Assembly: GCA_009911715.1 (NCBI GenBank)
Contig: CP047880.1
Span: 806,001 to 870,000 of the forward strand
Source: Methanomassiliicoccaceae archaeon DOK
Lineage (GTDB): Archaea > Thermoplasmatota > Thermoplasmata > Methanomassiliicoccales > Methanomethylophilaceae
Direction: 5' to 3'
DNA: 64,000 bases
Shown piece after piece: positions 1 to 64,000 of this stretch. The notes beneath the pieces are model-generated. The model had not been told where the DNA came from and did no database searches. It worked only from the letters and a program-made list of their open reading frames with translations. Within the stretch, counting starts at the first letter, position 1; each line of letters starts with the position of its first letter. The position numbers were made by a program, and so were the translations under genes.

Positions 1-551
1 GCACGACCACGCCCGGGAGGCTCGCCGAGGAGATCGGACTCCCATTCATGTCGGACGTCTTCTGGGACGACGTGGAGAGGTACCCACTCCTGAAGGCCAT
101 GGCCCCCACGGACATCCCGTACGACAGGACGAAGTCCTCCTTCGGCATCACGATCAACCACCGCGACACGTACACCGGCATCACCGACGACGACCGCGCG
201 CTGACCATCACCCAGTACGCCGAGACCATCTTCCAGGACGCACCCGTGGAGGAGATCCGCAGGCAGATGGGCGAGAGGTTCAGGGCGCCGGGGCACGTAC
301 ACCTCCTCAACACCACGGACAGGATCCTGGTGGACAGGAGGGGCCACACCGAGCTCTGCACCGCCATGATGTACATGGCAGGCGTGAAGCCCTCGGCCAC
401 CATCTGCGAGATGATGGGCGACGACGGCGGGGCGATGCCGCGCGAGAGGGTCGAGGAGTACGCCGCGGAGAGGGGCCTGAGCTTCATCACCGGGACGGAG
501 ATCCTGGACAGGTGGGAGGCCTTCAGGTCCGAGCGCGGGGAGGACCTCTGA
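1..551 (+). CDS. ribB: 3,4-dihydroxy-2-butanone 4-phosphate synthase, 5' end missing
   Basis: The enzyme converts ribulose 5-phosphate to 3,4-dihydroxy-2-butanone 4-phosphate, the four-carbon precursor of riboflavin. The frame is already open at base 3, before the first ATG at 48, so the window edge cuts the gene. About 182 residues are visible. The RibB signature TKSSFGITINHRDTYTGI, the GHVHLL stretch, the RRGHTELC block (substrate-binding region) and the C-terminal CEMMGDDG segment are all present. It is followed with no gap by ribL, and ribC and ribH come next, giving a flavin operon. Identity is secure from motifs and context. Confidence 0.95.
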   Translation, partial: TTTPGRLAEEIGLPFMSDVFWDDVERYPLLKAMAPTDIPYDRTKSSFGITINHRDTYTGITDDDRALTITQYAETIFQDAPVEEIRRQMGERFRAPGHVHLLNTTDRILVDRRGHTELCTAMMYMAGVKPSATICEMMGDDGGAMPRERVEEYAAERGLSFITGTEILDRWEAFRSERGEDL

Positions 552-1450
<899 letters not shown>

Positions 1451-1454
1451 GGAA

Positions 1455-1868
1455 ATGAAGGAGTACAAGATTGGAATGGTCGCCGCCGAGTTCAACTTCG
1501 AGGTGACCTCGCTCATGATCGAGAGGGCCAAGGCGGAGGCGGAGTTCCTCGGAGTGAAGATCGTCAAGACGATCCTCGTCCCCGGGGTCTTCGAGATCCC
1601 CATGGCCGTGAAGAAGATGCTGGAGTCCGACGACATCGACGCCGTCATCACCCTCGGCGCCGTCATCACCGGCGAGACCAAGCACGACGAGGTGGTTGTC
1701 GCCCAGAGCTCGAGGAAGATCATGGACCTCGGGCTGGAGTACAACAAGCCCGTCGGATTCGGGATCACCGGACCCGGCATGACCGAGCTCCAGGCCATGG
1801 ACAGGATCGAGAAGGGCCGCGAGGTCGTCGACGCCGTGGTCAAGATGCTCCAGAGGCTGGACTACTGA
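1455..1868 (+). CDS. ribH: 6,7-dimethyl-8-ribityllumazine synthase
   Basis: 137 residues, normal length. It condenses 5-amino-6-ribitylaminouracil with the RibB product. Visible motifs are VAAEFNFEVT (substrate loop), VPGVFEIPMAVKKM, and GAVITGETKHDEVV containing the catalytic-histidine region, then GFGITGPGMTELQA. It is the last gene of the flavin operon; the next gene is convergent. A start at 1455 sits after an AGGTGAGG purine stretch that can act as a ribosome-binding site. Confidence 0.95.
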   Translation: MKEYKIGMVAAEFNFEVTSLMIERAKAEAEFLGVKIVKTILVPGVFEIPMAVKKMLESDDIDAVITLGAVITGETKHDEVVVAQSSRKIMDLGLEYNKPVGFGITGPGMTELQAMDRIEKGREVVDAVVKMLQRLDY

Positions 1869-1909
1869 TCTCAACGAGGGCTCCGGCCCTCATTTTACCT
1901 TATTCCACA

Positions 1910-2314
1910 TCACATCTTCGGCGTCTTGCCGTCGCAGATTCCGTTCTTCAGGATCTTTATGACGGTGGACATGGGGATGCCGGTCTCGATGGAGATCCTG
2001 ACGCAGCCCTGGCCGGAAACGTAGCGCTCCTCGATCATGTACGTGGTGGCGTTCTCGGCCACCTCGGAGGTCCCGCCCTGCCCCCTGGTGGAGGAGTCCA
2101 TCCAAGCGCGGGTCTTGCAGTTGGGGCATCTCAGAGGGACCTGCGCCGAGCGGGAGAACCATGTGTGTCCGCACGCCACGCAGGTGTTGGTGGTGGGCTT
2201 GCCCTGCCAATGGTAGGTCCCGCAGTTGGGGCACCTGACCGGGTTGTCGGTGTGGCTGATCCAAATATGGCCGCAACGGCCGCATACCTTCTCTCTGCTC
2301 TCAGAAGAATCCAT
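1910..2314 (-). CDS. Double zinc-ribbon protein with C-terminal HTH-like segment
   Basis: 134 residues from ATG 2314 (a GTG at 2323 is possible). Two zinc-ribbon units lie in the first 70 residues: CGRCGHIW...CPNCGTY and CVACGHTW...CPNCKTR, each CxxC-CxxC. The C-terminal 50 residues contain a stretch (ISIETGIPMSTVIKIL) that reads like a small helix-turn-helix. It is therefore likely a DNA- or RNA-binding regulator, but no specific family is recognised. Convergent with ribH; a long AT-rich region lies upstream. Confidence 0.7.
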   Translation of the reverse strand: MDSSESREKVCGRCGHIWISHTDNPVRCPNCGTYHWQGKPTTNTCVACGHTWFSRSAQVPLRCPNCKTRAWMDSSTRGQGGTSEVAENATTYMIEERYVSGQGCVRISIETGIPMSTVIKILKNGICDGKTPKM

Positions 2315-2780
2315 GCGGTTCACCCATCTGGACTATGCATCCAACAATGGATATAGGGTATTTAGGGATATTGCTCAGATATTAATAGTAATAACCATAA
2401 AATAAACTCAATAACAGACGGTCATTGTTATCACTTTGAGGAACAAATCCGTCCCGTATGACAAAAACAGATGGATTCATATAGGTAATATAACTGAAAA
2501 CTGTCGGATTACAGCTGTTTGTTATTGTGATACTGTTCTTAATAATTAAATGTTAACTATTATGAATTATGTATGAAATCATTGAAGTTGGATGTATTGT
2601 TGGAACCAACTATATATTAAAATTTTCAAATGTTTAAAGAGGTCGGCCATGTTGGGGTTCGAGCATACTCTAGGTTTCATCGAGTGTGCGGATTAATCCG
2701 ATTCTTCATTATTTAGTGCAGAACGGAAGGAAAATGCAGAACCCGGGAGATGAATAGCCGTCCCCCGCAGGGGACGGCGG
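2315..2780. other. AT-rich intergenic region with repeated TTGTTAT/AATAACA motif
   Basis: About 460 bases without a credible gene and much richer in AT than the surrounding coding DNA. The heptamer AATAACA or its complement occurs at 2410-2416, 2425-2431 and 2519-2525, the first two as an inverted pair. These could be regulator sites for the zinc-ribbon/HTH gene that diverges from here. No RNA gene was recognised. Confidence 0.4.
2759..2777 (-). terminator. Hairpin after the aminotransferase gene
   Basis: An inverted repeat CCGTCCCC-gca-GGGGACGG lies 16 bp past the stop of the minus-strand aminotransferase. It is a strong stem but has no clear T tract, so it may stabilise or end the transcript. 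Confidence 0.5.
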
Positions 2781-2792
2781 TTGGATGTATCC

Positions 2793-4004
2793 TCAAGCGG
2801 TGTTGTGCTTGATGAAGCGCTCTATCTTGTCGTAGGCCTCTTCAAGCACTTCCATGGGCGGCAGCGTGATCGTCCTGAAGTGTCCGCTTCCGAACTCTGG
2901 GTCGAATCCCGAACCGTGCACGACGACAACCCCCTCCTGGGCGATGAGGTCGAGCACGAAGTCCTTGTCGGTCTTCCACTTGGTGCCCTGAAGGTCGATC
3001 TTGGGGAACATGTAGAACGCCCCCTTCGCCTTGCGGGTGCTGATGCGGTCGATCTCGTTCAGCCTCTTGTAGGTGAACCCCGCCCTCTCCTTCAGCTTGT
3101 TGTTCAGGTCCACGATGTAGTCCTGGGGACCCTGGAGGGAGGCCTTGGCCGCTGCCTGGCAGGGGACGTTGGCGCAGATCCTCGCCCTGAACTGCTTCAT
3201 CATGCCCTCGCGGACCTCGTCCATGAGGCCGTACTTGTCCATGAAGTAGCAGTAGCCCATCCTCCAGCCCGGCATCAGGTTGACCTTTGAGAACCCGTTG
3301 AATATGACCCTCGGGATGTCGTCCGGAAGCTCGGAGGCGGAGAAGTAATCACCCTCCATGATGATCTTGTCGTAGATCTCGTCGGATATCAGGGGGATGT
3401 CGTATTCCGCGGCGATGTCGCCCACCTCCCTCACGGTCTTCTCGTCGTAGATGGCCCCGGTGGGGTTGTTGGGGTTGATCATGATGAGGGCCTTGGTCCT
3501 GTTGGTGATCCTCTTGCGGATCATGTCTGTGTCCAGCCTCCAGTCCTCCTCCTCGATCTGCCTGTAGGAGACGGTCCTGCCCTCGTAGAAGTTGATGTAC
3601 TGGGCGTACGACGGGTATCCGGGACCGGGCACAAGGATCTCGTCACCGGGCTCGATGAGAGTTCCCATCATGATGTTGATGCACTCGCTCACGCCCGCGG
3701 TGACGTAGACGTCGGATGACGTGATGCGTGCGCCGTGCTTCTCGTACTCCCTCTGGACGATGGCCTCGCGGAGGTCCAGGTTTCCCTGCGAGTCCCCGTA
3801 GCCGTTGTCGGTCTCGTCGACGGCCGCCCTGAGCGTCGCCTTGAAGTACTCGGGGGTCTCGAAGTCCCACTTGTTGGGGTCCCCGATGTTGAGATCAAGG
3901 AGCTTCTTACCTGCTTTGGCGGCAGCGGCGGCGGGAACCGTGACCTCACGGATAGCGTAGTTCATTCCCATCGACCTTCTGGATGCCTTGATCTTAGTCT
4001 TCAT
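2793..4004 (-). CDS. PLP-dependent class I/II aminotransferase (alanine/aspartate type)
   Basis: 403 residues from ATG 4004; a longer frame starts at 4025. Fold-type I aminotransferase hallmarks are present: GDPNKWDF at the N-terminus, NPNNPTGAIY (residues about 178-187), SDEIYDK, and the PLP lysine in FNGFSKVNLMPGWRMGY (Lys240). It probably exchanges amino groups between alanine or aspartate and 2-oxoglutarate; the exact substrate cannot be read from sequence. It is a single gene with a TATA-like AATTATATCC upstream near 4030-4040 and a hairpin downstream. Confidence 0.88.
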   Translation of the reverse strand: MKTKIKASRRSMGMNYAIREVTVPAAAAAKAGKKLLDLNIGDPNKWDFETPEYFKATLRAAVDETDNGYGDSQGNLDLREAIVQREYEKHGARITSSDVYVTAGVSECINIMMGTLIEPGDEILVPGPGYPSYAQYINFYEGRTVSYRQIEEEDWRLDTDMIRKRITNRTKALIMINPNNPTGAIYDEKTVREVGDIAAEYDIPLISDEIYDKIIMEGDYFSASELPDDIPRVIFNGFSKVNLMPGWRMGYCYFMDKYGLMDEVREGMMKQFRARICANVPCQAAAKASLQGPQDYIVDLNNKLKERAGFTYKRLNEIDRISTRKAKGAFYMFPKIDLQGTKWKTDKDFVLDLIAQEGVVVVHGSGFDPEFGSGHFRTITLPPMEVLEEAYDKIERFIKHNTA

Positions 4005-4090
4005 AAGCAATCGGCACTGAACCACAATTATTGGATATAATTCTAAGGGTCTTCGGTAATCGCCCGATCCGTATAGATGTAAGTAGTTTT

Positions 4091-4111
4091 AGGCGGGCCG
4101 TCGGCCCGCCT
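4091..4111 (-). terminator. Perfect GC-rich hairpin after the surface-repeat gene
   Basis: AGGCGGGCC-gtc-GGCCCGCCT, a 9-bp perfect stem 4 bp after the stop of the 4116-5855 gene. Confidence 0.55.
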
Positions 4112-4115
4112 GTGA

Positions 4116-5855
4116 TCAAAGGATATAACTAGCCCAGTACAGCTCATACATGCTCTTGACATCGCTTCTCTCGACGCCCAAGGCGTAGAGGATGCCGTCT
4201 TCCATCCCTATGTAGCTGGAGTAGATTGTTCCGTCTTCGGCGGTGCTAATGTAGACATCGCAGTATCTGGTTCCATAGAGGAAGTCTCCGGAGATTCTGT
4301 AGGCGAATTCTCCGTTCTCGTATCCCGGACCCTTTAGCAGTCCTTCGACCGTCCAGGAACTCTCTTCGTCGTTCTCAAGTACGGTGATTGTGCCATCCTC
4401 GTACACATGAGTAACTTGTACGTAACTCTCATAGTACCCGTACGTTCTGTCTATGTATGTGCACCAGTCTCCGGCATTGATCTCGGTTCTCATTTCACTC
4501 TCGGTGAACGGGTCATCGCGCCCCCACTCGTATCCGTAATAGGTGTAGACCTGGTAGGTGCTGGATGTCCCTTGATCAATCAGGATCGCAATGACGAAAC
4601 CGTCGTAGACGTATTCGGTGACGCGGTAGTTCAGCTCATTGATGTACGTTACCGCCTCGCACTCGAGTGCCCCCCAGGGGGTGTTTATCGTCTTTCCCTC
4701 GGCAGGATCGCCCTGAGAGGGTCCTGTGACGAATCCGGGCGTTCCGATGTAGTCCCCCTCATATTCCATATTCGTGTATATCGTAGTGACAAGGCTGCCG
4801 TCGGGGTATTCTATGTAGACTTCCTGGTCGCTCTCGAAGGCTCCGACAGGAACCCCGTTCTCGATCGTGTACATCACGCTGGTGACAGTGTATCCGAAGG
4901 GCTCATCCACAGGTACCAGGTCGAAGACACCTGACCCTATGACAAGGCTGGAGTATGCCAGACTGTATTCCATGAGGTTCGTACTGTTGTACTCCTGGCG
5001 AAGGTAGACGACACCGTCGTCCTTGCCGACGAAGGTGTAGGTGTAGCTACCATCATCGTTCTCTTCCAGATAGGCATCACACATGATGTTTCCATACTCT
5101 GTGTTCTTCACATATGCAGATCCCACGGGTTCAAGCCCCCTGAAACCGTTGGTGTTGAGGAAGTAGGACTTGGGGTCTGTAATTGATTCATCGGTTCCCA
5201 GTATGTTGTAGGTGATCTCATCCTCTGTAACGGCTGTGACTGCACGGGTTAACATGTCGGTGCCAACAAGATCGCCATTGGAGTATTCTCTGACAAGGTA
5301 CGATATTATGTCCCCGACTTCGACCTCAGAATCCTGTTGGTTGACGTTCACTTCGATCGTTCCACCGTAGAGGCTGGATTCGATGAGATCGAAAGAATAG
5401 GTATATCCTGCCGATGTGCTCAGAATCTTGATGAAGGCCCCGGTACGCAGATCGAGCCAATAGATCCACATGTCGTCTCCGACTGTATATTCGTATACGT
5501 TGCACTCCACATCCTCACCCATGAATTCCAGGGTATCTGTGCGGGCCACGTCAAGGGAGATGATGTAACTGTAGTAGTAGCTGGGTTCGTAGAATTCTTC
5601 GCCTGATATAGCCGTTATCATGGTGAGGTCGTCACCTTCGGACATGAACACGTACTCGCTGTAGTAGTACATGCTGCTGGCTTCTTCGTTGGTGGAATCC
5701 TGAACAGTTGTTAGATAGAGGAAGTTGTCTCCGACGTCTATATGCCTGTAACCATCATCATCATCATCTTGGTTCGTAATGTACCATGTGAATCCGGCCA
5801 CAGCAACTATAATCGCCGCAACAACAACGATTATTGCTATGTTCTTCGAATTCAT
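4116..5855 (-). CDS. Membrane-anchored surface protein with four VGD/CDVY repeats
   Basis: 579 residues. An N-terminal hydrophobic segment (IAIIVVVAAIIVAVAGFTW, about residues 6-24) serves as signal anchor and is followed by an Asp run; the rest is acidic, Tyr-rich and predicted extracellular. The body divides into four units of roughly 120-140 residues. Units 1, 2 and 4 begin near a (V/A)GD motif, and all four carry a single-Cys motif: ECNVYEY, MCDAYLE, ECEAVTY, YCDVYIS. The same unit occurs twice in the protein at 47212-48186, which also shares the MN.K..AIIVVVA anchor. No database family is recognised. A role at the cell surface is inference. Confidence 0.72.
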   Translation of the reverse strand: MNSKNIAIIVVVAAIIVAVAGFTWYITNQDDDDDGYRHIDVGDNFLYLTTVQDSTNEEASSMYYYSEYVFMSEGDDLTMITAISGEEFYEPSYYYSYIISLDVARTDTLEFMGEDVECNVYEYTVGDDMWIYWLDLRTGAFIKILSTSAGYTYSFDLIESSLYGGTIEVNVNQQDSEVEVGDIISYLVREYSNGDLVGTDMLTRAVTAVTEDEITYNILGTDESITDPKSYFLNTNGFRGLEPVGSAYVKNTEYGNIMCDAYLEENDDGSYTYTFVGKDDGVVYLRQEYNSTNLMEYSLAYSSLVIGSGVFDLVPVDEPFGYTVTSVMYTIENGVPVGAFESDQEVYIEYPDGSLVTTIYTNMEYEGDYIGTPGFVTGPSQGDPAEGKTINTPWGALECEAVTYINELNYRVTEYVYDGFVIAILIDQGTSSTYQVYTYYGYEWGRDDPFTESEMRTEINAGDWCTYIDRTYGYYESYVQVTHVYEDGTITVLENDEESSWTVEGLLKGPGYENGEFAYRISGDFLYGTRYCDVYISTAEDGTIYSSYIGMEDGILYALGVERSDVKSMYELYWASYIL

Positions 5856-6083
5856 GATTAACTAATCAGTTAATGCATATTTAAACAAAATAGTAGGGTA
5901 ATATTGCCCTCCAAATTCCGATTGAGTTTATATTCAACGATATTTCAAATTATTTTACAATAATGTCAAGAATTAGACACATAAGACATGGAAATGAATG
6001 AAAAGAGGAGATGTTTGAGGAAGAACAATCCGATATTCGCGGATGGATAGTGCAGAGGGAATCCAGCACATATTAGATGCCGA

Positions 6084-6102
6084 GGGCGGCCAAAGGCCGC
6101 CC
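6084..6102 (-). terminator. Hairpin after the small Cys protein gene
   Basis: GGGCGGCC-aaa-GGCCGCCC, an 8-bp stem 12 bp past the stop at 6114. Confidence 0.5.
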
Positions 6103-6113
6103 CGGCAGTGCGA

Positions 6114-6428
6114 TCACTCGAGCTCGATGGTGACGTTCCTCTTTAGTCCGAGGTCGCCGGCGGCCTCCAGGGACTTGACGATGGCGCAGGGCACCGGGCA
6201 GGCGGTGTGGCGGATGTTCTCGGTCGCCCAGGCGTAGACCTTGGACTCGTTGAAGGGCGCGCCGACCTCCTCGTAGGCGACAATGGACATCTCGGGGTTC
6301 TTGGCGACCATGGGGCAGTCGCTCTCGATTCTGATGTTGACGGTCATCATGTCCTCCGAAGGCGTGGCGTAGATCGTCGTGGTCTTTCCGCACACTCCGG
6401 CTTTGACGGTAGTTTTGCAATCAGACAT
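6114..6428 (-). CDS. Small conserved cysteine-containing protein, unknown function
   Basis: 104 residues starting MSDCKTTVKAGVCG from ATG 6428; longer frames upstream shadow purA. Cysteines occur at the N-terminus (C4, C13), in the middle (SDCPM) and in TACPVPCAIVKSLEAA near the C-terminus, which would suit metal or Fe-S binding. The pattern resembles small proteins found across methanogens (I believe the DUF6951 type), but I cannot confirm this. It has its own upstream spacer, so it is probably transcribed alone. Confidence 0.65.
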   Translation of the reverse strand: MSDCKTTVKAGVCGKTTTIYATPSEDMMTVNIRIESDCPMVAKNPEMSIVAYEEVGAPFNESKVYAWATENIRHTACPVPCAIVKSLEAAGDLGLKRNVTIELE

Positions 6429-6526
6429 GGTATTCCTCGTATCGCGAACGATGCATCCAACAATATATAGGGATTGTATCCAACGGTGAAAATAAAGCAC
6501 CTTTAACGGTGTGATGTGAAGGAAAA

Positions 6527-6543
6527 GAGGGGGATTCCCCCTC
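6527..6543 (-). terminator. Hairpin after purA
   Basis: GAGGGGG-att-CCCCCTC, a 7-bp stem just past the purA stop. Confidence 0.5.
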
Positions 6544-6550
6544 GATTGGA

Positions 6551-7855
6551 TCAGTTCCACCAGTCGCCGCGGCGGTCGATGGTCTCGTCCCTGTCGGGTC
6601 CGACGCTGATGATGTCCGCGGGGACCTTGAGGTACTTCTCGATGAACTCGATGTACTCGCGCATCTCGCCGGGGAGGTTGTCGTATCCTCCCTTGACGAC
6701 GGCGTCTGTGTCGTCCCAGCCCTTCCAGCCCTTGAAGTGCTCGTAGACGGGCTTGGCCCTGTTGAGTTTGGCGATGGATGCGGGGAAGTGCTTGACCTCC
6801 TCCCCGTCGATCTCGTACGCCACGCACACTGGGAGGTCGGGGGTGTCGTTCAGGACGTCGATCTTCGTGATGCCCAGGGATGTGAACCCGCACATCCTGG
6901 AGGCGTGCTCGCACACGACCAGGTCGAGCCATCCGCACCTGCGGCCCCTTCCCGTCGTGACTCCGAACTCGCCGCCCTTGTGCTGCAGCGCCAGTTCCTC
7001 CTCGCCGGAGAGCTCCGTGACGAACGGGCCCTCGCCGACGCGGGTGGTGTACGCCTTGATGACTCCGAGCACGCCGTCGATCCTGTTGGGTGCGACGCCC
7101 GATCCGGTGCATATGCCGCCTCCGCATGTGGCGGAGGATGTCACGTAGGGGTACGTCCCGTGGTCGATGTCGAGCATCGCGCCCTGGGCGCCCTCGAATA
7201 TCACGTTCTTGCCCTGGTCCAGGGAGTCGTTGATGAGGACGGAGGTGTCGCAGATGTACTTCCCGACCATGTCCCTCCAGCCGGCCATCTTCTCGTGCAG
7301 GGACTCGACGGTGCAGGAGCAGGGCTCCGCGTCCATCATGTCGAGCATGTCCTTCTTGTACGGGAGGATGAACGAGATCTTGTCGTCAAGGAGGTCGTCC
7401 TCCAGCAGGTCACCGGCCCTGAACCCGATCCTCGCGATCTTGTCCTGGTACGCGGGTCCGATCCCCTTCTTGGTGGTGCCGACGACGTTCTTGCCGCGGT
7501 ACTTCTCCTCGGCGCCGTCCAGCTTCTTGTGGTAGTTCATGATGAGGTGGGCCCTGTCGGAGATCCTGAGCCCGTCGACGCTCCCGCCGTTGTCCAGGAC
7601 CTGCCTGATCTCCTCCCCTAGCTCCTCGAGGTTGACCACGACGCCGTTGCCGATGACGGCGAGCTTGCCCGGTCTCACGACGCCCGAGGGGAGTCCGTGG
7701 AGCTTGAACGTCTTGCCGTCCACGATGATGGTGTGGCCGGCGTTGTTCCCTCCCTGGAAGCGGACTATGAGGTCGGCCTCCTCGTCGAGGTAGTCTGTGA
7801 TCTTTCCTTTGCCTTCGTCCCCCCACTGGGCTCCGATGATTGCTAGACTGGGCAT
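6551..7855 (-). CDS. purA: Adenylosuccinate synthetase
   Basis: 434 residues, normal length. It catalyses GTP-dependent condensation of IMP and aspartate, the first committed AMP step. Motifs: GAQWGDEGKGK at the N-terminus (IMP/GTP binding), GGNNAGHT, GIGPAYQDK, EGAQGAMLDIDHGTYPYVTSS and VTTGRGRRCGWLD. It is a monocistronic gene with a TATA box at 7889-7898 and a hairpin after the stop. Confidence 0.97.
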   Translation of the reverse strand: MPSLAIIGAQWGDEGKGKITDYLDEEADLIVRFQGGNNAGHTIIVDGKTFKLHGLPSGVVRPGKLAVIGNGVVVNLEELGEEIRQVLDNGGSVDGLRISDRAHLIMNYHKKLDGAEEKYRGKNVVGTTKKGIGPAYQDKIARIGFRAGDLLEDDLLDDKISFILPYKKDMLDMMDAEPCSCTVESLHEKMAGWRDMVGKYICDTSVLINDSLDQGKNVIFEGAQGAMLDIDHGTYPYVTSSATCGGGICTGSGVAPNRIDGVLGVIKAYTTRVGEGPFVTELSGEEELALQHKGGEFGVTTGRGRRCGWLDLVVCEHASRMCGFTSLGITKIDVLNDTPDLPVCVAYEIDGEEVKHFPASIAKLNRAKPVYEHFKGWKGWDDTDAVVKGGYDNLPGEMREYIEFIEKYLKVPADIISVGPDRDETIDRRGDWWN

Positions 7856-7888
7856 TTATGGCACCTTGTCCGTCGCTACATTATGCTT

Positions 7889-7898
7889 CCTTATAAGG
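7889..7898 (-). promoter_or_regulatory. TATA box of purA
   Basis: CCTTATAAGG lies 34-43 bp before the purA start, the expected position for an archaeal TATA box with a short leader. Confidence 0.55.
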
Positions 7899-8040
7899 TT
7901 GCTGGGGGGTCTGGCCGGAGGCCCAGGCGGCTATGTCGTCCAGTGTGACGAGCTCCAGGCGGAGGCTCTGCCGTATTCGGTCATCTCGACGAGTCCGTCT
8001 GCGGATGCCGATTCGGAGAATATCATCCGGCATTGAGATT

Positions 8041-8076
8041 ATTGTAAGATTTTTTCTTACGATTCTGAATCGTAAG
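8041..8076. promoter_or_regulatory. Palindromic element downstream of trm1
   Basis: CTTACGATT-ctg-AATCGTAAG (8056-8076) is a perfect 9-bp inverted repeat. Next to it, GTAAG-n-CTTAC (8044-8060) uses the same half-site, so three to four copies of ATTGTAAG/AATCGTAAG-like halves are packed in 36 bp. It could be a transcript-ending structure for trm1 (stop at 8112) or an operator; the lack of a T tract on the minus strand argues against a simple terminator. Confidence 0.45.
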
Positions 8077-8111
8077 CCGAATCCGAACAATCATGACGTG
8101 ACCGTCGGCGT

Positions 8112-9221
8112 TCACTGGGAATCCGGACTGAACTGCCTGTAGAGCTCCAGGAGCTCGTCAAGGGGGATGTCCGTCTTGAACGACGTGGGGGACACGTGCG
8201 ACTTGGATGCCCTCCCGTGTCCGTTCAGGAAGTCCACGAAGTCGTCGATCCTCGGCGGAGACATCTTCACATGGGACGACAGCTCGCTCATGTCGTAGAC
8301 GAAGACCTGGTCGTCCAGCTCGTTCCTCCAGAGGTTCAGGTACTTGGCGCACCTGCGCTCGTCGGCCATTCCCTCGGGGGACATCCTGGATATGGTGTAC
8401 GCGTCGTGCAGCGGGCCGAGCCAGAACGGGCCGAGCCTGTGCTCCCTGTCTGGGAACTGCGAGGTCGAGCGCTCCATGGTCTCCATGTTGTACTGCATGT
8501 AGCCGAGCTGGGCGAGGGAGTCGTCGGCGGCCTTGGCCCCCTCCGTTATCTGGACGTAGGTCCTGAAGTAGTGGTCCGCGTAGAACGACAGCAGGGGCTT
8601 CATGCCGCGGTCGAACTTGGCCAGCTCCCTGGCGATGTTGCACATCAGGATCCTGAGGCCTCCCTCGTGGCACATGAACCCGCGGATGGGCTCGCACTGG
8701 TACCTGCGCCTGCACTTGGGGGCGTGGGCGCCGGCCAGCGGCGCGGTGTCGGTGGCGGTGATCGCCATGATCCCTCTCTTCCCGGTGCCGCGGATGGCGG
8801 ACTGGAGGAAGGGCATGGGGGATCCGAACGGGTCCAGGTCGACGTAGTCGAAGGACTCCTCGGTGAAGAGTATGTGGAGGTTGGAGCAGTTGGCCCTGCA
8901 GTTGGAGAGGCCGTTGAGGTCTATGTTGGCCTGGATGTAGGGCATGGCCGAGGGGCTGATGTCGTTGGCGGTCACCTCGGACCCCGGGACCTCGTTGGCG
9001 ATCCTCACGGACCTCGACCCGGTGGCGCACATGGCGTCGGCGACGCTGACGGACTCGCGTTCCAGCGACCTGAGGAGCATCACGCTGACGTCCCTGTTGA
9101 ACGCCATCTGCTCGTTGAAGAACACGGACCCGACCTTCTTGCCTGGGCCGTGGACGGAGTGCTCGAGGGGGACCAGAATGTCGGTGCTCCCCTCCCTGAT
9201 GACCGTCCCCTCGGGGGTCAC
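8112..9221 (-). CDS. trm1: tRNA (guanine(26)-N(2))-dimethyltransferase Trm1
   Basis: 369 residues, usual archaeal length. It methylates G26 of tRNAs using S-adenosylmethionine. The N-terminus EHSVHGPGKKVGSVFFNEQMAFNRD is characteristic; the SAM site is seen in ADAMCATGSRSVRIA and the catalytic DPFGSP motif follows DYVDL. The C-terminal part has a Cys pair region (CRRRYQCEP). Its start overlaps the stop of the upstream NTPase gene by 4 bp, so the two are co-translated. Confidence 0.95.
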   Translation of the reverse strand: MTPEGTVIREGSTDILVPLEHSVHGPGKKVGSVFFNEQMAFNRDVSVMLLRSLERESVSVADAMCATGSRSVRIANEVPGSEVTANDISPSAMPYIQANIDLNGLSNCRANCSNLHILFTEESFDYVDLDPFGSPMPFLQSAIRGTGKRGIMAITATDTAPLAGAHAPKCRRRYQCEPIRGFMCHEGGLRILMCNIARELAKFDRGMKPLLSFYADHYFRTYVQITEGAKAADDSLAQLGYMQYNMETMERSTSQFPDREHRLGPFWLGPLHDAYTISRMSPEGMADERRCAKYLNLWRNELDDQVFVYDMSELSSHVKMSPPRIDDFVDFLNGHGRASKSHVSPTSFKTDIPLDELLELYRQFSPDSQ

Positions 9222-9769
9222 ACGCTCTCCCCGTTCATCAGACGGACGATCTTGTACGGGAGGATGTTCCTGTTGGTGGGCGTTACCTCGAGTATCCTCA
9301 CGTCGTCCCTCCTCCTGATGTCCTGGAGAAGCGGGTTCCTGGATTTCTTGTGGAGGGTGATGATCATGGGTTTGTCGGCGTCGAGTGCCTCCTTGACGGC
9401 GTCTATGAAGAGCTGGCTCTCAACCTCCATCTTGCCCACCTCGTCGATGATGATGATGTCGCAGTTCTGGCATGCATCGCGTATCGCCTTGACGCCGACC
9501 TCCTCCAGCTTGCTGAGGTCCACGCCGATCTTCCCTACCATCACCTTGCTCTCGATCTCGGTGCTGGCAAAGACGGCGGTCTCACCGGTTGCGAGGTCCC
9601 TGACGGTGAAGCCAGTCTTGTGCCTCCCGTCGCCCACAGGCTCGTCGATCATGCCTCCGATGGAAAGCTCCTCCTCCTTCAGCATCTCGATTACCCTGAG
9701 CAGGGCATAGGTCTTCCCGGATCCGGGAAGGCCGGTGATTCCGATCTTGATATCAGCTATCATGTACAC
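9218..9769 (-). CDS. THEP1-family nucleoside-triphosphatase
   Basis: 183 residues. P-loop GLPGSGKT sits at about residues 13-20 and Walker B is IIIIDEVGKMEV; the order and length match the archaeal/eukaryotic THEP1 (NTPCR) family, which hydrolyses ATP/GTP slowly and has no settled role. It is first gene of a two-gene operon with trm1. A TATA-like TTTATATATT lies near 9813-9822 and a small hairpin (CCAGT-n6-ACTGG) sits in the leader. Confidence 0.88.
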   Translation of the reverse strand: MYMIADIKIGITGLPGSGKTYALLRVIEMLKEEELSIGGMIDEPVGDGRHKTGFTVRDLATGETAVFASTEIESKVMVGKIGVDLSKLEEVGVKAIRDACQNCDIIIIDEVGKMEVESQLFIDAVKEALDADKPMIITLHKKSRNPLLQDIRRRDDVRILEVTPTNRNILPYKIVRLMNGESV

Positions 9770-9913
9770 GCCCGCCAGTTGAAAGACTGGCCTAACGGAG
9801 ATGTAACTGAGAATATATAAACAGTCGGCAGGATTCCCCGTCTCCCCGTTTTTTCTTTCGTCGTTTGGTGTCCGAAAATGTCGATTTCATACGGCATTCG
9901 TCGAACAGTTAAG

Positions 9914-9930
9914 GGCCGTTCGGAACGGCC
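9914..9930 (-). terminator. Hairpin after mptD
   Basis: GGCCGTT-cgg-AACGGCC just past the TAA of the mptD gene. Confidence 0.5.
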
Positions 9931-9938
9931 AGACGATT

Positions 9939-10316
9939 TTAGCAGATGTCGGATACGTACATCAGGGGATAGCCCAGCTCCCTGTCGTAGCGCATCTCGG
10001 CCGTGACCCTGGAGTCCCCTATGCGGATGGTGACCACGGCGTCGATCATGTCGCCGGTGAGGGACACGTAGGAGTACATGTCGCCGCCCTCGGTGAACAC
10101 GGAGCGGTCGACGCGGACGGTGGCCGACTCCACGTAGGGCTGGACGGATATGGCCGAGCTCATGCCCTCCTCGAGCGACTCCACGGTGCGGAGGTTCACT
10201 GGGGTGCCCACGAACTGGTGGTAGATGGTGCCCATCTTGATTCCCGCCTCGAACAGCGCCCTCTCGCGTTCCGTGCAGGCGAACCTGCCGGCCGCCATCT
10301 CGTCTCTTCCTTCCAT
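9939..10316 (-). CDS. mptD: Archaeal dihydroneopterin aldolase (MptD)
   Basis: 125 residues from ATG 10316 (MEGRDEM); the longer frame from 10433 runs through the nadA promoter. The pattern ERERALFEAGIKMGTIYHQFVGTPV and the later ISVQPYVESATVRVD are characteristic of the archaeal MptD family. The enzyme cleaves 7,8-dihydroneopterin to 6-hydroxymethyl-dihydropterin in methanopterin or folate-type synthesis. It is divergent from nadA across an 82-bp gap. Presence fits an organism making a pterin C1 carrier. Confidence 0.88.
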   Translation of the reverse strand: MEGRDEMAAGRFACTERERALFEAGIKMGTIYHQFVGTPVNLRTVESLEEGMSSAISVQPYVESATVRVDRSVFTEGGDMYSYVSLTGDMIDAVVTIRIGDSRVTAEMRYDRELGYPLMYVSDIC

Positions 10317-10370
10317 GGGACCGCCATCCGCGGGCAGTCTAAAAAAGAAGCGGTGCCACTTCCTAGTCCA

Positions 10371-10379
10371 CTTAAATAC
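10371..10379 (+). promoter_or_regulatory. TATA box of nadA
   Basis: CTTAAATAC lies 20-28 bp before ATG 10399, a spacing that suggests a leaderless transcript. Confidence 0.5.
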
Positions 10380-10398
10380 GGCCGTTCTATGCACTGGC

Positions 10399-11295
<897 letters not shown>

Positions 11296-11301
<6 letters not shown>

Positions 11302-11754
11302 GAACATAGGGTCCTTGATCACCGAGTTCGCGGGGATGAGGTCCTTGAGCTTGCCGTCGTTGATGTCGACGGTCTTGAACGCCACCGTGAGCAGATGCTC
11401 CACCATGTTCGTGGAGGGGACGCGGTCGAAGTAGCTCTGGACGATCTTGAAGTAGATCTTCGGCTCGCCGTCGGCCATGTAGAACCCGCCGTTGTTGATG
11501 GTGTTGTTCAGGGTGTTGAGTTCGGGGACGAGCTTGTTCCTCGCATCCTCGGGTATGTCGAACATCAGGTAGCAGTAGATGTTCAGCGTCTTGTGCTCGT
11601 CGTCAGTGACGATCACCATACCTATGGGGTTGTCGTCGCCCATGGCCCCCAGGACGATGCTCCCGTCGTCGCGCTCTTCGTACTTGAGGTTCAGCCCCTG
11701 CACGGCGGAGCGGACGTTGTCCACGACCTTCTCCTTGGAGACTTTTCCGAACAT
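11296..11754 (-). CDS. YbjN-like small acidic protein
   Basis: 152 residues, soluble, with no signal. The arrangement (short helix, DGSIVLGAMGDDNPIGMVIVTDDEHKTLNIYCYL, then LNTLNNTINNGGFYMADGEPKIYFK) resembles the YbjN / type III chaperone-like fold, used in bacteria as a putative sensory or chaperone domain. This is a remote resemblance. It follows the citrate synthase stop by one base on the same strand, so it is likely co-transcribed with gltA. Confidence 0.55.
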
Positions 11755-11755
11755 G

Positions 11756-13141
11756 TCACTGGGAAGGGGTTTCAGGTTTATCGTTCTTGTCCCCGCGTTC
11801 CTCCAGCGGCACGTACTCCTTAGGCTCGCACATGCTGATGTAGGCAGGACGGAGGATCTTGTTGGACGTGACCAGCTCCTCGATGCGGTGGGCGCTCCAG
11901 CCGACGATCCTGGCGGTGGCGAACAGCGCGGTGTAGAGCTCCTTCGGGATGTCCAGCATGTCGTACACGAAACCGCTGTAGAAGTCCACGTTGGCGCAGA
12001 CGCTGGTGGCGTTGGGCCTCTTGGCGAGGATGAGCTCCGGGGCGAGCCTCTCGATGGCCGCGTAGAGCTGGTAGTCGTCCTGGCGGCCCTTCTCGGCGGC
12101 GAGCTTCTCCACGAACGACTTGAACACCTCCGCCCTGGGGTCGGATATGGTGTAGACCGCGTGCCCCATGCCGTAGATCAGTCCCTGGTGGTCGAAGGCC
12201 TTCTTGTCAAGGATCTCGTTGAGGTACTTCTTCAGGTCCTTCTCGCTCTCGGGGTGCTTGACGTGCTTCTTGATGTCCTCGATCATCTCCATGACCTTCA
12301 GGTTGGCGCCCCCGTGCTTAGGGCCCTTGAGGGAGGACATGGCCGCCGCGATCACCGCGTAGGTGTCCGATCCGGCGGAGGTGGTGACCCTGGTGGTGAA
12401 GGTGGAGTTGTTCCCGCCTCCGTGCTCCATGTGGAGGACCAGGGCGAGGTCGAGGACTGTGGCCTCGAGGTAGGTGTAGGACTTGTCGGGCCTCAGCATG
12501 CGGAGGATGTTCTCCGCCGTGGAGAGCCTGGGGTCCGGCCTGTGGATGTACATGCTCTCGTCGTTGATGTAGTGGTTGTACGCGTGGTAGCTGTACACCG
12601 TGAGCATGGGGAAGACGCTGATGAGGAAGATGCACTGGCTGATGACGTTGTCCAGGCTGTTGTTCAGCGCCTTCTTGTCGTAGGACGAGAGCGCGAGGAT
12701 GCACCTCGTGATGGAGTTCATGATGTCCTTCCCGGCGGCGACCATGACGACGTCCCTGACGAAGGTGATGGGAAGCCTCCTCTGCTCGGCCAGGTAGTAC
12801 TTGAACTCCTCCAGCTGGCGCTCGTCGGGGAGGGACCCGAACAGCAGCAGGTAGGTGCACTCCTCGAAGCCGAAGCGCTTGTTGAGGAATCCCTTGGCGA
12901 GGTCGCGGATGTCGTAACCGCGGTACTTGAGCCTGCCCTCGCAGGGCACTTTGACGCCGTCGACCTTGTTCGTGCCGTTGACCTCGGAGACGGTGGTGAG
13001 TCCGACGACGACCCCGTTGCCCTTGGAGTCGCGCAGTCCTTTCTTCACGTCGTATTTCTCGTAGAGGTCGGCGGAGAAGCTGTCGGCCGACATGCAGATC
13101 TCGGCCTTCTTCTCGATGTATCTCTTGTAGTCGCTGTTCAT
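11756..13141 (-). CDS. gltA: Citrate synthase (Si-type)
   Basis: 461 residues. It condenses oxaloacetate and acetyl-CoA. Catalytic histidine regions are visible at MEHGGGNNSTF and GMGHAVYTISDPRAEVF, with a downstream NVDFYSGFVYDMLDIP block containing the catalytic Asp and substrate Arg region. The start KKAEICMSADSFSADLYEKYD and the long N-terminus match the longer citrate synthases of clostridia and some archaea. In methanogen-type organisms it feeds 2-oxoglutarate synthesis. A YbjN-like gene follows directly. Confidence 0.93.
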   Translation of the reverse strand: MNSDYKRYIEKKAEICMSADSFSADLYEKYDVKKGLRDSKGNGVVVGLTTVSEVNGTNKVDGVKVPCEGRLKYRGYDIRDLAKGFLNKRFGFEECTYLLLFGSLPDERQLEEFKYYLAEQRRLPITFVRDVVMVAAGKDIMNSITRCILALSSYDKKALNNSLDNVISQCIFLISVFPMLTVYSYHAYNHYINDESMYIHRPDPRLSTAENILRMLRPDKSYTYLEATVLDLALVLHMEHGGGNNSTFTTRVTTSAGSDTYAVIAAAMSSLKGPKHGGANLKVMEMIEDIKKHVKHPESEKDLKKYLNEILDKKAFDHQGLIYGMGHAVYTISDPRAEVFKSFVEKLAAEKGRQDDYQLYAAIERLAPELILAKRPNATSVCANVDFYSGFVYDMLDIPKELYTALFATARIVGWSAHRIEELVTSNKILRPAYISMCEPKEYVPLEERGDKNDKPETPSQ

Positions 13142-13333
13142 TCTCTTCTCTCCCCTTAAGTCGTTTGTGGACCGAGGGTCCGTGAGGTGGCCACTGGGGG
13201 CCGATGAGGACTGTCAAAGTTGAATGCCTGCCGTAGGTTGTATTGAATTAAGTAATCTTCGCGGTCCTCGCCGATGCCAGCTGGAGCGGCATGGCTGGAT
13301 GACAGCTCCATCATCGTCCGAGCACCCGAGCGA

Positions 13334-13340
13334 TTTATAG
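13334..13340 (+). promoter_or_regulatory. TATA box of the sulfur-carrier gene
   Basis: TTTATAG sits 22-28 bp before ATG 13362, pointing to a leaderless or very short-leader transcript. Confidence 0.45.
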
Positions 13341-13361
13341 GATGCGGACCATCGCGCATCC

Positions 13362-13553
13362 ATGGCGAAGGTGGTATTCTCAGAACGCGTCGTCGACCTC
13401 CCCGCGGGCTCGACCATACAGGAGGCGGTCTCGGCGGCGGGCGAGCATCCGGACGCATTCATCTTCCTGATCGGGGGCAGGCCCGTCCCCATGGACACCG
13501 TCCCGCCCGAGGACGCGGAGGTCCGTGCGATGAGGGTCGCCTCAGGCGGATGA
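13362..13553 (+). CDS. Ubiquitin-like sulfur carrier (ThiS/MoaD/SAMP type)
   Basis: 63 residues ending in the di-glycine tail ASGG that is adenylated and thiocarboxylated in this family. A beta-grasp pattern is seen: VVFSERVVDLPAGSTIQEAV, then DAFIFLIGGRPVPMDTVPPEDAEVRAM. It may donate sulfur for thiamine, molybdopterin or tRNA thiolation, or act as a protein modifier; no E1-like partner is nearby to decide. It converges with the CbiP-like gene, their stops abutting at 13553/13554. Confidence 0.8.
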   Translation: MAKVVFSERVVDLPAGSTIQEAVSAAGEHPDAFIFLIGGRPVPMDTVPPEDAEVRAMRVASGG

Positions 13554-14390
13554 TCAGGACCCCATCATGGACTCCAGGGCTTCGAAGTCGAAGCCCGACG
13601 ATTCCGCCGTGTCTGTGAACTCGTCGATGTTGGCCATGAAGGCGCTGCGGGCGTCGGTGCCGCTCAGCCTCCCCTGCGAGTCGGAGAGCGAGTCCTCCTC
13701 GGGGAACCTCAGGTCCATGTAGGGGAGCACACCCAGGCATCTCATGCCCGTCATCCCCTCTATGCGGGCTATCCCGTCCGCCAGGATCGAGGCGTCTCCT
13801 CTGAACCTGTTGATGACGAACCCCCTGACCTGTCCCCTGACGTCGTCCGGCAGGAGCCTCCAGGTGCCGTATATCGCGGCGAACACGCCGCCCCTCTCGA
13901 TGTCGCCCACGAGCACGGCGTTGATCCCCGTCTCGCGCATCAGGCCGACGTTGGCTATGTCGCGGTCCATCATGTTCAGCTCCACAGGGGAGCCGGAGCC
14001 CTCGCAGACGAGGACGCCGTGCCTGTCCGAGAGCCTCCCCATGGCGGCCACGGCCTCGGACATGGCGGCACCGCGGTCCATGGGGCGGGACTCCGATATG
14101 TCCATGGACGGCCTGCCGTTGAGGACCATCTGGATCACGCCGTTGCCGGAGGGCTTCAGGAGCACGGGGTTCATGTCCGTCTCGGGCTCGAGGCCGGCAG
14201 ACCAGGCCTGGAACGCCTGGCCGATGCCGATCTCCCCGCCGTCCCTCGTGGCGTACGAGTTCAGTGAGAGGTTCAGGCCCTTGAAGGGGACGGGATCCAT
14301 GCCCTTTCTCGCGAAATGCCTGCACAGCATGGCGCAGAACGTGGTCTTCCCGGCTCCGGAGGAGGTGCCGAGGACGAGTATCCCCTTCAT
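13554..14390 (-). CDS. CbiP/CobQ-like ATPase domain protein lacking the glutaminase domain
   Basis: 278 residues. The N-terminal half of cobyric acid synthase is intact: P-loop GTSSGAGKTT, FKGLNLSLNSYATRDGGEIG, MNPVLLKPSGNGVIQMVLNG, VCEGSGSPVELN, DIERGGVFA. The protein stops after LPYMDLRFPEED. A normal CbiP (about 480-500 residues) continues into a class I glutamine amidotransferase domain, absent here. Its start overlaps the stop of the full-length CbiP by 4 bp. It may amidate another substrate using a partner's ammonia, or assist CbiP; no function is assigned with certainty. Confidence 0.8.
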   Translation of the reverse strand: MKGILVLGTSSGAGKTTFCAMLCRHFARKGMDPVPFKGLNLSLNSYATRDGGEIGIGQAFQAWSAGLEPETDMNPVLLKPSGNGVIQMVLNGRPSMDISESRPMDRGAAMSEAVAAMGRLSDRHGVLVCEGSGSPVELNMMDRDIANVGLMRETGINAVLVGDIERGGVFAAIYGTWRLLPDDVRGQVRGFVINRFRGDASILADGIARIEGMTGMRCLGVLPYMDLRFPEEDSLSDSQGRLSGTDARSAFMANIDEFTDTAESSGFDFEALESMMGS

Positions 14391-16216
14391 TCCGTCACCC
14401 CCAGGATGCGCATGAGCGCGTCCATGTCGATGTTCTCCTCGAAGACGTCCGCCAGTCTGTCGATGTTCTCCTCGACTATGTCGTCGTAGTCCCTGGTGTC
14501 CGAGGTGTCCACCCTCTCCCCGTCGTGGGAGACGAAGGAGAGGAAGTACCTCCTGAACGGCATCCTGTCGAAGACGCCGTGGAAGTAGGTGCCGAAAAGC
14601 ATCTCGTCCTCGCGGACGGATCCCTCCAGCTGCCTGTCCTTGGTGAACTTGTTGGTGATCTCGAAGAGGGGCCTCTCCGTGACCTCCGTGGTCCCCATGT
14701 GGAGCTCGTACCCGGTCACCTCCCCTCCGTCGCCGACCAGCATCTCAGCGGTGTTATTGACTATGCGCTTGGAGTACTCCCCGAACTCGGTCCTGTTCCC
14801 GAAGAGCCCGAGTCCCTCCATGACGGTGCCGGGGACGCCGCCCTCGATGCCCTGGGAGTCGTCCAGGACGGCACCCATCATCTGATACCCTCCGCAGATG
14901 CCGACTATGGGGACCCTGCCGCGGAGCGACCTTATCCTGTCGGATATCCCCCTCTCGTCCATCCACTTCAGGTCGTTGATCGTGTTCTTGGTGCCCGGGA
15001 GGACCACGGCGTCGACGCCGTCCAGGTCGGCTGCCTTCTCGACGAACCTGACGGACACGTCCTCCAGGAACAGCGGGTCCAGGTCTGTGAAGTTGGCGAT
15101 CCTCGGGAACCTGACGACGCCGACCACGCACTTGCCCTCGCCCTTCCCGCGGACGCCCCTCAGCGCCTCCGAGTCCTCGGAGGGCAGGGTGACGTCGGCA
15201 TGCGGCACGACCCCTATCACGGGGACGCCGGAGATCCTCTCGAACTCGGGGATGGCGGTCTTGAACCCGTCCGGCTTTCCGCGCAGGTTGTTGAATATGA
15301 CGCCCTTGATGCGCTTCCTGTCCTCTTCGGGGATGAGCTCTATGGTGCCCAGGGCGTAGGCGAAGGACCCGCCCCACTCCACGTTGACGACGAGGATGAC
15401 GTCAGCGTCCGCGATCACCGCGGCGCCCATGTTGACTATGTCCCTGTCATAGATGTTGATCTCCGCGGGGGATCCAGCACCCTCCATCAGCACCACGTCG
15501 TACCTCTTCTTCAGGAACTCGATGTTCTCACGGACGATCTCCCTTCCTGGCCCTGGCACGAACTCGCCGTAGTAGTCGGTCACGTTGTAGTCGCCGTACG
15601 GCTGGCCGAGGACCATGACCTGGGACACCGTGTCGCCCTTTGGTTTCAGGAGGATCGGGTTCATGTGCGCGTCCGGGTTCTTGAGCCCCGCCGCGGTCGC
15701 CTGGAGAGTCTGGATCATCGCAATCTCGGAACCAGAGCGGGTGACCTTGGAGTTCAGGCTCATATTCTGGCTCTTGAAGGGGGCCACCAGAAGCCCTCTC
15801 CTGTGGAGGATCCTGCAAAGCGCCGCCACGGTGACGGACTTGCCGGCATCGGAGGTCGCGCCCACGACCATCAGCGCCCTGCCGGTACGGAAGAACCTCT
15901 CCTTCGCGGAAACCAGTATGTCAGCGAAACGCGGGTCCCCCGCCTCGGTGATGCCAAGACGCTCGATCTCGGAGAGCACGAACTTGACCACGGGCGTGCG
16001 GTGGATGAAAAGGCAGTCGGAGCAGTTCCAGATCTTCTGACCGTGCCTTCCGACGATGAAATCCCCCAGGTCGGTGTCCTCGCATGGGTAGAACGGGCAG
16101 TAGCAGAACGTGCAGTCCTGTCCCGAGAAGTGGCTGGGATGGTAGTCGCATTTGAGGTTCGGCCCGATCCATCCGGCCTTCAGCTCCTCGTTCACCTTCT
16201 TCTTGATGCAGTCCAT
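14387..16216 (-). CDS. cbiP: Cobyric acid synthase with N-terminal cysteine-rich domain
   Basis: 609 residues. Residues 1-110 form a Cys-rich region (C23, C35, C38, C40, C45, C65, C68) resembling the small metal-binding domain often found beside cobamide genes. A CbiP ATPase domain follows (GATSDAGKS, FKSQNMSLNSKVTRSGSE, MEGAGSPAEIN, VEWGGSFA). The C-terminal glutaminase domain has its nucleophile in VGICGGYQMMG and the histidine in YFHGVFD. It amidates adenosylcobyrinic diamide four times with glutamine and ATP. It is the first gene of a two-gene overlap with the truncated homologue. Confidence 0.92.
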   Translation of the reverse strand: MDCIKKKVNEELKAGWIGPNLKCDYHPSHFSGQDCTFCYCPFYPCEDTDLGDFIVGRHGQKIWNCSDCLFIHRTPVVKFVLSEIERLGITEAGDPRFADILVSAKERFFRTGRALMVVGATSDAGKSVTVAALCRILHRRGLLVAPFKSQNMSLNSKVTRSGSEIAMIQTLQATAAGLKNPDAHMNPILLKPKGDTVSQVMVLGQPYGDYNVTDYYGEFVPGPGREIVRENIEFLKKRYDVVLMEGAGSPAEINIYDRDIVNMGAAVIADADVILVVNVEWGGSFAYALGTIELIPEEDRKRIKGVIFNNLRGKPDGFKTAIPEFERISGVPVIGVVPHADVTLPSEDSEALRGVRGKGEGKCVVGVVRFPRIANFTDLDPLFLEDVSVRFVEKAADLDGVDAVVLPGTKNTINDLKWMDERGISDRIRSLRGRVPIVGICGGYQMMGAVLDDSQGIEGGVPGTVMEGLGLFGNRTEFGEYSKRIVNNTAEMLVGDGGEVTGYELHMGTTEVTERPLFEITNKFTKDRQLEGSVREDEMLFGTYFHGVFDRMPFRRYFLSFVSHDGERVDTSDTRDYDDIVEENIDRLADVFEENIDMDALMRILGVTE

Positions 16217-16414
16217 GTGGCTCTCCGGTGAGATGGATGGTCTATCCAGATTTTAATGGTGGCGAGGAACCCGGACGGACATGATGCCCGGGGACCCACG
16301 GTTCCGGGCGGTTATTCGGAGGAAGCGGAGGACGTCTGGCTGTCCTTCCGAGGCGGGACCTTATTCGGAGACCCCTCGATTCCATTAAAATATGGCCACG
16401 GCGCTGGAAGGGCC

Positions 16415-17602
16415 ATGGGTGCACACTTCAGATTTGTCCATTGCGCGGACCTCCACCTGGGGAGCAGGTTCAAGGGGGTTTCCGTCCGCGACCCGGCCAT
16501 GGGCGAGAGGATGACGGAGTCCGTCTTCGAGTCCTTCGGCCGCATCGTCGACCTGGCCAGGTCGGAGAAGGCGGACTTCATGGTGATAGCCGGGGACGCC
16601 TTCGACGAGTCCACGATTACCCCTGCAACGAGGCACAGGTTCGCATCGGAGCTGGGACGCCTGGGCATCCCCTGCTTCATCGCCCGCGGCAACCACGATC
16701 CGCACACCTCGTGGGAGTCCAGCATACCGTACCCCGACAACGTCCACGAGTTCGGGACCGAGCCGGAGTACATCGAGCTCGAGGGGCTCGACGGAGTGGA
16801 GATCGTGGGAGCCAGCTTCGCCGACTGGCACGAGGAGAGGAACCTCCCGTCCATGGTCAGGGGCTCCCCCGACAGGTTCACGGTCGCGTGCATGCACTGC
16901 GACGTGGACACTGTGGGGGCGCAGTACGACTACTCCCCGTGCAGGCTGAGCGACATGCTCGGGAGGGGGGTCGACTACTGGGCCATCGGTCACATCCACA
17001 AGCGGGCGGTGCTCTCGGAGGACCCCTATGTGGTGTATCCCGGCAACATCCAGGGCAGGAAGATCTCGGAATCGGGCGAGAAGGGATGCTATCTGGTCAC
17101 CGTCGACGACGGCCGGGTGTCCGAGCTCCGCTTCGTCCCGACGCAGGGGATCGTGTGGCGCGACCTCGAGGTGGACATCACCGGGAAGACCATGGAAGGG
17201 GTCATAGCGGAGCTCCGTGGCACGGTCCGCGAGGGAGACATAGTCCGCGTGACGTTCAGAGGGTCCGGAGACCTCGACGCGATGCTGAGGCTCCACTCAT
17301 CGGAGAACGCGGAGTACCTGTCGAAGGTCCTGGGCTGCACGGTCTGCGACCTGGTGGCCGAGACCACCCCGGACATAGACATGGATGCTCGTGCGGGCGG
17401 TTCCGACATGACGGCCAAGGCCATAGCGGCAGGGAGGGGGCTCGCAGCGTCAGGCCGCGAGGCCATCCTCTCGGTGATAATGGCCAACACGATCGCCGCC
17501 AGGCACCGCGACTACTTCGAGTCCCTGTCGGACGAGAGTCTGGCGGAGCTGGCCGAGGAGGCGACAGGGTTCCTGGTCGCCAGGCTGGAGGGGTCCAGAT
17601 GA
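16415..17602 (+). CDS. SbcD/Mre11-like DNA exonuclease (YhaO type)
   Basis: 395 residues from ATG 16415 (MGAHFRFVHCADLHLG); the longer frame from 16256 covers an upstream noncoding stretch. Calcineurin-like phosphoesterase motifs come in order: CADLHLG, AGDAFDE, RGNHDPH, MHCDVDT, GHIHKR, which bind two metal ions in Mre11. A C-terminal cap of about 150 residues follows. The stop overlaps the start of the Rad50-like partner (ATGA), the classic SbcDC/YhaON pairing. No HerA or NurA genes are beside it. A TATA-like TTAAAATAT sits near 16385. Confidence 0.88.
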   Translation: MGAHFRFVHCADLHLGSRFKGVSVRDPAMGERMTESVFESFGRIVDLARSEKADFMVIAGDAFDESTITPATRHRFASELGRLGIPCFIARGNHDPHTSWESSIPYPDNVHEFGTEPEYIELEGLDGVEIVGASFADWHEERNLPSMVRGSPDRFTVACMHCDVDTVGAQYDYSPCRLSDMLGRGVDYWAIGHIHKRAVLSEDPYVVYPGNIQGRKISESGEKGCYLVTVDDGRVSELRFVPTQGIVWRDLEVDITGKTMEGVIAELRGTVREGDIVRVTFRGSGDLDAMLRLHSSENAEYLSKVLGCTVCDLVAETTPDIDMDARAGGSDMTAKAIAAGRGLAASGREAILSVIMANTIAARHRDYFESLSDESLAELAEEATGFLVARLEGSR

Positions 17603-19773
17603 GGATACGCGGCATCGGGATCCGCTCCTTCGGCTCCCTGCGCGACAGGAGCTATGCGGTCTCCGACGGGATGACCGTCTTTCACGGCCCCAACGAGAGC
17701 GGGAAGACCACGACCATGGAGTTCATACGCACCGTCCTCGTCCCGTCGAGCAAGAGGAACCAGTACCCGGAGAGGGAGAAGACGGACTCCGGGACGCTGA
17801 CCTACGAGCAGGACGGGGAGACGAGGACGGTCAGACTGGTACAGAAGTCCGTGGAGGGCGAGAGGCCCGCACTCCCTACGGGGACCGACGACCCGCAGCT
17901 GTTCAGGAGCGTGTTCGCCATGACATCCAGGGACCTGGACGACGAGAAGGTCCTCACCGAGGGAGGTATCAGGACCAGTTTCCTGACCGTCCCCGGCGGG
18001 GAGTCGATGCCCGCCGCCAGGGACGCGGCGACGGAGAGGTGGGAGGCCAGCCTCGGCAGGAGGTCAAACTCCCGCAGCAGGGCCATATCCCTCGAGTCCG
18101 AGATGTCCGATCTGGACCGCGAGATAGCCCAGGCCAGGTCGGTGGCCGACCAGTACGGGGAGCTGGACGCACGGAGGAGGGAGCTGATCTCCAGGCTGAA
18201 TGGTCTGGAATCCGAGTCGAAGAGGTCCGTGGAGGCGAAGAGGATCCACGACGTGTACGAGTCCAACAGGGGGAACTACGAGAGGCTGGAGTCCCTGAAG
18301 TCACAGAGGGAGGCCCTGGGAGGGTTCGTCCCCGTCACCGATGCGGACCGCGCAGAGTTCGAGAGGCTGAAGTCGGAGTCCGTCCAGACGCAGTCCGCCC
18401 TCCAGTCACTTACAGAGAGGAGGGGGCGCGAGGAGGCCGACCTCATGGGCGCGGACAGGCGCAGGGTCTCCGCTCACGCCAAGGCCATCGAGGGTCTGCC
18501 CGGCAGGCTGCAGGTCTACAGGGACGACTCGAAGAGGCTGCGCGAACTCCAGGACGCCGACAGGCGCATCGTCGTCGAACCGCAGCCCCGGCCGAAGCAG
18601 GGCAGGGGCTCCGGGGGACTCGGCCTAGTCGCCGTCGGTGCAGTGCTGGCCGTCCTGGGAGTCATTGCCGCGCTGGCGGTCGAGCCGATGGCCCTGGCCC
18701 TGACAGTCGTCGGTGCGGTCATCATCGCCCTGGGGATGAGGAGGCCCGCGACTGTGGAGCAGCCCATGCAGACGGTCAGGGAACCCGGGAAATCAGCAGA
18801 GGCGGAGGGCGTCAGGAGCCGCATGTCGTCGTTCGAGGACGACGTGATGTCGATCATGGACGATCTGGGTGTGGATTCGTTCGGCGTCGAGGACGACGTC
18901 TCGTTCCTCCTCAGGGCCAGGGACGCGGCGGTCGCCCTCGGCAAGACCGACAACGAGATCATGAGGGCGAGGATGGACCAGGGGGCCGCCGGCAACAGGC
19001 TCCTGTCCTTCACGCAGAGGTACGCTGGCGAGGAGGGGTTCAGGGTCAGTCAGGAGAAGACCGCCCGCGCCGCCGCCATCGACCGCGAGATCGCCGTCCT
19101 CCGGGACGCGATAACCAAGGCCGGACTGGACCCCGACGTCCCCGAGTGCCCCGTCCCGTACGAGGGCGACACCGTCACCGGCGAGATCGGCGAGGCCCGT
19201 CAGGAGATCGGAGCGCTGGAGGAGAGGATGAAGGCGATTCTCGACACCAGGGAGCTGGAGAGGATGATGGACCGCAGGGCCCAGCTGGAGTCCGAGATGC
19301 ACCGCGTCCTCGATGACGGTGCCGTCGGCCTGCTGGCATCCGCCATCGCCGACGCAGCATGCGACGAGATATACTCGAAGGTCCAGCCCGGAGTGATCTC
19401 CACCGCGGACAGGTACCTGTCCATGATGACCGACGGCAGGTACAGGATAGACACCGACCCCCGCCTGAAGGAGCTGTCAGTGCGCTCAGGCGACGAGGTC
19501 AAGCCGATCGGCGCCTGGAGTTCCGGGCTCAGGGCCCAGGTCCTCCTCTCCGTGAAGCTCGCCGTGGCGAAGGAGATGGGCGGTGGCGAGGTCCCCGTGG
19601 TGCTGGACGACGTGCTCCTCCCGTTCGACTCTGAGAGGAAGGCGGGCGCATGCAGGGCGCTGTCGGAGATGTCCTCGGAGATGCAGATCCTGCTCTTCAC
19701 CTGCGACAGGGAGACGGTCGACATCTGCTCCTCGATGCCGGGTGTGAGCCTCGTGCGGATGACGGAGGCCTGA
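17599..19773 (+). CDS. Rad50/SbcC-like ATPase with central membrane segments (YhaN type)
   Basis: 724 residues from ATG 17599, overlapping the nuclease stop. N-terminal Walker A GPNESGKTT (about 30-38), then coiled-coil regions rich in Arg, Glu and Ser. Two hydrophobic spans at about residues 340-380 are followed by more coiled coil, and a C-terminal SSGLRAQVLLSVKLA signature with Walker B VPVVLDDVLLPFD. Length and the hydrophobic pair in the middle match bacterial YhaN rather than canonical Rad50 with a zinc hook; no CxxC hook is seen. It probably tethers DNA-end processing to the membrane, which is inference. Confidence 0.82.
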   Translation: MRIRGIGIRSFGSLRDRSYAVSDGMTVFHGPNESGKTTTMEFIRTVLVPSSKRNQYPEREKTDSGTLTYEQDGETRTVRLVQKSVEGERPALPTGTDDPQLFRSVFAMTSRDLDDEKVLTEGGIRTSFLTVPGGESMPAARDAATERWEASLGRRSNSRSRAISLESEMSDLDREIAQARSVADQYGELDARRRELISRLNGLESESKRSVEAKRIHDVYESNRGNYERLESLKSQREALGGFVPVTDADRAEFERLKSESVQTQSALQSLTERRGREEADLMGADRRRVSAHAKAIEGLPGRLQVYRDDSKRLRELQDADRRIVVEPQPRPKQGRGSGGLGLVAVGAVLAVLGVIAALAVEPMALALTVVGAVIIALGMRRPATVEQPMQTVREPGKSAEAEGVRSRMSSFEDDVMSIMDDLGVDSFGVEDDVSFLLRARDAAVALGKTDNEIMRARMDQGAAGNRLLSFTQRYAGEEGFRVSQEKTARAAAIDREIAVLRDAITKAGLDPDVPECPVPYEGDTVTGEIGEARQEIGALEERMKAILDTRELERMMDRRAQLESEMHRVLDDGAVGLLASAIADAACDEIYSKVQPGVISTADRYLSMMTDGRYRIDTDPRLKELSVRSGDEVKPIGAWSSGLRAQVLLSVKLAVAKEMGGGEVPVVLDDVLLPFDSERKAGACRALSEMSSEMQILLFTCDRETVDICSSMPGVSLVRMTEA

Positions 19774-19830
19774 CGGGGTCACGGCGTTAACCGATTCAAA
19801 ACCGCTTAAACAAACCATTTTTCAATCATC

Positions 19831-19840
19831 TTTATAAATA
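19831..19840 (+). promoter_or_regulatory. TATA box upstream of the dnaG leader
   Basis: TTTATAAATA, the best archaeal TATA consensus in the gap, lies about 245 bp before the dnaG start. It predicts transcription beginning near 19858-19865 and hence an unusually long leader. Confidence 0.5.
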
Positions 19841-19857
19841 ACATATACATACGGTTG

Positions 19858-20084
19858 CGCGAGGGAGTGCACTGTATCCCTCCTGTCACATCATCACAAT
19901 CATCACTCGCCTTGAATGCGGCGAACACCGGAACACGCGGGCAACGGGGCTCCGACCTGGCAAATGACGTGCATCCGGTTTGGTTAACTCAATGCGTACT
20001 CGGACCGCGGAGGTCCCGGACGTACACAAAGGAAACAGCAGGAGCAAAGGTGCTTTTCCCTCCTCATCACCCAGGAGGGTGCTC
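19858..20084 (+). promoter_or_regulatory. Structured dnaG leader that can sequester the ribosome-binding site
   Basis: Three stems can be drawn by eye: GAGGGA/TCCCTC (19861-19866 with 19877-19882), GGACC/GGTCC flanked by GTAC/GTAC (19996-20025), and CCCTCCT/AGGAGGG (20058-20064 with 20073-20079). The last contains the Shine-Dalgarno sequence GGAGG before ATG 20085, and GAGCA/TGCTC (20042-20046 with 20080-20084) extends it right up to the start codon. This looks like a translation-control element. It is a candidate only; no known riboswitch is recognised. Confidence 0.45.
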
Positions 20085-21671
20085 ATGAATATAGATCCAA
20101 ACACAACGAAGTACATGGTTAAAGCGAAGATCAACGCCGACGGAATCGTCGAGAAGCCCGATGTGGTCGGCGCCATCTTCGGTCAGACCGAGGGTCTGCT
20201 CGGCGACGAACTCGATCTCAGGGACCTGCAGAAATCCGGCAGGATCGGCAGGATCGAGGTCGAGGTCACATCCAAAGGCGGGAAATCCGAGGGTATCATC
20301 TACATGTCCTCCAGCCTGGACCAGGTGGAGACCGTCATCCTCGCCTCCGCGCTGGAGACCGTCGACCGTGTCGGACCCTGCAAGGCCTCCATCCACGTCC
20401 TGGGGATCGAGGACGTCCGCGTGACCAAGAGGGAGAAGGTCGTCGAGCGTGCCAAGGAACTTCTCAACGAGCTCATCAGGCAGTCCAAGGGATCCAGCTT
20501 CGACCTCACCGACAGCGTCAGGCAGAGCGTCCAGGTCGAGGAGATCACCACCTACGGAAAGGACAGGTGTCCCGCCGGACCCAACGTCAAGGACTCCGAG
20601 GCCATCATCATCGTCGAGGGCAGGTCCGATGTCCTCAACCTCCTCAAAGCCGGCATCAAGAACGCCATCGCCGTCGAGGGCACGAACATCCCCAAGACCG
20701 TCCAGGAGCTCTCCCGCGAGAGGGTCGCCACGGCATTCGTCGACGGTGACAGGGGAGGGGAGCTCATCCTCAGGGAGCTCTTCCAGGTCGCCGAGGTCGA
20801 CTTCGTCGCCCGCGCGCCCCGCGCCCACGAGGTGGAGGAGCTCACCGCCAAGCAGATCATCAAATGCCTCAGGAACAAGGTCCCCGGCGACCAGTACATG
20901 GAGATGAACGGTCTGGTCACCGAGCAGAGGAGCCTCGAGGAGATCGAGGAGGAAGAGGACCGCGAGGAGAAGCACGAGCGCCGCGAGCGCAGGAAGGAGC
21001 GCGACGAGGAGCACAGGGAGCGCAGGAAGGAGCGCGAGGAGAGGCGCGAGAGGGAGCCCAAGAAGGAGCGCTTCAACAGCGAGGCCATCGACAAGTACAG
21101 GAAGAAGCCCGTCGAGACGCCCGCCGAGGAGCCCGAGGAGAAGCAGGCCGAGCCCGCCGACGTCATCGAGATGCCGGCTGCCGAGAGGTCCCTCGCCGTC
21201 AAGGGCGAGACCCACCTGATGGTCCGCGAGGAGCCCGTCGAGACTCCCGCCGAGGAGATCGAGGCCCCTGCCGAGGAGTCCGAGGAGAAGCCCAAGAAGT
21301 CCAAGGAGGAGAAGCCCAAGAGGGAGACCAAGACCAGGTCCCTCCGCGGGAAGAGGTCCAGCGACAAGGTCCTCACCCCCGAGCAGCAGGAGTTCCGCGA
21401 CATGCTCCTCGACCTGTCCACCACGCACAACGCCAAGGTCCTCGGTGAGGGCAACAACCTGATCCGCGAGGTCGCCGTCAAGAGCCTCGTCAACTCCCTG
21501 AAGGAGGACTCCGAGAACGTCGTCGCCATCGTGTTCGACGGCGTCATCTCCCAGAGGATCCTCGACGTCTCCGCCGACAAGGGCATCACGACCATCGTCG
21601 GCACGAGGAAGGGCAACATCACCAAGATGCCCGCCGACATCACGATCTGGACCAAGGAAGACCTCTACTGA
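20085..21671 (+). CDS. dnaG: Archaeal DnaG-like primase
   Basis: 528 residues from ATG 20085, preceded by AGGAGGG; the frame is open to 19980 but lacks a better start. The N-terminus DPNTTKYMVKAKINADGIVEKPDVVGAIFGQTEG is typical of archaeal DnaG. TOPRIM residues are E178 (IIIVEGRSD) and D220/D222 (FVDGDRGG). A strongly charged Arg/Glu/Lys linker (about residues 280-345) and Glu/Pro-rich stretches separate TOPRIM from the C-terminal domain. Archaeal DnaG makes RNA primers in vitro and is also an exosome subunit. A Lon-like ATPase follows after 14 bp. Confidence 0.93.
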   Translation: MNIDPNTTKYMVKAKINADGIVEKPDVVGAIFGQTEGLLGDELDLRDLQKSGRIGRIEVEVTSKGGKSEGIIYMSSSLDQVETVILASALETVDRVGPCKASIHVLGIEDVRVTKREKVVERAKELLNELIRQSKGSSFDLTDSVRQSVQVEEITTYGKDRCPAGPNVKDSEAIIIVEGRSDVLNLLKAGIKNAIAVEGTNIPKTVQELSRERVATAFVDGDRGGELILRELFQVAEVDFVARAPRAHEVEELTAKQIIKCLRNKVPGDQYMEMNGLVTEQRSLEEIEEEEDREEKHERRERRKERDEEHRERRKEREERREREPKKERFNSEAIDKYRKKPVETPAEEPEEKQAEPADVIEMPAAERSLAVKGETHLMVREEPVETPAEEIEAPAEESEEKPKKSKEEKPKRETKTRSLRGKRSSDKVLTPEQQEFRDMLLDLSTTHNAKVLGEGNNLIREVAVKSLVNSLKEDSENVVAIVFDGVISQRILDVSADKGITTIVGTRKGNITKMPADITIWTKEDLY

Positions 21672-21685
21672 ACCAAGAGATTCAC

Positions 21686-23200
21686 ATGACGGAGAAGAGA
21701 CCCGTTGAGACCTGGGACGACTTCGCGTCGATGTCGTCCACCGACGAGATCCTGATCCCCTCCGACCCCCTGGACCGCGTCCTGGGGCAGGAGGAGGCCA
21801 TCGAGCTCGCCAAGATCGCAGCCAGGCAGCGCAGGCATCTCCTGCTCGTCGGTCCCCCCGGGACCGGCAAGTCGATGATCGCCAGGGCGCTCTCCATGAA
21901 CCTCCCCCAGCCGAAGCAGGAGATCAGGGTCATCAAGAACCCCGAGAACCCTGAGAGGCCCTTCCTCGAGGTCCTCGATGCCGAGGAGGTCGAGAGGGAG
22001 GAGAACATCCGCGCCGAGTCCGTCGGCGTGCTCCTGAAGCCCGAGGAGGCTCCCGCCAACGTCGCAGAGCATCTGGGATACAGGTGCAAGTCATGCGGCA
22101 AGTACTCGCAGCCCACCGACCTCACATGCCCCCACTGCAACCAGAGCAAGCTCGACGGCGTCAAGCGCAGCAACCCTTTCCAGGACCTCCTGGGAGGGAT
22201 GCTGGAGGTCGCGCTCCCCGAGGCGACCGCAGGCAAGGAGAAGGTCCACACCACCCGCACCCGCGACGGTGTCGAGGAGGTCGTGATCTTCGAGAGGGCC
22301 GGCGACATGATCCGCATGCTGGACCAGAAGGCCATCGACAAGAGGTCCGAGCTCACCAGGACCAGCAACGAGAAGGTGCTGGTCAAGCTCCGCAGGGACC
22401 CCTTCGTCCTAGCCACCGGCGCCTCCGAGACGGAGCTGCTGGGCGATGTCAGGCACGATCCCTACGGCGGCCATGAGAAGCTCGGTACCCCCGCGTACGA
22501 GAGGATCGTCGCCGGATCCATCCACGAGGCCCACGAGGGAGTCCTGTTCATAGACGAGATCTCCCATCTCGGAGACCTCCAGAGGTACATCCTCACCGCC
22601 ATGCAGGACAAGGTCTTCCCCATCGTCGGGAGGAACCCCCAGTCCGCCGGCGCCAGCGTCAAGGTGGACGACGTGCCCTGCGACTTCATCCTGGTCGCCG
22701 CGTGCAACATCCAGGACCTGGAGAACATCCTGTCCCCGCTGAGGTCCAGGATCATCGGAGGAGGCTACGAGGTGCTCGTCGACATCGCGATGCCCGACAC
22801 CCCCCACAACCGCGCCAAGTACGCCCAGTTCGTGGCCCAGGAGGTCAACCTCGACGGCCACATCCCCCACGCCACGGTCGAGGCCGTGGAGCTCATAATC
22901 CAGGAGGGGAAGGCGAGGGCCAAGGCCGACAACCAGAACAACGCCCTGACGCTCAGGCTCAGGGAGCTGGGCGGACTCATCCGCGCCGCCGGGGACATCG
23001 CCGTCATGGAGGAGTCCCCGCTGATCACCGGCGACCACATCCGCAGGGCGCTCAGGAGGTCCAGGAGCGTGGAGGAGCAGATCCGCGAGAGGTACGGCTC
23101 CTACAACAAGGGTCTCTCCAAGGACGTCACATCCGCCCAGAAGGAGAGGTCCTCCTACTACTTCCAGACCGAGCATCTCGACGACACGATGTTCAACTAA
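21686..23200 (+). CDS. LonB-like AAA+ ATPase with zinc ribbon and no protease domain
   Basis: 504 residues. It starts like archaeal LonB (DRVLGQEEAIELAKIAARQRRH) with Walker A GPPGTGKS at 56-63, NPENPERPF, a Walker B GVLFIDEISHLGDLQ and sensor-like SPLRSRI. Where LonB carries membrane helices there is a zinc ribbon (C134, C137, C148, C151). The sequence ends after ITGDHIRRALRRSRSVEEQI plus a short tail, without the Ser-Lys protease domain of about 200 residues. It could be an unfoldase or remodelling ATPase. It is co-transcribed with dnaG. Confidence 0.85.
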   Translation: MTEKRPVETWDDFASMSSTDEILIPSDPLDRVLGQEEAIELAKIAARQRRHLLLVGPPGTGKSMIARALSMNLPQPKQEIRVIKNPENPERPFLEVLDAEEVEREENIRAESVGVLLKPEEAPANVAEHLGYRCKSCGKYSQPTDLTCPHCNQSKLDGVKRSNPFQDLLGGMLEVALPEATAGKEKVHTTRTRDGVEEVVIFERAGDMIRMLDQKAIDKRSELTRTSNEKVLVKLRRDPFVLATGASETELLGDVRHDPYGGHEKLGTPAYERIVAGSIHEAHEGVLFIDEISHLGDLQRYILTAMQDKVFPIVGRNPQSAGASVKVDDVPCDFILVAACNIQDLENILSPLRSRIIGGGYEVLVDIAMPDTPHNRAKYAQFVAQEVNLDGHIPHATVEAVELIIQEGKARAKADNQNNALTLRLRELGGLIRAAGDIAVMEESPLITGDHIRRALRRSRSVEEQIRERYGSYNKGLSKDVTSAQKERSSYYFQTEHLDDTMFN

Positions 23201-23211
23201 ACTCGATTCTT

Positions 23212-23245
23212 GGAGGTCGCACGGCGTTTTCTCCGAGCGACCTCC
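23212..23245 (+). terminator. Hairpin after the Lon-like gene
   Basis: GGAGGTCGC and GCGACCTCC form a 9-bp perfect stem around a 16-nt loop that contains GTTTTCT; it lies 12 bp past the TAA. Confidence 0.5.
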
Positions 23246-23281
23246 GCATACCATTTAATCGTTGACCCCGATGACGGCACC

Positions 23282-25228
23282 ATGACGCACCGGGGAGGCT
23301 GGACGCTTCTGGCATTCTTCGCCGTCACCGTCGCCGTCATGGCCGCCGTGGCATCCATGCCCGTTTCCGAGGCTCCCTCGGTGGACCAGGACCTGGTCGA
23401 CGAGTACGGCTACGCAGACGTCATTGTCTACGAGGGCACGCGCTCCTCGGTGTACATTGCCACCAAGGTCCCCGTGCAGGGCTCCGACGGCGGGGTCAGT
23501 TACGAGTGGGAGGTGGAGTCCGTCTCGCAGGGCTCCAGTCCCAGCCTGGCACGTCTGTCCGAGTTGTCAGAAGGGTTCACCGTCGTCATGGTCGGGGGCA
23601 CCCTGGGGAACCTGACCCTGGTGCAGACCGACGTCGTCGACGGGGTGTCCCCGGTCGACGTGACCTTCGAGATGTACGGCGGGTCGCTCTCCGACCTCAG
23701 GGTCCTGACAGTGCCTTACTCCCTGGAATCCCAGCTGGAGAACTCCTACACGCTCATGTTCGGCCCCCTGGGCACAGTGGAGCTGGATCTCGTCTCTGGC
23801 AGCATAGGCGACCTCATCCCGACGGAGGACATGGTCTCCGCCGACTCCCTCGACATCACGATCGGCGAGGGCATGGTCATCGACAGGATGCTCACGACGG
23901 GGTCCAACGGAAGGTACGCATCGGTCAGCGTGGAGCTGAGGGGAGGCCATGTCGGGTACATGACGAACGAGAAGTCCGTCGTCGGATCGCTTTCATACGA
24001 CTTCCGCAGCGGCGCGGTCGACTACTTCTGCATCGGCGCCGACACCGAGAACGGGAGCAACACTTACCTGTCGGACCTGAACACCTTCTACGTCCAGGGC
24101 GACGTCCACGTTCATGTGGACGACTCCGTCGAGGTCCGCCAGGCCATCATAGGGGCGGGCATCCTGGACATCCCCTCCAGGCTCTGGAACGGTGACGTCG
24201 CTCAGTCCACCGCATCAACCAACGTGGAGATAGACGCAGGCGACATGCCCCTGAGCCCGGACACGTGCTTCATGACCTCCAACAGGTCCCAGGGCAACGT
24301 GTACCAGTTCACCACCTACACGGTCGGCGGCACCCCGAGGACGAAGGCCATGAGCACCGACTGCTACGTCTCGGGCTCCTCTTCAAGACAGCCCGTCTAC
24401 GGGGATGAGGGGGTCTGGGCGTCTGCCACCGACCTGACCGTCAACGTCGGCCAGTATCTCTACGTGAACGCGCAGATGACCATCAGCTCGGGATCAACCT
24501 TCACCGTGTCCCAGGGCGGATGCCTCGTGACCACCGGGCACATATTCCTCGTCGGACTGCTCCAGAACGACGGTGATGTGTACAACAGCGGCGTAATCGA
24601 GAAGAGGGAGGGCGGCACCATCGCCGGGAACGAGCCCATCGGCGACGGCTTCGTCGCGTACTGCATCAACGTCAGTCCTGCGGACGGCAGGATCGATGTC
24701 ATGGCGTCGGACGACGACACGGTCATCCTGCGGACGGACAGCACGGTATACATCAGCCGCATATCGGTGCTTCTCGAGAACGGTGACAGGGAGGTCACCA
24801 TAACAGCGCCGGAGTCCCTGTACATGGGCGGGGACATGTTCCTCATCGGCCTCAGGGAGGTGTCCGGGGCCAGCTCGCTGGGTGCCTACAACCTGGACGT
24901 CATCGGGATCGACGAGGCTGTCCTCTCCTCGATGAGTATAGAGGTGACGGTGTCCTGCTCCCTGGGGTCGGACACCGGATGCTACGTCTACCATGTGGAC
25001 GAGGAGACGGGCGATGTCGTCGCGATGGAGATCACCGACAGGTCGTACGGGGAGATCACCTTCCTCGCGGACGGGACCGGGCAGTACTTCCTGTCGACCA
25101 CGTCCCCGGAGGGTATCGACGATTCCGACGGCAGCGTGCTGTCCGAGAACGCTCTCAACATCGCTCTCGCTGCGGTCATCGTCCTCGTCGGGGCGATCGT
25201 GGTCTACATCCTGCTCAAGAAGGACTGA
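23282..25228 (+). CDS. Secreted surface protein with C-terminal membrane anchor
   Basis: 648 residues from ATG 23282 (MTHRGGWTLLAFF). An N-terminal hydrophobic signal (about residues 7-25) and a C-terminal hydrophobic span IALAAVIVLVGAIVVYILL followed by KKD give an outside-facing anchored protein. The middle is beta-rich, with many Gly/Val/Asp turns (GGSLSDLRVL, GGTLGNLTLV, GSIGDLIP), suggesting a beta-helix or beta-sandwich stalk. No enzyme motif is recognised. Its end overlaps the convergent GNAT gene by 14 bp. Confidence 0.72.
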   Translation: MTHRGGWTLLAFFAVTVAVMAAVASMPVSEAPSVDQDLVDEYGYADVIVYEGTRSSVYIATKVPVQGSDGGVSYEWEVESVSQGSSPSLARLSELSEGFTVVMVGGTLGNLTLVQTDVVDGVSPVDVTFEMYGGSLSDLRVLTVPYSLESQLENSYTLMFGPLGTVELDLVSGSIGDLIPTEDMVSADSLDITIGEGMVIDRMLTTGSNGRYASVSVELRGGHVGYMTNEKSVVGSLSYDFRSGAVDYFCIGADTENGSNTYLSDLNTFYVQGDVHVHVDDSVEVRQAIIGAGILDIPSRLWNGDVAQSTASTNVEIDAGDMPLSPDTCFMTSNRSQGNVYQFTTYTVGGTPRTKAMSTDCYVSGSSSRQPVYGDEGVWASATDLTVNVGQYLYVNAQMTISSGSTFTVSQGGCLVTTGHIFLVGLLQNDGDVYNSGVIEKREGGTIAGNEPIGDGFVAYCINVSPADGRIDVMASDDDTVILRTDSTVYISRISVLLENGDREVTITAPESLYMGGDMFLIGLREVSGASSLGAYNLDVIGIDEAVLSSMSIEVTVSCSLGSDTGCYVYHVDEETGDVVAMEITDRSYGEITFLADGTGQYFLSTTSPEGIDDSDGSVLSENALNIALAAVIVLVGAIVVYILLKKD

Positions 25229-25679
25229 TGCCGCCGCCGTAGGTGGCGGAGACCATGCGGTAGCCGTCGCCGCCGTCGTTGTAGTAGTGCGGCAGGCTCT
25301 CGGTGATGACGAACCCGTGGCGCTTGTAGAACTCTATCGCCTGCGCGTTCCCGGTCCTGACCTCCAGCTGGATGGTCCCGATGCCCTCCATCACGCAGAC
25401 GCGCCTGAGAGCGCTCAGGAGGGATGTCCCCGCGCCGTGTCCCCTGACGGAGGAGTCCACGGCGAGCAGGGAGACGGTCGCACGGCCCATGTCCAGCCTG
25501 GCGCCGCAAAGCGCCCCGACTATGCCGCCGGTGACCGATTCAGCGACGAACTGCCCCTCTGGCCACTGGTTCAGGAAGAACCAGATGCTCTCGGGGGCGA
25601 AGTACTCGTCGAGGTTGAGGTTTATGACGGCGAAGATGCCGCCGGCATCATCCGCCGTCGCTTTCCTGACGTAGAACGT
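25215..25679 (-). CDS. GNAT-family N-acetyltransferase without a standard start codon
   Basis: The frame encodes a complete GNAT domain of about 154 residues: FYVRKATADDAGGIFAV, then LLAVDSSVRGHGAGTSLL (acetyl-CoA loop), LEVRTGNAQAIEFYKRHGF (motif B). The first ATG in frame is at 25490, in the middle of the domain. At the expected N-terminus the frame has no ATG, GTG or TTG; an ACG at 25677-25679 stands where ATG is expected, 9 bp after a GAGGA. The upstream surface-protein gene ends at 25684. ACG initiation, a frame slip from the GTG at 25687, or recent loss are possible. Confidence 0.65.
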   Translation of the reverse strand, partial: TFYVRKATADDAGGIFAVINLNLDEYFAPESIWFFLNQWPEGQFVAESVTGGIVGALCGARLDMGRATVSLLAVDSSVRGHGAGTSLLSALRRVCVMEGIGTIQLEVRTGNAQAIEFYKRHGFVITESLPHYYNDGGDGYRMVSATYGGGISPS

Positions 25680-25683
25680 GGGA

Positions 25684-27837
25684 TCACTTCCTCTTCTTGG
25701 AGGACCTCTTCTTGCCCGACCTGCCGACGGCGGCGATGGCTCCGAGGATGATCACGATCAGGGGTATCAGGATGTAGAGGTTGTCGGAGATGAGCTGGCC
25801 GATGTCGCCGAGTCCATCGTCCTGATCCACCGTCTCTCCGGGATTGTCTGGAACGGTGGGCTCCTCCGGCTCCGGTGGATCCACTGTGGATTCGGTACCG
25901 ACGAAATACGTCTTCGTTACAGTGATGTGATCCCCATCAGCGTTGGTGACGGTGACTGTCAGAACCCTGGATTCTCCGTCACCGGATGCTATCATTTCGT
26001 ATGCTATGCGGGGGATTTTCGTTGGTACAGGATCCTTTCCGTCACCGAAGTCCCACAGGTACTCGTACTCCCCTTCGGGTGATACCGTCACCGTGAAAGT
26101 AGCAGTCTCTCCTGATTCATATGAGGACTTGATCTCGGAGATGTCGACCTTGAATCCGTCATAGTCATAGCATTGGTTGAAGTCGTTCATGAACGCCTGG
26201 GCGAAGTAGTCTGCTATGTCCTGAGAGTATATCGCAACCGCGACTTCCCTGTTGTTGAAGAACGATGATGGAGTCCAGTTGACTGACGACACGATGGCCA
26301 CGTCATCTGAGACGATTCCCTTGTTGTGCACGTAAGGTGTGGTCAGCACTCCGGCCATTATCAGGCTCTTCCCGTTGATGTTCTTCTCGACCGTGTTGTA
26401 ATTATCAACTCCGGTTCCGAAGATCAGTCTGCAGTCCACTCCTTCGTTTGCCTTGCTTGCCATCATCCCGAGCGGAGATTCGGGACCCATCTCCTGATAT
26501 GTACCATTCAGGCTCTGCTGTTCTGCGTACAGCCTCTCCTTCGCATAATCGATGAAGTACTCCGTGAAGTCGAAGGAGTTGTCGTTAGACAGAATAGGTG
26601 TGATCTGGGCCTGGTAACTGTCGAAGTCTGCATCGCCGTGGCCGTCATACCAGGGTATGGACACCTTGGCGTTAGGGAACTCGTCCTTGAGAAGGGTGAC
26701 GTCTCCGTATGACATGCTGAAGTCGTTCTGGAAGATCCCGTACATGTAGTCAGCGTATTCTTGGCTTTCGATCACAGCACCCCATCCGCGGTTGCCATCG
26801 TTACCCGAATAGACGTTGTAGTCGATTGAGCCGTTCAGATTTGCAGTGGTCCAGTTCTCGGATGTCACAACAACCGTGTTCATGTCTATGATGGCGTACT
26901 TGGCGTGGTCCTGGATATAGCGGGCCGAGTCGCCCATGCCGATCATCCTCACATCGGCACCTGCATCGACGAGGGCCAGAAGGGTAGGGGCGCAGTCGGC
27001 TACTGCCTCATCTCCGTCCACCGGCGTTCCCTCGATGAGGATGTCGACGTCCAGTTCCGGATTCTCGGTTAGCTTCTCGTATATCAGGCCGCAGATGTTC
27101 TTGTTGGACAGGATGTAGACATTGATGTAGAGGGATTCAGTGGCCGATTCGACCGCATCGTAAACGGGTATCCCTCCGCTGTCCGGGAACAGGAACGGTG
27201 TGACCGTGGCATCGAACTTCAGATCGGGGTTGAAACCCTCCTGCGTCTGACCGTGGACGTAGTAGAACCAGTCCTCCTCACTGTCGGTGTCGTATGTTCC
27301 GTGCCTCTGGAAGATCGTGTCGTTCTTGTCGTCGAAGGACACGTCACTAGCCCACAGGTCAGGATCCTCAATCAATACTTTTCCGTAGCAAAAGGCGTCG
27401 ACGATCGTGTCGTCCTTGAAAAGGTAGACATCGTCACCGTCGTTGTTTAGGGCAAAATTAGTGGATTTTACAATACCATGGGTTCCTGTGTAATACACCT
27501 CCACTCCGTCTCTGTTGACGAAGCTGTTGGGTTCGCCACTGCTCGTCGCTATCACGACGAATGAGTCGGGTTCAACAGTGATCGATTCGGTGAAACTTAT
27601 GTACCCCTCCCTGCTGCCAAGGTCGGAGTTGTCAGATATGAGGTAGTCCCTGAGATCGACGGGGGAGTCACCGTAATTGTAGACTGAGACCCCCTCGTTG
27701 TCATAGGGATTCACCTCGTACAGCATGAGCCCGTCCATCTCGCCTGACGCGTCCGAAGCGTCGGATGTCATGGGCACAATGCAGATGACGGCCGTGACCG
27801 CCAAGAGAATCACTAGAGATCTTCTGAGTGCATCCAT
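25684..27837 (-). CDS. Surface-anchored lamin-tail / phospholipase D-like / PKD protein
   Basis: 717 residues. Signal peptide about 1-27. Residues 35-150 look like a lamin-tail domain (LYEVNPYDNEGVSVYNYGDSPVDL). Two phospholipase D HxK motifs follow, with Asp and Asn partners: H311/K313 (DHAKYAIID...SENWT) and H504/K506 (VHNKGIVSD...SVNWT), so a full PLD active site can form. A PKD domain (EYLWDFGDG, about 560-610), an acidic Pro linker, a transmembrane span near 686-706 and a Lys/Arg tail end it. It is likely an extracellular phosphodiesterase or nuclease tethered to the membrane. The first nucleophile set is intact. Confidence 0.82.
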   Translation of the reverse strand: MDALRRSLVILLAVTAVICIVPMTSDASDASGEMDGLMLYEVNPYDNEGVSVYNYGDSPVDLRDYLISDNSDLGSREGYISFTESITVEPDSFVVIATSSGEPNSFVNRDGVEVYYTGTHGIVKSTNFALNNDGDDVYLFKDDTIVDAFCYGKVLIEDPDLWASDVSFDDKNDTIFQRHGTYDTDSEEDWFYYVHGQTQEGFNPDLKFDATVTPFLFPDSGGIPVYDAVESATESLYINVYILSNKNICGLIYEKLTENPELDVDILIEGTPVDGDEAVADCAPTLLALVDAGADVRMIGMGDSARYIQDHAKYAIIDMNTVVVTSENWTTANLNGSIDYNVYSGNDGNRGWGAVIESQEYADYMYGIFQNDFSMSYGDVTLLKDEFPNAKVSIPWYDGHGDADFDSYQAQITPILSNDNSFDFTEYFIDYAKERLYAEQQSLNGTYQEMGPESPLGMMASKANEGVDCRLIFGTGVDNYNTVEKNINGKSLIMAGVLTTPYVHNKGIVSDDVAIVSSVNWTPSSFFNNREVAVAIYSQDIADYFAQAFMNDFNQCYDYDGFKVDISEIKSSYESGETATFTVTVSPEGEYEYLWDFGDGKDPVPTKIPRIAYEMIASGDGESRVLTVTVTNADGDHITVTKTYFVGTESTVDPPEPEEPTVPDNPGETVDQDDGLGDIGQLISDNLYILIPLIVIILGAIAAVGRSGKKRSSKKRK

Positions 27838-27929
27838 GAGACGAGATTGTCGGGTGCGCGGTTAAGCATATCGGAGGCTCGCGCACCCGGACATGTAAGG
27901 AGTTTCCAGATGGTGTTTCGAATGACCGC

Positions 27930-29843
27930 TCAGGCCTCCGAGGGGACGCCTGCGGGGGCTTCCTCCTTCGGCTGGTACCTCGAGACGTTCATGCATCTCA
28001 TGGCGTTCAGGATGGCGATTATGGACACGCCGACGTCACCGAAGACGGCGACCCACATGTTGGTGTAGCCGAACAGGGTCAGGGCCAGGAGTACGAACTT
28101 CACGCCCAGTGCGAAGACGATGTTCTGGACCACGATGCGGTTGACCCTCTTCGACAGCCCTATGCAGGTGGGCACCTTCGACGGGGCGTCGTCCATGATC
28201 ACGATGTCTGCCGCCTCTATCGCAGCATCCGACCCCAGTCCGCCCATGGCGATGCCGACGTCCGCCATCGCGAGGGAGGGGGCGTCGTTGATCCCGTCAC
28301 CCACGTAGACCACGGTGGATCCGCGGGGGCAGTCCGCCATCGTCCTCTCCAGCGCGTCGGTCTTGTCTGCGGGCAGGAGCTCGTAGCGGATGTCGTCTAT
28401 CCCGAGCCTGGTTCCCACGTCGGTGCAGATCCTCGCCGAGTCGCCGGAGAGCATGACCGTCCTCCTGACCCCCGCCGCTTTCAGCGCCGAGATTGCCTCC
28501 TCCGCGTCGGCCTTGACGACGTCGGAGACGACGATGTGGCCCATGTAGCGGCCGTCGACCGCGACGTGGACGTTGGTTCCGGCGACCTCCTCGGTGCAGT
28601 ACTCCGCGCCGACGTCGTTCATCAGTCTTTGGTTGCCGACATGGACCGTCCTGCCGTGGATGACGGCCCTGACGCCCTTGCCGGGGATCTCCTCGGCGGT
28701 CTCGACCTCCGAGACGCTGAATCCACCGACCTGGGTGCGGAGGATCGACTTGGATATGGGGTGGTTGGACACGGACTCGGCCTGTGCGGCCGTCCTCAGG
28801 AGCTCCTCGTCCGCCATCTCCAGGGAGTGGACCCTGGAGACCTCGAACCTGCCCTCGGTGAGGGTTCCGGTCTTGTCGAACACGACCGTGTCCGCCTTGG
28901 ATAGCGCCTCGAGGTAGTTGCCGCCCTTGACGAGGATGCCCAGCTTCGACGCGGCGCCGATGCCGCAGAAGTAGCTGAGGGGCACTGAGATGACGAGGGC
29001 GCAGGGACAGGAGACGACAAGGAACGTGAGCGCCCTGTAGACCCATGTCACCCAGTCGCCGAGCGCCAGGCCGGGGACGACGGCTATGACCAGCGCCGCA
29101 CCGACGACAGCAGGCGTGTAGTACCTCGCGAACCTGGTGATGAACTTCTCGGTGGGGGCCTTCCTGGACACCGACTCCTCCACGAGCTCCAGCACCTTGG
29201 CGGCTGTGGAGTCCTCGTACTCCTTCTGGACCTCCACGGTCAGTTTGGATGAGATGTTGATTGTCCCTGAAACGACATCGGCGCCCGGGAACACGTCGCG
29301 TGGCATGGACTCGCCTGTCAGTGCGCGTGTGTCCAGGGTCGATGTCCCATCGACGACCCTGCCGTCCAGAGGGATCTTCTCACCTGGCAGGACGACGATC
29401 CTGTCCCCTACGGAGACCTCCTCGGGGTCCACGGTCTCCATCGAACCGTCCCTGAGGACATGAGCGACCTCTGGCTGGATGTTCATGAGATCGGAGATGG
29501 ACTTGCGGGTCTTGCCCACCGCGCGCCTCTCGAACCACTCCCCGATCTGGAAGAACAGCATCACGGCGACGGCCTCGGGGAACATGACCTCGGTGACGCC
29601 AGGCAGGGCCGATATGAGGAACGCACCGAGAGTGGCGACGGTCATGAGGAAGTTCTCGTCGAACACCTGACCGTGGCTGATGTTGCGAGCGGCCTTGAGG
29701 AGGACGTCGTACCCGACGATGAGGTATGCGGGCAGGAGGACGGCCAGCTGGACGATTGCGTCCGCGTCCAATATGTAATGCAGCGCGAGTCCGACGGCGA
29801 AAAGCGCACCCCCGACCGCCATCCTGCATGCGAAGACGTTCAA
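27930..29843 (-). CDS. Heavy-metal P1B-type ATPase (Zn/Cd/Cu export)
   Basis: 637 residues. Membrane metal site CPC at 279-281, actuator TGES at 176-179, phosphorylation motif DKTGT at 323-327, then GDGINDAPSLAMADVGIAMG. The SVPLSYFCGIGAASKLGILVKGGNYLE stretch after CPC resembles ZntA/CadA-type exporters. The N-terminal metal-binding domain is missing from the polypeptide and is instead encoded by the separate HMA gene 10 bp upstream. Probably exports zinc or cadmium across the cytoplasmic membrane. Confidence 0.92.
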   Translation of the reverse strand: MNVFACRMAVGGALFAVGLALHYILDADAIVQLAVLLPAYLIVGYDVLLKAARNISHGQVFDENFLMTVATLGAFLISALPGVTEVMFPEAVAVMLFFQIGEWFERRAVGKTRKSISDLMNIQPEVAHVLRDGSMETVDPEEVSVGDRIVVLPGEKIPLDGRVVDGTSTLDTRALTGESMPRDVFPGADVVSGTINISSKLTVEVQKEYEDSTAAKVLELVEESVSRKAPTEKFITRFARYYTPAVVGAALVIAVVPGLALGDWVTWVYRALTFLVVSCPCALVISVPLSYFCGIGAASKLGILVKGGNYLEALSKADTVVFDKTGTLTEGRFEVSRVHSLEMADEELLRTAAQAESVSNHPISKSILRTQVGGFSVSEVETAEEIPGKGVRAVIHGRTVHVGNQRLMNDVGAEYCTEEVAGTNVHVAVDGRYMGHIVVSDVVKADAEEAISALKAAGVRRTVMLSGDSARICTDVGTRLGIDDIRYELLPADKTDALERTMADCPRGSTVVYVGDGINDAPSLAMADVGIAMGGLGSDAAIEAADIVIMDDAPSKVPTCIGLSKRVNRIVVQNIVFALGVKFVLLALTLFGYTNMWVAVFGDVGVSIIAILNAMRCMNVSRYQPKEEAPAGVPSEA

Positions 29844-29853
29844 GTTATCGCCT

Positions 29854-30078
29854 TCACTTGAGTCTTACAACCTTGACGTCGCCCTCGACCTTCTTCGCGA
29901 TGCGGGTGGCCTCTTCGACGATGGTGTCCATCCTGTCTTCCTCGGCGACTATGGTCATCTTCTGCGTCATGAACGCCACGCTGGCCTCCTGGACGCCAGG
30001 GATCTTCTGCACATCGTTCTCAATCTTCGCTGCGCAGTTGGCGCAGTCCAACCCTTCGAGCTTGAATACCGCTTTCAT
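29854..30078 (-). CDS. HMA-domain metal-binding protein (metallochaperone)
   Basis: 74 residues from ATG 30078 (MKAVFKLEGLDCANC). The CANC motif (CxxC, with preceding Asp) and the beta-alpha-beta pattern are those of heavy-metal-associated domains; the DCANCA context is common in Zn/Cd ATPases. It supplies as a free protein what is usually the N-terminal domain of the ATPase downstream. An ArsR-type operator-like sequence lies immediately upstream. Confidence 0.88.
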   Translation of the reverse strand: MKAVFKLEGLDCANCAAKIENDVQKIPGVQEASVAFMTQKMTIVAEEDRMDTIVEEATRIAKKVEGDVKVVRLK

Positions 30079-30090
30079 GGTCATCACATT

Positions 30091-30123
30091 TGAACAGATG
30101 AACAAGTATTCAACTATATGAAC
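30091..30123 (-). promoter_or_regulatory. ArsR/SmtB-like operator upstream of the metal-export genes
   Basis: TGAACAAGTATTCA (30099-30112) is an imperfect palindrome TGAA-N6-TTCA of the kind bound by metal-sensing ArsR/SmtB repressors. TGAACA is repeated at 30091-30096 and ATATGAAC is at 30116-30123. It lies 13-45 bp before the HMA start. No repressor gene is in the window. Confidence 0.5.
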
Positions 30124-30146
30124 CCTCCGAGGCTATAACTCGGAGG
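30124..30146. promoter_or_regulatory. Inverted repeat upstream of the MATE gene
   Basis: CCTCCGAG-gctataa-CTCGGAGG, a perfect 8-bp inverted repeat 17 bp before the MATE start. Its loop carries a TATA-like CTATAA, so a protein bound here could block the promoter. Confidence 0.45.
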
Positions 30147-30163
30147 ACGTCGATACTGCTGGC

Positions 30164-31519
30164 ATGTCGGCGGAAGGGAACGTGTCCATGCTGCTGGGCG
30201 ACCCCAGGAAGGCCATCAGGACGATGACTGTCCCCCTTCTGATAGCGCTCCTGGTCATTCAGGTCAACGCCCTGGCGGACAGGGCTTGGTGCTCGGGCCT
30301 GGGCACCGACGCCCTCGCCGCCACCGCCATCTGCGCACCCCTGTACGAGGTCATAACCGGCCTGGGCACCGGGCTCGGCGTCGGAGGCGCAGCCGTGGTC
30401 TCCAGGTACATTGGCGCCGGCTCCAGGAGGGAGGCCTCCAAGGGGACCGCCCAGACCCTCCTGTTCTCCCTTGTGTTCGGGCTTGTCCTCACACCCGTCC
30501 TCGTGCTTCTCTGCCGCGACATTCTTGTCGCTGTGGGATCCGGTGATGTGACCGGCATCTCCTATGACTACATGATCTGGATAATGGTCGGTACCCCCGT
30601 CTTCATCCTGAACGGCGCGGTGGCGGGACTCATCAGGGGCGAGGGGGCCGCCAGGATGTCGACCGTTATGATGGTGGTCCTCGCCTTGGCGAACATAGTC
30701 CTGGACCCGATCCTCATCTACGGTCTGGACATGGGCATCGCCGGCGCGTCCGTGGCCACGGTCCTAGCGACCACCGTGTCGACGCTCATAGGGCTGTACT
30801 ACTATCGCGAGTCCAGCTACATCAAGCTGCATCGCTCCGACCTCCGCCCGGATTCCGGGAAGATGAGGACCGTTCTGAGGGCCGGGGTCCCTCAGATGGC
30901 TGAGTACACGGTGATGTACGCCATGAACCTGGTTCTGAACTATCTCGTGATATGGTGCGCCGGGTCCGAGGGCCTGGCGGTCTACTCGGTTCCGAGCATG
31001 GTGGTGAATATCGCCCTGCTGCCAGCCTACGCGGTTGGCTCCGCTCTGGTGCCCGTCGCCTCTGCTGCGTACGGCCGCGGGGACATGCAGAGGATGAGGG
31101 ATGCCTACCGCTACTCGATCAGGTTCTCGGCCTGGATGGTGCTGCTCCTCACGGCGCTGCTGTTCATAATTCCCGACCCGTTCATCTATCCGTTCACGTA
31201 CTCGGACGGAACCGAGTACCTGCGGGGCGAGATGGCCGAGGCTCTGAGGATCTATGCCCTCTGCATCCCGTTCTACTGCTTCATACCCCTGGGCTCCAGC
31301 ATGCTCCAGGCCCTGACGCTTCCGAACTGGTCCCTGGCGATGTCGTTCGTCAGGAACATAGTCTTCATAATCATGTACGCGGCCGGGGCGATGGTGTCGC
31401 TTTACTGGATCTACTGGGCCGTCGTCTTCGGTTCTATGGTGGGCGGTCTCATGGCGTACCTGTTGGCGGACCGCGGTTTCAGGAAGATGGGCGCGGGCCC
31501 GAAGGCCCGGCCCGTTTGA
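30164..31519 (+). CDS. MATE-family multidrug exporter
   Basis: 451 residues with about 12 hydrophobic spans. The N-terminus MLLGDPRKAIRTMTVPLLIALLV and the repeat signature in the two halves (GLGTGLGVGGAAVVSRYIGAG; AYAVGSALVPVASAAYGRG) are typical of MATE transporters, which export cationic compounds using Na+ or H+. It diverges from the heavy-metal export operon over a short shared regulatory gap. Confidence 0.9.
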   Translation: MSAEGNVSMLLGDPRKAIRTMTVPLLIALLVIQVNALADRAWCSGLGTDALAATAICAPLYEVITGLGTGLGVGGAAVVSRYIGAGSRREASKGTAQTLLFSLVFGLVLTPVLVLLCRDILVAVGSGDVTGISYDYMIWIMVGTPVFILNGAVAGLIRGEGAARMSTVMMVVLALANIVLDPILIYGLDMGIAGASVATVLATTVSTLIGLYYYRESSYIKLHRSDLRPDSGKMRTVLRAGVPQMAEYTVMYAMNLVLNYLVIWCAGSEGLAVYSVPSMVVNIALLPAYAVGSALVPVASAAYGRGDMQRMRDAYRYSIRFSAWMVLLLTALLFIIPDPFIYPFTYSDGTEYLRGEMAEALRIYALCIPFYCFIPLGSSMLQALTLPNWSLAMSFVRNIVFIIMYAAGAMVSLYWIYWAVVFGSMVGGLMAYLLADRGFRKMGAGPKARPV

Positions 31520-31534
31520 TCGTTGGTTCGAGTC

Positions 31535-32221
31535 TCAGTCCTTCTTCTGTTTCCTGAAGCACATGAACCAATCGAGGCAGTACATGTCGGGGTCCTTGGA
31601 CTCCACACGCTCCTTCGCGGTCCCGCAGGATCCGGCTGTGGGAACGATGACGTCGTCTCCGGGCCTCCAGTTGGCGGGAGTGGCGCAGTTGTCGGAGTCG
31701 GCCTTCTGCAGGGCGAGGATGACCCTCTTGATCTCGTCGAAGTTCCTTCCGAGCGAGAGCGGGTAGTAGATGATCGCCCTTATCTTCCCCTTGGGGTCGA
31801 TGAAGAAGACGGATCTCACGGCCTGGGTTGTGGATGCTCCGGGCTGGATCATGCCGTACTTCCTGGCGACGTCCATCTTGATGTCCTCGATGAGCGGGAA
31901 CGTGACCTCGGGCTTGCTGATGCCGTTCCACTCTAGCTCCTGGATCTTCCTGAGCCAGGCGATGTGGGCGTACAGCGAGTCCACCGAGAGTCCGATGAGC
32001 TCGGTGTTCAGGGCCTTGAACTCGTCGATCATCGACGCGAACGTCATGAACTCGGTCGTGCATACGGGGGTGAAGTCGGCGGGATGGGAGAACAGGATGA
32101 CCCATTTCCCCTTGTAGTCCTCGGGGAAGCTGATCTCCCCCTGAGTGGTGACCGCCTTGAAGGCGGGTGCGTCGTCGTTGATCAGGGGCATTCTGAACCG
32201 GCAGTCGTTTTCGCTGTCCAT
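31535..32221 (-). CDS. Peroxiredoxin (AhpC/TSA, archaeal Prx6-like)
   Basis: 228 residues. The peroxidatic cysteine is C54 in SHPADFTPVCTTEF, the 1-Cys/Prx6-type motif. The C-terminus adds C215 and C221 (YCLDWFMCF), as in archaeal peroxiredoxins where a C-terminal pair resolves the sulfenic acid. It reduces hydrogen peroxide and organic peroxides. It converges with the MATE gene and is transcribed alone or from its own AT-rich upstream gap near 32230-32300. Confidence 0.93.
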   Translation of the reverse strand: MDSENDCRFRMPLINDDAPAFKAVTTQGEISFPEDYKGKWVILFSHPADFTPVCTTEFMTFASMIDEFKALNTELIGLSVDSLYAHIAWLRKIQELEWNGISKPEVTFPLIEDIKMDVARKYGMIQPGASTTQAVRSVFFIDPKGKIRAIIYYPLSLGRNFDEIKRVILALQKADSDNCATPANWRPGDDVIVPTAGSCGTAKERVESKDPDMYCLDWFMCFRKQKKD

Positions 32222-32316
32222 GTTGTTGACCTCAACCTATTAACGGCGTGAAACTATATTAAACGCCGTTAGATACCAGAATTTAGGTAAAACTAAAAGG
32301 TTTGGTGAAGGGGTTT

Positions 32317-33444
32317 TCAAGCGAGCTTGAGGTCGGATATGGACTTTTCCAGCATCTCCCTGATGGCGATGTGCTGCGGGCACGCGTCCTCGCACTTACC
32401 GCACTTGATGCACTCCGTGGCCCTCGCCTTCCCATGGCCTCCCACGAGCCATCCCTCCTGGCCAACGGCGGCCTGGAGGTTGCCGTAGAGGACAAGCAGG
32501 TTCTCGGCGTAGAACGTCCCCGAGATCCCGATGTTCTTGGGGCAGACCTTGGAACAGTACTCGCAGCTTGTACAGGGGATCACCGGGTAGGTCTCGATCA
32601 TCTTCCTGGCATCGTCGATTACCTTCCTCTGGGAGTCGGAGAGTCCCTCGAATCCCTTCATGATGCGGATGTTCTCCTCCATCTGCTGGACGTTGCTCAT
32701 CCCCGAGAGGACGGTTATCACGCCTTCGAGGTCGGCAGCGAATCTCAGGGCCCAGGACGCAGGGGAGGACCCTGGTTCGGCTCTCTCGAAGATCTCCCTC
32801 ACCTTGTCAGGAGGGCTTGCGAGCATCCCGCCTTTGACAGGCTCCATGATTATGACCGGGACGTTGTGGCTCCTGGCGACCTCGTAGCACTTCCTGGATT
32901 CGATCGACGGGCTCTCCCAATCGGCGTAGTTGATCTGCAGCTGCACGAACTCAGCCTCCGGGTGCGCATCCAGGATCTGCTCCAGCTCGTCTGCGCGGCA
33001 GTGGGCGGAGAATCCTATGTGTTTGATCTTCCCCTGGGCCTTCATGTCGCGGACGAAGGACCACATGTCGTAGTCGTCGAAAAACCTGGTGCGGCTCTCG
33101 CCCAGGTTGTGGAGGAGGTAGAAGTCGAAGTATCCGGCACCGGTCTGCTTCAGGGACGTCTCGAACTGCCCGATCGCCTCCTCGCGGGTGCTGCAGTTGA
33201 TCCAGGCGGCGTTCTTGGTCGCCAGCTGGTAGCTGTCCCTGGGGTAGCGTTCGACGAGCGCCTGGCGGATGGCGTCCTCGCTCCCTGCGTATGCCCACGC
33301 GGTGTCGAAGTATGTGAACCCTGCGTCCATGAACATGTCGACCATCTTCTTGGTCTGCTCAATGTCTATGGCTCCTCCCTCGAGGGTGGGGAGACGCATG
33401 AGCCCGAATCCCAGTTTCCCTATTCCTTTTCCGATTCCTTCCAT
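32317..33444 (-). CDS. Aldo/keto reductase with C-terminal two-cluster ferredoxin region
   Basis: 375 residues. An AKR barrel occupies the first 280 residues (GFGLMRLPT, FDTAWAYAGSEDAI, YLLHNLGE, GFSAHC). Two Cys motifs then follow, CTSCEYCSKVCP and CIKCGKCEDACP, each CxxCxxCxxxCP, for two [4Fe-4S] clusters. This architecture is common in anaerobes; substrates are unknown but electron transfer from ferredoxin is likely. It sits upstream of the peroxiredoxin on the same strand, 95 bp apart. Confidence 0.9.
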   Translation of the reverse strand: MEGIGKGIGKLGFGLMRLPTLEGGAIDIEQTKKMVDMFMDAGFTYFDTAWAYAGSEDAIRQALVERYPRDSYQLATKNAAWINCSTREEAIGQFETSLKQTGAGYFDFYLLHNLGESRTRFFDDYDMWSFVRDMKAQGKIKHIGFSAHCRADELEQILDAHPEAEFVQLQINYADWESPSIESRKCYEVARSHNVPVIIMEPVKGGMLASPPDKVREIFERAEPGSSPASWALRFAADLEGVITVLSGMSNVQQMEENIRIMKGFEGLSDSQRKVIDDARKMIETYPVIPCTSCEYCSKVCPKNIGISGTFYAENLLVLYGNLQAAVGQEGWLVGGHGKARATECIKCGKCEDACPQHIAIREMLEKSISDLKLA

Positions 33445-33541
33445 GAGGGCACCTTCTGTTGCTGAGCATCAGTTATCAGCATTGGATTTAAAGTTAACTC
33501 CAAATAACAGACTAAGACCAGAAGGCCATATATCGGAGGGG

Positions 33542-34600
33542 TCACCTTCTGAGCCAGTGAAGCTCTGGCGGCTCCGGAGGGGCCAGCATGACCCTGTTCT
33601 CGGGGACAGTGTCCTGGCTCCCCGCTATGTACTCGTCGAGGTAGAGCCTGATCTCATCCATGACCCCGTCCTCCAGCTCCATGACCCTCTCCTCGTCCCT
33701 CTTGCGCTCCACCCTGATCAGTGCCAGTTCACCGCCCTTGCGTATCGCGTTGAGAAGATGGTTGACGAAACCGGCCGACCCGTCGGCGGGCTGGATGGAA
33801 CCAAGCCTCCTGACCTCGGATTCGCTGGTGTCGGAGATCACCCGTTCAGTGTCGGTGAGGGCGACCCTGTAAGGCATCGTAAGCCAGAGCGACAGCTCGA
33901 AATGACGCTTTGGGACAGCGCGCCTCAGACGGGATCTCTTCTCCCCTGATTCGAAGCAGAAGCGGTCGACATCCTCCACAATGCGTCCCAGGCATTCCCT
34001 GCAGTAGATGAGGTCCGGATGCACGGGCAGACCAGAGATGCGTATCCTTGAGCACAGGTTGACCATGCTGAAGCGGAAATCGGTCCTCAGGCCCGATGAG
34101 GCATTGTAGAGCATATCCGCAAGCTCATGGCAGTATCCGGTCTTCCTCTCGGGGAAGCGCATCATGCAGTGGTACTCCATGGATGTGAGGTGAGGCGTAT
34201 TGAATTTGCGTCCGCGGATGCGGTTGCCGATCATAATCTCGACGAACATCCTCTGTGTCCTGGAGACGAACGACTCGGCAACGCGGTTGTCCTCAATCAG
34301 GCACAGGGCGCATGTCCAGAAGATTCCCGTCTGAAAGAGGTTCAGTCTGCGGGCGTATGCAATTCCGACGGCGTACCAGGACTTCCAGGATCCGGGGTTG
34401 GAGTGCGCGCCGGCGTTGGCCTCCCTCTCGAAATCCGTGTCCGAGCGATACATCTCATCCGCGGAGTCAGGCTCCACCACGGGTGTCGATGCGGCGTCTA
34501 TCGGTGCTCCCGTGTAGTTCAATCTCCAGCATGACGGACAGAACCAGTATCCCAATGGTTCGAATCCGTACTCCTTGCCGCACGAGCAGATGCAAACCAT
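33542..34600 (-). CDS. Unknown protein with N-terminal zinc ribbon
   Basis: 352 residues. Residues 1-25 form a zinc ribbon (CSCGKEYGFEPLGYWFCPSC). The rest is helical and charged, with several Cys (YCRECLGR near the middle) and no membrane span. I do not recognise the family. The YAVGIAYARRLNLFQTGIFWTCALCLIED stretch reads like TPR-type helices. It stands alone with its own spacers on both sides. Confidence 0.6.
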   Translation of the reverse strand: MVCICSCGKEYGFEPLGYWFCPSCWRLNYTGAPIDAASTPVVEPDSADEMYRSDTDFEREANAGAHSNPGSWKSWYAVGIAYARRLNLFQTGIFWTCALCLIEDNRVAESFVSRTQRMFVEIMIGNRIRGRKFNTPHLTSMEYHCMMRFPERKTGYCHELADMLYNASSGLRTDFRFSMVNLCSRIRISGLPVHPDLIYCRECLGRIVEDVDRFCFESGEKRSRLRRAVPKRHFELSLWLTMPYRVALTDTERVISDTSESEVRRLGSIQPADGSAGFVNHLLNAIRKGGELALIRVERKRDEERVMELEDGVMDEIRLYLDEYIAGSQDTVPENRVMLAPPEPPELHWLRR

Positions 34601-34883
34601 AATTCAGAATCTGTCTGGAGGGGTAATAAATCATGACGACGGAGCGCCAATCGTGATGTGGATGTCGATGGCTCTCCGTCCGAATGGACTTGAGCCTTCT
34701 CAATTCTCGAAGCAATCGGAGTTGATTTGGTTGCATTCCCCGAAAATCAATAAATTCGAAAACGGAAATTCACGGTCTGTCTTTTCAGTCCTTTCCGAAA
34801 TACGTTTCATCGGACATTCAGACTTGCGTCCATCAAAGAAGCAGAAAAACGGAGGCACCCCCTGAGGGGGTGAAGATGTTTCC
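34601..34883. other. Intergenic gap with a hairpin after tpiA
   Basis: No gene is seen. AT-rich from 34700 to 34850. CACCCCC-tg-AGGGGGTG near 34856-34872 forms a strong hairpin just past the tpiA stop on the minus strand and probably ends that transcript. Confidence 0.45.
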
Positions 34884-35561
34884 TCAGATGTACTTTATGA
34901 GGTCTCTGAGCACGGCCTCGGGATCCTTGGCCTTGACGACACCGGATGCGAGCAGAACGCCCCTGGCACCGAGATCCAGGGCGGTCCTGACGTCCTCGCC
35001 CGTCTTGACGCCGGCTCCGCAAAGCACGGCGACGTCGCCGTTCACTGAGTGGACGGCGTCGACGGTGTCCGAGACGATCCTGGGGTTGGCGGTCGTGACC
35101 GACACGTCCCCTCCGATCAGCTCTGGGGGTTCCACGGCGATCATCTGCGGCGCGAACGCGGCCAGTTCCTTCGCCTTGTCCACGGACTCGGCGCATGCGC
35201 AGACGTCCAGGCTCAGGTACTTGCACATGTCGATGCAGGTCTTCACCTGCTCCGCGGGCTGCCTGTGTTCGGAGTGGTTGACCAGCGTCCCCCTCACGTC
35301 CGTGGAGTGGAGCATGGAGGGGGTCACGAACCCGGTCCCGGATCCAGGCTTGAGCGGGTCGACGTTCTGCGAGTACACCGGGATGTCCAGGGTGTGGGCG
35401 ACCAGCGCCAGTCCGATGACCGGCGGGCACACCGCTATCTCCACCCCGGACTCCTTGGAGACCTTCTGGCAGATCTTCGCCAGGGTGAGGGCCCTCGTGC
35501 CTTCGACCTCGGCGTAGACCTTGAAGTTGACGATGATCTTCGGGGGGCGGAATTCACTCAA
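34884..35561 (-). CDS. tpiA: Triosephosphate isomerase (archaeal short form)
   Basis: 225 residues, the short archaeal type. Lysine motif VNFKVY at the N-terminus, the catalytic histidine in VNHSEHR, the acidic residue in ACAESVDKA, and the phosphate loop GAGVKTGEDV...GVLLASGVVKAKDP. It interconverts glyceraldehyde 3-phosphate and dihydroxyacetone phosphate. It overlaps the fbp gene by 8 bp, so the two gluconeogenic enzymes that act in succession are made together. Confidence 0.95.
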   Translation of the reverse strand: MSEFRPPKIIVNFKVYAEVEGTRALTLAKICQKVSKESGVEIAVCPPVIGLALVAHTLDIPVYSQNVDPLKPGSGTGFVTPSMLHSTDVRGTLVNHSEHRQPAEQVKTCIDMCKYLSLDVCACAESVDKAKELAAFAPQMIAVEPPELIGGDVSVTTANPRIVSDTVDAVHSVNGDVAVLCGAGVKTGEDVRTALDLGARGVLLASGVVKAKDPEAVLRDLIKYI

Positions 35562-36699
35562 GGTCCTCGAACCTCTCTGTGAGCTCCTTCAGGACTTCGG
35601 GCCTGGAGGTGTACTCCATCTCCTCGGGTCCGAGGATGGAGGGCATGAACGGGCCCTGGCTCCTGATGAACTTGCTCGCCCTGATGGAGTTCCTCCTGGC
35701 CTCGTTCCATGTGTCGTTGCCGAAGAAATCCACGGGGATGTGCTCTCCGCCCTTGGCGCCCATGGGCTCGAGTCCCTGGAGCTTGCCCTCGTTCAGCTGG
35801 AATCCGAGGCAGCAGATTCTTGGGGGTCCGTCGAAGTAGACGGGGTCGGAGTCCTCGGGGGAGCAGGGGTAGAACGCACCGTAGTGGGATCCCCTCATCC
35901 ATCCGGCGACGAGGAAGGTGGTGTTCATGAAGGGCTGGAGGTACTCGCCCACGGAGGGGAGTCCGGACTGGGCGCGGCAGATGCACACGGGGTCGTCCTT
36001 TCCGATGTACTTTCCGGCTGTGAGGTTGAGCTTGTCGGTGGACACGACGCATGCGGGTCCGATTCCGCTCCTGGAGTTGATCCTCTTGATCGCGTACCTG
36101 GATGTGTCACCCAGGAGGCTCAGGATGCTGAGCGTCTCCTCGGGGGAGGACATGGTGACCCTCTTGTGTCCGATGACGTCCTGGATCTCGACGTCGAATC
36201 CCTTCTTGGCCCTGGCGTCGACGACCAGTCCGGTGGTGGTGAACGGGTCGAGGAAGATCCTGCTCAGGGGCAGGGAGTACGCGGAGGGCTCGGTCTTGTC
36301 CGCCATGAAGAACAGCAGGGGCTCGGATCCCCTCTCCTCGAAGGACATCTCGGCGGAGCCGGGTCCGGCTCCCTTGACGTTGCCGGAGAACGCGTCGGTC
36401 AGGATGTCCTGTCCGGCGGCGTAGAGCTTCATGGACTTGGCGATCTTGGCGGCCTTCTGGAAGCACTCCCAGGCAGCGCCGTGGACGTCCTTGTTGCCCT
36501 CGCCCTTGTAGTGTGTCATGTAGAGGTTGATGTCGTCGCCGACGCGGGTGACGTAGAAGTCCTCGATGATGCCCTGTTTCTGGGCGTCGGTCAAGATCTC
36601 CTTGCTGGCCTCAAGCATCGAGGGGTGGGGCCTCGAGTGTCCGACGACGGAACCGACGTCGGCCTTGATGACTGAAACTGTGACTTTCTCGGCAGGCAT
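35554..36699 (-). CDS. fbp: Fructose-1,6-bisphosphate aldolase/phosphatase (bifunctional)
   Basis: 381 residues. The N-terminus KVTVSVIKADVGSVVGHSRPHP holds metal-binding Asp and His residues, and RVGDDINLYMTH follows; both are diagnostic of the archaeal type V FBPase. One active site condenses triose phosphates and then dephosphorylates fructose 1,6-bisphosphate, giving unidirectional gluconeogenesis. It is the first gene of the fbp-tpiA pair; tpiA supplies the substrate mix. The upstream gap of about 100 bp separates it from the asparagine-synthase-like gene. Confidence 0.96.
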   Translation of the reverse strand: MPAEKVTVSVIKADVGSVVGHSRPHPSMLEASKEILTDAQKQGIIEDFYVTRVGDDINLYMTHYKGEGNKDVHGAAWECFQKAAKIAKSMKLYAAGQDILTDAFSGNVKGAGPGSAEMSFEERGSEPLLFFMADKTEPSAYSLPLSRIFLDPFTTTGLVVDARAKKGFDVEIQDVIGHKRVTMSSPEETLSILSLLGDTSRYAIKRINSRSGIGPACVVSTDKLNLTAGKYIGKDDPVCICRAQSGLPSVGEYLQPFMNTTFLVAGWMRGSHYGAFYPCSPEDSDPVYFDGPPRICCLGFQLNEGKLQGLEPMGAKGGEHIPVDFFGNDTWNEARRNSIRASKFIRSQGPFMPSILGPEEMEYTSRPEVLKELTERFEDLE

Positions 36700-36793
36700 G
36701 ATTACACCTATTGCTTATGCTGACCCCTTAAGGGGGGTGGCATAATAAAGAATGTGGTGCCGTCAATCGGAGAAGCCGAAGCGGACGGCGCAC

Positions 36794-37603
36794 TCAGTCG
36801 CCCTCGGATGGCGGGAACACCTCTTCATAAAGGCTCTGGATGTAGCGGTTGTACATCAGCCCCCTGCGCTTCGCAAGGGCGCGTACGATGTCCGTCGTCC
36901 CCGACCCGTACTGGGACGACTTCTTAGTCCTGTGGGCCAGGAAGGGGTATCCGAGGTCCGTGGCGACCTCCTTCAGCACCTTCTTGCGGGAGTCCATGTC
37001 GGCCGGCCTGAGCTCGGCTGGGTCTATCCTGCGGACGCAACCGACCACGTCATCGTCCAGGTACGGGTAGTACAGGGTCTTGCCGAAGTGCCTGGCTATG
37101 GCGAGCTCGCAGGGGACGGAGACATCCATGAGCCTCCTCACGCCGTCCTTGACGTAGGCATCGTAGTCCCCGTCCGTGCATCCTACGTACTTGGCGCATC
37201 CCATGAAGTACTCGTCGGCACCCTGGCCCGAGACGACCACCGGCTCGGGGGCTCTTTCGCACACGGTGAAGAGCTGGAGCTCGTAGGAGATGGTGAAGGG
37301 GTCGTCGGTGCCGGTGGCCGAGATCAACCTCCTGATTGTGTCCTCGACGTCGTCCTCCGAGATCCTGACGTGGACCCACGGCAGCCCGATGGTCTCCGAG
37401 AGCTCCTCGGCTGCGAGCACGTCGAAGGATCCGTCGGACCCGCACGTGTAAAGCGTCACCGATTCTGCGTAGCGATCCGACAGGCAGGCGGCGAGCCCCG
37501 AGTCCAATCCGCCGGAGAAGGCGACGGCAACCCTCCTCCCTTCGACCGCTCTCCTGACCCCGTCGACTATGGCATCCTCCAGCTCCGCGTACCTGAAAGG
37601 CAT
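36794..37603 (-). CDS. Asparagine-synthase-like ATP pyrophosphatase without glutaminase domain
   Basis: 269 residues from ATG 37603. The PP-loop SGGLDS is at residues 30-35, followed by SGQGADEYFMG, the AsnB synthase-domain motif that binds the acyl acceptor. The N-terminal Ntn glutaminase domain of AsnB is missing; normal AsnB is about 500-600 residues. It may adenylate a carboxylate and use free ammonia, or work with a separate amidotransferase. It is divergent from the prolyl-tRNA editing gene. Confidence 0.8.
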   Translation of the reverse strand: MPFRYAELEDAIVDGVRRAVEGRRVAVAFSGGLDSGLAACLSDRYAESVTLYTCGSDGSFDVLAAEELSETIGLPWVHVRISEDDVEDTIRRLISATGTDDPFTISYELQLFTVCERAPEPVVVSGQGADEYFMGCAKYVGCTDGDYDAYVKDGVRRLMDVSVPCELAIARHFGKTLYYPYLDDDVVGCVRRIDPAELRPADMDSRKKVLKEVATDLGYPFLAHRTKKSSQYGSGTTDIVRALAKRRGLMYNRYIQSLYEEVFPPSEGD

Positions 37604-37663
37604 GCCACCGAATCCGCGGGTCCGACTTAAAGCTATCAAATACGGGCAGTGCCATCAGAGCCC

Positions 37664-38167
37664 ATGGACGATTCTCCGGAGTACGACATGGAAGCGGTCC
37701 TGGCCCTTCTGAGGGACAGGGGGATAGGGTTCGAGGAGATGCACCACGTCCCTGTGTTCACGATCGACGAGATGCTGGCACTGGACATGCCGGATCCGGA
37801 GCACATAGCGAAGAACCTGTTCCTCCGCGACGACAAGAAGAGGGACTACCATCTGGTGGTGTCTCGGGAGGACAGGAAGGTCGACCTCAAGGCCCTCAGG
37901 GATGTGCTCGGGTCCAGGCCGCTGAGCATGGCCTCGGAGTCCGACCTGTGGGAGTTCCTCAGGCTTCGCAAGGGCTCGGTCACGCCGTTCGGTGTCCTCA
38001 ATGACCCGGGGAGGCGTGTGACCGTCACCATCGACTCGTACTTCCGGGACTCGGTCATGGGGATACACCCGAACGACAACACGTGCACCGTCTGGATAGC
38101 CTCATCCGACCTGGTTTCGGTCATCGGAGACCGCTGCAAGGCCGTCCAGTTCAGGGATCTGCCCTGA
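37664..38167 (+). CDS. Prolyl-tRNA editing protein (ProX/YbaK superfamily)
   Basis: 167 residues from ATG 37664 (a GTG at 37649 is also in frame). The pattern HHVPVFTIDEML, HIAKNLFLRDDKKRDYHLVV, VDLKALRDVLG and SVTPFGVLND is that of ProX, which hydrolyses Ala-tRNA(Pro). The GxxP substrate loop and the conserved Lys of KNLFL are present. It has its own short gap to gpmA. Confidence 0.88.
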   Translation: MDDSPEYDMEAVLALLRDRGIGFEEMHHVPVFTIDEMLALDMPDPEHIAKNLFLRDDKKRDYHLVVSREDRKVDLKALRDVLGSRPLSMASESDLWEFLRLRKGSVTPFGVLNDPGRRVTVTIDSYFRDSVMGIHPNDNTCTVWIASSDLVSVIGDRCKAVQFRDLP

Positions 38168-38206
38168 AAAGTTATTTGCGATGCGGGGGATGCGGGGTCG
38201 ATTCAA

Positions 38207-38962
38207 ATGACAGACACCATGAGGCTGGTTCTCCTCCGCCACGGGGAGAGCGTCTGGAACAAAGAGAACCTCTTCACCGGGTGGACCGACGTCGACCTGT
38301 CCGACAAGGGCAGGGAGGAGGCCAGGGCCGCGGGGAGGCTCATGAGCGATGAGGGACTGGACTTCGACGTCTGCTACACGTCGTTCCTCAAGAGGGCGAT
38401 CCACACTCTCAACCTCGCCCTGGAGGAGATGGACAGGGAGTGGCTGCCCGTCGTCAAGGCTTGGCAGCTCAACGAGCGCCACTACGGTGCTCTCCAGGGA
38501 CTCAACAAGTCCGAGACCGCCCAGAAGTTCGGAGAGGAGCAGGTCAAGATCTGGAGGAGGTCCTACGCCACTCCGCCACCGGAGCTTGAGCCCTCGGACG
38601 ATCGCAACCCCGCCAACCAGGAGATGTTCAGGACCGTCCCGAGGGAGTGTCTCCCGCTCACCGAGTCCCTGAAGGAGACCGTCGCCAGGGCCGTCCCTTA
38701 CTTCGAGCAGGAGATCAAGCCCAGGATGCTTGCCGGCGAGAGGGTGCTCATAGCCGCCCACGGCAACTCACTGAGGGCGCTGGTCAAGGAGTTCGACGGC
38801 ATGTCGGAGGAAGAGATCGTCGGTGTCAACATCCCCACGGGCGTGCCGCTCGTCTACGAGTTCGACAGGGACCTCAACGTCGTATCCAAGAGATACCTCG
38901 GCGACCAGGATGCCGTGGCCGCAAAGATGAACGCTGTCGCCAACCAGGGCAAGAAACAGTGA
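38207..38962 (+). CDS. gpmA: 2,3-bisphosphoglycerate-dependent phosphoglycerate mutase
   Basis: 251 residues. The phosphohistidine motif LRHGESVWN, then [31 protein letters not shown] and the second histidine in [11 protein letters not shown]. Length and sequence are those of the bacterial dPGM, rarer in archaea, which often use the cofactor-independent form; transfer from a bacterium is likely. It interconverts 3- and 2-phosphoglycerate. A strong hairpin follows the stop. Confidence 0.95.
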
Positions 38963-38970
38963 AAACTTGA

Positions 38971-38994
38971 CCCCGGCGGATGTTCCCGCCGGGG
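38971..38994 (+). terminator. Terminator-like hairpin after gpmA
   Basis: CCCCGGCGG-n6-CCGCCGGGG, a 9-bp GC stem followed by AATTATT, 8 bp after the TGA. Confidence 0.6.
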
Positions 38995-39060
38995 AATTAT
39001 TCGTTATGCCAATTATTTCGTATGAGAGTCTCCGATTCTGTTCTTTATCAGACAATCCGG

Positions 39061-39546
39061 TTAGAGGTCTAGGCTCTCGACCCATTCTCTGAGCTCATCC
39101 GCCTTCGCGTTTGGGCTCCAGAGCCTGCCCTTCTTCCAAGAGGTCTCATCGGAGCAGCATCCGTGCAGCTTCGACCCGTCACTGCCCGACACGGAACCGC
39201 CGGAGGTAGCGAAGGTGACCACGGTCTTTCCGGAGAAGTCGTACGACTCCAGGAATGTCCTGATGATCTTCGGAGCGTCGCCCCACCATATCGGGTATCC
39301 TACGAGCACGGCGTCGTATGCGTCCATGCCATCCACGGGTTTTGCGATCTTGGGTCTGATGCCGGGGTCCGCGTGCTCGAGGGAGCTGCGACTCCTCTTG
39401 TTGGTCCAGTCCAGGTCGGCTGTGCTGTACGCGGGATCGGCCTCGATCTCGTACAGGTCGGCGTCTATCGCTTTGCTTAGGGTCTTTGCAAGGTGTCTGG
39501 TCTCCCCCGATGCGGAGAAGTACGCCACGAGGATCTTTCCATGCAT
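39061..39546 (-). CDS. Flavodoxin-like FMN protein (short-chain, WrbA-unlike)
   Basis: 161 residues from ATG 39546 (MHGKILVAYFSASGETRHLA); the FMN phosphate loop is SASGETR. YDAVLVGYPIWWGDAPKII and TFATSGGSVSGSDG complete the fold. It is a paralogue of the gene at 54324-54842, sharing a DLDWT..(R)SS element between strands 1 and 2. Likely an electron carrier or quinone reductase-like protein; partner unknown. Stop TAA. Confidence 0.87.
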   Translation of the reverse strand: MHGKILVAYFSASGETRHLAKTLSKAIDADLYEIEADPAYSTADLDWTNKRSRSSLEHADPGIRPKIAKPVDGMDAYDAVLVGYPIWWGDAPKIIRTFLESYDFSGKTVVTFATSGGSVSGSDGSKLHGCCSDETSWKKGRLWSPNAKADELREWVESLDL

Positions 39547-39649
39547 ACGACTTGAATCAAACTCCAGGTTAAAGGCATTTCCCTCCGATGCCGTCGATTC
39601 CTCCAACTCTCGTCATCGTTAAGAGCAGCAGGGGCGTTAGTAATGCAGA

Positions 39650-41398
39650 ATGATACTGAGGCACCTCTCCTGGCGTGGCCGGCTGATGCTGGCCATCTGC
39701 GTCTTCCTTATCGCCGGGCAGGTGTACCTCGACCTACGCATCCCGGAGTACATGGGGGTCATCACCGACCACCTGCAGGCAGGAACCGCAACAGACGTGA
39801 TCGCCCGCGACGGGGCGGCGATGGTAGTTTGCGCCCTGCTGAGCCTTCTGCTCGCCGCCTGCACCGCGGTCCTCGCAGCCAGGGTCTCCACCGACCTCTG
39901 CCACACCCTCCGCAGGCTGCTGTTCTCTAGCGTTGGCGCATTCTCCAGGCAGGACGTGGATGGATTCTCAGCGTCCAGCCTGATCACCAGGTCCACCAAC
40001 GACGTCTATCAGATCCAGCAGTTCCTGCCCAGGGCCATCAACATGGTCGTGAAGGCCCCGATGATAGGGATCATGGCCGTCTGGAAGATCAGCAGCAGCT
40101 CCTTCCAGTGGACATCGGTCACCGTCATCGCCATGATCGTCCTGCTGGCCGCGTTCTCCGTGATGCTCTACCGCGGGATGCCCTACATGCGCAGCATGCA
40201 GAGGCATGTCGACTCGGTGAACAAGATGACCCGCGAGGGTCTCGAGGGGGCCAGGGGGATCCGTGCGTACAACGCCGAGTCACGCCAGCAGGCGAGGCTC
40301 ACCGAGGCCAGCGGGAGGCTGCTGGACAACAGCATCACGCTCGTGAGGGTCATGGCGCCGATGCACGCCCTGGCGTCCTCGATGATGAACTTCCTGACGC
40401 TGGCGATATACTGGGTCGGGGCTGGGATCATCCAGTCGGCCGCAGGACCCGGGGAGCAGATGTCCCTGTTCTCGGACATGATCGTCTTCACATCCTACGC
40501 CACCCAGATCATCTCCGCGGTCATGATGGCCTCCGGGATCATCAGGGGTCTGCCAAGGTTCATGGTCTCCAGCAGACGCATCTGCGAGGTCATAGACCAC
40601 GTCCCGTCCGTGCGCGATCCCGATGCGCCCGTGGCCACAGAGGCCCTGGGCCGCGTGGAGTTCCGGGATGTAACGTTCAGGTACCCTGGCACTGACAGGG
40701 AGGTTCTTTCAGGGGTGTCCTTCGTCGCCGAACCCGGGGAGACCGTCGCGGTGATAGGCCCCACCGCCAGCGGGAAGAGCACGCTGCTGTCGCTGATCCC
40801 CAGGCTATACGACGTCACATCGGGGTCGGTCCTCGTCGACGGCGCCGACGTCCGCTCGTACACGTTCGAGGATCTCAACTCGCGCATCGGCTACGTGCCG
40901 CAGACCGCCGTGGTGTTCTCGGGAACTGTGAGGGACAACGTTAACTACGGCGGTGTCTCGGACAGCAGGGATGATGCGGACGTCGAGATGGCGCTGAGGG
41001 TTTCACAACTCTGGGAATTCGTCTCAGGGCTTCCGGACGGTCTCGACACGGACCTCGCCCAGCACGGATGGAGCCTCTCCGGCGGGCAGAGGCAGCGCCT
41101 GGCGATAGCCCGCGCCGTATGCAGAGGCCCCAGGATATACCTGTTCGACGACACGTTCTCGGCACTTGACTACAGGACCGACAGGGACGTCAGGGACGCC
41201 CTGGGCAGGGAGACCTCGGGGGCAACCAGGATAGTGGTCGCCCAGAGGGTGGGGACGATAATGGACGCCGACAGGATCGTGGTCCTGGATTCCGGGCGCG
41301 TGGTGGGCATCGGGACCCACGACGAGCTCCTGGAGTCATGCCCCCTGTACCGCGAGATAGCAGAGTCCCAGATGGAGGCGTGCGATGCCCGGAGGTAA
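39650..41398 (+). CDS. ABC exporter subunit with degenerate ATPase site
   Basis: 582 residues: six-helix membrane domain, then an ATPase domain with Walker A GPTASGKS (about 370), signature LSGGQRQ (about 476) and Walker B IYLFDDTFSALD. The catalytic Glu after Walker B is Asp, and the switch histidine is Gln (VVAQRVG). These changes are typical of the degenerate half of heterodimeric exporters such as TM287/288-like pairs. The next gene overlaps by 14 bp and supplies the consensus half. Substrate unknown. Confidence 0.9.
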   Translation: MILRHLSWRGRLMLAICVFLIAGQVYLDLRIPEYMGVITDHLQAGTATDVIARDGAAMVVCALLSLLLAACTAVLAARVSTDLCHTLRRLLFSSVGAFSRQDVDGFSASSLITRSTNDVYQIQQFLPRAINMVVKAPMIGIMAVWKISSSSFQWTSVTVIAMIVLLAAFSVMLYRGMPYMRSMQRHVDSVNKMTREGLEGARGIRAYNAESRQQARLTEASGRLLDNSITLVRVMAPMHALASSMMNFLTLAIYWVGAGIIQSAAGPGEQMSLFSDMIVFTSYATQIISAVMMASGIIRGLPRFMVSSRRICEVIDHVPSVRDPDAPVATEALGRVEFRDVTFRYPGTDREVLSGVSFVAEPGETVAVIGPTASGKSTLLSLIPRLYDVTSGSVLVDGADVRSYTFEDLNSRIGYVPQTAVVFSGTVRDNVNYGGVSDSRDDADVEMALRVSQLWEFVSGLPDGLDTDLAQHGWSLSGGQRQRLAIARAVCRGPRIYLFDDTFSALDYRTDRDVRDALGRETSGATRIVVAQRVGTIMDADRIVVLDSGRVVGIGTHDELLESCPLYREIAESQMEACDARR

Positions 41399-43175
41399 CG
41401 GGCCCAGATGGGCCAGGCAGGACAAGCCCCGTGACCTCAGGGCCGCCATGACGGGTCTGCTGGTCTACATGGGCAGGGACAGGCGCTCGCTCTACGCGGG
41501 AATGCTGTGCGCCCTCGCCGCCACCGTGCTCTCCCTGGTCGGACCGCAGCTCCTCGCCAGCATCACCGACAGCATATCGGGAAGCATCCTCGGTTCCACG
41601 CCGGTGGACATGGACTACATATCGCGGCTGGGGGTCGTCCTCGTGGTGATGTACGCGGCCAGCTTCCTTCTGTCCGTGGGCGAGACGAGGATCATAGGGG
41701 TGGCATCCGAGAGGATCGGCGACAGGATGCGCAGGGACCTTTCGGCAAAGTTCGACAGGCTGCCGCTCTCCTATCTTGAGTCACACAGCATCGGAGACCT
41801 CATGAGCCGCATGACCAACGACACCGACACGGTGCGCACGGGAGCGGCCGAGAGTCTCAGCACGGCCGTCTCCGCCGTATGCATGATCTGCGGCGGCATG
41901 GCTATGATGCTCTACACCGACTGGAGATTGGCGATGGTCGCAGTCGTACCGACGGCCATGGGCGCCACCATCCTCTACCTGGTCACCCACCGCTCCCAGA
42001 AGTACTTCGTGGCCCAGCAGAGGGACCTGGGCCTGATAAACGGGATCGTGGAGGAGACATACTACGGCCACGACGTCGTCCGCACATACAACGGCACGGA
42101 GGGGGCCGAGAGGAGGTTCGCAGAGGTGAACGACAGGCTCCGCTCGTCCTCATTCAGGGCGAGGGTCGCCACGGCCATGATGCCGCAACTTATGAACTTC
42201 ATAAGCAACCTCTCCTACGTCGTGGTCTGCGTCGCGGGGTCCGTGCTGATCATGGAGGGCAGCATCGGATACGGCGTGATCGTGGCCTTCATCGTCTACG
42301 TCAAGAGGTTCAACCAGCCCGTGGCCGAGATGGCGGACATCGTCGCCAGGATGCAGTCCGTCGCCTCTGCGTCCGAGAGGGTCTTCGGCATCCTGTCGAT
42401 GGAGGAGATGGCCCCGTCCCCCGAAGGGCCGCCGATCGGACGCGCCAGCGGCAGGGTGGAGTTCCGTGACGTCCGCTTCGGCTACACCCCCGACAGGGAG
42501 GTCATCCACGGATTCAGCCTCACGGTCGAGCCGGGGTCCAAGGTCGCCATCGTCGGGCCGACGGGGGCCGGGAAGACCACCATCGCCAACCTCCTGGTCC
42601 GCTTCTACGACCCGGACTCTGGGGGGATACTGATCGACGGCGTCCCGACCACATCCCTGTCCCGTGCGCAGGTCAGGGAGCAGTTCTCCATGGTGCTTCA
42701 GGACTCCTGGCTGTCGGACGGGACGTTCTACGAGAACGTCGCCTTCACAAGCGGGGCCAGCAGGTAGGACGTGGAGAGGGCATGCGACTCTGTCGGTATC
42801 GGGGAGTACATACGCGCGCTCCCCGAAGGATTCGACACCGTTGTGGGGGAGGCCTCGGGGCTCTCTGCAGGGCAGAGGCAGCAGCTCGCGATTGCCAGGG
42901 CGATGGTGAAGGACGCCCCGATGATTATCCTGGACGAGGCCACCAGCTCGGTCGACACCCGCACCGAGAGGAGGATACAGGAGGCCATGGACCGCATGAT
43001 GGTCGGGAGGACGTCATTCGTCATCGCTCACAGGCTCTCCACCGTCAGGGACGCCGATGTCATACTCGTCATCCGCGACGGGAGCATCGTCGAGTCTGGA
43101 ACGCATGTGGAGCTGATGAGGTCTGGCGGATTCTACCGCATGCTGTATGACTCCCAGTTCGAGGGATGCGACTGA
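41385..43175 (+). CDS. ABC exporter subunit with an internal in-frame UAG (possible pyrrolysine)
   Basis: The frame runs 597 codons apart from a TAG at codon 461 (42765-42767). Before it: six-helix membrane domain, Walker A GPTGAGKTT (about 391), Q-loop MVLQDSW. After it, in the same frame: signature LSAGQRQQLAIARA, Walker B MIILDEATSSVD with a canonical Glu, and the switch His in IAHRLS. Termination at TAG would remove the signature and Walker B, leaving no working ATPase. In a UAG-decoding archaeon the codon would be read as pyrrolysine; otherwise the gene is a nonsense mutant. It is the intact-site partner of the preceding gene. Confidence 0.85.
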
Positions 43176-43254
43176 TCCACTCTTTTCGGCAGAGCGTAAC
43201 GAGGCCCGGATGCTGACCAGTATTCCTTAAACATCTGCGACGTAATCGCTCATC

Positions 43255-45006
43255 ATGTAGAGGAAGAACCTGGAGATCATGGCTGTGGCGGCGGTGGCAA
43301 TCGCCGTCTGCGCCTTGGCATCCTTTGTCATGTTCGGTGGCGACGATCACGTTCCGACCGTCACGGATCCCGACTACCTCCCCAACCCGATCACCGACGA
43401 TATGCGGGACTACCCCGACGCCGAGGAGGCTCGGGCCGAGATGGACGAGCTGTTTGCGGCCTATATAGACACCATCCTGTCTGATGATGCTTGCGGAGAC
43501 GAGATCATGGAGTGTACCCAGTCCTTAGGGGATCTATACGGGGATCTCGAGGTATGGTATGGAATCTTGTTGTGGGATTACAGCCGTGACCCGTCGACCT
43601 ATTCCGTCCAATTCATGGAATGTTCCTCCGTGATCAATTCTTTCGACATGACCCTGAATGACGTCGTCCAGAGGGGGCTGGACGGACCGAATGCCGACGA
43701 GGTCGAAGCCGCCGTGATCACGGTGTTCGGACAGATGAAGTTTGAAAGCATGTCCTCATCGGCCACCGACATTCCCGAGCTGGCCGAGCTGTCGGAGCGC
43801 GAATTGGAACTTTGTGACATGTTCTACACCACCCCATCCACTCCTGACAACATGGCGGCGATATTCCTCGAACTGATCGATGTTCGCAACCGCATCGCGG
43901 AACTCCAGGGGTACGAGAACTACTCCGAATACGGATTCACGATGAAAAATTGCCGTGACTTCGGTCCCGATGACGTCGCGGGGTTCATGGTCGCCGTAGC
44001 CGACAGGGTGGTTCCGCTATTCTACTCGTACTTCGATACCTATCAGCCGCCTGAATACGACTACGGGTGTCCGCAACAGCTGTTCAATGACGTGTCTCAG
44101 TTCTTCCACTCGATCTCGGAAGAGTTCGGTCGGCTCTACGATTGCATGGTCGAGAACGATCTCATAGATTTCGATGACCTGCCCACGAAGCCTATCAACA
44201 CGTATACCTGGGGAAATTTATACAGCGATACGAGGTACGCGTACATCTGCGCCTATCCGTACGGAGGATTCCTGGACGTCAGAGGACTTGTCCACGAGTT
44301 CGGTCACGCCGCCAACTATTGTATGAATCCCACGAAGGATTGGGATTACGACATAAGTGAGTCGCAATCCCAGGGCCTGGAGGCGCTGTTCGCCCTCGAC
44401 CCTCAGATGCTGGACGGTCAGACGGAGGCTGTCAGGTCGGATGTCCTGTCCAATCTTCTCGCGAACATGATTATGGCCTCGTGTTTCACGGAGTTCGAAC
44501 TCAGGGCGTACGCGGAGGGACCCGACACACAAGAGGATCTGGAAGCCCTGTACGCAGAGGTCGTGTCCAAGTACGGGACCGAGGGTTGGAGTCCCTGGTA
44601 CTATTACAGTCAACTCTTCGGTAATCCGTTCTATTTCATGAGCTACGGAGTGTCAGCCTTCAACGCCCTGGACATCTTCATCACCGGTCTCGAGGACCTC
44701 GATGCGGCACTGGACGAGTACATGTCGATCCTCCTCTACGACCGGAACGGATACATGGGGATGACCGATGCCCTGGGGATCAGATCCGCCCTTGATCAGG
44801 AAGATTTCGACCATGTGCTGGATGCATTGGAGGCCATTTACGATCAGGCGGACGGGGGTCAATTTAACGTCGAGAGCGGTATGATGCAGCACTCTGCATC
44901 GATGGGAGCATACCGAGGCCCACGAGGAAACCGGGATTCGATGGCGCATCTTCGCGGTGTGACCCACTTACCCATAAATATGGCACGCGCATCCGAGGAA
45001 GCATGA
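43255..45006 (+). CDS. M3-family oligoendopeptidase, secreted or anchored, UAG at codon 2
   Basis: The frame from ATG 43255 reads ATG-TAG-AGG-AAG, then RKNLEIMAVAAVAIAVCALASF, a signal or anchor with positive N-region; the first ATG past the TAG is 43279, which would strip the positive charges. Read through, 583 residues. The zinc motif HEFGH is near residue 346 in LVHEFGHAANYC, with a downstream Glu (ESQSQGLEAL). The architecture matches PepF/thimet peptidases. The C-terminus runs into the aspS promoter, overlapping aspS by 4 bp. It may trim extracellular peptides. Confidence 0.8.
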
Positions 45007-46307
45007 CAGCAATCAGGGACTCAAGCACCATCGCCGTCTCCGACGGCACCGCCACCGTCCATGGGTGGGTCCAGGACGTCAGGAACCTGGGAGGCATCTC
45101 CTTTCTGACCCTCCGCGACAGGCACGGCACCCTCCAGGTCACCATGCCCAAGAAGAAGATCGACCCCGAGCTCTTCGAGAAGCTTACCAAGCTCCCCAGG
45201 GAGTCCGTGGTCTCCATCACCGGCGACGTCAAGGAGAGCAACCAGACCGCCCTGGGCCTGGAGCTCATCCCCACTTCCGCCGAGGTCATCGGAGAGGCCG
45301 CCGTGCCCCTCCCCATGGGTGTGATCGACAAGGTCAACGTCGAGATGGACACCCGTCTCAACCACAGGTTCATGGATGTGCGCAAGCCCGAGATAAAGGC
45401 CATCTTCGAGCTCAAGTCCATCATGGTCGACCTCATCGAGGAGGCCGTCAGGGAGAACGGGTTCACCCGCGTGTACACCCCCAAGATCGGGGCCGCCGGC
45501 GCCGAGGGAGGGGCCGAGCTGTTCAGGGTCCAGTACTTCGACAGGCCCGCCTACCTTGCCCAGTCCCCCCAGCTGTACAAGCAGATCCTGATGTCCACCG
45601 GACTCGACAGGGTGTACGAGATTGGTCCCGCCTTCAGGGCCGAGCAGTCCAACACCAACCGCCACGTGACGGAGTTCATCTCCTTCGACGGGGAGATGTC
45701 CTGGATCCAGAACCAGAACGACGTCATGGCGATGATCGAGGGGATCGTCGACCACGTCCTCAGGGGTCTGAAGGAGAGGGGGGCCAAGCAGCTCGAGATC
45801 CTCGGCAAGGAGATCAACGTCCCCGCCAGGCCCTACCCCATCCTCACGTACTCTGAGTGCCTGAAGATGGTCAACGACGCCGGGCTCAAGCTCAACGAGG
45901 GCGACGACCTCGGTACCGAGGGGGAGAAGATCGTCGGCGACGTCATGGGCCAGAAGGGGATCGACCTGTACTTCATCGCCGAGTACCCCGAGGAGGCCAA
46001 GCCCTTCTACATCATGGAGAAGGACGGCACACCCTACTCCTACAGCTTCGACCTGGACTACCGCGGCCAGGAGGTCTCCTCCGGCGGACAGAGGGAGCAC
46101 AGGTACGACGTGCTCGTGAGGAGGATGGAGAAGAAGGGCCTGAACCCCGAGGACTTCGAGTTCTACCTAGAGGCCTTCAGGTACGGCATGCCTCCGCACG
46201 GCGGATGGGGGATCGGCATCGAGAGGTTCCTCGTGAAGATGCTGGACCTGCCCAACATCCGCGAGGCCATCCTGTTCCCCAGGGACCCCAGCAGACTGGA
46301 ACCTTGA
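45003..46307 (+). CDS. aspS: Aspartyl-tRNA synthetase (archaeal type, probably non-discriminating)
   Basis: 434 residues. An OB-fold anticodon-binding domain (VHGWVQDVRNLGGISFLTLRDRHG) precedes the class II core: motif 2 FRAEQSNTNRHVTEF, motif 3 GWGIGIERF. The QSPQLYKQ block and short length are archaeal. Archaeal enzymes without a GatCAB-free Asn route often charge tRNA(Asn) too; this cannot be settled here. A TATA-like CATAAATATG lies about 22-31 bp upstream. Confidence 0.96.
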   Translation: MTAIRDSSTIAVSDGTATVHGWVQDVRNLGGISFLTLRDRHGTLQVTMPKKKIDPELFEKLTKLPRESVVSITGDVKESNQTALGLELIPTSAEVIGEAAVPLPMGVIDKVNVEMDTRLNHRFMDVRKPEIKAIFELKSIMVDLIEEAVRENGFTRVYTPKIGAAGAEGGAELFRVQYFDRPAYLAQSPQLYKQILMSTGLDRVYEIGPAFRAEQSNTNRHVTEFISFDGEMSWIQNQNDVMAMIEGIVDHVLRGLKERGAKQLEILGKEINVPARPYPILTYSECLKMVNDAGLKLNEGDDLGTEGEKIVGDVMGQKGIDLYFIAEYPEEAKPFYIMEKDGTPYSYSFDLDYRGQEVSSGGQREHRYDVLVRRMEKKGLNPEDFEFYLEAFRYGMPPHGGWGIGIERFLVKMLDLPNIREAILFPRDPSRLEP

Positions 46308-46316
46308 ACCTTCTTC

Positions 46317-46342
46317 CGGAGGGGTTAGCCCCTCCGTTTTTT
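46317..46342 (+). terminator. Intrinsic-type terminator after aspS
   Basis: CGGAGGGG-ttag-CCCCTCCG stem followed by six T residues, 9 bp after the aspS stop. It is the clearest hairpin-plus-T-tract in the window. Confidence 0.8.
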
Positions 46343-46372
46343 CATCCAATCGATAATTTAGGTATACCATAA

Positions 46373-46380
46373 TTATATAC
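46373..46380 (+). promoter_or_regulatory. TATA box of the alpha/beta hydrolase gene
   Basis: TTATATAC lies 21-28 bp before ATG 46401, consistent with a leaderless transcript. Confidence 0.55.
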
Positions 46381-46400
46381 CACCACCGCATCGGGCGGTC

Positions 46401-47120
46401 ATGCGCGTTACGACCAACGGCGTCTCCATCTACTACGAGGTGCGCGGGAAGAAGGGCCCTGCCCTGATCATGCTCCACGGCAACGGGGAGGACCACAGGA
46501 TCTTCGACCGTGCCGTCGATTACCTCGAGCAGGTCTTCACCGTCTATCTCGTGGATACTCGCGGCCACGGAGAGAGCTCCCCGGTCAGGGAGTACCACTA
46601 CCAGGACATGGTGGACGACCTCTCCGAGTTCATCCGGAAGCTGAAGCTGGAGAGGCCCGCGGTGTGCGGGTTCAGCGACGGGGCGATCGTCGGGCTGATG
46701 TTCGCTTCACAGAACCCGGGCGTCCTGTCGCATCTCATCGCATGCGGCGCCAACACGAGACCAGAGACCCTCGGCGGTCTCAAGATGGCCCTGGACCGGA
46801 TCGGTGATCCGGGGAAGAAGGACCCCAAGGTCCGTCTCATGCTCACGGAGCCCGACATATCCGCCGAGGACCTGGCAAGGATAGATGTCCCAGTCACGGT
46901 GGTCGCAGGCAGCAGGGACTGCGTGAAGAGGAGCGACACCGAGTTCATCGCAGGCTCCGTTCCCGGAGCGGAACTGGTTATAATGGGTCGCGCCGACCAC
47001 TCCAGCTACATCGTCCACAGCACCAGGATCGTCGATGTGGTGTTCAAGGCCATGGGCGTCGACACCTCCGCCATCGCATTCGTAGACCGTTACCGAGCAG
47101 GACCGATAGCGGATCCGTAG
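46401..47120 (+). CDS. Alpha/beta-fold hydrolase, only gene ending in TAG
   Basis: 239 residues. The oxyanion region LHGNGEDHR, nucleophile elbow GFSDGA (Ser in GxSxG), a late Asp (AGSRDCVKR) and histidine (GRADHSS) form the usual triad. Substrate unknown; related enzymes are esterases or lactonases. It is the only complete gene here with a TAG stop. If UAG is read, the frame continues seven codons to a TGA at 47142-47144. Preceded by the aspS terminator and its own TATA box. Confidence 0.85.
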   Translation: MRVTTNGVSIYYEVRGKKGPALIMLHGNGEDHRIFDRAVDYLEQVFTVYLVDTRGHGESSPVREYHYQDMVDDLSEFIRKLKLERPAVCGFSDGAIVGLMFASQNPGVLSHLIACGANTRPETLGGLKMALDRIGDPGKKDPKVRLMLTEPDISAEDLARIDVPVTVVAGSRDCVKRSDTEFIAGSVPGAELVIMGRADHSSYIVHSTRIVDVVFKAMGVDTSAIAFVDRYRAGPIADP

Positions 47121-47158
47121 GGGATAGAACAACCGTCGTTCTGATGCAGAAGGGTGGG

Positions 47159-47204
47159 CCCCCGGTCTACCGGGGGGGGGGGGAAGCACCGGACTGGTCC
47201 GGTG
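47159..47204. terminator. Double hairpin and G12 tract between convergent genes
   Basis: CCCCCGG-tcta-CCGGGGG (47159-47176) merges into a run of 12 G (47172-47183). CACCGGAC-tg-GTCCGGTG (47187-47204) follows. They likely end transcripts from both sides. Confidence 0.55.
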
Positions 47205-47211
47205 TTTGATG

Positions 47212-48186
47212 TCAGTCCGCAACGAGGATCAGGTCGCAGTCGATGAGTCTGTCCTCCAACTCGCAGTCCTCCCACACATCTCCGTTGTACTCGACATCGT
47301 GCATCTCGATCCAGGAATCGATGACGATTCCCGTGTCGGGGTCCACGATGAAGGTCCTCTCCCCGATGTCGCCGCTCTCGGGGTCCTGATACGGCATCAC
47401 GTAGACGTCGCACATCATCACACCCCACTGGGTGCTGATAGCCTTCGATTCCACGAGCGTGGAAGCGACGATGTCCTCCTCGGTCATCATGAGTCCCGAC
47501 ACGAACTGTTCGACGGTGACGGGTTCCTCGCCGTCGATCAAGTTGAGAGTTCCGTCCTCATTGACGGAATCCACAGTCATGGTGGTCGTCCAACTGCCGG
47601 AAATGAATCCCTCATCGGAGGTGTAATCATACAGGTGCTCGTAGGTGTACGTGCTGCCGACCTCAGGCGGAGCCAACCCTATCTTCACGAATTCCGGGTC
47701 CAGGGGATCGAACACGGATGTGCCGGTCATGACAGTCCGGTAGGTGTCCCCATCGTAATCGGTGCTATCGACAATCAGGACAAGGTTGGTGTCCGGCTCC
47801 ACATAGTATACGAGAACCGACCAGTAGTCGGTTGTGAGGTAGACGTCGCACTCGATGTTCCCCAGGAACGTGTCCACGGTCTCGGACCGCAGGTACTCGA
47901 CATTCTCATCACTGGGGTCTACTATCGTGAAGAGGAACCCGTATGAGACGGAGACGGTGTACTCGTCGGAAACGTTCATCTCGTAGTAGTTCACCGCCTG
48001 GACGCTCTGCACAGTGTACCTATCGACGTAGCCCGAGTCCAAATGGTCGTACTCCACCCAGTCGCCAACGACCAGGTAGTCTCTCATTTCCAACTTATCA
48101 TCGGAATCCATTAGGTATGTGCCGTAGCTTATGCCGGCAACGGCAATCGCCACAACGACTATTATTGCCACGGATTTCGGATTCAT
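47212..48186 (-). CDS. Membrane-anchored surface protein with two VGD/CDVY repeats
   Basis: 324 residues from ATG 48186; the longer frame to 48336 has no signal before it. The anchor MNPKSVAIIVVVAIAVAGI and the following acidic, Tyr-rich ectodomain parallel the protein at 4116-5855. Two units are visible, each with a (V)GD/VGS start (VVGDWVEYD; VGSTYTYEH) and a Cys motif (ECDVYLT; MCDVYVM). The family thus has two members here with two and four units. Function unknown; a surface or adhesion role is inferred. Confidence 0.7.
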   Translation of the reverse strand: MNPKSVAIIVVVAIAVAGISYGTYLMDSDDKLEMRDYLVVGDWVEYDHLDSGYVDRYTVQSVQAVNYYEMNVSDEYTVSVSYGFLFTIVDPSDENVEYLRSETVDTFLGNIECDVYLTTDYWSVLVYYVEPDTNLVLIVDSTDYDGDTYRTVMTGTSVFDPLDPEFVKIGLAPPEVGSTYTYEHLYDYTSDEGFISGSWTTTMTVDSVNEDGTLNLIDGEEPVTVEQFVSGLMMTEEDIVASTLVESKAISTQWGVMMCDVYVMPYQDPESGDIGERTFIVDPDTGIVIDSWIEMHDVEYNGDVWEDCELEDRLIDCDLILVAD

Positions 48187-48291
48187 GGGTGTTAATCGAC
48201 TTGTGGTTTTAAAAAACGGCGGATGGGGCCGATGTGATGGGCAGGGTTTTTCGGTCGGATCAGGGGGTATTCGGTCACCCCCCCGATTCCG

Positions 48292-48299
48292 TTTATATA
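48292..48299 (+). promoter_or_regulatory. TATA box of hjc
   Basis: TTTATATA lies 28-35 bp before ATG 48327. Confidence 0.55.
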
Positions 48300-48326
48300 C
48301 GGTGTCGGGAATCGAAGACCGATAAG

Positions 48327-48866
48327 ATGACAGCACCGGGCGACACCTATGAACGCGAGCTGAAGGCTCTTCTGGCCGGCGACAAGAGGGCCGTGGAGAG
48401 GATGGTCAAGACGTGCAACGCCATGGAGACCGCCGCCTACAACACTATGCTTCTCGAGCCTTTCCTGGTCATCCGCGCCGCCGGGTCGCTGGGCGTCGAC
48501 CTGGTCGCGCTTCGCTGGGACTTCTCCTTCCCCATCGAGGTCAAGAGCTCGTCGGACCCCGTCATGCACTTCAGCAAGAGCCAGAGGCTGGTGGAGCAGG
48601 CGGACACCATGCTCGGCGAGTGCAAGCGCTGCCATCTGGTGCCCATCTACGCCTACCGCCTGAAGGGGTTCCGCGGCGATCCGTGGAGGGTCTTCACCAT
48701 CCCCACGGACCACCAGTACAAGGGGAGGCACTCGGTCCTGTACAGGAGGCTGCCGAAGCTGGACGTGTCCAGCAGCGGGAACTACATAATGAGGTGGGAG
48801 GACGGCATGAAGCTGTCGGACTTCCTGCTTTACACCGGGATGTCAGACTACTCCAGCACGGACTGA
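48327..48866 (+). CDS. hjc: Archaeal Holliday-junction resolvase Hjc
   Basis: 179 residues from ATG 48327 (MTAPGDTYERELK); upstream extension is not coding. The nuclease core is E9/E11 in YERELK, D58 in GVDLVAL, and E71/K73 in PIEVKSS, matching the PD-(D/E)xK core of Hjc. Archaeal Hjc is often about 120-140 residues; the extra C-terminal part here is lineage-specific. It cleaves four-way junctions in recombination. It is transcribed alone from a good TATA box. Confidence 0.85.
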   Translation: MTAPGDTYERELKALLAGDKRAVERMVKTCNAMETAAYNTMLLEPFLVIRAAGSLGVDLVALRWDFSFPIEVKSSSDPVMHFSKSQRLVEQADTMLGECKRCHLVPIYAYRLKGFRGDPWRVFTIPTDHQYKGRHSVLYRRLPKLDVSSSGNYIMRWEDGMKLSDFLLYTGMSDYSSTD

Positions 48867-49243
48867 GTGGAACCGCCGTCAGAACTCATAGGGCTCATCA
48901 CGGGTCAGCCTCGGTCAATCATCATCCGGTTCCGGTTCCGGGACGTCGATGCCTCGGATGTAGTTATCAGTTGGGGTTGTCGGAGAAGGAGGCCGCGTAG
49001 TGTCTGAGGCCCCGCGGCGTGAACGCGAGGCGGATGTGAGGAGATAGACTGCGGCCGGAGAAGTAATCTAGTTCACTCTTGTTAATACATTGCATTGTAT
49101 ACAGGTGGATGGCGCATCCAATGTGCTGGCATGCATCGATAGATGCATCCATCAAACACTTCCCGGTCGGATTAGATTCTTATTAAATGCTATACAGCCA
49201 TACCCGCCCATCGGGCCGAAGGCCCCACACGGCAGGATTCAAC
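48867..49243. other. Intergenic stretch with a possible decayed gene and operator-like palindromes
   Basis: On the minus strand, 48967-49155 encodes a 62-residue frame ending FSDNPN. A neighbouring frame continues DNYIRGIDVPEPEPDDD to a stop near 48915, as if one acidic C-terminus were split by a frameshift. Further right, GGATG-gcg-CATCC (49107-49119) and ATGCATC-gata-GATGCAT (49131-49148) are inverted repeats lying before a TTATTAAATG TATA-like box (49177-49186) of the next operon. Confidence 0.35.
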
Positions 49244-50557
49244 ATGGACGATCTATTCAAGCAGACGGAGACGGTGAACAGTCTCCTGGCAAGGTACGGG
49301 GTCAAGTTCGGCATCTACAAGGACGGCAAGTTCAACGAGCAGCTCTTCCCCTTCGATCCCATCCCCAGGGTCATCTCCAAGGAGGAGTTCGACTACCTGG
49401 AGAAGGGGCTCAGGCAGAGGGTCGACGCCCTCAACCGCTTCCTGGCGGACATCTACGGCGAGAAGCGCATCATCAAGGACGGTGTCGTGCCGGAGGAGTT
49501 CGTGTTCACCTCCTCCGGGTTCCTTAAGGAGTGCGACGGTATAGTCCCGCCCAAGGGCATCTACAGCCACATATCCGGCATCGACCTGGTCCAGGCAAAG
49601 GACGGCACATGGTACGTCCTGGAGGACAACCTCAGGGTCCCCTCCGGCGCCTCCTACCCGCTCATCGCCAGGAAGTTCACCAGGATGGCCTCCCCGGCGA
49701 CGTTCAAGCACTACCCTGTGGAGGACAACAGGGACTACGCCCAGCTCCTCAAGAGGACCATGGACAACGTCAACACCGGAGGCATCAACGTCATCCTCAC
49801 CCCCGGCCGCTACAACGCCGCCTACTTCGAGCACTCGTACCTGGCTGAGCAGACCGGCGCGGTGCTGGTCACCGGCCAGGACCTGACCGTCGAGGACAAC
49901 GTGGTCTACTACACCGACTACCACGGCGACAAGCAGAGGGTCGGAGCCGTCTACAGGAGGATCTCCGACGACTACCTGGACCCCATGGTCTTCGTGGAGG
50001 ACTCCGTCATCGGGGTGCCCCACATCATGTCGGCCTACCGCGCCGGCAACGTGGCGCTGATCAACGCGCCCGGCAACGGCATCGCCGACGACAAGGGGAT
50101 CTACTACTTCGTGCCCAAGATGATCAAGTACTACCTGGGCGAGGAGCCGATTCTGAACAACGCCCCCACGTACCTCCCGTTCTACGAGGAGGACAGGGAG
50201 TACGTCCTGGAGAACTTCGACAGGCTCGTGATCAAGGACGTCGCCGAGGCCGGAGGATACGGAGTGGTCTTCGGTAGCAAGCTTGACGCCGAGCACAAGG
50301 CGGCGCTGATAGACCTGATCAAGAGGGAGCCCAGGAGGTTCATAGCCCAGGAGGTCATCGACTTCAAGGACTTGGACATCCTGGAGGGCGACCAGAGGGT
50401 GTTCAGGAAGGCGGACCTGAGGGCGTTCGTCCTCACCGCCGACGAGACCATGGTCTGGAGGAGCGGGCTCACCAGGTTCTCCAGGAACCCCGACTCGTTC
50501 ATTGTCAACTCGTCCCAGGGAGGCGGGTTCAAGGACACATGGGTCCTTTCGAGGTGA
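49244..50557 (+). CDS. Circularly permuted ATP-grasp protein
   Basis: 437 residues from ATG 49244 (MDDLFKQTETVNSLLARYG). The order FPFDPIPRVI, DGTWYVLEDNLRVPSGASYPL, INAPGNGIADDKGIYYF, LVIKDVAEAGGYGV, RFIAQEVI and RADLRAFVL matches the circularly permuted ATP-grasp family (CP_ATPgrasp). Members are predicted peptide/amide ligases working on small molecules or protein tails. It leads a five-gene operon with an alpha-E protein, a transglutaminase-like protein and two M14-like hydrolases; the first gap is 5 bp. Confidence 0.9.
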   Translation: MDDLFKQTETVNSLLARYGVKFGIYKDGKFNEQLFPFDPIPRVISKEEFDYLEKGLRQRVDALNRFLADIYGEKRIIKDGVVPEEFVFTSSGFLKECDGIVPPKGIYSHISGIDLVQAKDGTWYVLEDNLRVPSGASYPLIARKFTRMASPATFKHYPVEDNRDYAQLLKRTMDNVNTGGINVILTPGRYNAAYFEHSYLAEQTGAVLVTGQDLTVEDNVVYYTDYHGDKQRVGAVYRRISDDYLDPMVFVEDSVIGVPHIMSAYRAGNVALINAPGNGIADDKGIYYFVPKMIKYYLGEEPILNNAPTYLPFYEEDREYVLENFDRLVIKDVAEAGGYGVVFGSKLDAEHKAALIDLIKREPRRFIAQEVIDFKDLDILEGDQRVFRKADLRAFVLTADETMVWRSGLTRFSRNPDSFIVNSSQGGGFKDTWVLSR

Positions 50558-50562
50558 TCAAG

Positions 50563-51231
50563 ATGAGCAACATCACCACAGAGAAGGCTAACGAGCTGTT
50601 CTGGCTCGGAAGGTACGTGGAGAGGGTCTACACCACCTGCATGGAGTTCTTCAGGGGATACGACAGGATGATCGACGAGCAGGAGATCTCCTATCCGGAG
50701 TACTGCCGCAGGGTGAGCATCCCGAACGTCTACGCCGACAAGGAGGACTTCCTCAGGAACTACCCGTTCGACGATTCCAACCCCGACTCGATCATCAGCA
50801 ACCTGATACGCGCCTACGACAACGCGGTGGTGCTCAGGGACGACATAGGATCCGACACGCTGTCCTACATCCAGCTGGCCATCTACGACATGAGGAAGGC
50901 CTCACTGGGCGTCGCGCCGCTGATAGGGCTCCAGACCGTCATCGACGACATCTTCGCGTTTTGGGGCTGCCTCGACGACCGCGTCGTCGACTACAGCGAG
51001 AGGAGCATAGTCAAGGCCGCCAGGAGGATCGAGAGGATCGACCTGTACCTGAGGTTCGGCCTGCCCGCGGACAAGATATCCTTCGAGGTCAACAGGCTGC
51101 AGAACAGGATCGTCAGGACCGGTCTGAGCTACGACCAGGACGCCATCCCCAGGCTGAGGAACATGCTGGCCCAGGAGGATGTCCCGTACGCCGACGCCAT
51201 CCGTCTCATCGAGTCTATGGTGGATGTCTGA
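50563..51231 (+). CDS. Alpha-E domain protein
   Basis: 222 residues from ATG 50563. It is all-helical, beginning with the typical TEKANELFWLGRYVERVYTT and continuing LIRAYDNAVVLRDDIG and FWGCLDDRV. The family is nearly always coded beside a circularly permuted ATP-grasp gene and is thought to be its partner; no catalytic residues are established. It starts 5 bp after the ligase stop, so a complex is likely. Confidence 0.87.
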   Translation: MSNITTEKANELFWLGRYVERVYTTCMEFFRGYDRMIDEQEISYPEYCRRVSIPNVYADKEDFLRNYPFDDSNPDSIISNLIRAYDNAVVLRDDIGSDTLSYIQLAIYDMRKASLGVAPLIGLQTVIDDIFAFWGCLDDRVVDYSERSIVKAARRIERIDLYLRFGLPADKISFEVNRLQNRIVRTGLSYDQDAIPRLRNMLAQEDVPYADAIRLIESMVDV

Positions 51232-51280
51232 GACAACGTTAACTACTGCCTCATGATTCGCCAGCCGGAGGGATGCTATC

Positions 51281-52111
51281 CTGGACACCGGAAAGTACCT
51301 GCTTGGGTTCCAGTACCAGCTCACGCTGGGCTTCGACGGCGAGGCTGTCAGGCACTCGTACACGCTGCGCTGCGTCCCATCGGACACGCTCAGGCAGAGG
51401 GTTCTGGCCTCGCAGGTGTCGATCATGCCGGACTCCCCGCACACCTCGGGGACCGACGGTTTCGGCAACGCGACCATTGAGGGGACCGTCTACGACGGCC
51501 ACTCCTCCTTCTCCGTGTCCGTCCAGGGGACGGTCGAGGTCCCTTCCGCGGAGCCCGAGGGTCCGGTGCCGGAGTCGCCCGCGCTGGACGACGACGGTAT
51601 GGTTTTCAAGTACCAGACGCAGAGGACGGAGCCAGGGCCCGCTCTGCTGGGCTTCCTCGCATCGGCACCGGACTGCGACTGCGACGACCTGTCCCGCGCC
51701 GTCGGCCTGATGCACAGGCTCCATTCCAAATTCGTTTACGAGAAGGGCGTCACCGGCCCGGAGACCACCGCTGAGGATGCGATGGCCCTCGGGAGGGGGG
51801 TCTGCCAGGACTACGCCCAGATCCTCATCTCCCTGCTCAGGAGCAGGGGCATCCCGTGCAGGTACGTCGTCGGGTTCACCGTCGGCGAGGGCGAGAGCCA
51901 TGCATGGGTGGAGGTCCTCCACGAGGGGACCTGGTACGGGCTGGACCCGACGGGGGACACATTCGTCGGCCCGCGCCACATCAAGGTGTCACACGGCAGG
52001 GACTACGATGACTGCCGCATTAACAGAGGGGTGTTCTTCGGTGCGCATCCGGTCTCCCAGAGGGTGCACGCCAACGTCTCCCCCGTCAACGACCAGGAGG
52101 TCAGCTCATGA
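51281..52111 (+). CDS. Transglutaminase-like cysteine peptidase/amidase, start unclear
   Basis: About 276 residues if translation begins at CTG 51281. The frame opens at 51257 and has no ATG, GTG or TTG before the ATG at 51416, which would cut into the N-terminal domain (GKYLLGFQYQLTLGFDGEAV). A GGAGGG at 51267-51272 sits just before the CTG. The catalytic Cys is in GRGVCQDYAQ (about residue 175), the His in SHAWVEV (about 207), the Asp in GLDPTGD. In these operons it is predicted to hydrolyse or transfer amide bonds. It overlaps the next gene by 4 bp. Confidence 0.82.
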   Translation: MDTGKYLLGFQYQLTLGFDGEAVRHSYTLRCVPSDTLRQRVLASQVSIMPDSPHTSGTDGFGNATIEGTVYDGHSSFSVSVQGTVEVPSAEPEGPVPESPALDDDGMVFKYQTQRTEPGPALLGFLASAPDCDCDDLSRAVGLMHRLHSKFVYEKGVTGPETTAEDAMALGRGVCQDYAQILISLLRSRGIPCRYVVGFTVGEGESHAWVEVLHEGTWYGLDPTGDTFVGPRHIKVSHGRDYDDCRINRGVFFGAHPVSQRVHANVSPVNDQEVSS

Positions 52112-53037
52112 TCGAGAACGTCGTCTCTATCAAACTCCCCGTGGACGAGGAGCTCAGGGTTCAGAAGAACAGGATCGCGCCCGAGGGCGTCGGGCCTGAT
52201 GCGAAGAGGATATGCATAGTCACCGGCACCCACGGCGACGAGCTGGAGGGGCAGCTGGTCTGCTTCGAGCTGGCCAGGTTCCTGAAGGCCAACATGCAGC
52301 ATCTGAAGGGCATCGTGGATATCTATCCGGCGCTCAACCCGTTGGGCATAGACTCCATAACCAGGGGGATCCCCGGGTTCGACCTCGACATGAACAGGAC
52401 CTTCCCGGGCAGGAAGGACGGTTCCATGCCGGAGTACATCGCCTCGGAGATCTTCAACGACATCGCGGGGGCGGACGTGTGCATCGACATCCACGCCAGC
52501 AACATCTTCCTCAGGGAGATACCCCAGATCAGGATCAACGAGCTCACGGCCGAGGAGCTCGTGCCCCTGGCCAGGTACATGAACGTCGACTTCGTGTGGG
52601 TCCACTCGGCTGCCACCGTCCTGGAGTCCACGCTCGCCTACTCGCTGAACATGGTCGGCACCAAGACCCTGGTCGCGGAGATGGGCGTCGGGATGAGGCT
52701 CACTATCGAGTACGGGAACCAGCTCAGCAAGGGCATCATCTCCCTGATGGCCCATCTAGGCATGTGGGACGGCCCTGTGCCCTACGTCAGGGAGCCGATA
52801 GTCTCCGTCGACGGCAAGGTGGAGTACATAAACGCAGCCAAGGGCGGCATCTTCGTCCCGCGCATCGAGCACTGGAGGGGCGTCCGCCAGGGGGAGCATC
52901 TCGGCGACATCGTCAGCCCCATGACGGGCGAGGTCCTCGTGAAGGTCGAATCGCCCTGCGACGGACTCGTCTTCACGCTCAGGGAGTACCCGGTCGTCGA
53001 CGAGGGATCGCTCATCGCGAGGATACTGAGGGAGTGA
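52108..53037 (+). CDS. M14/AstE-AspA-like metallo-deacylase with intact zinc site
   Basis: 309 residues. Zinc ligands H42 and E45 in GTHGDELEG and H129 in CIDIHASN, plus an acid in LVAEMGVG, mark a succinylglutamate desuccinylase/aspartoacylase-type hydrolase. The C-terminal 90 residues form a biotin-lipoyl-like beta barrel (VSPMTGEVLVKV) often seen in this subfamily. Likely cleaves an amide or peptide bond on the product of the ATP-grasp ligase. It overlaps the transglutaminase gene by 4 bp. Confidence 0.87.
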   Translation: MIENVVSIKLPVDEELRVQKNRIAPEGVGPDAKRICIVTGTHGDELEGQLVCFELARFLKANMQHLKGIVDIYPALNPLGIDSITRGIPGFDLDMNRTFPGRKDGSMPEYIASEIFNDIAGADVCIDIHASNIFLREIPQIRINELTAEELVPLARYMNVDFVWVHSAATVLESTLAYSLNMVGTKTLVAEMGVGMRLTIEYGNQLSKGIISLMAHLGMWDGPVPYVREPIVSVDGKVEYINAAKGGIFVPRIEHWRGVRQGEHLGDIVSPMTGEVLVKVESPCDGLVFTLREYPVVDEGSLIARILRE

Positions 53038-53041
53038 TTGC

Positions 53042-54004
53042 ATGGAGAGGACCGTGATTTATGAGCTGGAGTCGATGTACAGGGACTCCTTCCGCGTCAC
53101 CGGGTTCAGGTTCGGATCCGGCGAGAAGACCATGTGCGTCGTGGGTTCTATGAGGGGCAACGAGGTGCAGCAGCTGTACTGCTGCTCCCAGTTGGTCGAC
53201 AGGCTGAAGACGCTGGAGGCCAGGGGCCTGATCAACGAGGGGCACTCTATCACCGTCATACCGTGCGTGAACCCCTACTCGATGAACATAGGCAAGAGGT
53301 TCTGGCCGACTGACAACTCCGACATCAACAGGATGTTCCCGGGCTACGACCTGGGCGAGACCACCCAGAGGATCGCCGACGGCCTCTTCAAGGAGCTCAT
53401 CGGCTACAGGTACGGGGTGCAGTTCGCCAGCTACCACGCCCCCGGCCAGTTCACACCCCACGTCAGGATGATGAGGACCGGGTTCGAGAGCGTCGAGGAC
53501 GCCAAGGTCTTCGCGCTCCCCTACGTCGTCCTCGTCGACCCCGTCCCGTTCGACTCGGGAGTTCTGAACTACAACTGGCAGATATGGGAGACCAAGGCCT
53601 TCTCCCTCTACACCCAGGAGACCTCGAGGATTGACAGGGCGAGCGCACTGCGCGTGGTGGACAGCGTCACGAGGTTCCTCAACAGGATCGGGGCCATCTC
53701 CTACGACGGGAAGGCGGGGTACATCCCGGACGTCATCGAGGAGAGCCATCTCGTCAGCGTCCAGACCAGGGAGGCAGGCATTTTCGAGCCCCTGGTCGAG
53801 GTGGAGGCGCAGGTCAACGCCGGGGACGTCATCGCCAGGGTCATCGACCCCTATGAGGGATCCGTGAGGCAGGAGATCATCGCCGAGTGCGACAGCGTGG
53901 TTTTCTTCAGGCACTCCGACCCACTGGTCTATGCGGACACGGTGGTGTTCAGGCTCATCCCGATAGGCGAGTTCAAGATCGGCTCAACCGAGAACCGATT
54001 CTAA
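53042..54004 (+). CDS. M14/AstE-like paralogue lacking the first zinc histidine
   Basis: 320 residues, homologous along its length to the previous protein. At the position of HGDE it has RGNE (R38, E41), so one zinc ligand is lost; H132 (ASYHAPG) remains. The substrate loop DINRMFPG and the C-terminal barrel (VEVEAQVNAGDVIARV) are kept. It may be a regulatory pseudoenzyme, or bind its metal differently. It is the last gene of the operon; a G/C hairpin and T-rich stretch follow. Confidence 0.83.
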   Translation: MERTVIYELESMYRDSFRVTGFRFGSGEKTMCVVGSMRGNEVQQLYCCSQLVDRLKTLEARGLINEGHSITVIPCVNPYSMNIGKRFWPTDNSDINRMFPGYDLGETTQRIADGLFKELIGYRYGVQFASYHAPGQFTPHVRMMRTGFESVEDAKVFALPYVVLVDPVPFDSGVLNYNWQIWETKAFSLYTQETSRIDRASALRVVDSVTRFLNRIGAISYDGKAGYIPDVIEESHLVSVQTREAGIFEPLVEVEAQVNAGDVIARVIDPYEGSVRQEIIAECDSVVFFRHSDPLVYADTVVFRLIPIGEFKIGSTENRF

Positions 54005-54013
54005 AAGGGTTTT

Positions 54014-54042
54014 GGGGGGGTGGTTCATCCATCCCCCGTTTT
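54014..54042 (+). terminator. Hairpin after the ATP-grasp operon
   Basis: A G-run with TGG, then a short loop, then CCA and CCCCC (one bulged T) forms a stem, followed by GTTTTA. It begins about 10 bp after the last stop codon. Confidence 0.45.
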
Positions 54043-54149
54043 ACCTCTTTCGATTGTAACTGTGGATATTTTCCAAGGTCTTTCTAGCGGACATTTCGCA
54101 GTTCGTATAATAAGCGAAAGTCACGTAGTTAAGGTTGAGTGATATAAGG

Positions 54150-54235
54150 CGCGGAGTGGGAGATTCGAACTCCCGTGGAGAATTCTCCACCGGTTTTCAA
54201 GACCGGCGCCGTGGGCCAAGCTTAGCTAACTCCGC
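54150..54235 (-). tRNA. tRNA-Ser (anticodon UGA)
   Basis: Folded by eye on the minus strand: acceptor GCGGAGT with ACTCCGC and discriminator G73, anticodon stem CCGGT/ACCGG around loop CTTGAAA (anticodon TGA), an extended variable arm GGAG-aatt-CTCC as in class II tRNAs, and T-arm GGGAG-TTCGAAT-CTCCC. CCA is not encoded. Decodes UCA and related Ser codons. Confidence 0.95.
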
Positions 54236-54258
54236 TTGAGCCGGTGTAAGTGGATTCA

Positions 54259-54266
54259 ATATAAAA
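54259..54266 (-). promoter_or_regulatory. TATA box of tRNA-Ser
   Basis: ATATAAAA (TTTTATAT on the minus strand) lies 24-31 bp before the tRNA 5' end, the standard archaeal tRNA promoter position. Confidence 0.65.
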
Positions 54267-54323
54267 CTGCGATGGAGGGTCCGCTTGTTCGTAGGCGATC
54301 ATGACGACTGTCGTTTTCTACGA

Positions 54324-54842
54324 TCACATGTCGTAAGTGCAGACAGGTCGCTGAGTTTCGTATTCATACACGATATCCAACGTGTCCCTTGCCCAGGCCG
54401 CCGCATCACCGTGGTTCAGAAGTCTTCCCTTGCCCCATCTCACTTGGAGGTACCCTGCCTTCAGACTCCTTTCAGCCCTATCTATCCCGCTGCCGCCTGA
54501 GGTGGCGAACGGCACGATGGTCTTCCCGGCAATGTTGTGGCTGTCCAGGAAGGTGTCGACGATACGGGGTTCGACGTACCACCATATCGGGAACCCTAGC
54601 ATCACAGCATCATACTGCGACATGTCTTCCAAAGGATCTGCAATGGATGGGCGGCTGGAGACGTCATCGGACTCTATCGAGCTGCGACCGTTCCTGTCGG
54701 TCCAGTCAAGATCCTCGATGGTGTAGGGGAGTAAAGGCCTGATCTCATAGATGTCGGATTCCGTGGCAGTCGCCATCGACTTGGCCCCCGCGACAGTGTT
54801 GCCTGTCGCGGAAAAGTACGCGATGAGTGTCTTTCTGGTCAT
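54324..54842 (-). CDS. Flavodoxin-like FMN protein, paralogue of 39061-39546
   Basis: 172 residues from ATG 54842 (MTRKTLIAYFSATGNTVAGA). FMN loop SATGNT, MLGFPIWWYVEPRIV, FATSGGSGIDRAERSL. Like the other flavodoxin here it has the DLDWT..(R)SS element. Possible electron carrier. It sits between tRNA-Ser and a decayed region. Confidence 0.85.
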   Translation of the reverse strand: MTRKTLIAYFSATGNTVAGAKSMATATESDIYEIRPLLPYTIEDLDWTDRNGRSSIESDDVSSRPSIADPLEDMSQYDAVMLGFPIWWYVEPRIVDTFLDSHNIAGKTIVPFATSGGSGIDRAERSLKAGYLQVRWGKGRLLNHGDAAAWARDTLDIVYEYETQRPVCTYDM

Positions 54843-55284
54843 AATTTCCAACTTCCATTCTTCGACCAGATTCAACACCATGCATCATTTCGGCCATGAC
54901 AATCGAGATGGAAATGGAACAGGGCCGGACTTCCGCCGTAAAGGAGGAAACTGAACATGAGCTTTCGAGACTGCCGACCCTGGTTATGATTCCGGCGGTT
55001 GAATCTATGAAGGATATTTTGCTATTTAAATATTGGTTTACCCATCCATCCAGATACAACCAATCCGAACAAGGTTCACGACGCAGCGATCTGCCCCATC
55101 GGCACCTCGTCAGCATCCTTCTCCGGACGCCACATCCGTCGATGAATTTCGCTAGGATCGCGAACCACACAGCTTCCATGTGATCCCGCATTCTCCCGTA
55201 CGGATTCGCACGTTCGAATCCGGTGGAAGCGTACACGTGAGGGGGTTTTCCCACCGGTTCTCCTCCGTCGATCGCTCGTAGGTT
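54843..55284. other. Degraded region between flavodoxin and adhesin fragment
   Basis: No intact gene. It holds a fragment of a BASS transporter end on the minus strand (see below) and TAG- and stop-broken frames elsewhere, with an AT-rich patch around 55010-55045. It reads like a rearrangement scar. Confidence 0.5.
55125..55182 (-). pseudogene. Fragment of a BASS-transporter C-terminus
   Basis: The minus strand encodes MEAVWFAILAKFIDGCG, matching IVEAVWFAILTKAVDR at the end of the intact transporter at 56567-57526. At DNA level 55154-55178 and 56652-56676 differ at one of 25 positions. The remainder of the gene is absent. Confidence 0.6.
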
Positions 55285-56298
55285 TTGTTTTATTCTGCCA
55301 ACGGTCATCTCGCGCTCAATCTGGATGGTGTGACGATAAAGGGCAACACAGCCACAGATAACAGAAGCGGTGGAGTAATCGCATATACCATCGATTCAGG
55401 CCATCTCACCCTCGATCTCGAAGGCTTGACGATAAAGGAAAACGGCACATCCGATGCCTGCTCCGTCATCGTCGAATTCGAATCCAGCACCAGCATCCCC
55501 GAGGTCGTGCTGTCCGGGGTCTGCGACATAGACGGGATCAACCGGGTCTATAGCGGGACCAGGATAGCCGGTCCGTTCATTCAGGCGGAGCAGGGATTCG
55601 CCCTCAAGGACCCCGAGTCGTCCATCATTCTGATACTAGGTGACGATTTCGAACAGGGGGCCCTCCTGATCGAGGGAGACGCGGAACCAGAGATGTTCTC
55701 GCTGGGATACGGAAAGCTGCTCAGAAGCTCGGACGACGGACTTGCCGTCTACAACGGCGTCGGGGTCACATTCCAGGGATGGAACGAACAGGAAACCCGC
55801 TTTGTGGTTCAAAACGAGCCGATTCCGGAGGATGCCTACCCCGCTTTCACCAGGGACGGCTTCACGCTGAGCGGATGGGAGACATCCGACGGGGAACCCT
55901 GGGACCCCAACACAGCGGTCTCCTCTTCCACAGATGTTAGGGCCGTTTGGACGCCCGTAGAACCTGATCTGAACATCACCGCGACCTCCGATGGGTCATC
56001 TATGAGACTCGCTGCGGGATACAGCACCCAGTTCGAGGGCGCGACGGTCTCCCTCGCCTGGGGCGACGGCACACAGGGGAACACGCTCGTCGTCTCGCAG
56101 AGGGGCCAGTACACCGTGACGATGACCATCGAATCCGAAGGGGAAACATGGACCTTCTCCGAGACCTACACAACGGGCAACATGGTGTCGTCCGTCGACG
56201 ATGACGACGAGGCCGAGAAGACCGTGGCGTGCGCCGCGGCGGCTGTCGCAGCTGCCATCATGGTGCTGATCCTGATCGCCGAGTACCGCAAGAGGTAA
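55285..56298 (+). pseudogene. C-terminal remnant of an adhesin-like surface protein
   Basis: 337 residues open from TTG 55285, with no ATG and no signal peptide, and an in-frame TAG just upstream at 55279. The frame starts inside a repeat region (two copies of GHL(A/T)L(N/D)L(D/E)G(V/L)TIK). It passes through a Listeria-Bacteroides-type repeat (YPAFTRDGFTLSGWETSDGE...DVRAVW) and a PKD-like part, and ends in a membrane anchor (VAAAIMVLILIAEYRKR). The N-terminal secretion part is missing, so it is probably a decapitated gene left by rearrangement. Confidence 0.65.
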
Positions 56299-56566
56299 AC
56301 CGATTCCCAAACTCCTTACCCATCGCACGGGGGTCCGTACCGTGCTAATCACTTCTCCGCCAGAGGATGTCTGAACCACTCGGCGTGTAGCTGGTGGTCT
56401 ACAGTGTCCATATCGTCTCATCCAGGAGGTCTGTGCAGTGGCAGTCGTCACTCAGATGGCCTTGAGGACGCACCCGTCTGGTAAGCGGGCGGGGGAGCCC
56501 CCGCGCTATTATTTTGTTATTTTCAAAACCTTGTCTCTTTTGCGTGGGTTCGCAAGGATTACGCGG
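56299..56566. other. Intergenic gap with terminator-like hairpin
   Basis: No gene. GCGGGGG-a-GCCCCCGC near 56487-56503 is followed on the plus strand by TATTATTTTGTTATTTT, consistent with termination. Confidence 0.45.
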
Positions 56567-57526
56567 TCAGATGGTTTGGGATGCAATCTCTTCTGAGAGG
56601 ATTTCATCGTTCGTCTTTTCATTGGGCCACAGTCTGTCTACGGCCTTCGTCAGGATCGCGAACCACACTGCTTCCACGATGAGGGATACGACGCACGGAA
56701 GCACCGCCTCGGGCATGGTAGCGGCGAACAGGCCCATGGTCAGGGAAGCACTCATCCCTGAATTCTTCCAATAAGAGAAGGTCACATAATTCAGGCCGTT
56801 GGTCCTGTTCACCTTCAGCTTCTTCATCGCGTAGACCAGGACGATCGAGACTAGGAAGATACGGAAGATGCAGGCGACGACCAGGCTCAGGACGACCATA
56901 GGCTCCGAGAAGACGAACTCCTGTCTGGAACCCAGGCCCACGAACACCAGGATGAACATCATCAGGTTGATGAAGACCGTCTTGGGAGCCTGTTTGAGAT
57001 GGAGCCTTTTCAGCGGTATCGTCAGGATGAACGGTATGAGGATGAACATCAGGATGTACCTGAGGACCTCGAGCGGATTGACCGAGTTGCCGATCAGTGT
57101 ATGCGTGATGATCGGGGTGAGCGCGATGGCGACGACGTAGATGACGGCCAGGGACAGCACCGCCAGTTTGGGGTCTGCCCTGAGGAAGAGAGCGGACGGG
57201 ACGACGGAGATGGCGCAGGGGACGGCGGAGAGCATGACCCAGCCGGTCCAGAGGGCCTGGTTGTCGATGAACAAGAGACCCGTGACCAGGGTGAACCCGG
57301 TGCAGATGATGAAACAGCACAGTATGTTGAGGACGATGGGCTTCTTGTAGTCCCCGAAGTCGTGCCTGCTGAACTGGATACCGTCCAGAGCCACGGCCAT
57401 CTGCGCTATCAGCGCTATCATCATGATCGTGGAGGCATCGGGACTCCCGAAACCGAAGATCAGGGCCAGGATTATGGCGACCGCTATCCAGACTTTGATG
57501 TCCGAAAGGATGTTCAGCAACGGCAT
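56567..57526 (-). CDS. Bile acid:sodium symporter (BASS) family transporter
   Basis: 319 residues from ATG 57526; starts at 57544 or 57700 are in frame but the TATA box at 57548-57554 makes 57526 a leaderless start. About ten hydrophobic spans. NSGMSASLTMGLFAATMPEAVLP near the C-terminus is the conserved crossing-helix region of the family. Substrate unknown; relatives carry bile acids, pantoate or other organic anions with Na+. A fragment of its end is duplicated near 55150. Confidence 0.85.
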   Translation of the reverse strand: MPLLNILSDIKVWIAVAIILALIFGFGSPDASTIMMIALIAQMAVALDGIQFSRHDFGDYKKPIVLNILCCFIICTGFTLVTGLLFIDNQALWTGWVMLSAVPCAISVVPSALFLRADPKLAVLSLAVIYVVAIALTPIITHTLIGNSVNPLEVLRYILMFILIPFILTIPLKRLHLKQAPKTVFINLMMFILVFVGLGSRQEFVFSEPMVVLSLVVACIFRIFLVSIVLVYAMKKLKVNRTNGLNYVTFSYWKNSGMSASLTMGLFAATMPEAVLPCVVSLIVEAVWFAILTKAVDRLWPNEKTNDEILSEEIASQTI

Positions 57527-57547
57527 GCGGTGGAGATTCGGCATTCG

Positions 57548-57554
57548 ATATATA
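57548..57554 (-). promoter_or_regulatory. TATA box of the BASS transporter gene
   Basis: ATATATA sits 22-28 bp before ATG 57526, consistent with a leaderless transcript. Confidence 0.55.
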
Positions 57555-57653
57555 CACGTTGCTGTACAACAGCGGTAAACGGACATACATGCATTATATC
57601 TTAAATTCTCAAGACATATGTCGCCATCCGTATATCGAATGGGAGCACCTATG

Positions 57654-59744
57654 TTATGTCGACCTGCGGGACGAGGCCGAGCTGAAGAACCTGATGACAT
57701 CCGCGACGGGGTCGTCGGTCGGGACCGCGCCTATGTCCTTGGCGAACCTGGAGGCCCTGTGGTCCAGTATGACGGCGACGCCTCTGTCGTCCTCCATCCT
57801 GATAAGCCTTCCCGTGGCCTGGTTGATCTTCCTGACGGCGGGGACCTGGCTGGTGTACAGCCATCCCTTCCCTTGTCCGTACCTCTGGTCGTAGCGGTCG
57901 CTCATGGCCTTGAGCTCCTTGGACGGAGGGGGGAACGGGATGCCGACGATGATGGTGACTGACAGCTCGTCTCCGGGGAAGTCGATGCCCTCCGCGACGG
58001 ATCCCCCGAGGACCGAGAAGAAAACCCCGTTGTGGCCAGACTTGAACCTCGCGAGGCTCTCTGCCGTCCTGCGTTGGTTCCCGGACTCCTCCCAGTACTT
58101 GGGGCGGTCGATGTGCCTCTCCAGGTATGGGCGCATGCTGCGCATGTAGTTGTACGACGTGAACATCACCAGGATGTTCTTCTCGACGGCGTCGCAGATG
58201 TCCACTATCATCCTCTCGATGCGGTTCTGCATCCCGGGGTCCTCCCTCATCGCGTCGTACTTGGTGGTGACGTTCCTGGCGTAGACCACAAGCTTGTTCT
58301 CTGCCGGGAACGGTGAAGGATAGGTCCTGAACTTCGGGTTGTTGCCGAGGCCGAGTACCCTGGCGTACTGGTCGAGCGGCTTCAGGGTGCCCGACATGTG
58401 GAGCGTGCCGGGGACAGTGTTGAGGAAGCGAGAGATCTCGGAGGGGTCGATGCATGTGGCGACCAGGTACTCGCCGTCCTTGTCGGTCTTGATCGACCTG
58501 ACGAACCGGTCGGAGCCGGAGGAGAACCATGCCTTCATCTTGACTGCCAGGTCCTCGACGTACGAGGTCCTGTTCTCCCCACTGTCGATGAGCCTCTCCG
58601 TCCTCGCCTCCCCGAGGTCGAGGGCCCTCTCGACGGCGGATTCCAGGTCGGAGCGGGACATCCCGAACTTCGCCATCATCTTGTCCTCGATGAAGTCGTC
58701 CGTGAATACGTAGTCGTGTTCGTTGAAGCCGAGCTTCTCGGTCGCAGCCGCACGGATGCACACCTTGAAGAAGTTCAGGAAGGTGTCCAGACGGACCTCC
58801 TCCCATACGGTGGGGTCCCTGTAGGTCGGGCATTCGTCGATGGCGTTGTCGACCATCTGCTTGTCGATGACGAACGTCTCGCTGCCTCTGGCCGCGTCGA
58901 GGAAGTTGTGGGCCTCGTCGACGATGACCATCATCCCGCGGGGGTCGCCGCTCAGGTCCATGTTGGCCATGAGGCTCTCCCTGATGTCGGGGTTGAGGAT
59001 CTGTATGTACGGGGCCGCGATGACATCAACCTTCTTCAGCAGGAGCTTCTTCGCCTCATAGGGGCAGACCCCCAGCTTCTCGCAGAACCTGTCCAGGTCG
59101 TCGGACGACGGGATGTTCTCCCTGCAGTACCTCTCGATGTTGTCGATCTCCGTCTTCAGACGGTCGTAGAACCTGCAGCCGCCCGCTTGGCCCTTGATGC
59201 TCTTGTTCCTGCGGTCCTCGCACATCATGGAGAGGACGTTCGAGGGTATCTGCTCGAAACCGGACGTCCCCCTGAACAGGGGGCAAGACTTGTTCCTGCC
59301 CGTTAGCGCTATCCCGGACACGCTCTTGATCCTCGAGATGGCGCGGAGCTCCTTCATCACGGCGTCGGTCTGGGTGATCGTGCGGACGACGTAGACGATC
59401 TTCTTGCCGGTGGCCTTTGCGTGCTGCAGGGAGGCGGCGAGCGAGACTATGGTCTTGCCCGTTCCGGTGCCGGACTCTATGACGACGTGGCGGCCCTCGT
59501 CGAGGAAAGAGCGGATGTCGCAGATAATGTCCAGCTGACACCCCCTGGGCTCGTACGGCATGTAGGGGGCGTCGCGGTTCTCGGACTGCACCAGCCTGGG
59601 CTCGGGAGCCCTCCTCTCCTGGATGCTGCTCAGGCTGGACTGGTTGCTGGTAACCAGTCCGTCGGCGGTCATCCCGCATCTCATGCAGCGGTTCGAGCCA
59701 GGGGCCAGAAGGCTCTTGCATCCGGGGCAGAACAGTCCTTGCAT
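57654..59744 (-). CDS. XPD/DinG-like SF2 DNA helicase with N-terminal zinc ribbon
   Basis: 696 residues from ATG 59744; ATG 59780 is an alternative. A zinc ribbon (CPGCKSLL...CMRCG) precedes Walker A ESGTGTGKT, DEAH box VDEAHNF and motif VI QATGRLIR. Four cysteines in the insert (SCPLF, MMCED, GGCRF, GVCPYE) match the [4Fe-4S] domain of XPD. Such helicases open DNA 5' to 3' in repair. The start of the frame at 59744 avoids extra residues found only in this window. It ends in TAA beside a divergent region. Confidence 0.88.
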   Translation of the reverse strand: MQGLFCPGCKSLLAPGSNRCMRCGMTADGLVTSNQSSLSSIQERRAPEPRLVQSENRDAPYMPYEPRGCQLDIICDIRSFLDEGRHVVIESGTGTGKTIVSLAASLQHAKATGKKIVYVVRTITQTDAVMKELRAISRIKSVSGIALTGRNKSCPLFRGTSGFEQIPSNVLSMMCEDRRNKSIKGQAGGCRFYDRLKTEIDNIERYCRENIPSSDDLDRFCEKLGVCPYEAKKLLLKKVDVIAAPYIQILNPDIRESLMANMDLSGDPRGMMVIVDEAHNFLDAARGSETFVIDKQMVDNAIDECPTYRDPTVWEEVRLDTFLNFFKVCIRAAATEKLGFNEHDYVFTDDFIEDKMMAKFGMSRSDLESAVERALDLGEARTERLIDSGENRTSYVEDLAVKMKAWFSSGSDRFVRSIKTDKDGEYLVATCIDPSEISRFLNTVPGTLHMSGTLKPLDQYARVLGLGNNPKFRTYPSPFPAENKLVVYARNVTTKYDAMREDPGMQNRIERMIVDICDAVEKNILVMFTSYNYMRSMRPYLERHIDRPKYWEESGNQRRTAESLARFKSGHNGVFFSVLGGSVAEGIDFPGDELSVTIIVGIPFPPPSKELKAMSDRYDQRYGQGKGWLYTSQVPAVRKINQATGRLIRMEDDRGVAVILDHRASRFAKDIGAVPTDDPVADVIRFFSSASSRRST

Positions 59745-59907
59745 GACACGGCAATCGGGGTTCCATAGATAAGCCTTCATAGGGGGTGGCCGAACGGGCC
59801 GAATAACCCCGGTGTGTTCGGTTCCCGTGGCCAGCGGCGACGGTCATCCCGACTGAAGGTCGGCGCGGCGGGATAGGATGATATCCGAGTACGGGGATTC
59901 CATCCCG

Positions 59908-60447
59908 ATGTGTGCTAAGGTACTCATTCTGTCAGGATCGCCCAGGAAGGGCGGGAACACCGAGACTCTGTGCTCCAAGTTCGCAGAAGGCGCAAAGGAC
60001 GCCGGCCACGACGTGGAGACGGTCCGCGTCTGCGAGAAGGACATCCACTTCTGCACAGGTTGCGACTCCTGTGTGAAGAGCGGCAGGTGCGTCTACAAGG
60101 ACGACATGGAGGAGATAAGGGAGAAGATGCTGGACGCCGACGTCCTGGTGTTCTCTTCACCGGTGTACTTCTACACGATATCCGCGCAGATCAAGGCCCT
60201 CATAGACAGGATGGTCCCGTTCTACACCAAGCTCAACAACAAGCAGGTCTACATAATCGTGGCCGCGGCCGATCCCGACGAGTCGATGCTGGAACTCGCA
60301 GTGGACAGCTTCAGGGGCCTCACAAGGGACTGCATGGAGGGCGCCGTAGAGAAGGGGGTCATCAAGGCCACGGGCGTCTGGGAGAGGGGCGCGGTCGACG
60401 CCACCGACTTCCCGAGGCAGGCCTACCTGATAGGCAAGTCCGTCTGA
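59908..60447 (+). CDS. Iron-sulfur flavoprotein (NADPH-dependent FMN reductase fold)
   Basis: 179 residues from ATG 59908. The FMN loop is SGSPRKGGNTE; the Cys motif CTGCDSCVKSGRC (CxxCxxCx5C) is the compact cluster site of methanogen iron-sulfur flavoproteins. SSPVYFYTISAQIKALIDR completes the fold. Possibly a carrier that reduces quinone-like or oxygen compounds in anaerobes. A strong G/C hairpin follows near 60451-60473. Confidence 0.87.
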   Translation: MCAKVLILSGSPRKGGNTETLCSKFAEGAKDAGHDVETVRVCEKDIHFCTGCDSCVKSGRCVYKDDMEEIREKMLDADVLVFSSPVYFYTISAQIKALIDRMVPFYTKLNNKQVYIIVAAADPDESMLELAVDSFRGLTRDCMEGAVEKGVIKATGVWERGAVDATDFPRQAYLIGKSV

Positions 60448-60486
60448 ACGCCGGGGGGGGGTCAGACCCCCGGTCACGGAACGGCA

Positions 60487-61374
60487 TTAATCTATTATCC
60501 TGAATCCGGTCTCGTCGCCCTCGGCGTCGTACCTTATCTTCCTGTAGTCGAGCACGTCGCGGATCGTCTTCACGTGAACGCCGCGACCCACGTTGAGGAA
60601 CTGGTTCTCCACCACGGTGGTGCCGTCGTACTCCGCTGTGGGATGGAGGCCGAGCCTTAGGAAGGCGGTCTCGGTCTGCATCGCGTATATGTGCCCCTCC
60701 CTGTCGAAGATTGGCCCTCCTGACTGGCCGGTCAGGCCGGGGGTGGACGTCTCCACGTAGAGGAGCTCGAAGAGCCCGTCCTTGGACATCCCGCGGTTTA
60801 TGGTGCGGGTGTGGATGCCCTCGTTCGGGAACAGGAGGTCGCGGAACGGGAACTTGGGGATCCTGAACGCGTTGGCGGACTCGTCGAAGTTGCTCTGGAT
60901 CTGTCCGTCGGCGAACGGGAAGCCCATCCTGCACAGGCTCGTGCCCTGCCTGACATGCGCGGGGTCTTTCAGCACGGGGTACTCGCTGACCCACGAGGGG
61001 TCGAAGGGCTCCAGCCTTCCGACCGCTATGTCGACCTGCCTGTTGACGAAGACGTTGTTCAGCCTGACTCCGTCCCATCCCCACCAGAACGAGTGGTTGG
61101 TGATGTAGGTGGGGTCCGGTTTCACCTCCATGCTGGGAGCTCCGGGACGGGTGCTCCTGGACTCGTTCAGCTCCCTGATCTCCTTGAGCTTGTTCTGGTC
61201 GGTCTGGTACTTCATGAACGAGTCGTAGATGTGCCCGGCGGTGACGATCCAGCCGTCGCGGTTCAGGACCATGAACGTCCCGCACTGGGTCTTCACCTGG
61301 CCGTCGTACTGGCGTATGGATACCACGACCGGCCTCACGAACTCGGCGACCTTCTGGCAGGCGTCAGCGAACAT
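60487..61374 (-). CDS. Trypsin-like (S1) serine protease without signal peptide
   Basis: 295 residues. The triad is visible as H48 (VTAGHIYD), D115 (QVDIAVGRL) and S218 (TGQSGGPIFD). There is no signal or membrane span and no PDZ domain, so it seems cytoplasmic, unlike HtrA. Target unknown. It is followed downstream by nothing on this strand and stands upstream of a small DUF6506-like gene. Confidence 0.85.
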   Translation of the reverse strand: MFADACQKVAEFVRPVVVSIRQYDGQVKTQCGTFMVLNRDGWIVTAGHIYDSFMKYQTDQNKLKEIRELNESRSTRPGAPSMEVKPDPTYITNHSFWWGWDGVRLNNVFVNRQVDIAVGRLEPFDPSWVSEYPVLKDPAHVRQGTSLCRMGFPFADGQIQSNFDESANAFRIPKFPFRDLLFPNEGIHTRTINRGMSKDGLFELLYVETSTPGLTGQSGGPIFDREGHIYAMQTETAFLRLGLHPTAEYDGTTVVENQFLNVGRGVHVKTIRDVLDYRKIRYDAEGDETGFRIID

Positions 61375-61410
61375 GTCGCTCCAATCTCCGACTAATTATA
61401 TATGCCTGGC

Positions 61411-61698
61411 TCATGAAGATCCGAAGGCCCTTGCGTAGGTCTCGTCCATCTCGGGCAGATGTACCACGAAGCCGACCGGGATGCGCATGCCGGTGGCTTC
61501 CATGACCCTTCTGGCTCCCTCCTCTCCGAAGGCTCCGCAGAGCTCTATGCAGCCGATCCCGTCACTCTCGAGCGTCGCAGCCTCCCCGCAGGCCTCTTCG
61601 ATGTTGCGGACCCCCACGAAGACGCTGTCCCCGTTCCTGACCGACGTCCTCTCCACGCCGGCCAGGTCTTCATTTATGAATATGAACGCGAAGCGCAT
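61411..61698 (-). CDS. Small DUF6506-like protein
   Basis: 95 residues. The pattern FAFIFINEDLAG..., VFVGVRNIEEACGEA, IGCIELCGAFGEEGARRV, PVGFVVHLPE resembles a small alpha/beta family in anaerobes that I believe is DUF6506. The CGAFGEEG loop could bind a ligand. Function unknown. Confidence 0.65.
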   Translation of the reverse strand: MRFAFIFINEDLAGVERTSVRNGDSVFVGVRNIEEACGEAATLESDGIGCIELCGAFGEEGARRVMEATGMRIPVGFVVHLPEMDETYARAFGSS

Positions 61699-61797
61699 GC
61701 CTCCGAATGGGTATGAGGAGGTTAACCGTATCCCCTCGCAGGAGGCGCCGGCACATGGCTAATATAGGCGCGCGTGGATTGAGGAGGACGGTCTAAG

Positions 61798-62235
61798 ATG
61801 ATATCGAAGGAGACTCAGTACAGGATCTACGCCGGTACGCGCAAGGACGACTACACCGGATGGGAGAAGGTGGATGTCGATCCCGCTGAGGATGATAACA
61901 TAGACTTCTGGTCCCTGAATCTGGGGAACGGTTACTTCCTCGACAGGGTCACCAAGAACGTCAGAGGACTGCTCGGCGTCAAGAGGATCAAGTTCAACAG
62001 CGTCCGCAGGGACCGCTCGATAGAGGACCCCGACGGCGAGTACAGGGACATGGACCTCAACATACTCTTCGATGTGGAGATCAAGGTGTCCAACGACGCG
62101 ATAAAGTTCGACGCCAAGAACAACTCGTTCGTTCTGCTGTCCAGGGAGCCCATAGACTGGGAGGAGTTCTCCGAAGGGGTTCCGACCTTCGAGGACCCGG
62201 AGATAGAGAAGAACTACGCGAGCTTCTACTCCTGA
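61798..62235 (+). CDS. Unknown small soluble protein
   Basis: 145 residues, acidic, no signal, no recognised domain. The sequence YRIYAGTRKDDYTGW, NGYFLDRVTKNVRGLLGVKRIKFNSV suggests an alpha/beta fold. It starts just after a purine-rich sequence and lies 67 bp before the helicase gene on the same strand; co-transcription is possible. Confidence 0.6.
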   Translation: MISKETQYRIYAGTRKDDYTGWEKVDVDPAEDDNIDFWSLNLGNGYFLDRVTKNVRGLLGVKRIKFNSVRRDRSIEDPDGEYRDMDLNILFDVEIKVSNDAIKFDAKNNSFVLLSREPIDWEEFSEGVPTFEDPEIEKNYASFYS

Positions 62236-62302
62236 CGATCTAGGGTGTAGCGAGCCTAGTCAACAGCGCTTCGGTTAATACTCCGGCCGTCCAGTGTTCA
62301 GC

Positions 62303-64000
62303 ATGGACGGAGAATCCGTGTCCGAGGTCCTCGTGGAGTCGGCTTCCCAGGTTTACCAGTACATTTCCGACATGCAGTACATGACCGACCCGCCCCTGGG
62401 GGTCTCGATGACCGAGGTGTCCTCGTGCGATGTCGGAGACGGGTTCGCCGTCCTCCACATAGACGGTCAGATGCCGGATGCGAACGGCCTCATGCTCATG
62501 GTGGGGGACAGGATCCTCCAGGAGTCCGAGGCTGGGTTCGACCGCTACGACGAGGTGTCCAGGACGGTTGTCGTGAGGCCGGGATCGGAGGTCCTGGCTC
62601 TGATGAGGGATGGATCGCACAGGGTCTGTCTACTCACAGACATGAAGTTCCTCATATCCGTCGTGGGCGATTTCTACCGGCGCTACGGCAGTCTCCTCAC
62701 GCCTCCCGAACTGGATGTCGTCTGCACCGCGCCTGTCTATCCGGAGAGCGGAGAGCCGACCGATGAGCAGCGCGACGCGGTAAACAGCATACTGACCAAC
62801 AGGATGTCCTACGTCTGGGGGGCTCCAGGCACTGGCAAGACCCAGTACGTCCTCGCCACATGCATCAGGGCGGTGGTCGAAGCCGGAGGCCGTGTAGCGG
62901 TGTTCGCGCCCACCAACAACTCCGTTGAGCAGGTCCTGAGAGGAATAATCAAGGCCTTCGACGGCGACAGCCGCCTCACAGGGTCTATCCTCCGGCTGGG
63001 CGTCCCGACCAGGGCGTTCTACAGCGAGCATCCCGAGATGTGCGAGGACCGCCAGGCACAGAGGAGGCTGGACGCCTGCCACAGGAAGGCGGAGTGTCTG
63101 GAGGAGGTCATGTACGAGAGGGCCTGCGACTGTCTGGAGGGCGAGATCCTCGACGCCATACGCATCGCACGCGAGGCGTCCGCTGTCTCGGGAAAGGTGC
63201 TTTTGGAGGACGTTCCCGAGCTCAGGGAGGCGGTGGATGGGCTGAGGGGATTCCTCTCGATGCGTCCCGACACGAGGGACAGGATGGGGGACTTCGACGA
63301 CAGGGACGCCCTCGAGGTCCTCTCCGAGATACGCTCCATGATATACGACAGACAGCGTCCGGCCGTCGAGATAGAGGAGTATTCCTCCTGGTCGGATGCG
63401 GACCTCCTCGCCGCCATCTTCGAGACGGAGAGGGAGATCGAGGGGATGAGGACGGGAGGGGTCTCTCGCAGGCTCGAGGATGCGAGGATCATCGCATCCA
63501 CACCGCATCAGTTCATCTCGCGCCTCCGTCCCCACGGATCCAAGGAGGACGGTCGCCCCGAGCTGTACGTGGACCACATCTTCCTGGACGAGGCCGGATA
63601 CTGCGGTCTGATGCAGGCGGCATCATTGTTCACGAACGGTGTCCCCGTCACGTTCCTGGGGGACCATATGCAGCTTCCGCCGGTCTCTCAACTCGATGAC
63701 GAGGTCCTCAGGTCGGCCGCATTGCGCGGTGGCAGACTCCGCTACGGGTTCCTGTGGTCGCTGTCGGCCATATACTGCGAGCAGCTGCTGTACAAGGGGC
63801 CGGGTTCCCTCGTCTCCTCGTTCGTATCCGGAGCCGATCCCGAGTTCTGCGAGACGGCCAGAGGTGACCTGACGCAGTCCCATCGTTTCGGAACGAACCT
63901 CGCCAGGGTTCTTGACCGTTTCGTGTACAGGAACGGCCTGTCCGGCTCTCCGGACGGAGGCGACCTCTCGATCGAATGCCTGGACGTGGTCTGCGACCAC
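62303..64000 (+). CDS. SF1 helicase (UPF1/DNA2-like), 3' end missing
   Basis: The frame from ATG 62303 stays open for 566 codons to the window edge. Walker A GAPGTGKTQYV is followed by FAPTNNSVEQVL (motif Ia) and Walker B IFLDEAGYC, then FLGDHMQLPPV (motif III), SHRFG later on (motif IV region). Superfamily 1B helicases of the UPF1/Dna2 type have this set. The N-terminal 170 residues contain a beta-rich lead. Its C-terminal half lies outside the window. Confidence 0.85.
   Translation, partial: MDGESVSEVLVESASQVYQYISDMQYMTDPPLGVSMTEVSSCDVGDGFAVLHIDGQMPDANGLMLMVGDRILQESEAGFDRYDEVSRTVVVRPGSEVLALMRDGSHRVCLLTDMKFLISVVGDFYRRYGSLLTPPELDVVCTAPVYPESGEPTDEQRDAVNSILTNRMSYVWGAPGTGKTQYVLATCIRAVVEAGGRVAVFAPTNNSVEQVLRGIIKAFDGDSRLTGSILRLGVPTRAFYSEHPEMCEDRQAQRRLDACHRKAECLEEVMYERACDCLEGEILDAIRIAREASAVSGKVLLEDVPELREAVDGLRGFLSMRPDTRDRMGDFDDRDALEVLSEIRSMIYDRQRPAVEIEEYSSWSDADLLAAIFETEREIEGMRTGGVSRRLEDARIIASTPHQFISRLRPHGSKEDGRPELYVDHIFLDEAGYCGLMQAASLFTNGVPVTFLGDHMQLPPVSQLDDEVLRSAALRGGRLRYGFLWSLSAIYCEQLLYKGPGSLVSSFVSGADPEFCETARGDLTQSHRFGTNLARVLDRFVYRNGLSGSPDGGDLSIECLDVVCDH

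Follow-up and report, generated by a model that had tools for sequence, protein, structure and literature searches.

Pyrrolysine (Pyl) is encoded by an in-frame UAG in MtmB, MtbB and MttB, where the residue is conserved and catalytic. In AUG-stop minimal upstream ORFs, a start codon at the 5′ end of an mRNA is followed immediately by a stop triplet. Later work has reportedly argued that some Methanomassiliicoccales-type archaea read all of their TAG codons as Pyl. Scattered Pyl codons have already been published for this order: the text on Ca. M. alvus counts 16 further proteins with putative Pyl and gives TAG as 1.6% of stops (PMC4153887), and that on ISO4-H5 gives an in-frame amber codon in 46 genes in all (PMC5011839). 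An amber codon at codon 2 is not mentioned in the passages on such codons in these two organisms, gene lists aside (PMC4153887, PMC5011839).

Here, we describe, in a gut-type methanogen of the Methanomethylophilaceae, a gene for an M3-like peptidase in which ATG is followed directly by TAG. As far as the texts on scattered Methanomassiliicoccales amber codons describe them, the locus resembles those cases in its Pyl machinery, low TAG stop usage and single in-frame TAGs at sites where relatives use an ordinary codon, but differs in that the TAG is codon 2, right after the start of an apparently leaderless mRNA; it is this placement of the codon that is unusual. The UAG would lie within the frame as a Pyl codon, as in MtmB, MtbB and MttB, and the same tRNA and synthetase would serve, whereas position 2 of the peptidase is variable and outside the active site. 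With AUG-stop minimal upstream ORFs the gene shares an ATG directly before a stop triplet at the proposed 5′ end; unlike in those, the triplet is readable in this host and in frame with the main gene.

The host genome is a single contig of 1,889,135 bp (99.8% complete), and the window, which is the whole stretch of 64,000 nucleotides analyzed, corresponds to its bases 806001-870000. The genome encodes PylS (270 bits versus a family cut-off of 178), PylB (441 versus 348), PylC (315 versus 248) and PylD (203 versus 150), and the organism appears to carry a complete Pyl system. A tRNA-like fold with a CUA loop and a long anticodon stem is located upstream of pylS at L001:1262, although neither ARAGORN nor Rfam gave a match there. 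The Pyl cassette is adjoined by an mtmB-like gene, which has no NCBIfam match and whose codon 202 is TAG. It was also observed that pylB (L001:2184-3260) itself ends in TAG, the next TGA following after 24 sense codons, and that pylC comes directly after it without an obvious ATG start.

TAG usage was examined in a 464-kb sample comprising the window and 20 evenly spaced 20-kb stretches, in which a simple codon-usage gene finder called approximately 400 genes. Under the standard code, TAG is the stop in at most 14 of 419 genes. Besides the peptidase, five clear genes of the sample have a reading frame and an intact protein domain that extend across a TAG, one of them being the ABC transporter upstream of the peptidase and the other four as follows:

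L056:16365-17852, MttB methyltransferase with an in-frame TAG
L045:650-2164, AMP-phosphorylase-like gene with one in-frame TAG
L050:3552-4109, GNAT acetyltransferase gene with one in-frame TAG
L061:9878-11422, prismane/Hcp gene with one in-frame TAG

ORFs with multiple TAGs (in L050, L058, L060, L062 and others) were considered as many-Pyl genes and rejected: the three tested had no Pfam match, and all multi-TAG ORFs of the sample are taken as shadow frames. Some genes end in TAG with another stop close behind, namely an alpha/beta-hydrolase-like gene in the window (46401-47144; TGA 8 codons further) and two genes in L044 whose second stop lies within 15 codons, compared with a median of 32 for other genes; these are too few to judge.

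The peptidase locus contains the following features, all on the forward strand:

43224..43233, +, TATA-like element TCCTTAAACA, 31 bases 5′ of ATG 43255 (motif score 6.5)
43255..45006, +, gene for an M3-like, membrane-anchored peptidase with TAG as sense (PF01432; translation)
43255..43257, +, proposed ATG start codon, with the mRNA 5′ end probably there or adjacent (TATA spacing, C at -1, 12 homologues)
43258..43260, +, TAG as codon 2, proposed pyrrolysine (sequence; Pyl genes in the genome)
43261..43278, +, remaining N-region RKNLEI, with basic residues ahead of the hydrophobic anchor (matches that of 12 homologues)
43279..43281, +, following ATG in the same frame, most likely encoding Met9 within the protein; the start codon in a rival reading (aligns with an internal Met of homologue L008)
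44293..44307, +, HEFGH zinc-binding motif (HExxH; translation)
44863..45006, +, 3′-terminal part of the ORF for the C-terminal tail, probably not coding originally, overlapping the promoter and start of aspS (homologue ends, GC3, alignment)

From 43255 onward the sequence reads ATG TAG AGG AAG AAC CTG GAG ATC ATG GCT GTG, in agreement with the initial annotation, which had placed an ATG at 43255, a TAG at 43258-43260, then AGG-AAG, and the next in-frame ATG at 43279. The frame is closed by the TGA at 45004-45006, with no stop between it and the TAG. Assignment of the product to M3 peptidases was likewise borne out by an above-cut-off match to Pfam PF01432 (E=4.4e-7, 30.1 bits versus a cut-off of 27). 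The NCBIfam model TIGR02289 (M3_not_pepF) gave E=1.8e-26 but only 92.8 bits versus its curated cut-off of 442, which on sequence scores makes the protein a relative of that family and not a member. The product is also weakly similar to solved oligoendopeptidases F, and the gene 3′ of it encodes aspartyl-tRNA synthetase (aspS).

Upstream of gene starts in this genome, A+T content peaks at -29 to -24 and the base at -1 is C in approximately 63% of cases, which is the mark of leaderless transcripts. A TATA-like motif learned without positional bias from 169 gene starts, the peptidase gene probably being among them, peaks at -34 to -30. The score of 6.5 found upstream of ATG 43255 is reached by 24% of gene-start ATGs versus 0.9% of all ATGs, and the ATG has C at -1 and a TATA spacing that fits a leaderless gene. 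Genome-wide, a TATA-like element followed at leaderless spacing by ATG and an immediate stop triplet occurs nine times (TAG 3, TAA 4, TGA 2). At eight of these sites no more than 26 open codons follow, without clear coding signal; only 43255 opens a long coding frame, with at least 500 codons and a coding score of 175.

A scan of related loci revealed no close orthologues, and a genus-wide search yielded distant homologues only, at no more than 37% identity. In twelve homologous genes the start codon occupies the corresponding position, and the short N-region ahead of the anchor contains one to three basic residues (for example, MDRRNRVIIAI, MEKRNLALIIA and MDKRILAIIVA); most of these genes have a TATA-like element near -30. 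In the homologue from L008 (37% identical), MNTAQKAMAVAVVAI, a Met inside the protein corresponds to ATG 43279. The initial annotation had argued that translation from 43279 would leave the anchor without basic residues. Within the family this part of the argument stands, as a basic residue is present in 12 of 12 homologues; as a general rule it is weak, since 19 of 49 N-terminal anchors called mechanically genome-wide have none, and genomic N-region statistics do not discriminate. Considering the TATA spacing together with C at -1, the homologue starts and the uniqueness of the site among the nine, translation very probably does begin at ATG 43255.

None of the 12 homologues has TAG at codon 2. 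The nearest homologues, which are 34-37% identical, have GAT, AAC, AGG, AGC, AGA, AAG, GAA or GAC there, so that the residue varies among D, N, R, S, K and E. The AAG ancestor put forward in the initial annotation is a conjecture beside homologues as distant and varied as these. Because codon 2 is variable in the family, Pyl at this position would probably be tolerated or neutral, and not catalytic.

The gene immediately upstream also contains a TAG, and its features are as follows:

41385..43175, +, ABC transporter gene read through one TAG (membrane and ATPase domains on either side of the TAG)
42765..42767, +, in-frame TAG of the same gene, at codon 461 (GAG, Glu, without exception in relatives down to 66% identity)

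The other internal TAG that had been reported nearby was recovered, 493 bp upstream of that of the peptidase. With GAG at this site in all relatives that are 66% or more identical, comparison of the sequences points to a recent one-base change at a tolerant site by which a Pyl codon was gained. Among named genomes, the protein has its nearest relatives in Methanomethylophilaceae MAGs, including UBA71, to which the host is close. In addition, a congeneric genome (G001) has one in-frame TAG in each of two ABC transporter genes (L038; G001:C29:8290-10065).

Two arguments from frequency did not survive counting. The bare ATG-TAG pattern is not in excess of chance: when in-frame ATGs were counted over the 20 codons preceding each of 392 called gene starts, those cut off only by TAG, TAA or TGA numbered 6, 9 and 12, respectively, which places the pattern at background. 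The presence of two neighboring TAG-containing genes had been taken as more than chance, whereas approximately 6 such genes in approximately 400 would correspond to approximately 24 per genome and approximately 0.3 adjacent pairs by expectation, so that adjacency is no evidence. The hexamer ATGTAG is over-represented in the window (37 versus 14 expected), probably owing to the frequency of its complement CTACAT in coding sequence, and no weight is placed on this excess.

The other end of the peptidase gene is less regular. Homologues stop near residue 525-545, and the ORF extends approximately 47 codons further, with GC3 dropping to 0.55 in this tail, which aligns with sequence 5′ of aspS in relatives. 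A one-base shift near the G run at approximately 44856-44861 would put a TAA in the peptidase frame. Some decay or a sequencing indel at the 3′ end is possible. The peptidase gene appears to be a lineage-specific insertion, being absent between the ABC gene and aspS in two relatives (L063 and L065); the slot holds no large gene in L063 and two other genes in L065.

Several other explanations have to be weighed. If translation started at ATG 43279 after a leader of approximately 24 bases, the upstream ATG-TAG would be untranslated or a two-codon minimal ORF. That ATG is in frame, has C at -1 and is preceded by GGAG at -7 to -4, which could serve as a weak ribosome-binding site; moreover, an upstream in-frame ATG with a stop occurs at background level before genes, and anchors without basic residues are numerous in the genome. 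However, the TATA element would then lie at -55, where motif occupancy is at background, the homologues begin upstream of the equivalent Met, which in L008 is internal, and all 12 of them have the basic N-region that this start would remove. We consider it an unlikely reading, yet one that deserves more weight than the following two.

The irregular 3′ end could suggest a decaying gene that has acquired TAG at codon 2 by mutation, no longer has its natural stop and yields hardly any functional peptidase or none, given that the C-terminal tail is non-homologous and crosses the aspS promoter and that the gene is a lineage-specific insertion missing at this site in L063 and L065. General decay is improbable, however, in a gene that retains an uninterrupted frame of more than 500 codons (coding score 175) and an intact HEFGH motif, in a host able to read UAG. 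A sequencing or assembly error at the TAG is more improbable still: despite the possible homopolymer indel at the opposite end of the gene, a substitution outside a homopolymer is an unlikely type of error, the genome is in one contig at 99.8% completeness, and further TAG-interrupted genes occur within the same assembly.

In the peptidase, only the start codon precedes the TAG and clear homology follows it; the upstream side being the start codon alone, the case for a scattered Pyl codon rests on promoter spacing and homologous starts. With ATG 43255 very probably the real start in a host with an apparently complete Pyl system, the UAG is most likely read as Pyl at position 2. We assign a probability of approximately 0.74 to a leaderless start at ATG 43255 with UAG at codon 2 read as Pyl. 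The proposal that UAG is sense at position 2, already made in the initial annotation, is supported by the Pyl cassette, the TAG-interrupted genes, the leaderless spacing and the homologue N-termini.

According to this proposal, the peptidase mRNA would most likely be leaderless, with its 5′ end at or next to ATG 43255, and initiator Met-tRNA would pair with the AUG there. In the first round of elongation, UAG would be in the A site and be read by Pyl-tRNA(CUA), giving a product that begins with Met-Pyl-Arg-Lys-Asn-Leu-Glu-Ile followed by the membrane anchor. Pyl would be inserted simply through tRNA-Pyl competing with the release factor. No stimulatory fold was detected 3′ of the TAG (z = -0.19), and such a fold has not been reported as needed for Pyl insertion (PMC8211752). 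A more speculative extension, which we regard as rather improbable, is that the codon acts as a pyrrolysine gate: abundant charged tRNA-Pyl would allow the full anchored peptidase to be made via leaderless initiation, while under scarcity translation would terminate after one codon, with initiation, if any, at AUG 43279 and an altered N-terminus or membrane topology.

Taken alone, the peptidase case leaves existing knowledge of pyrrolysine unchanged. If the proposed reading is true, it would represent a natural example of a stop triplet serving as an amino acid codon as soon as elongation begins, in an archaeal mRNA that is apparently leaderless. Gene callers that apply the standard code would then also place starts wrongly in archaea that use Pyl, in this case with the loss of the N-region of the anchor.
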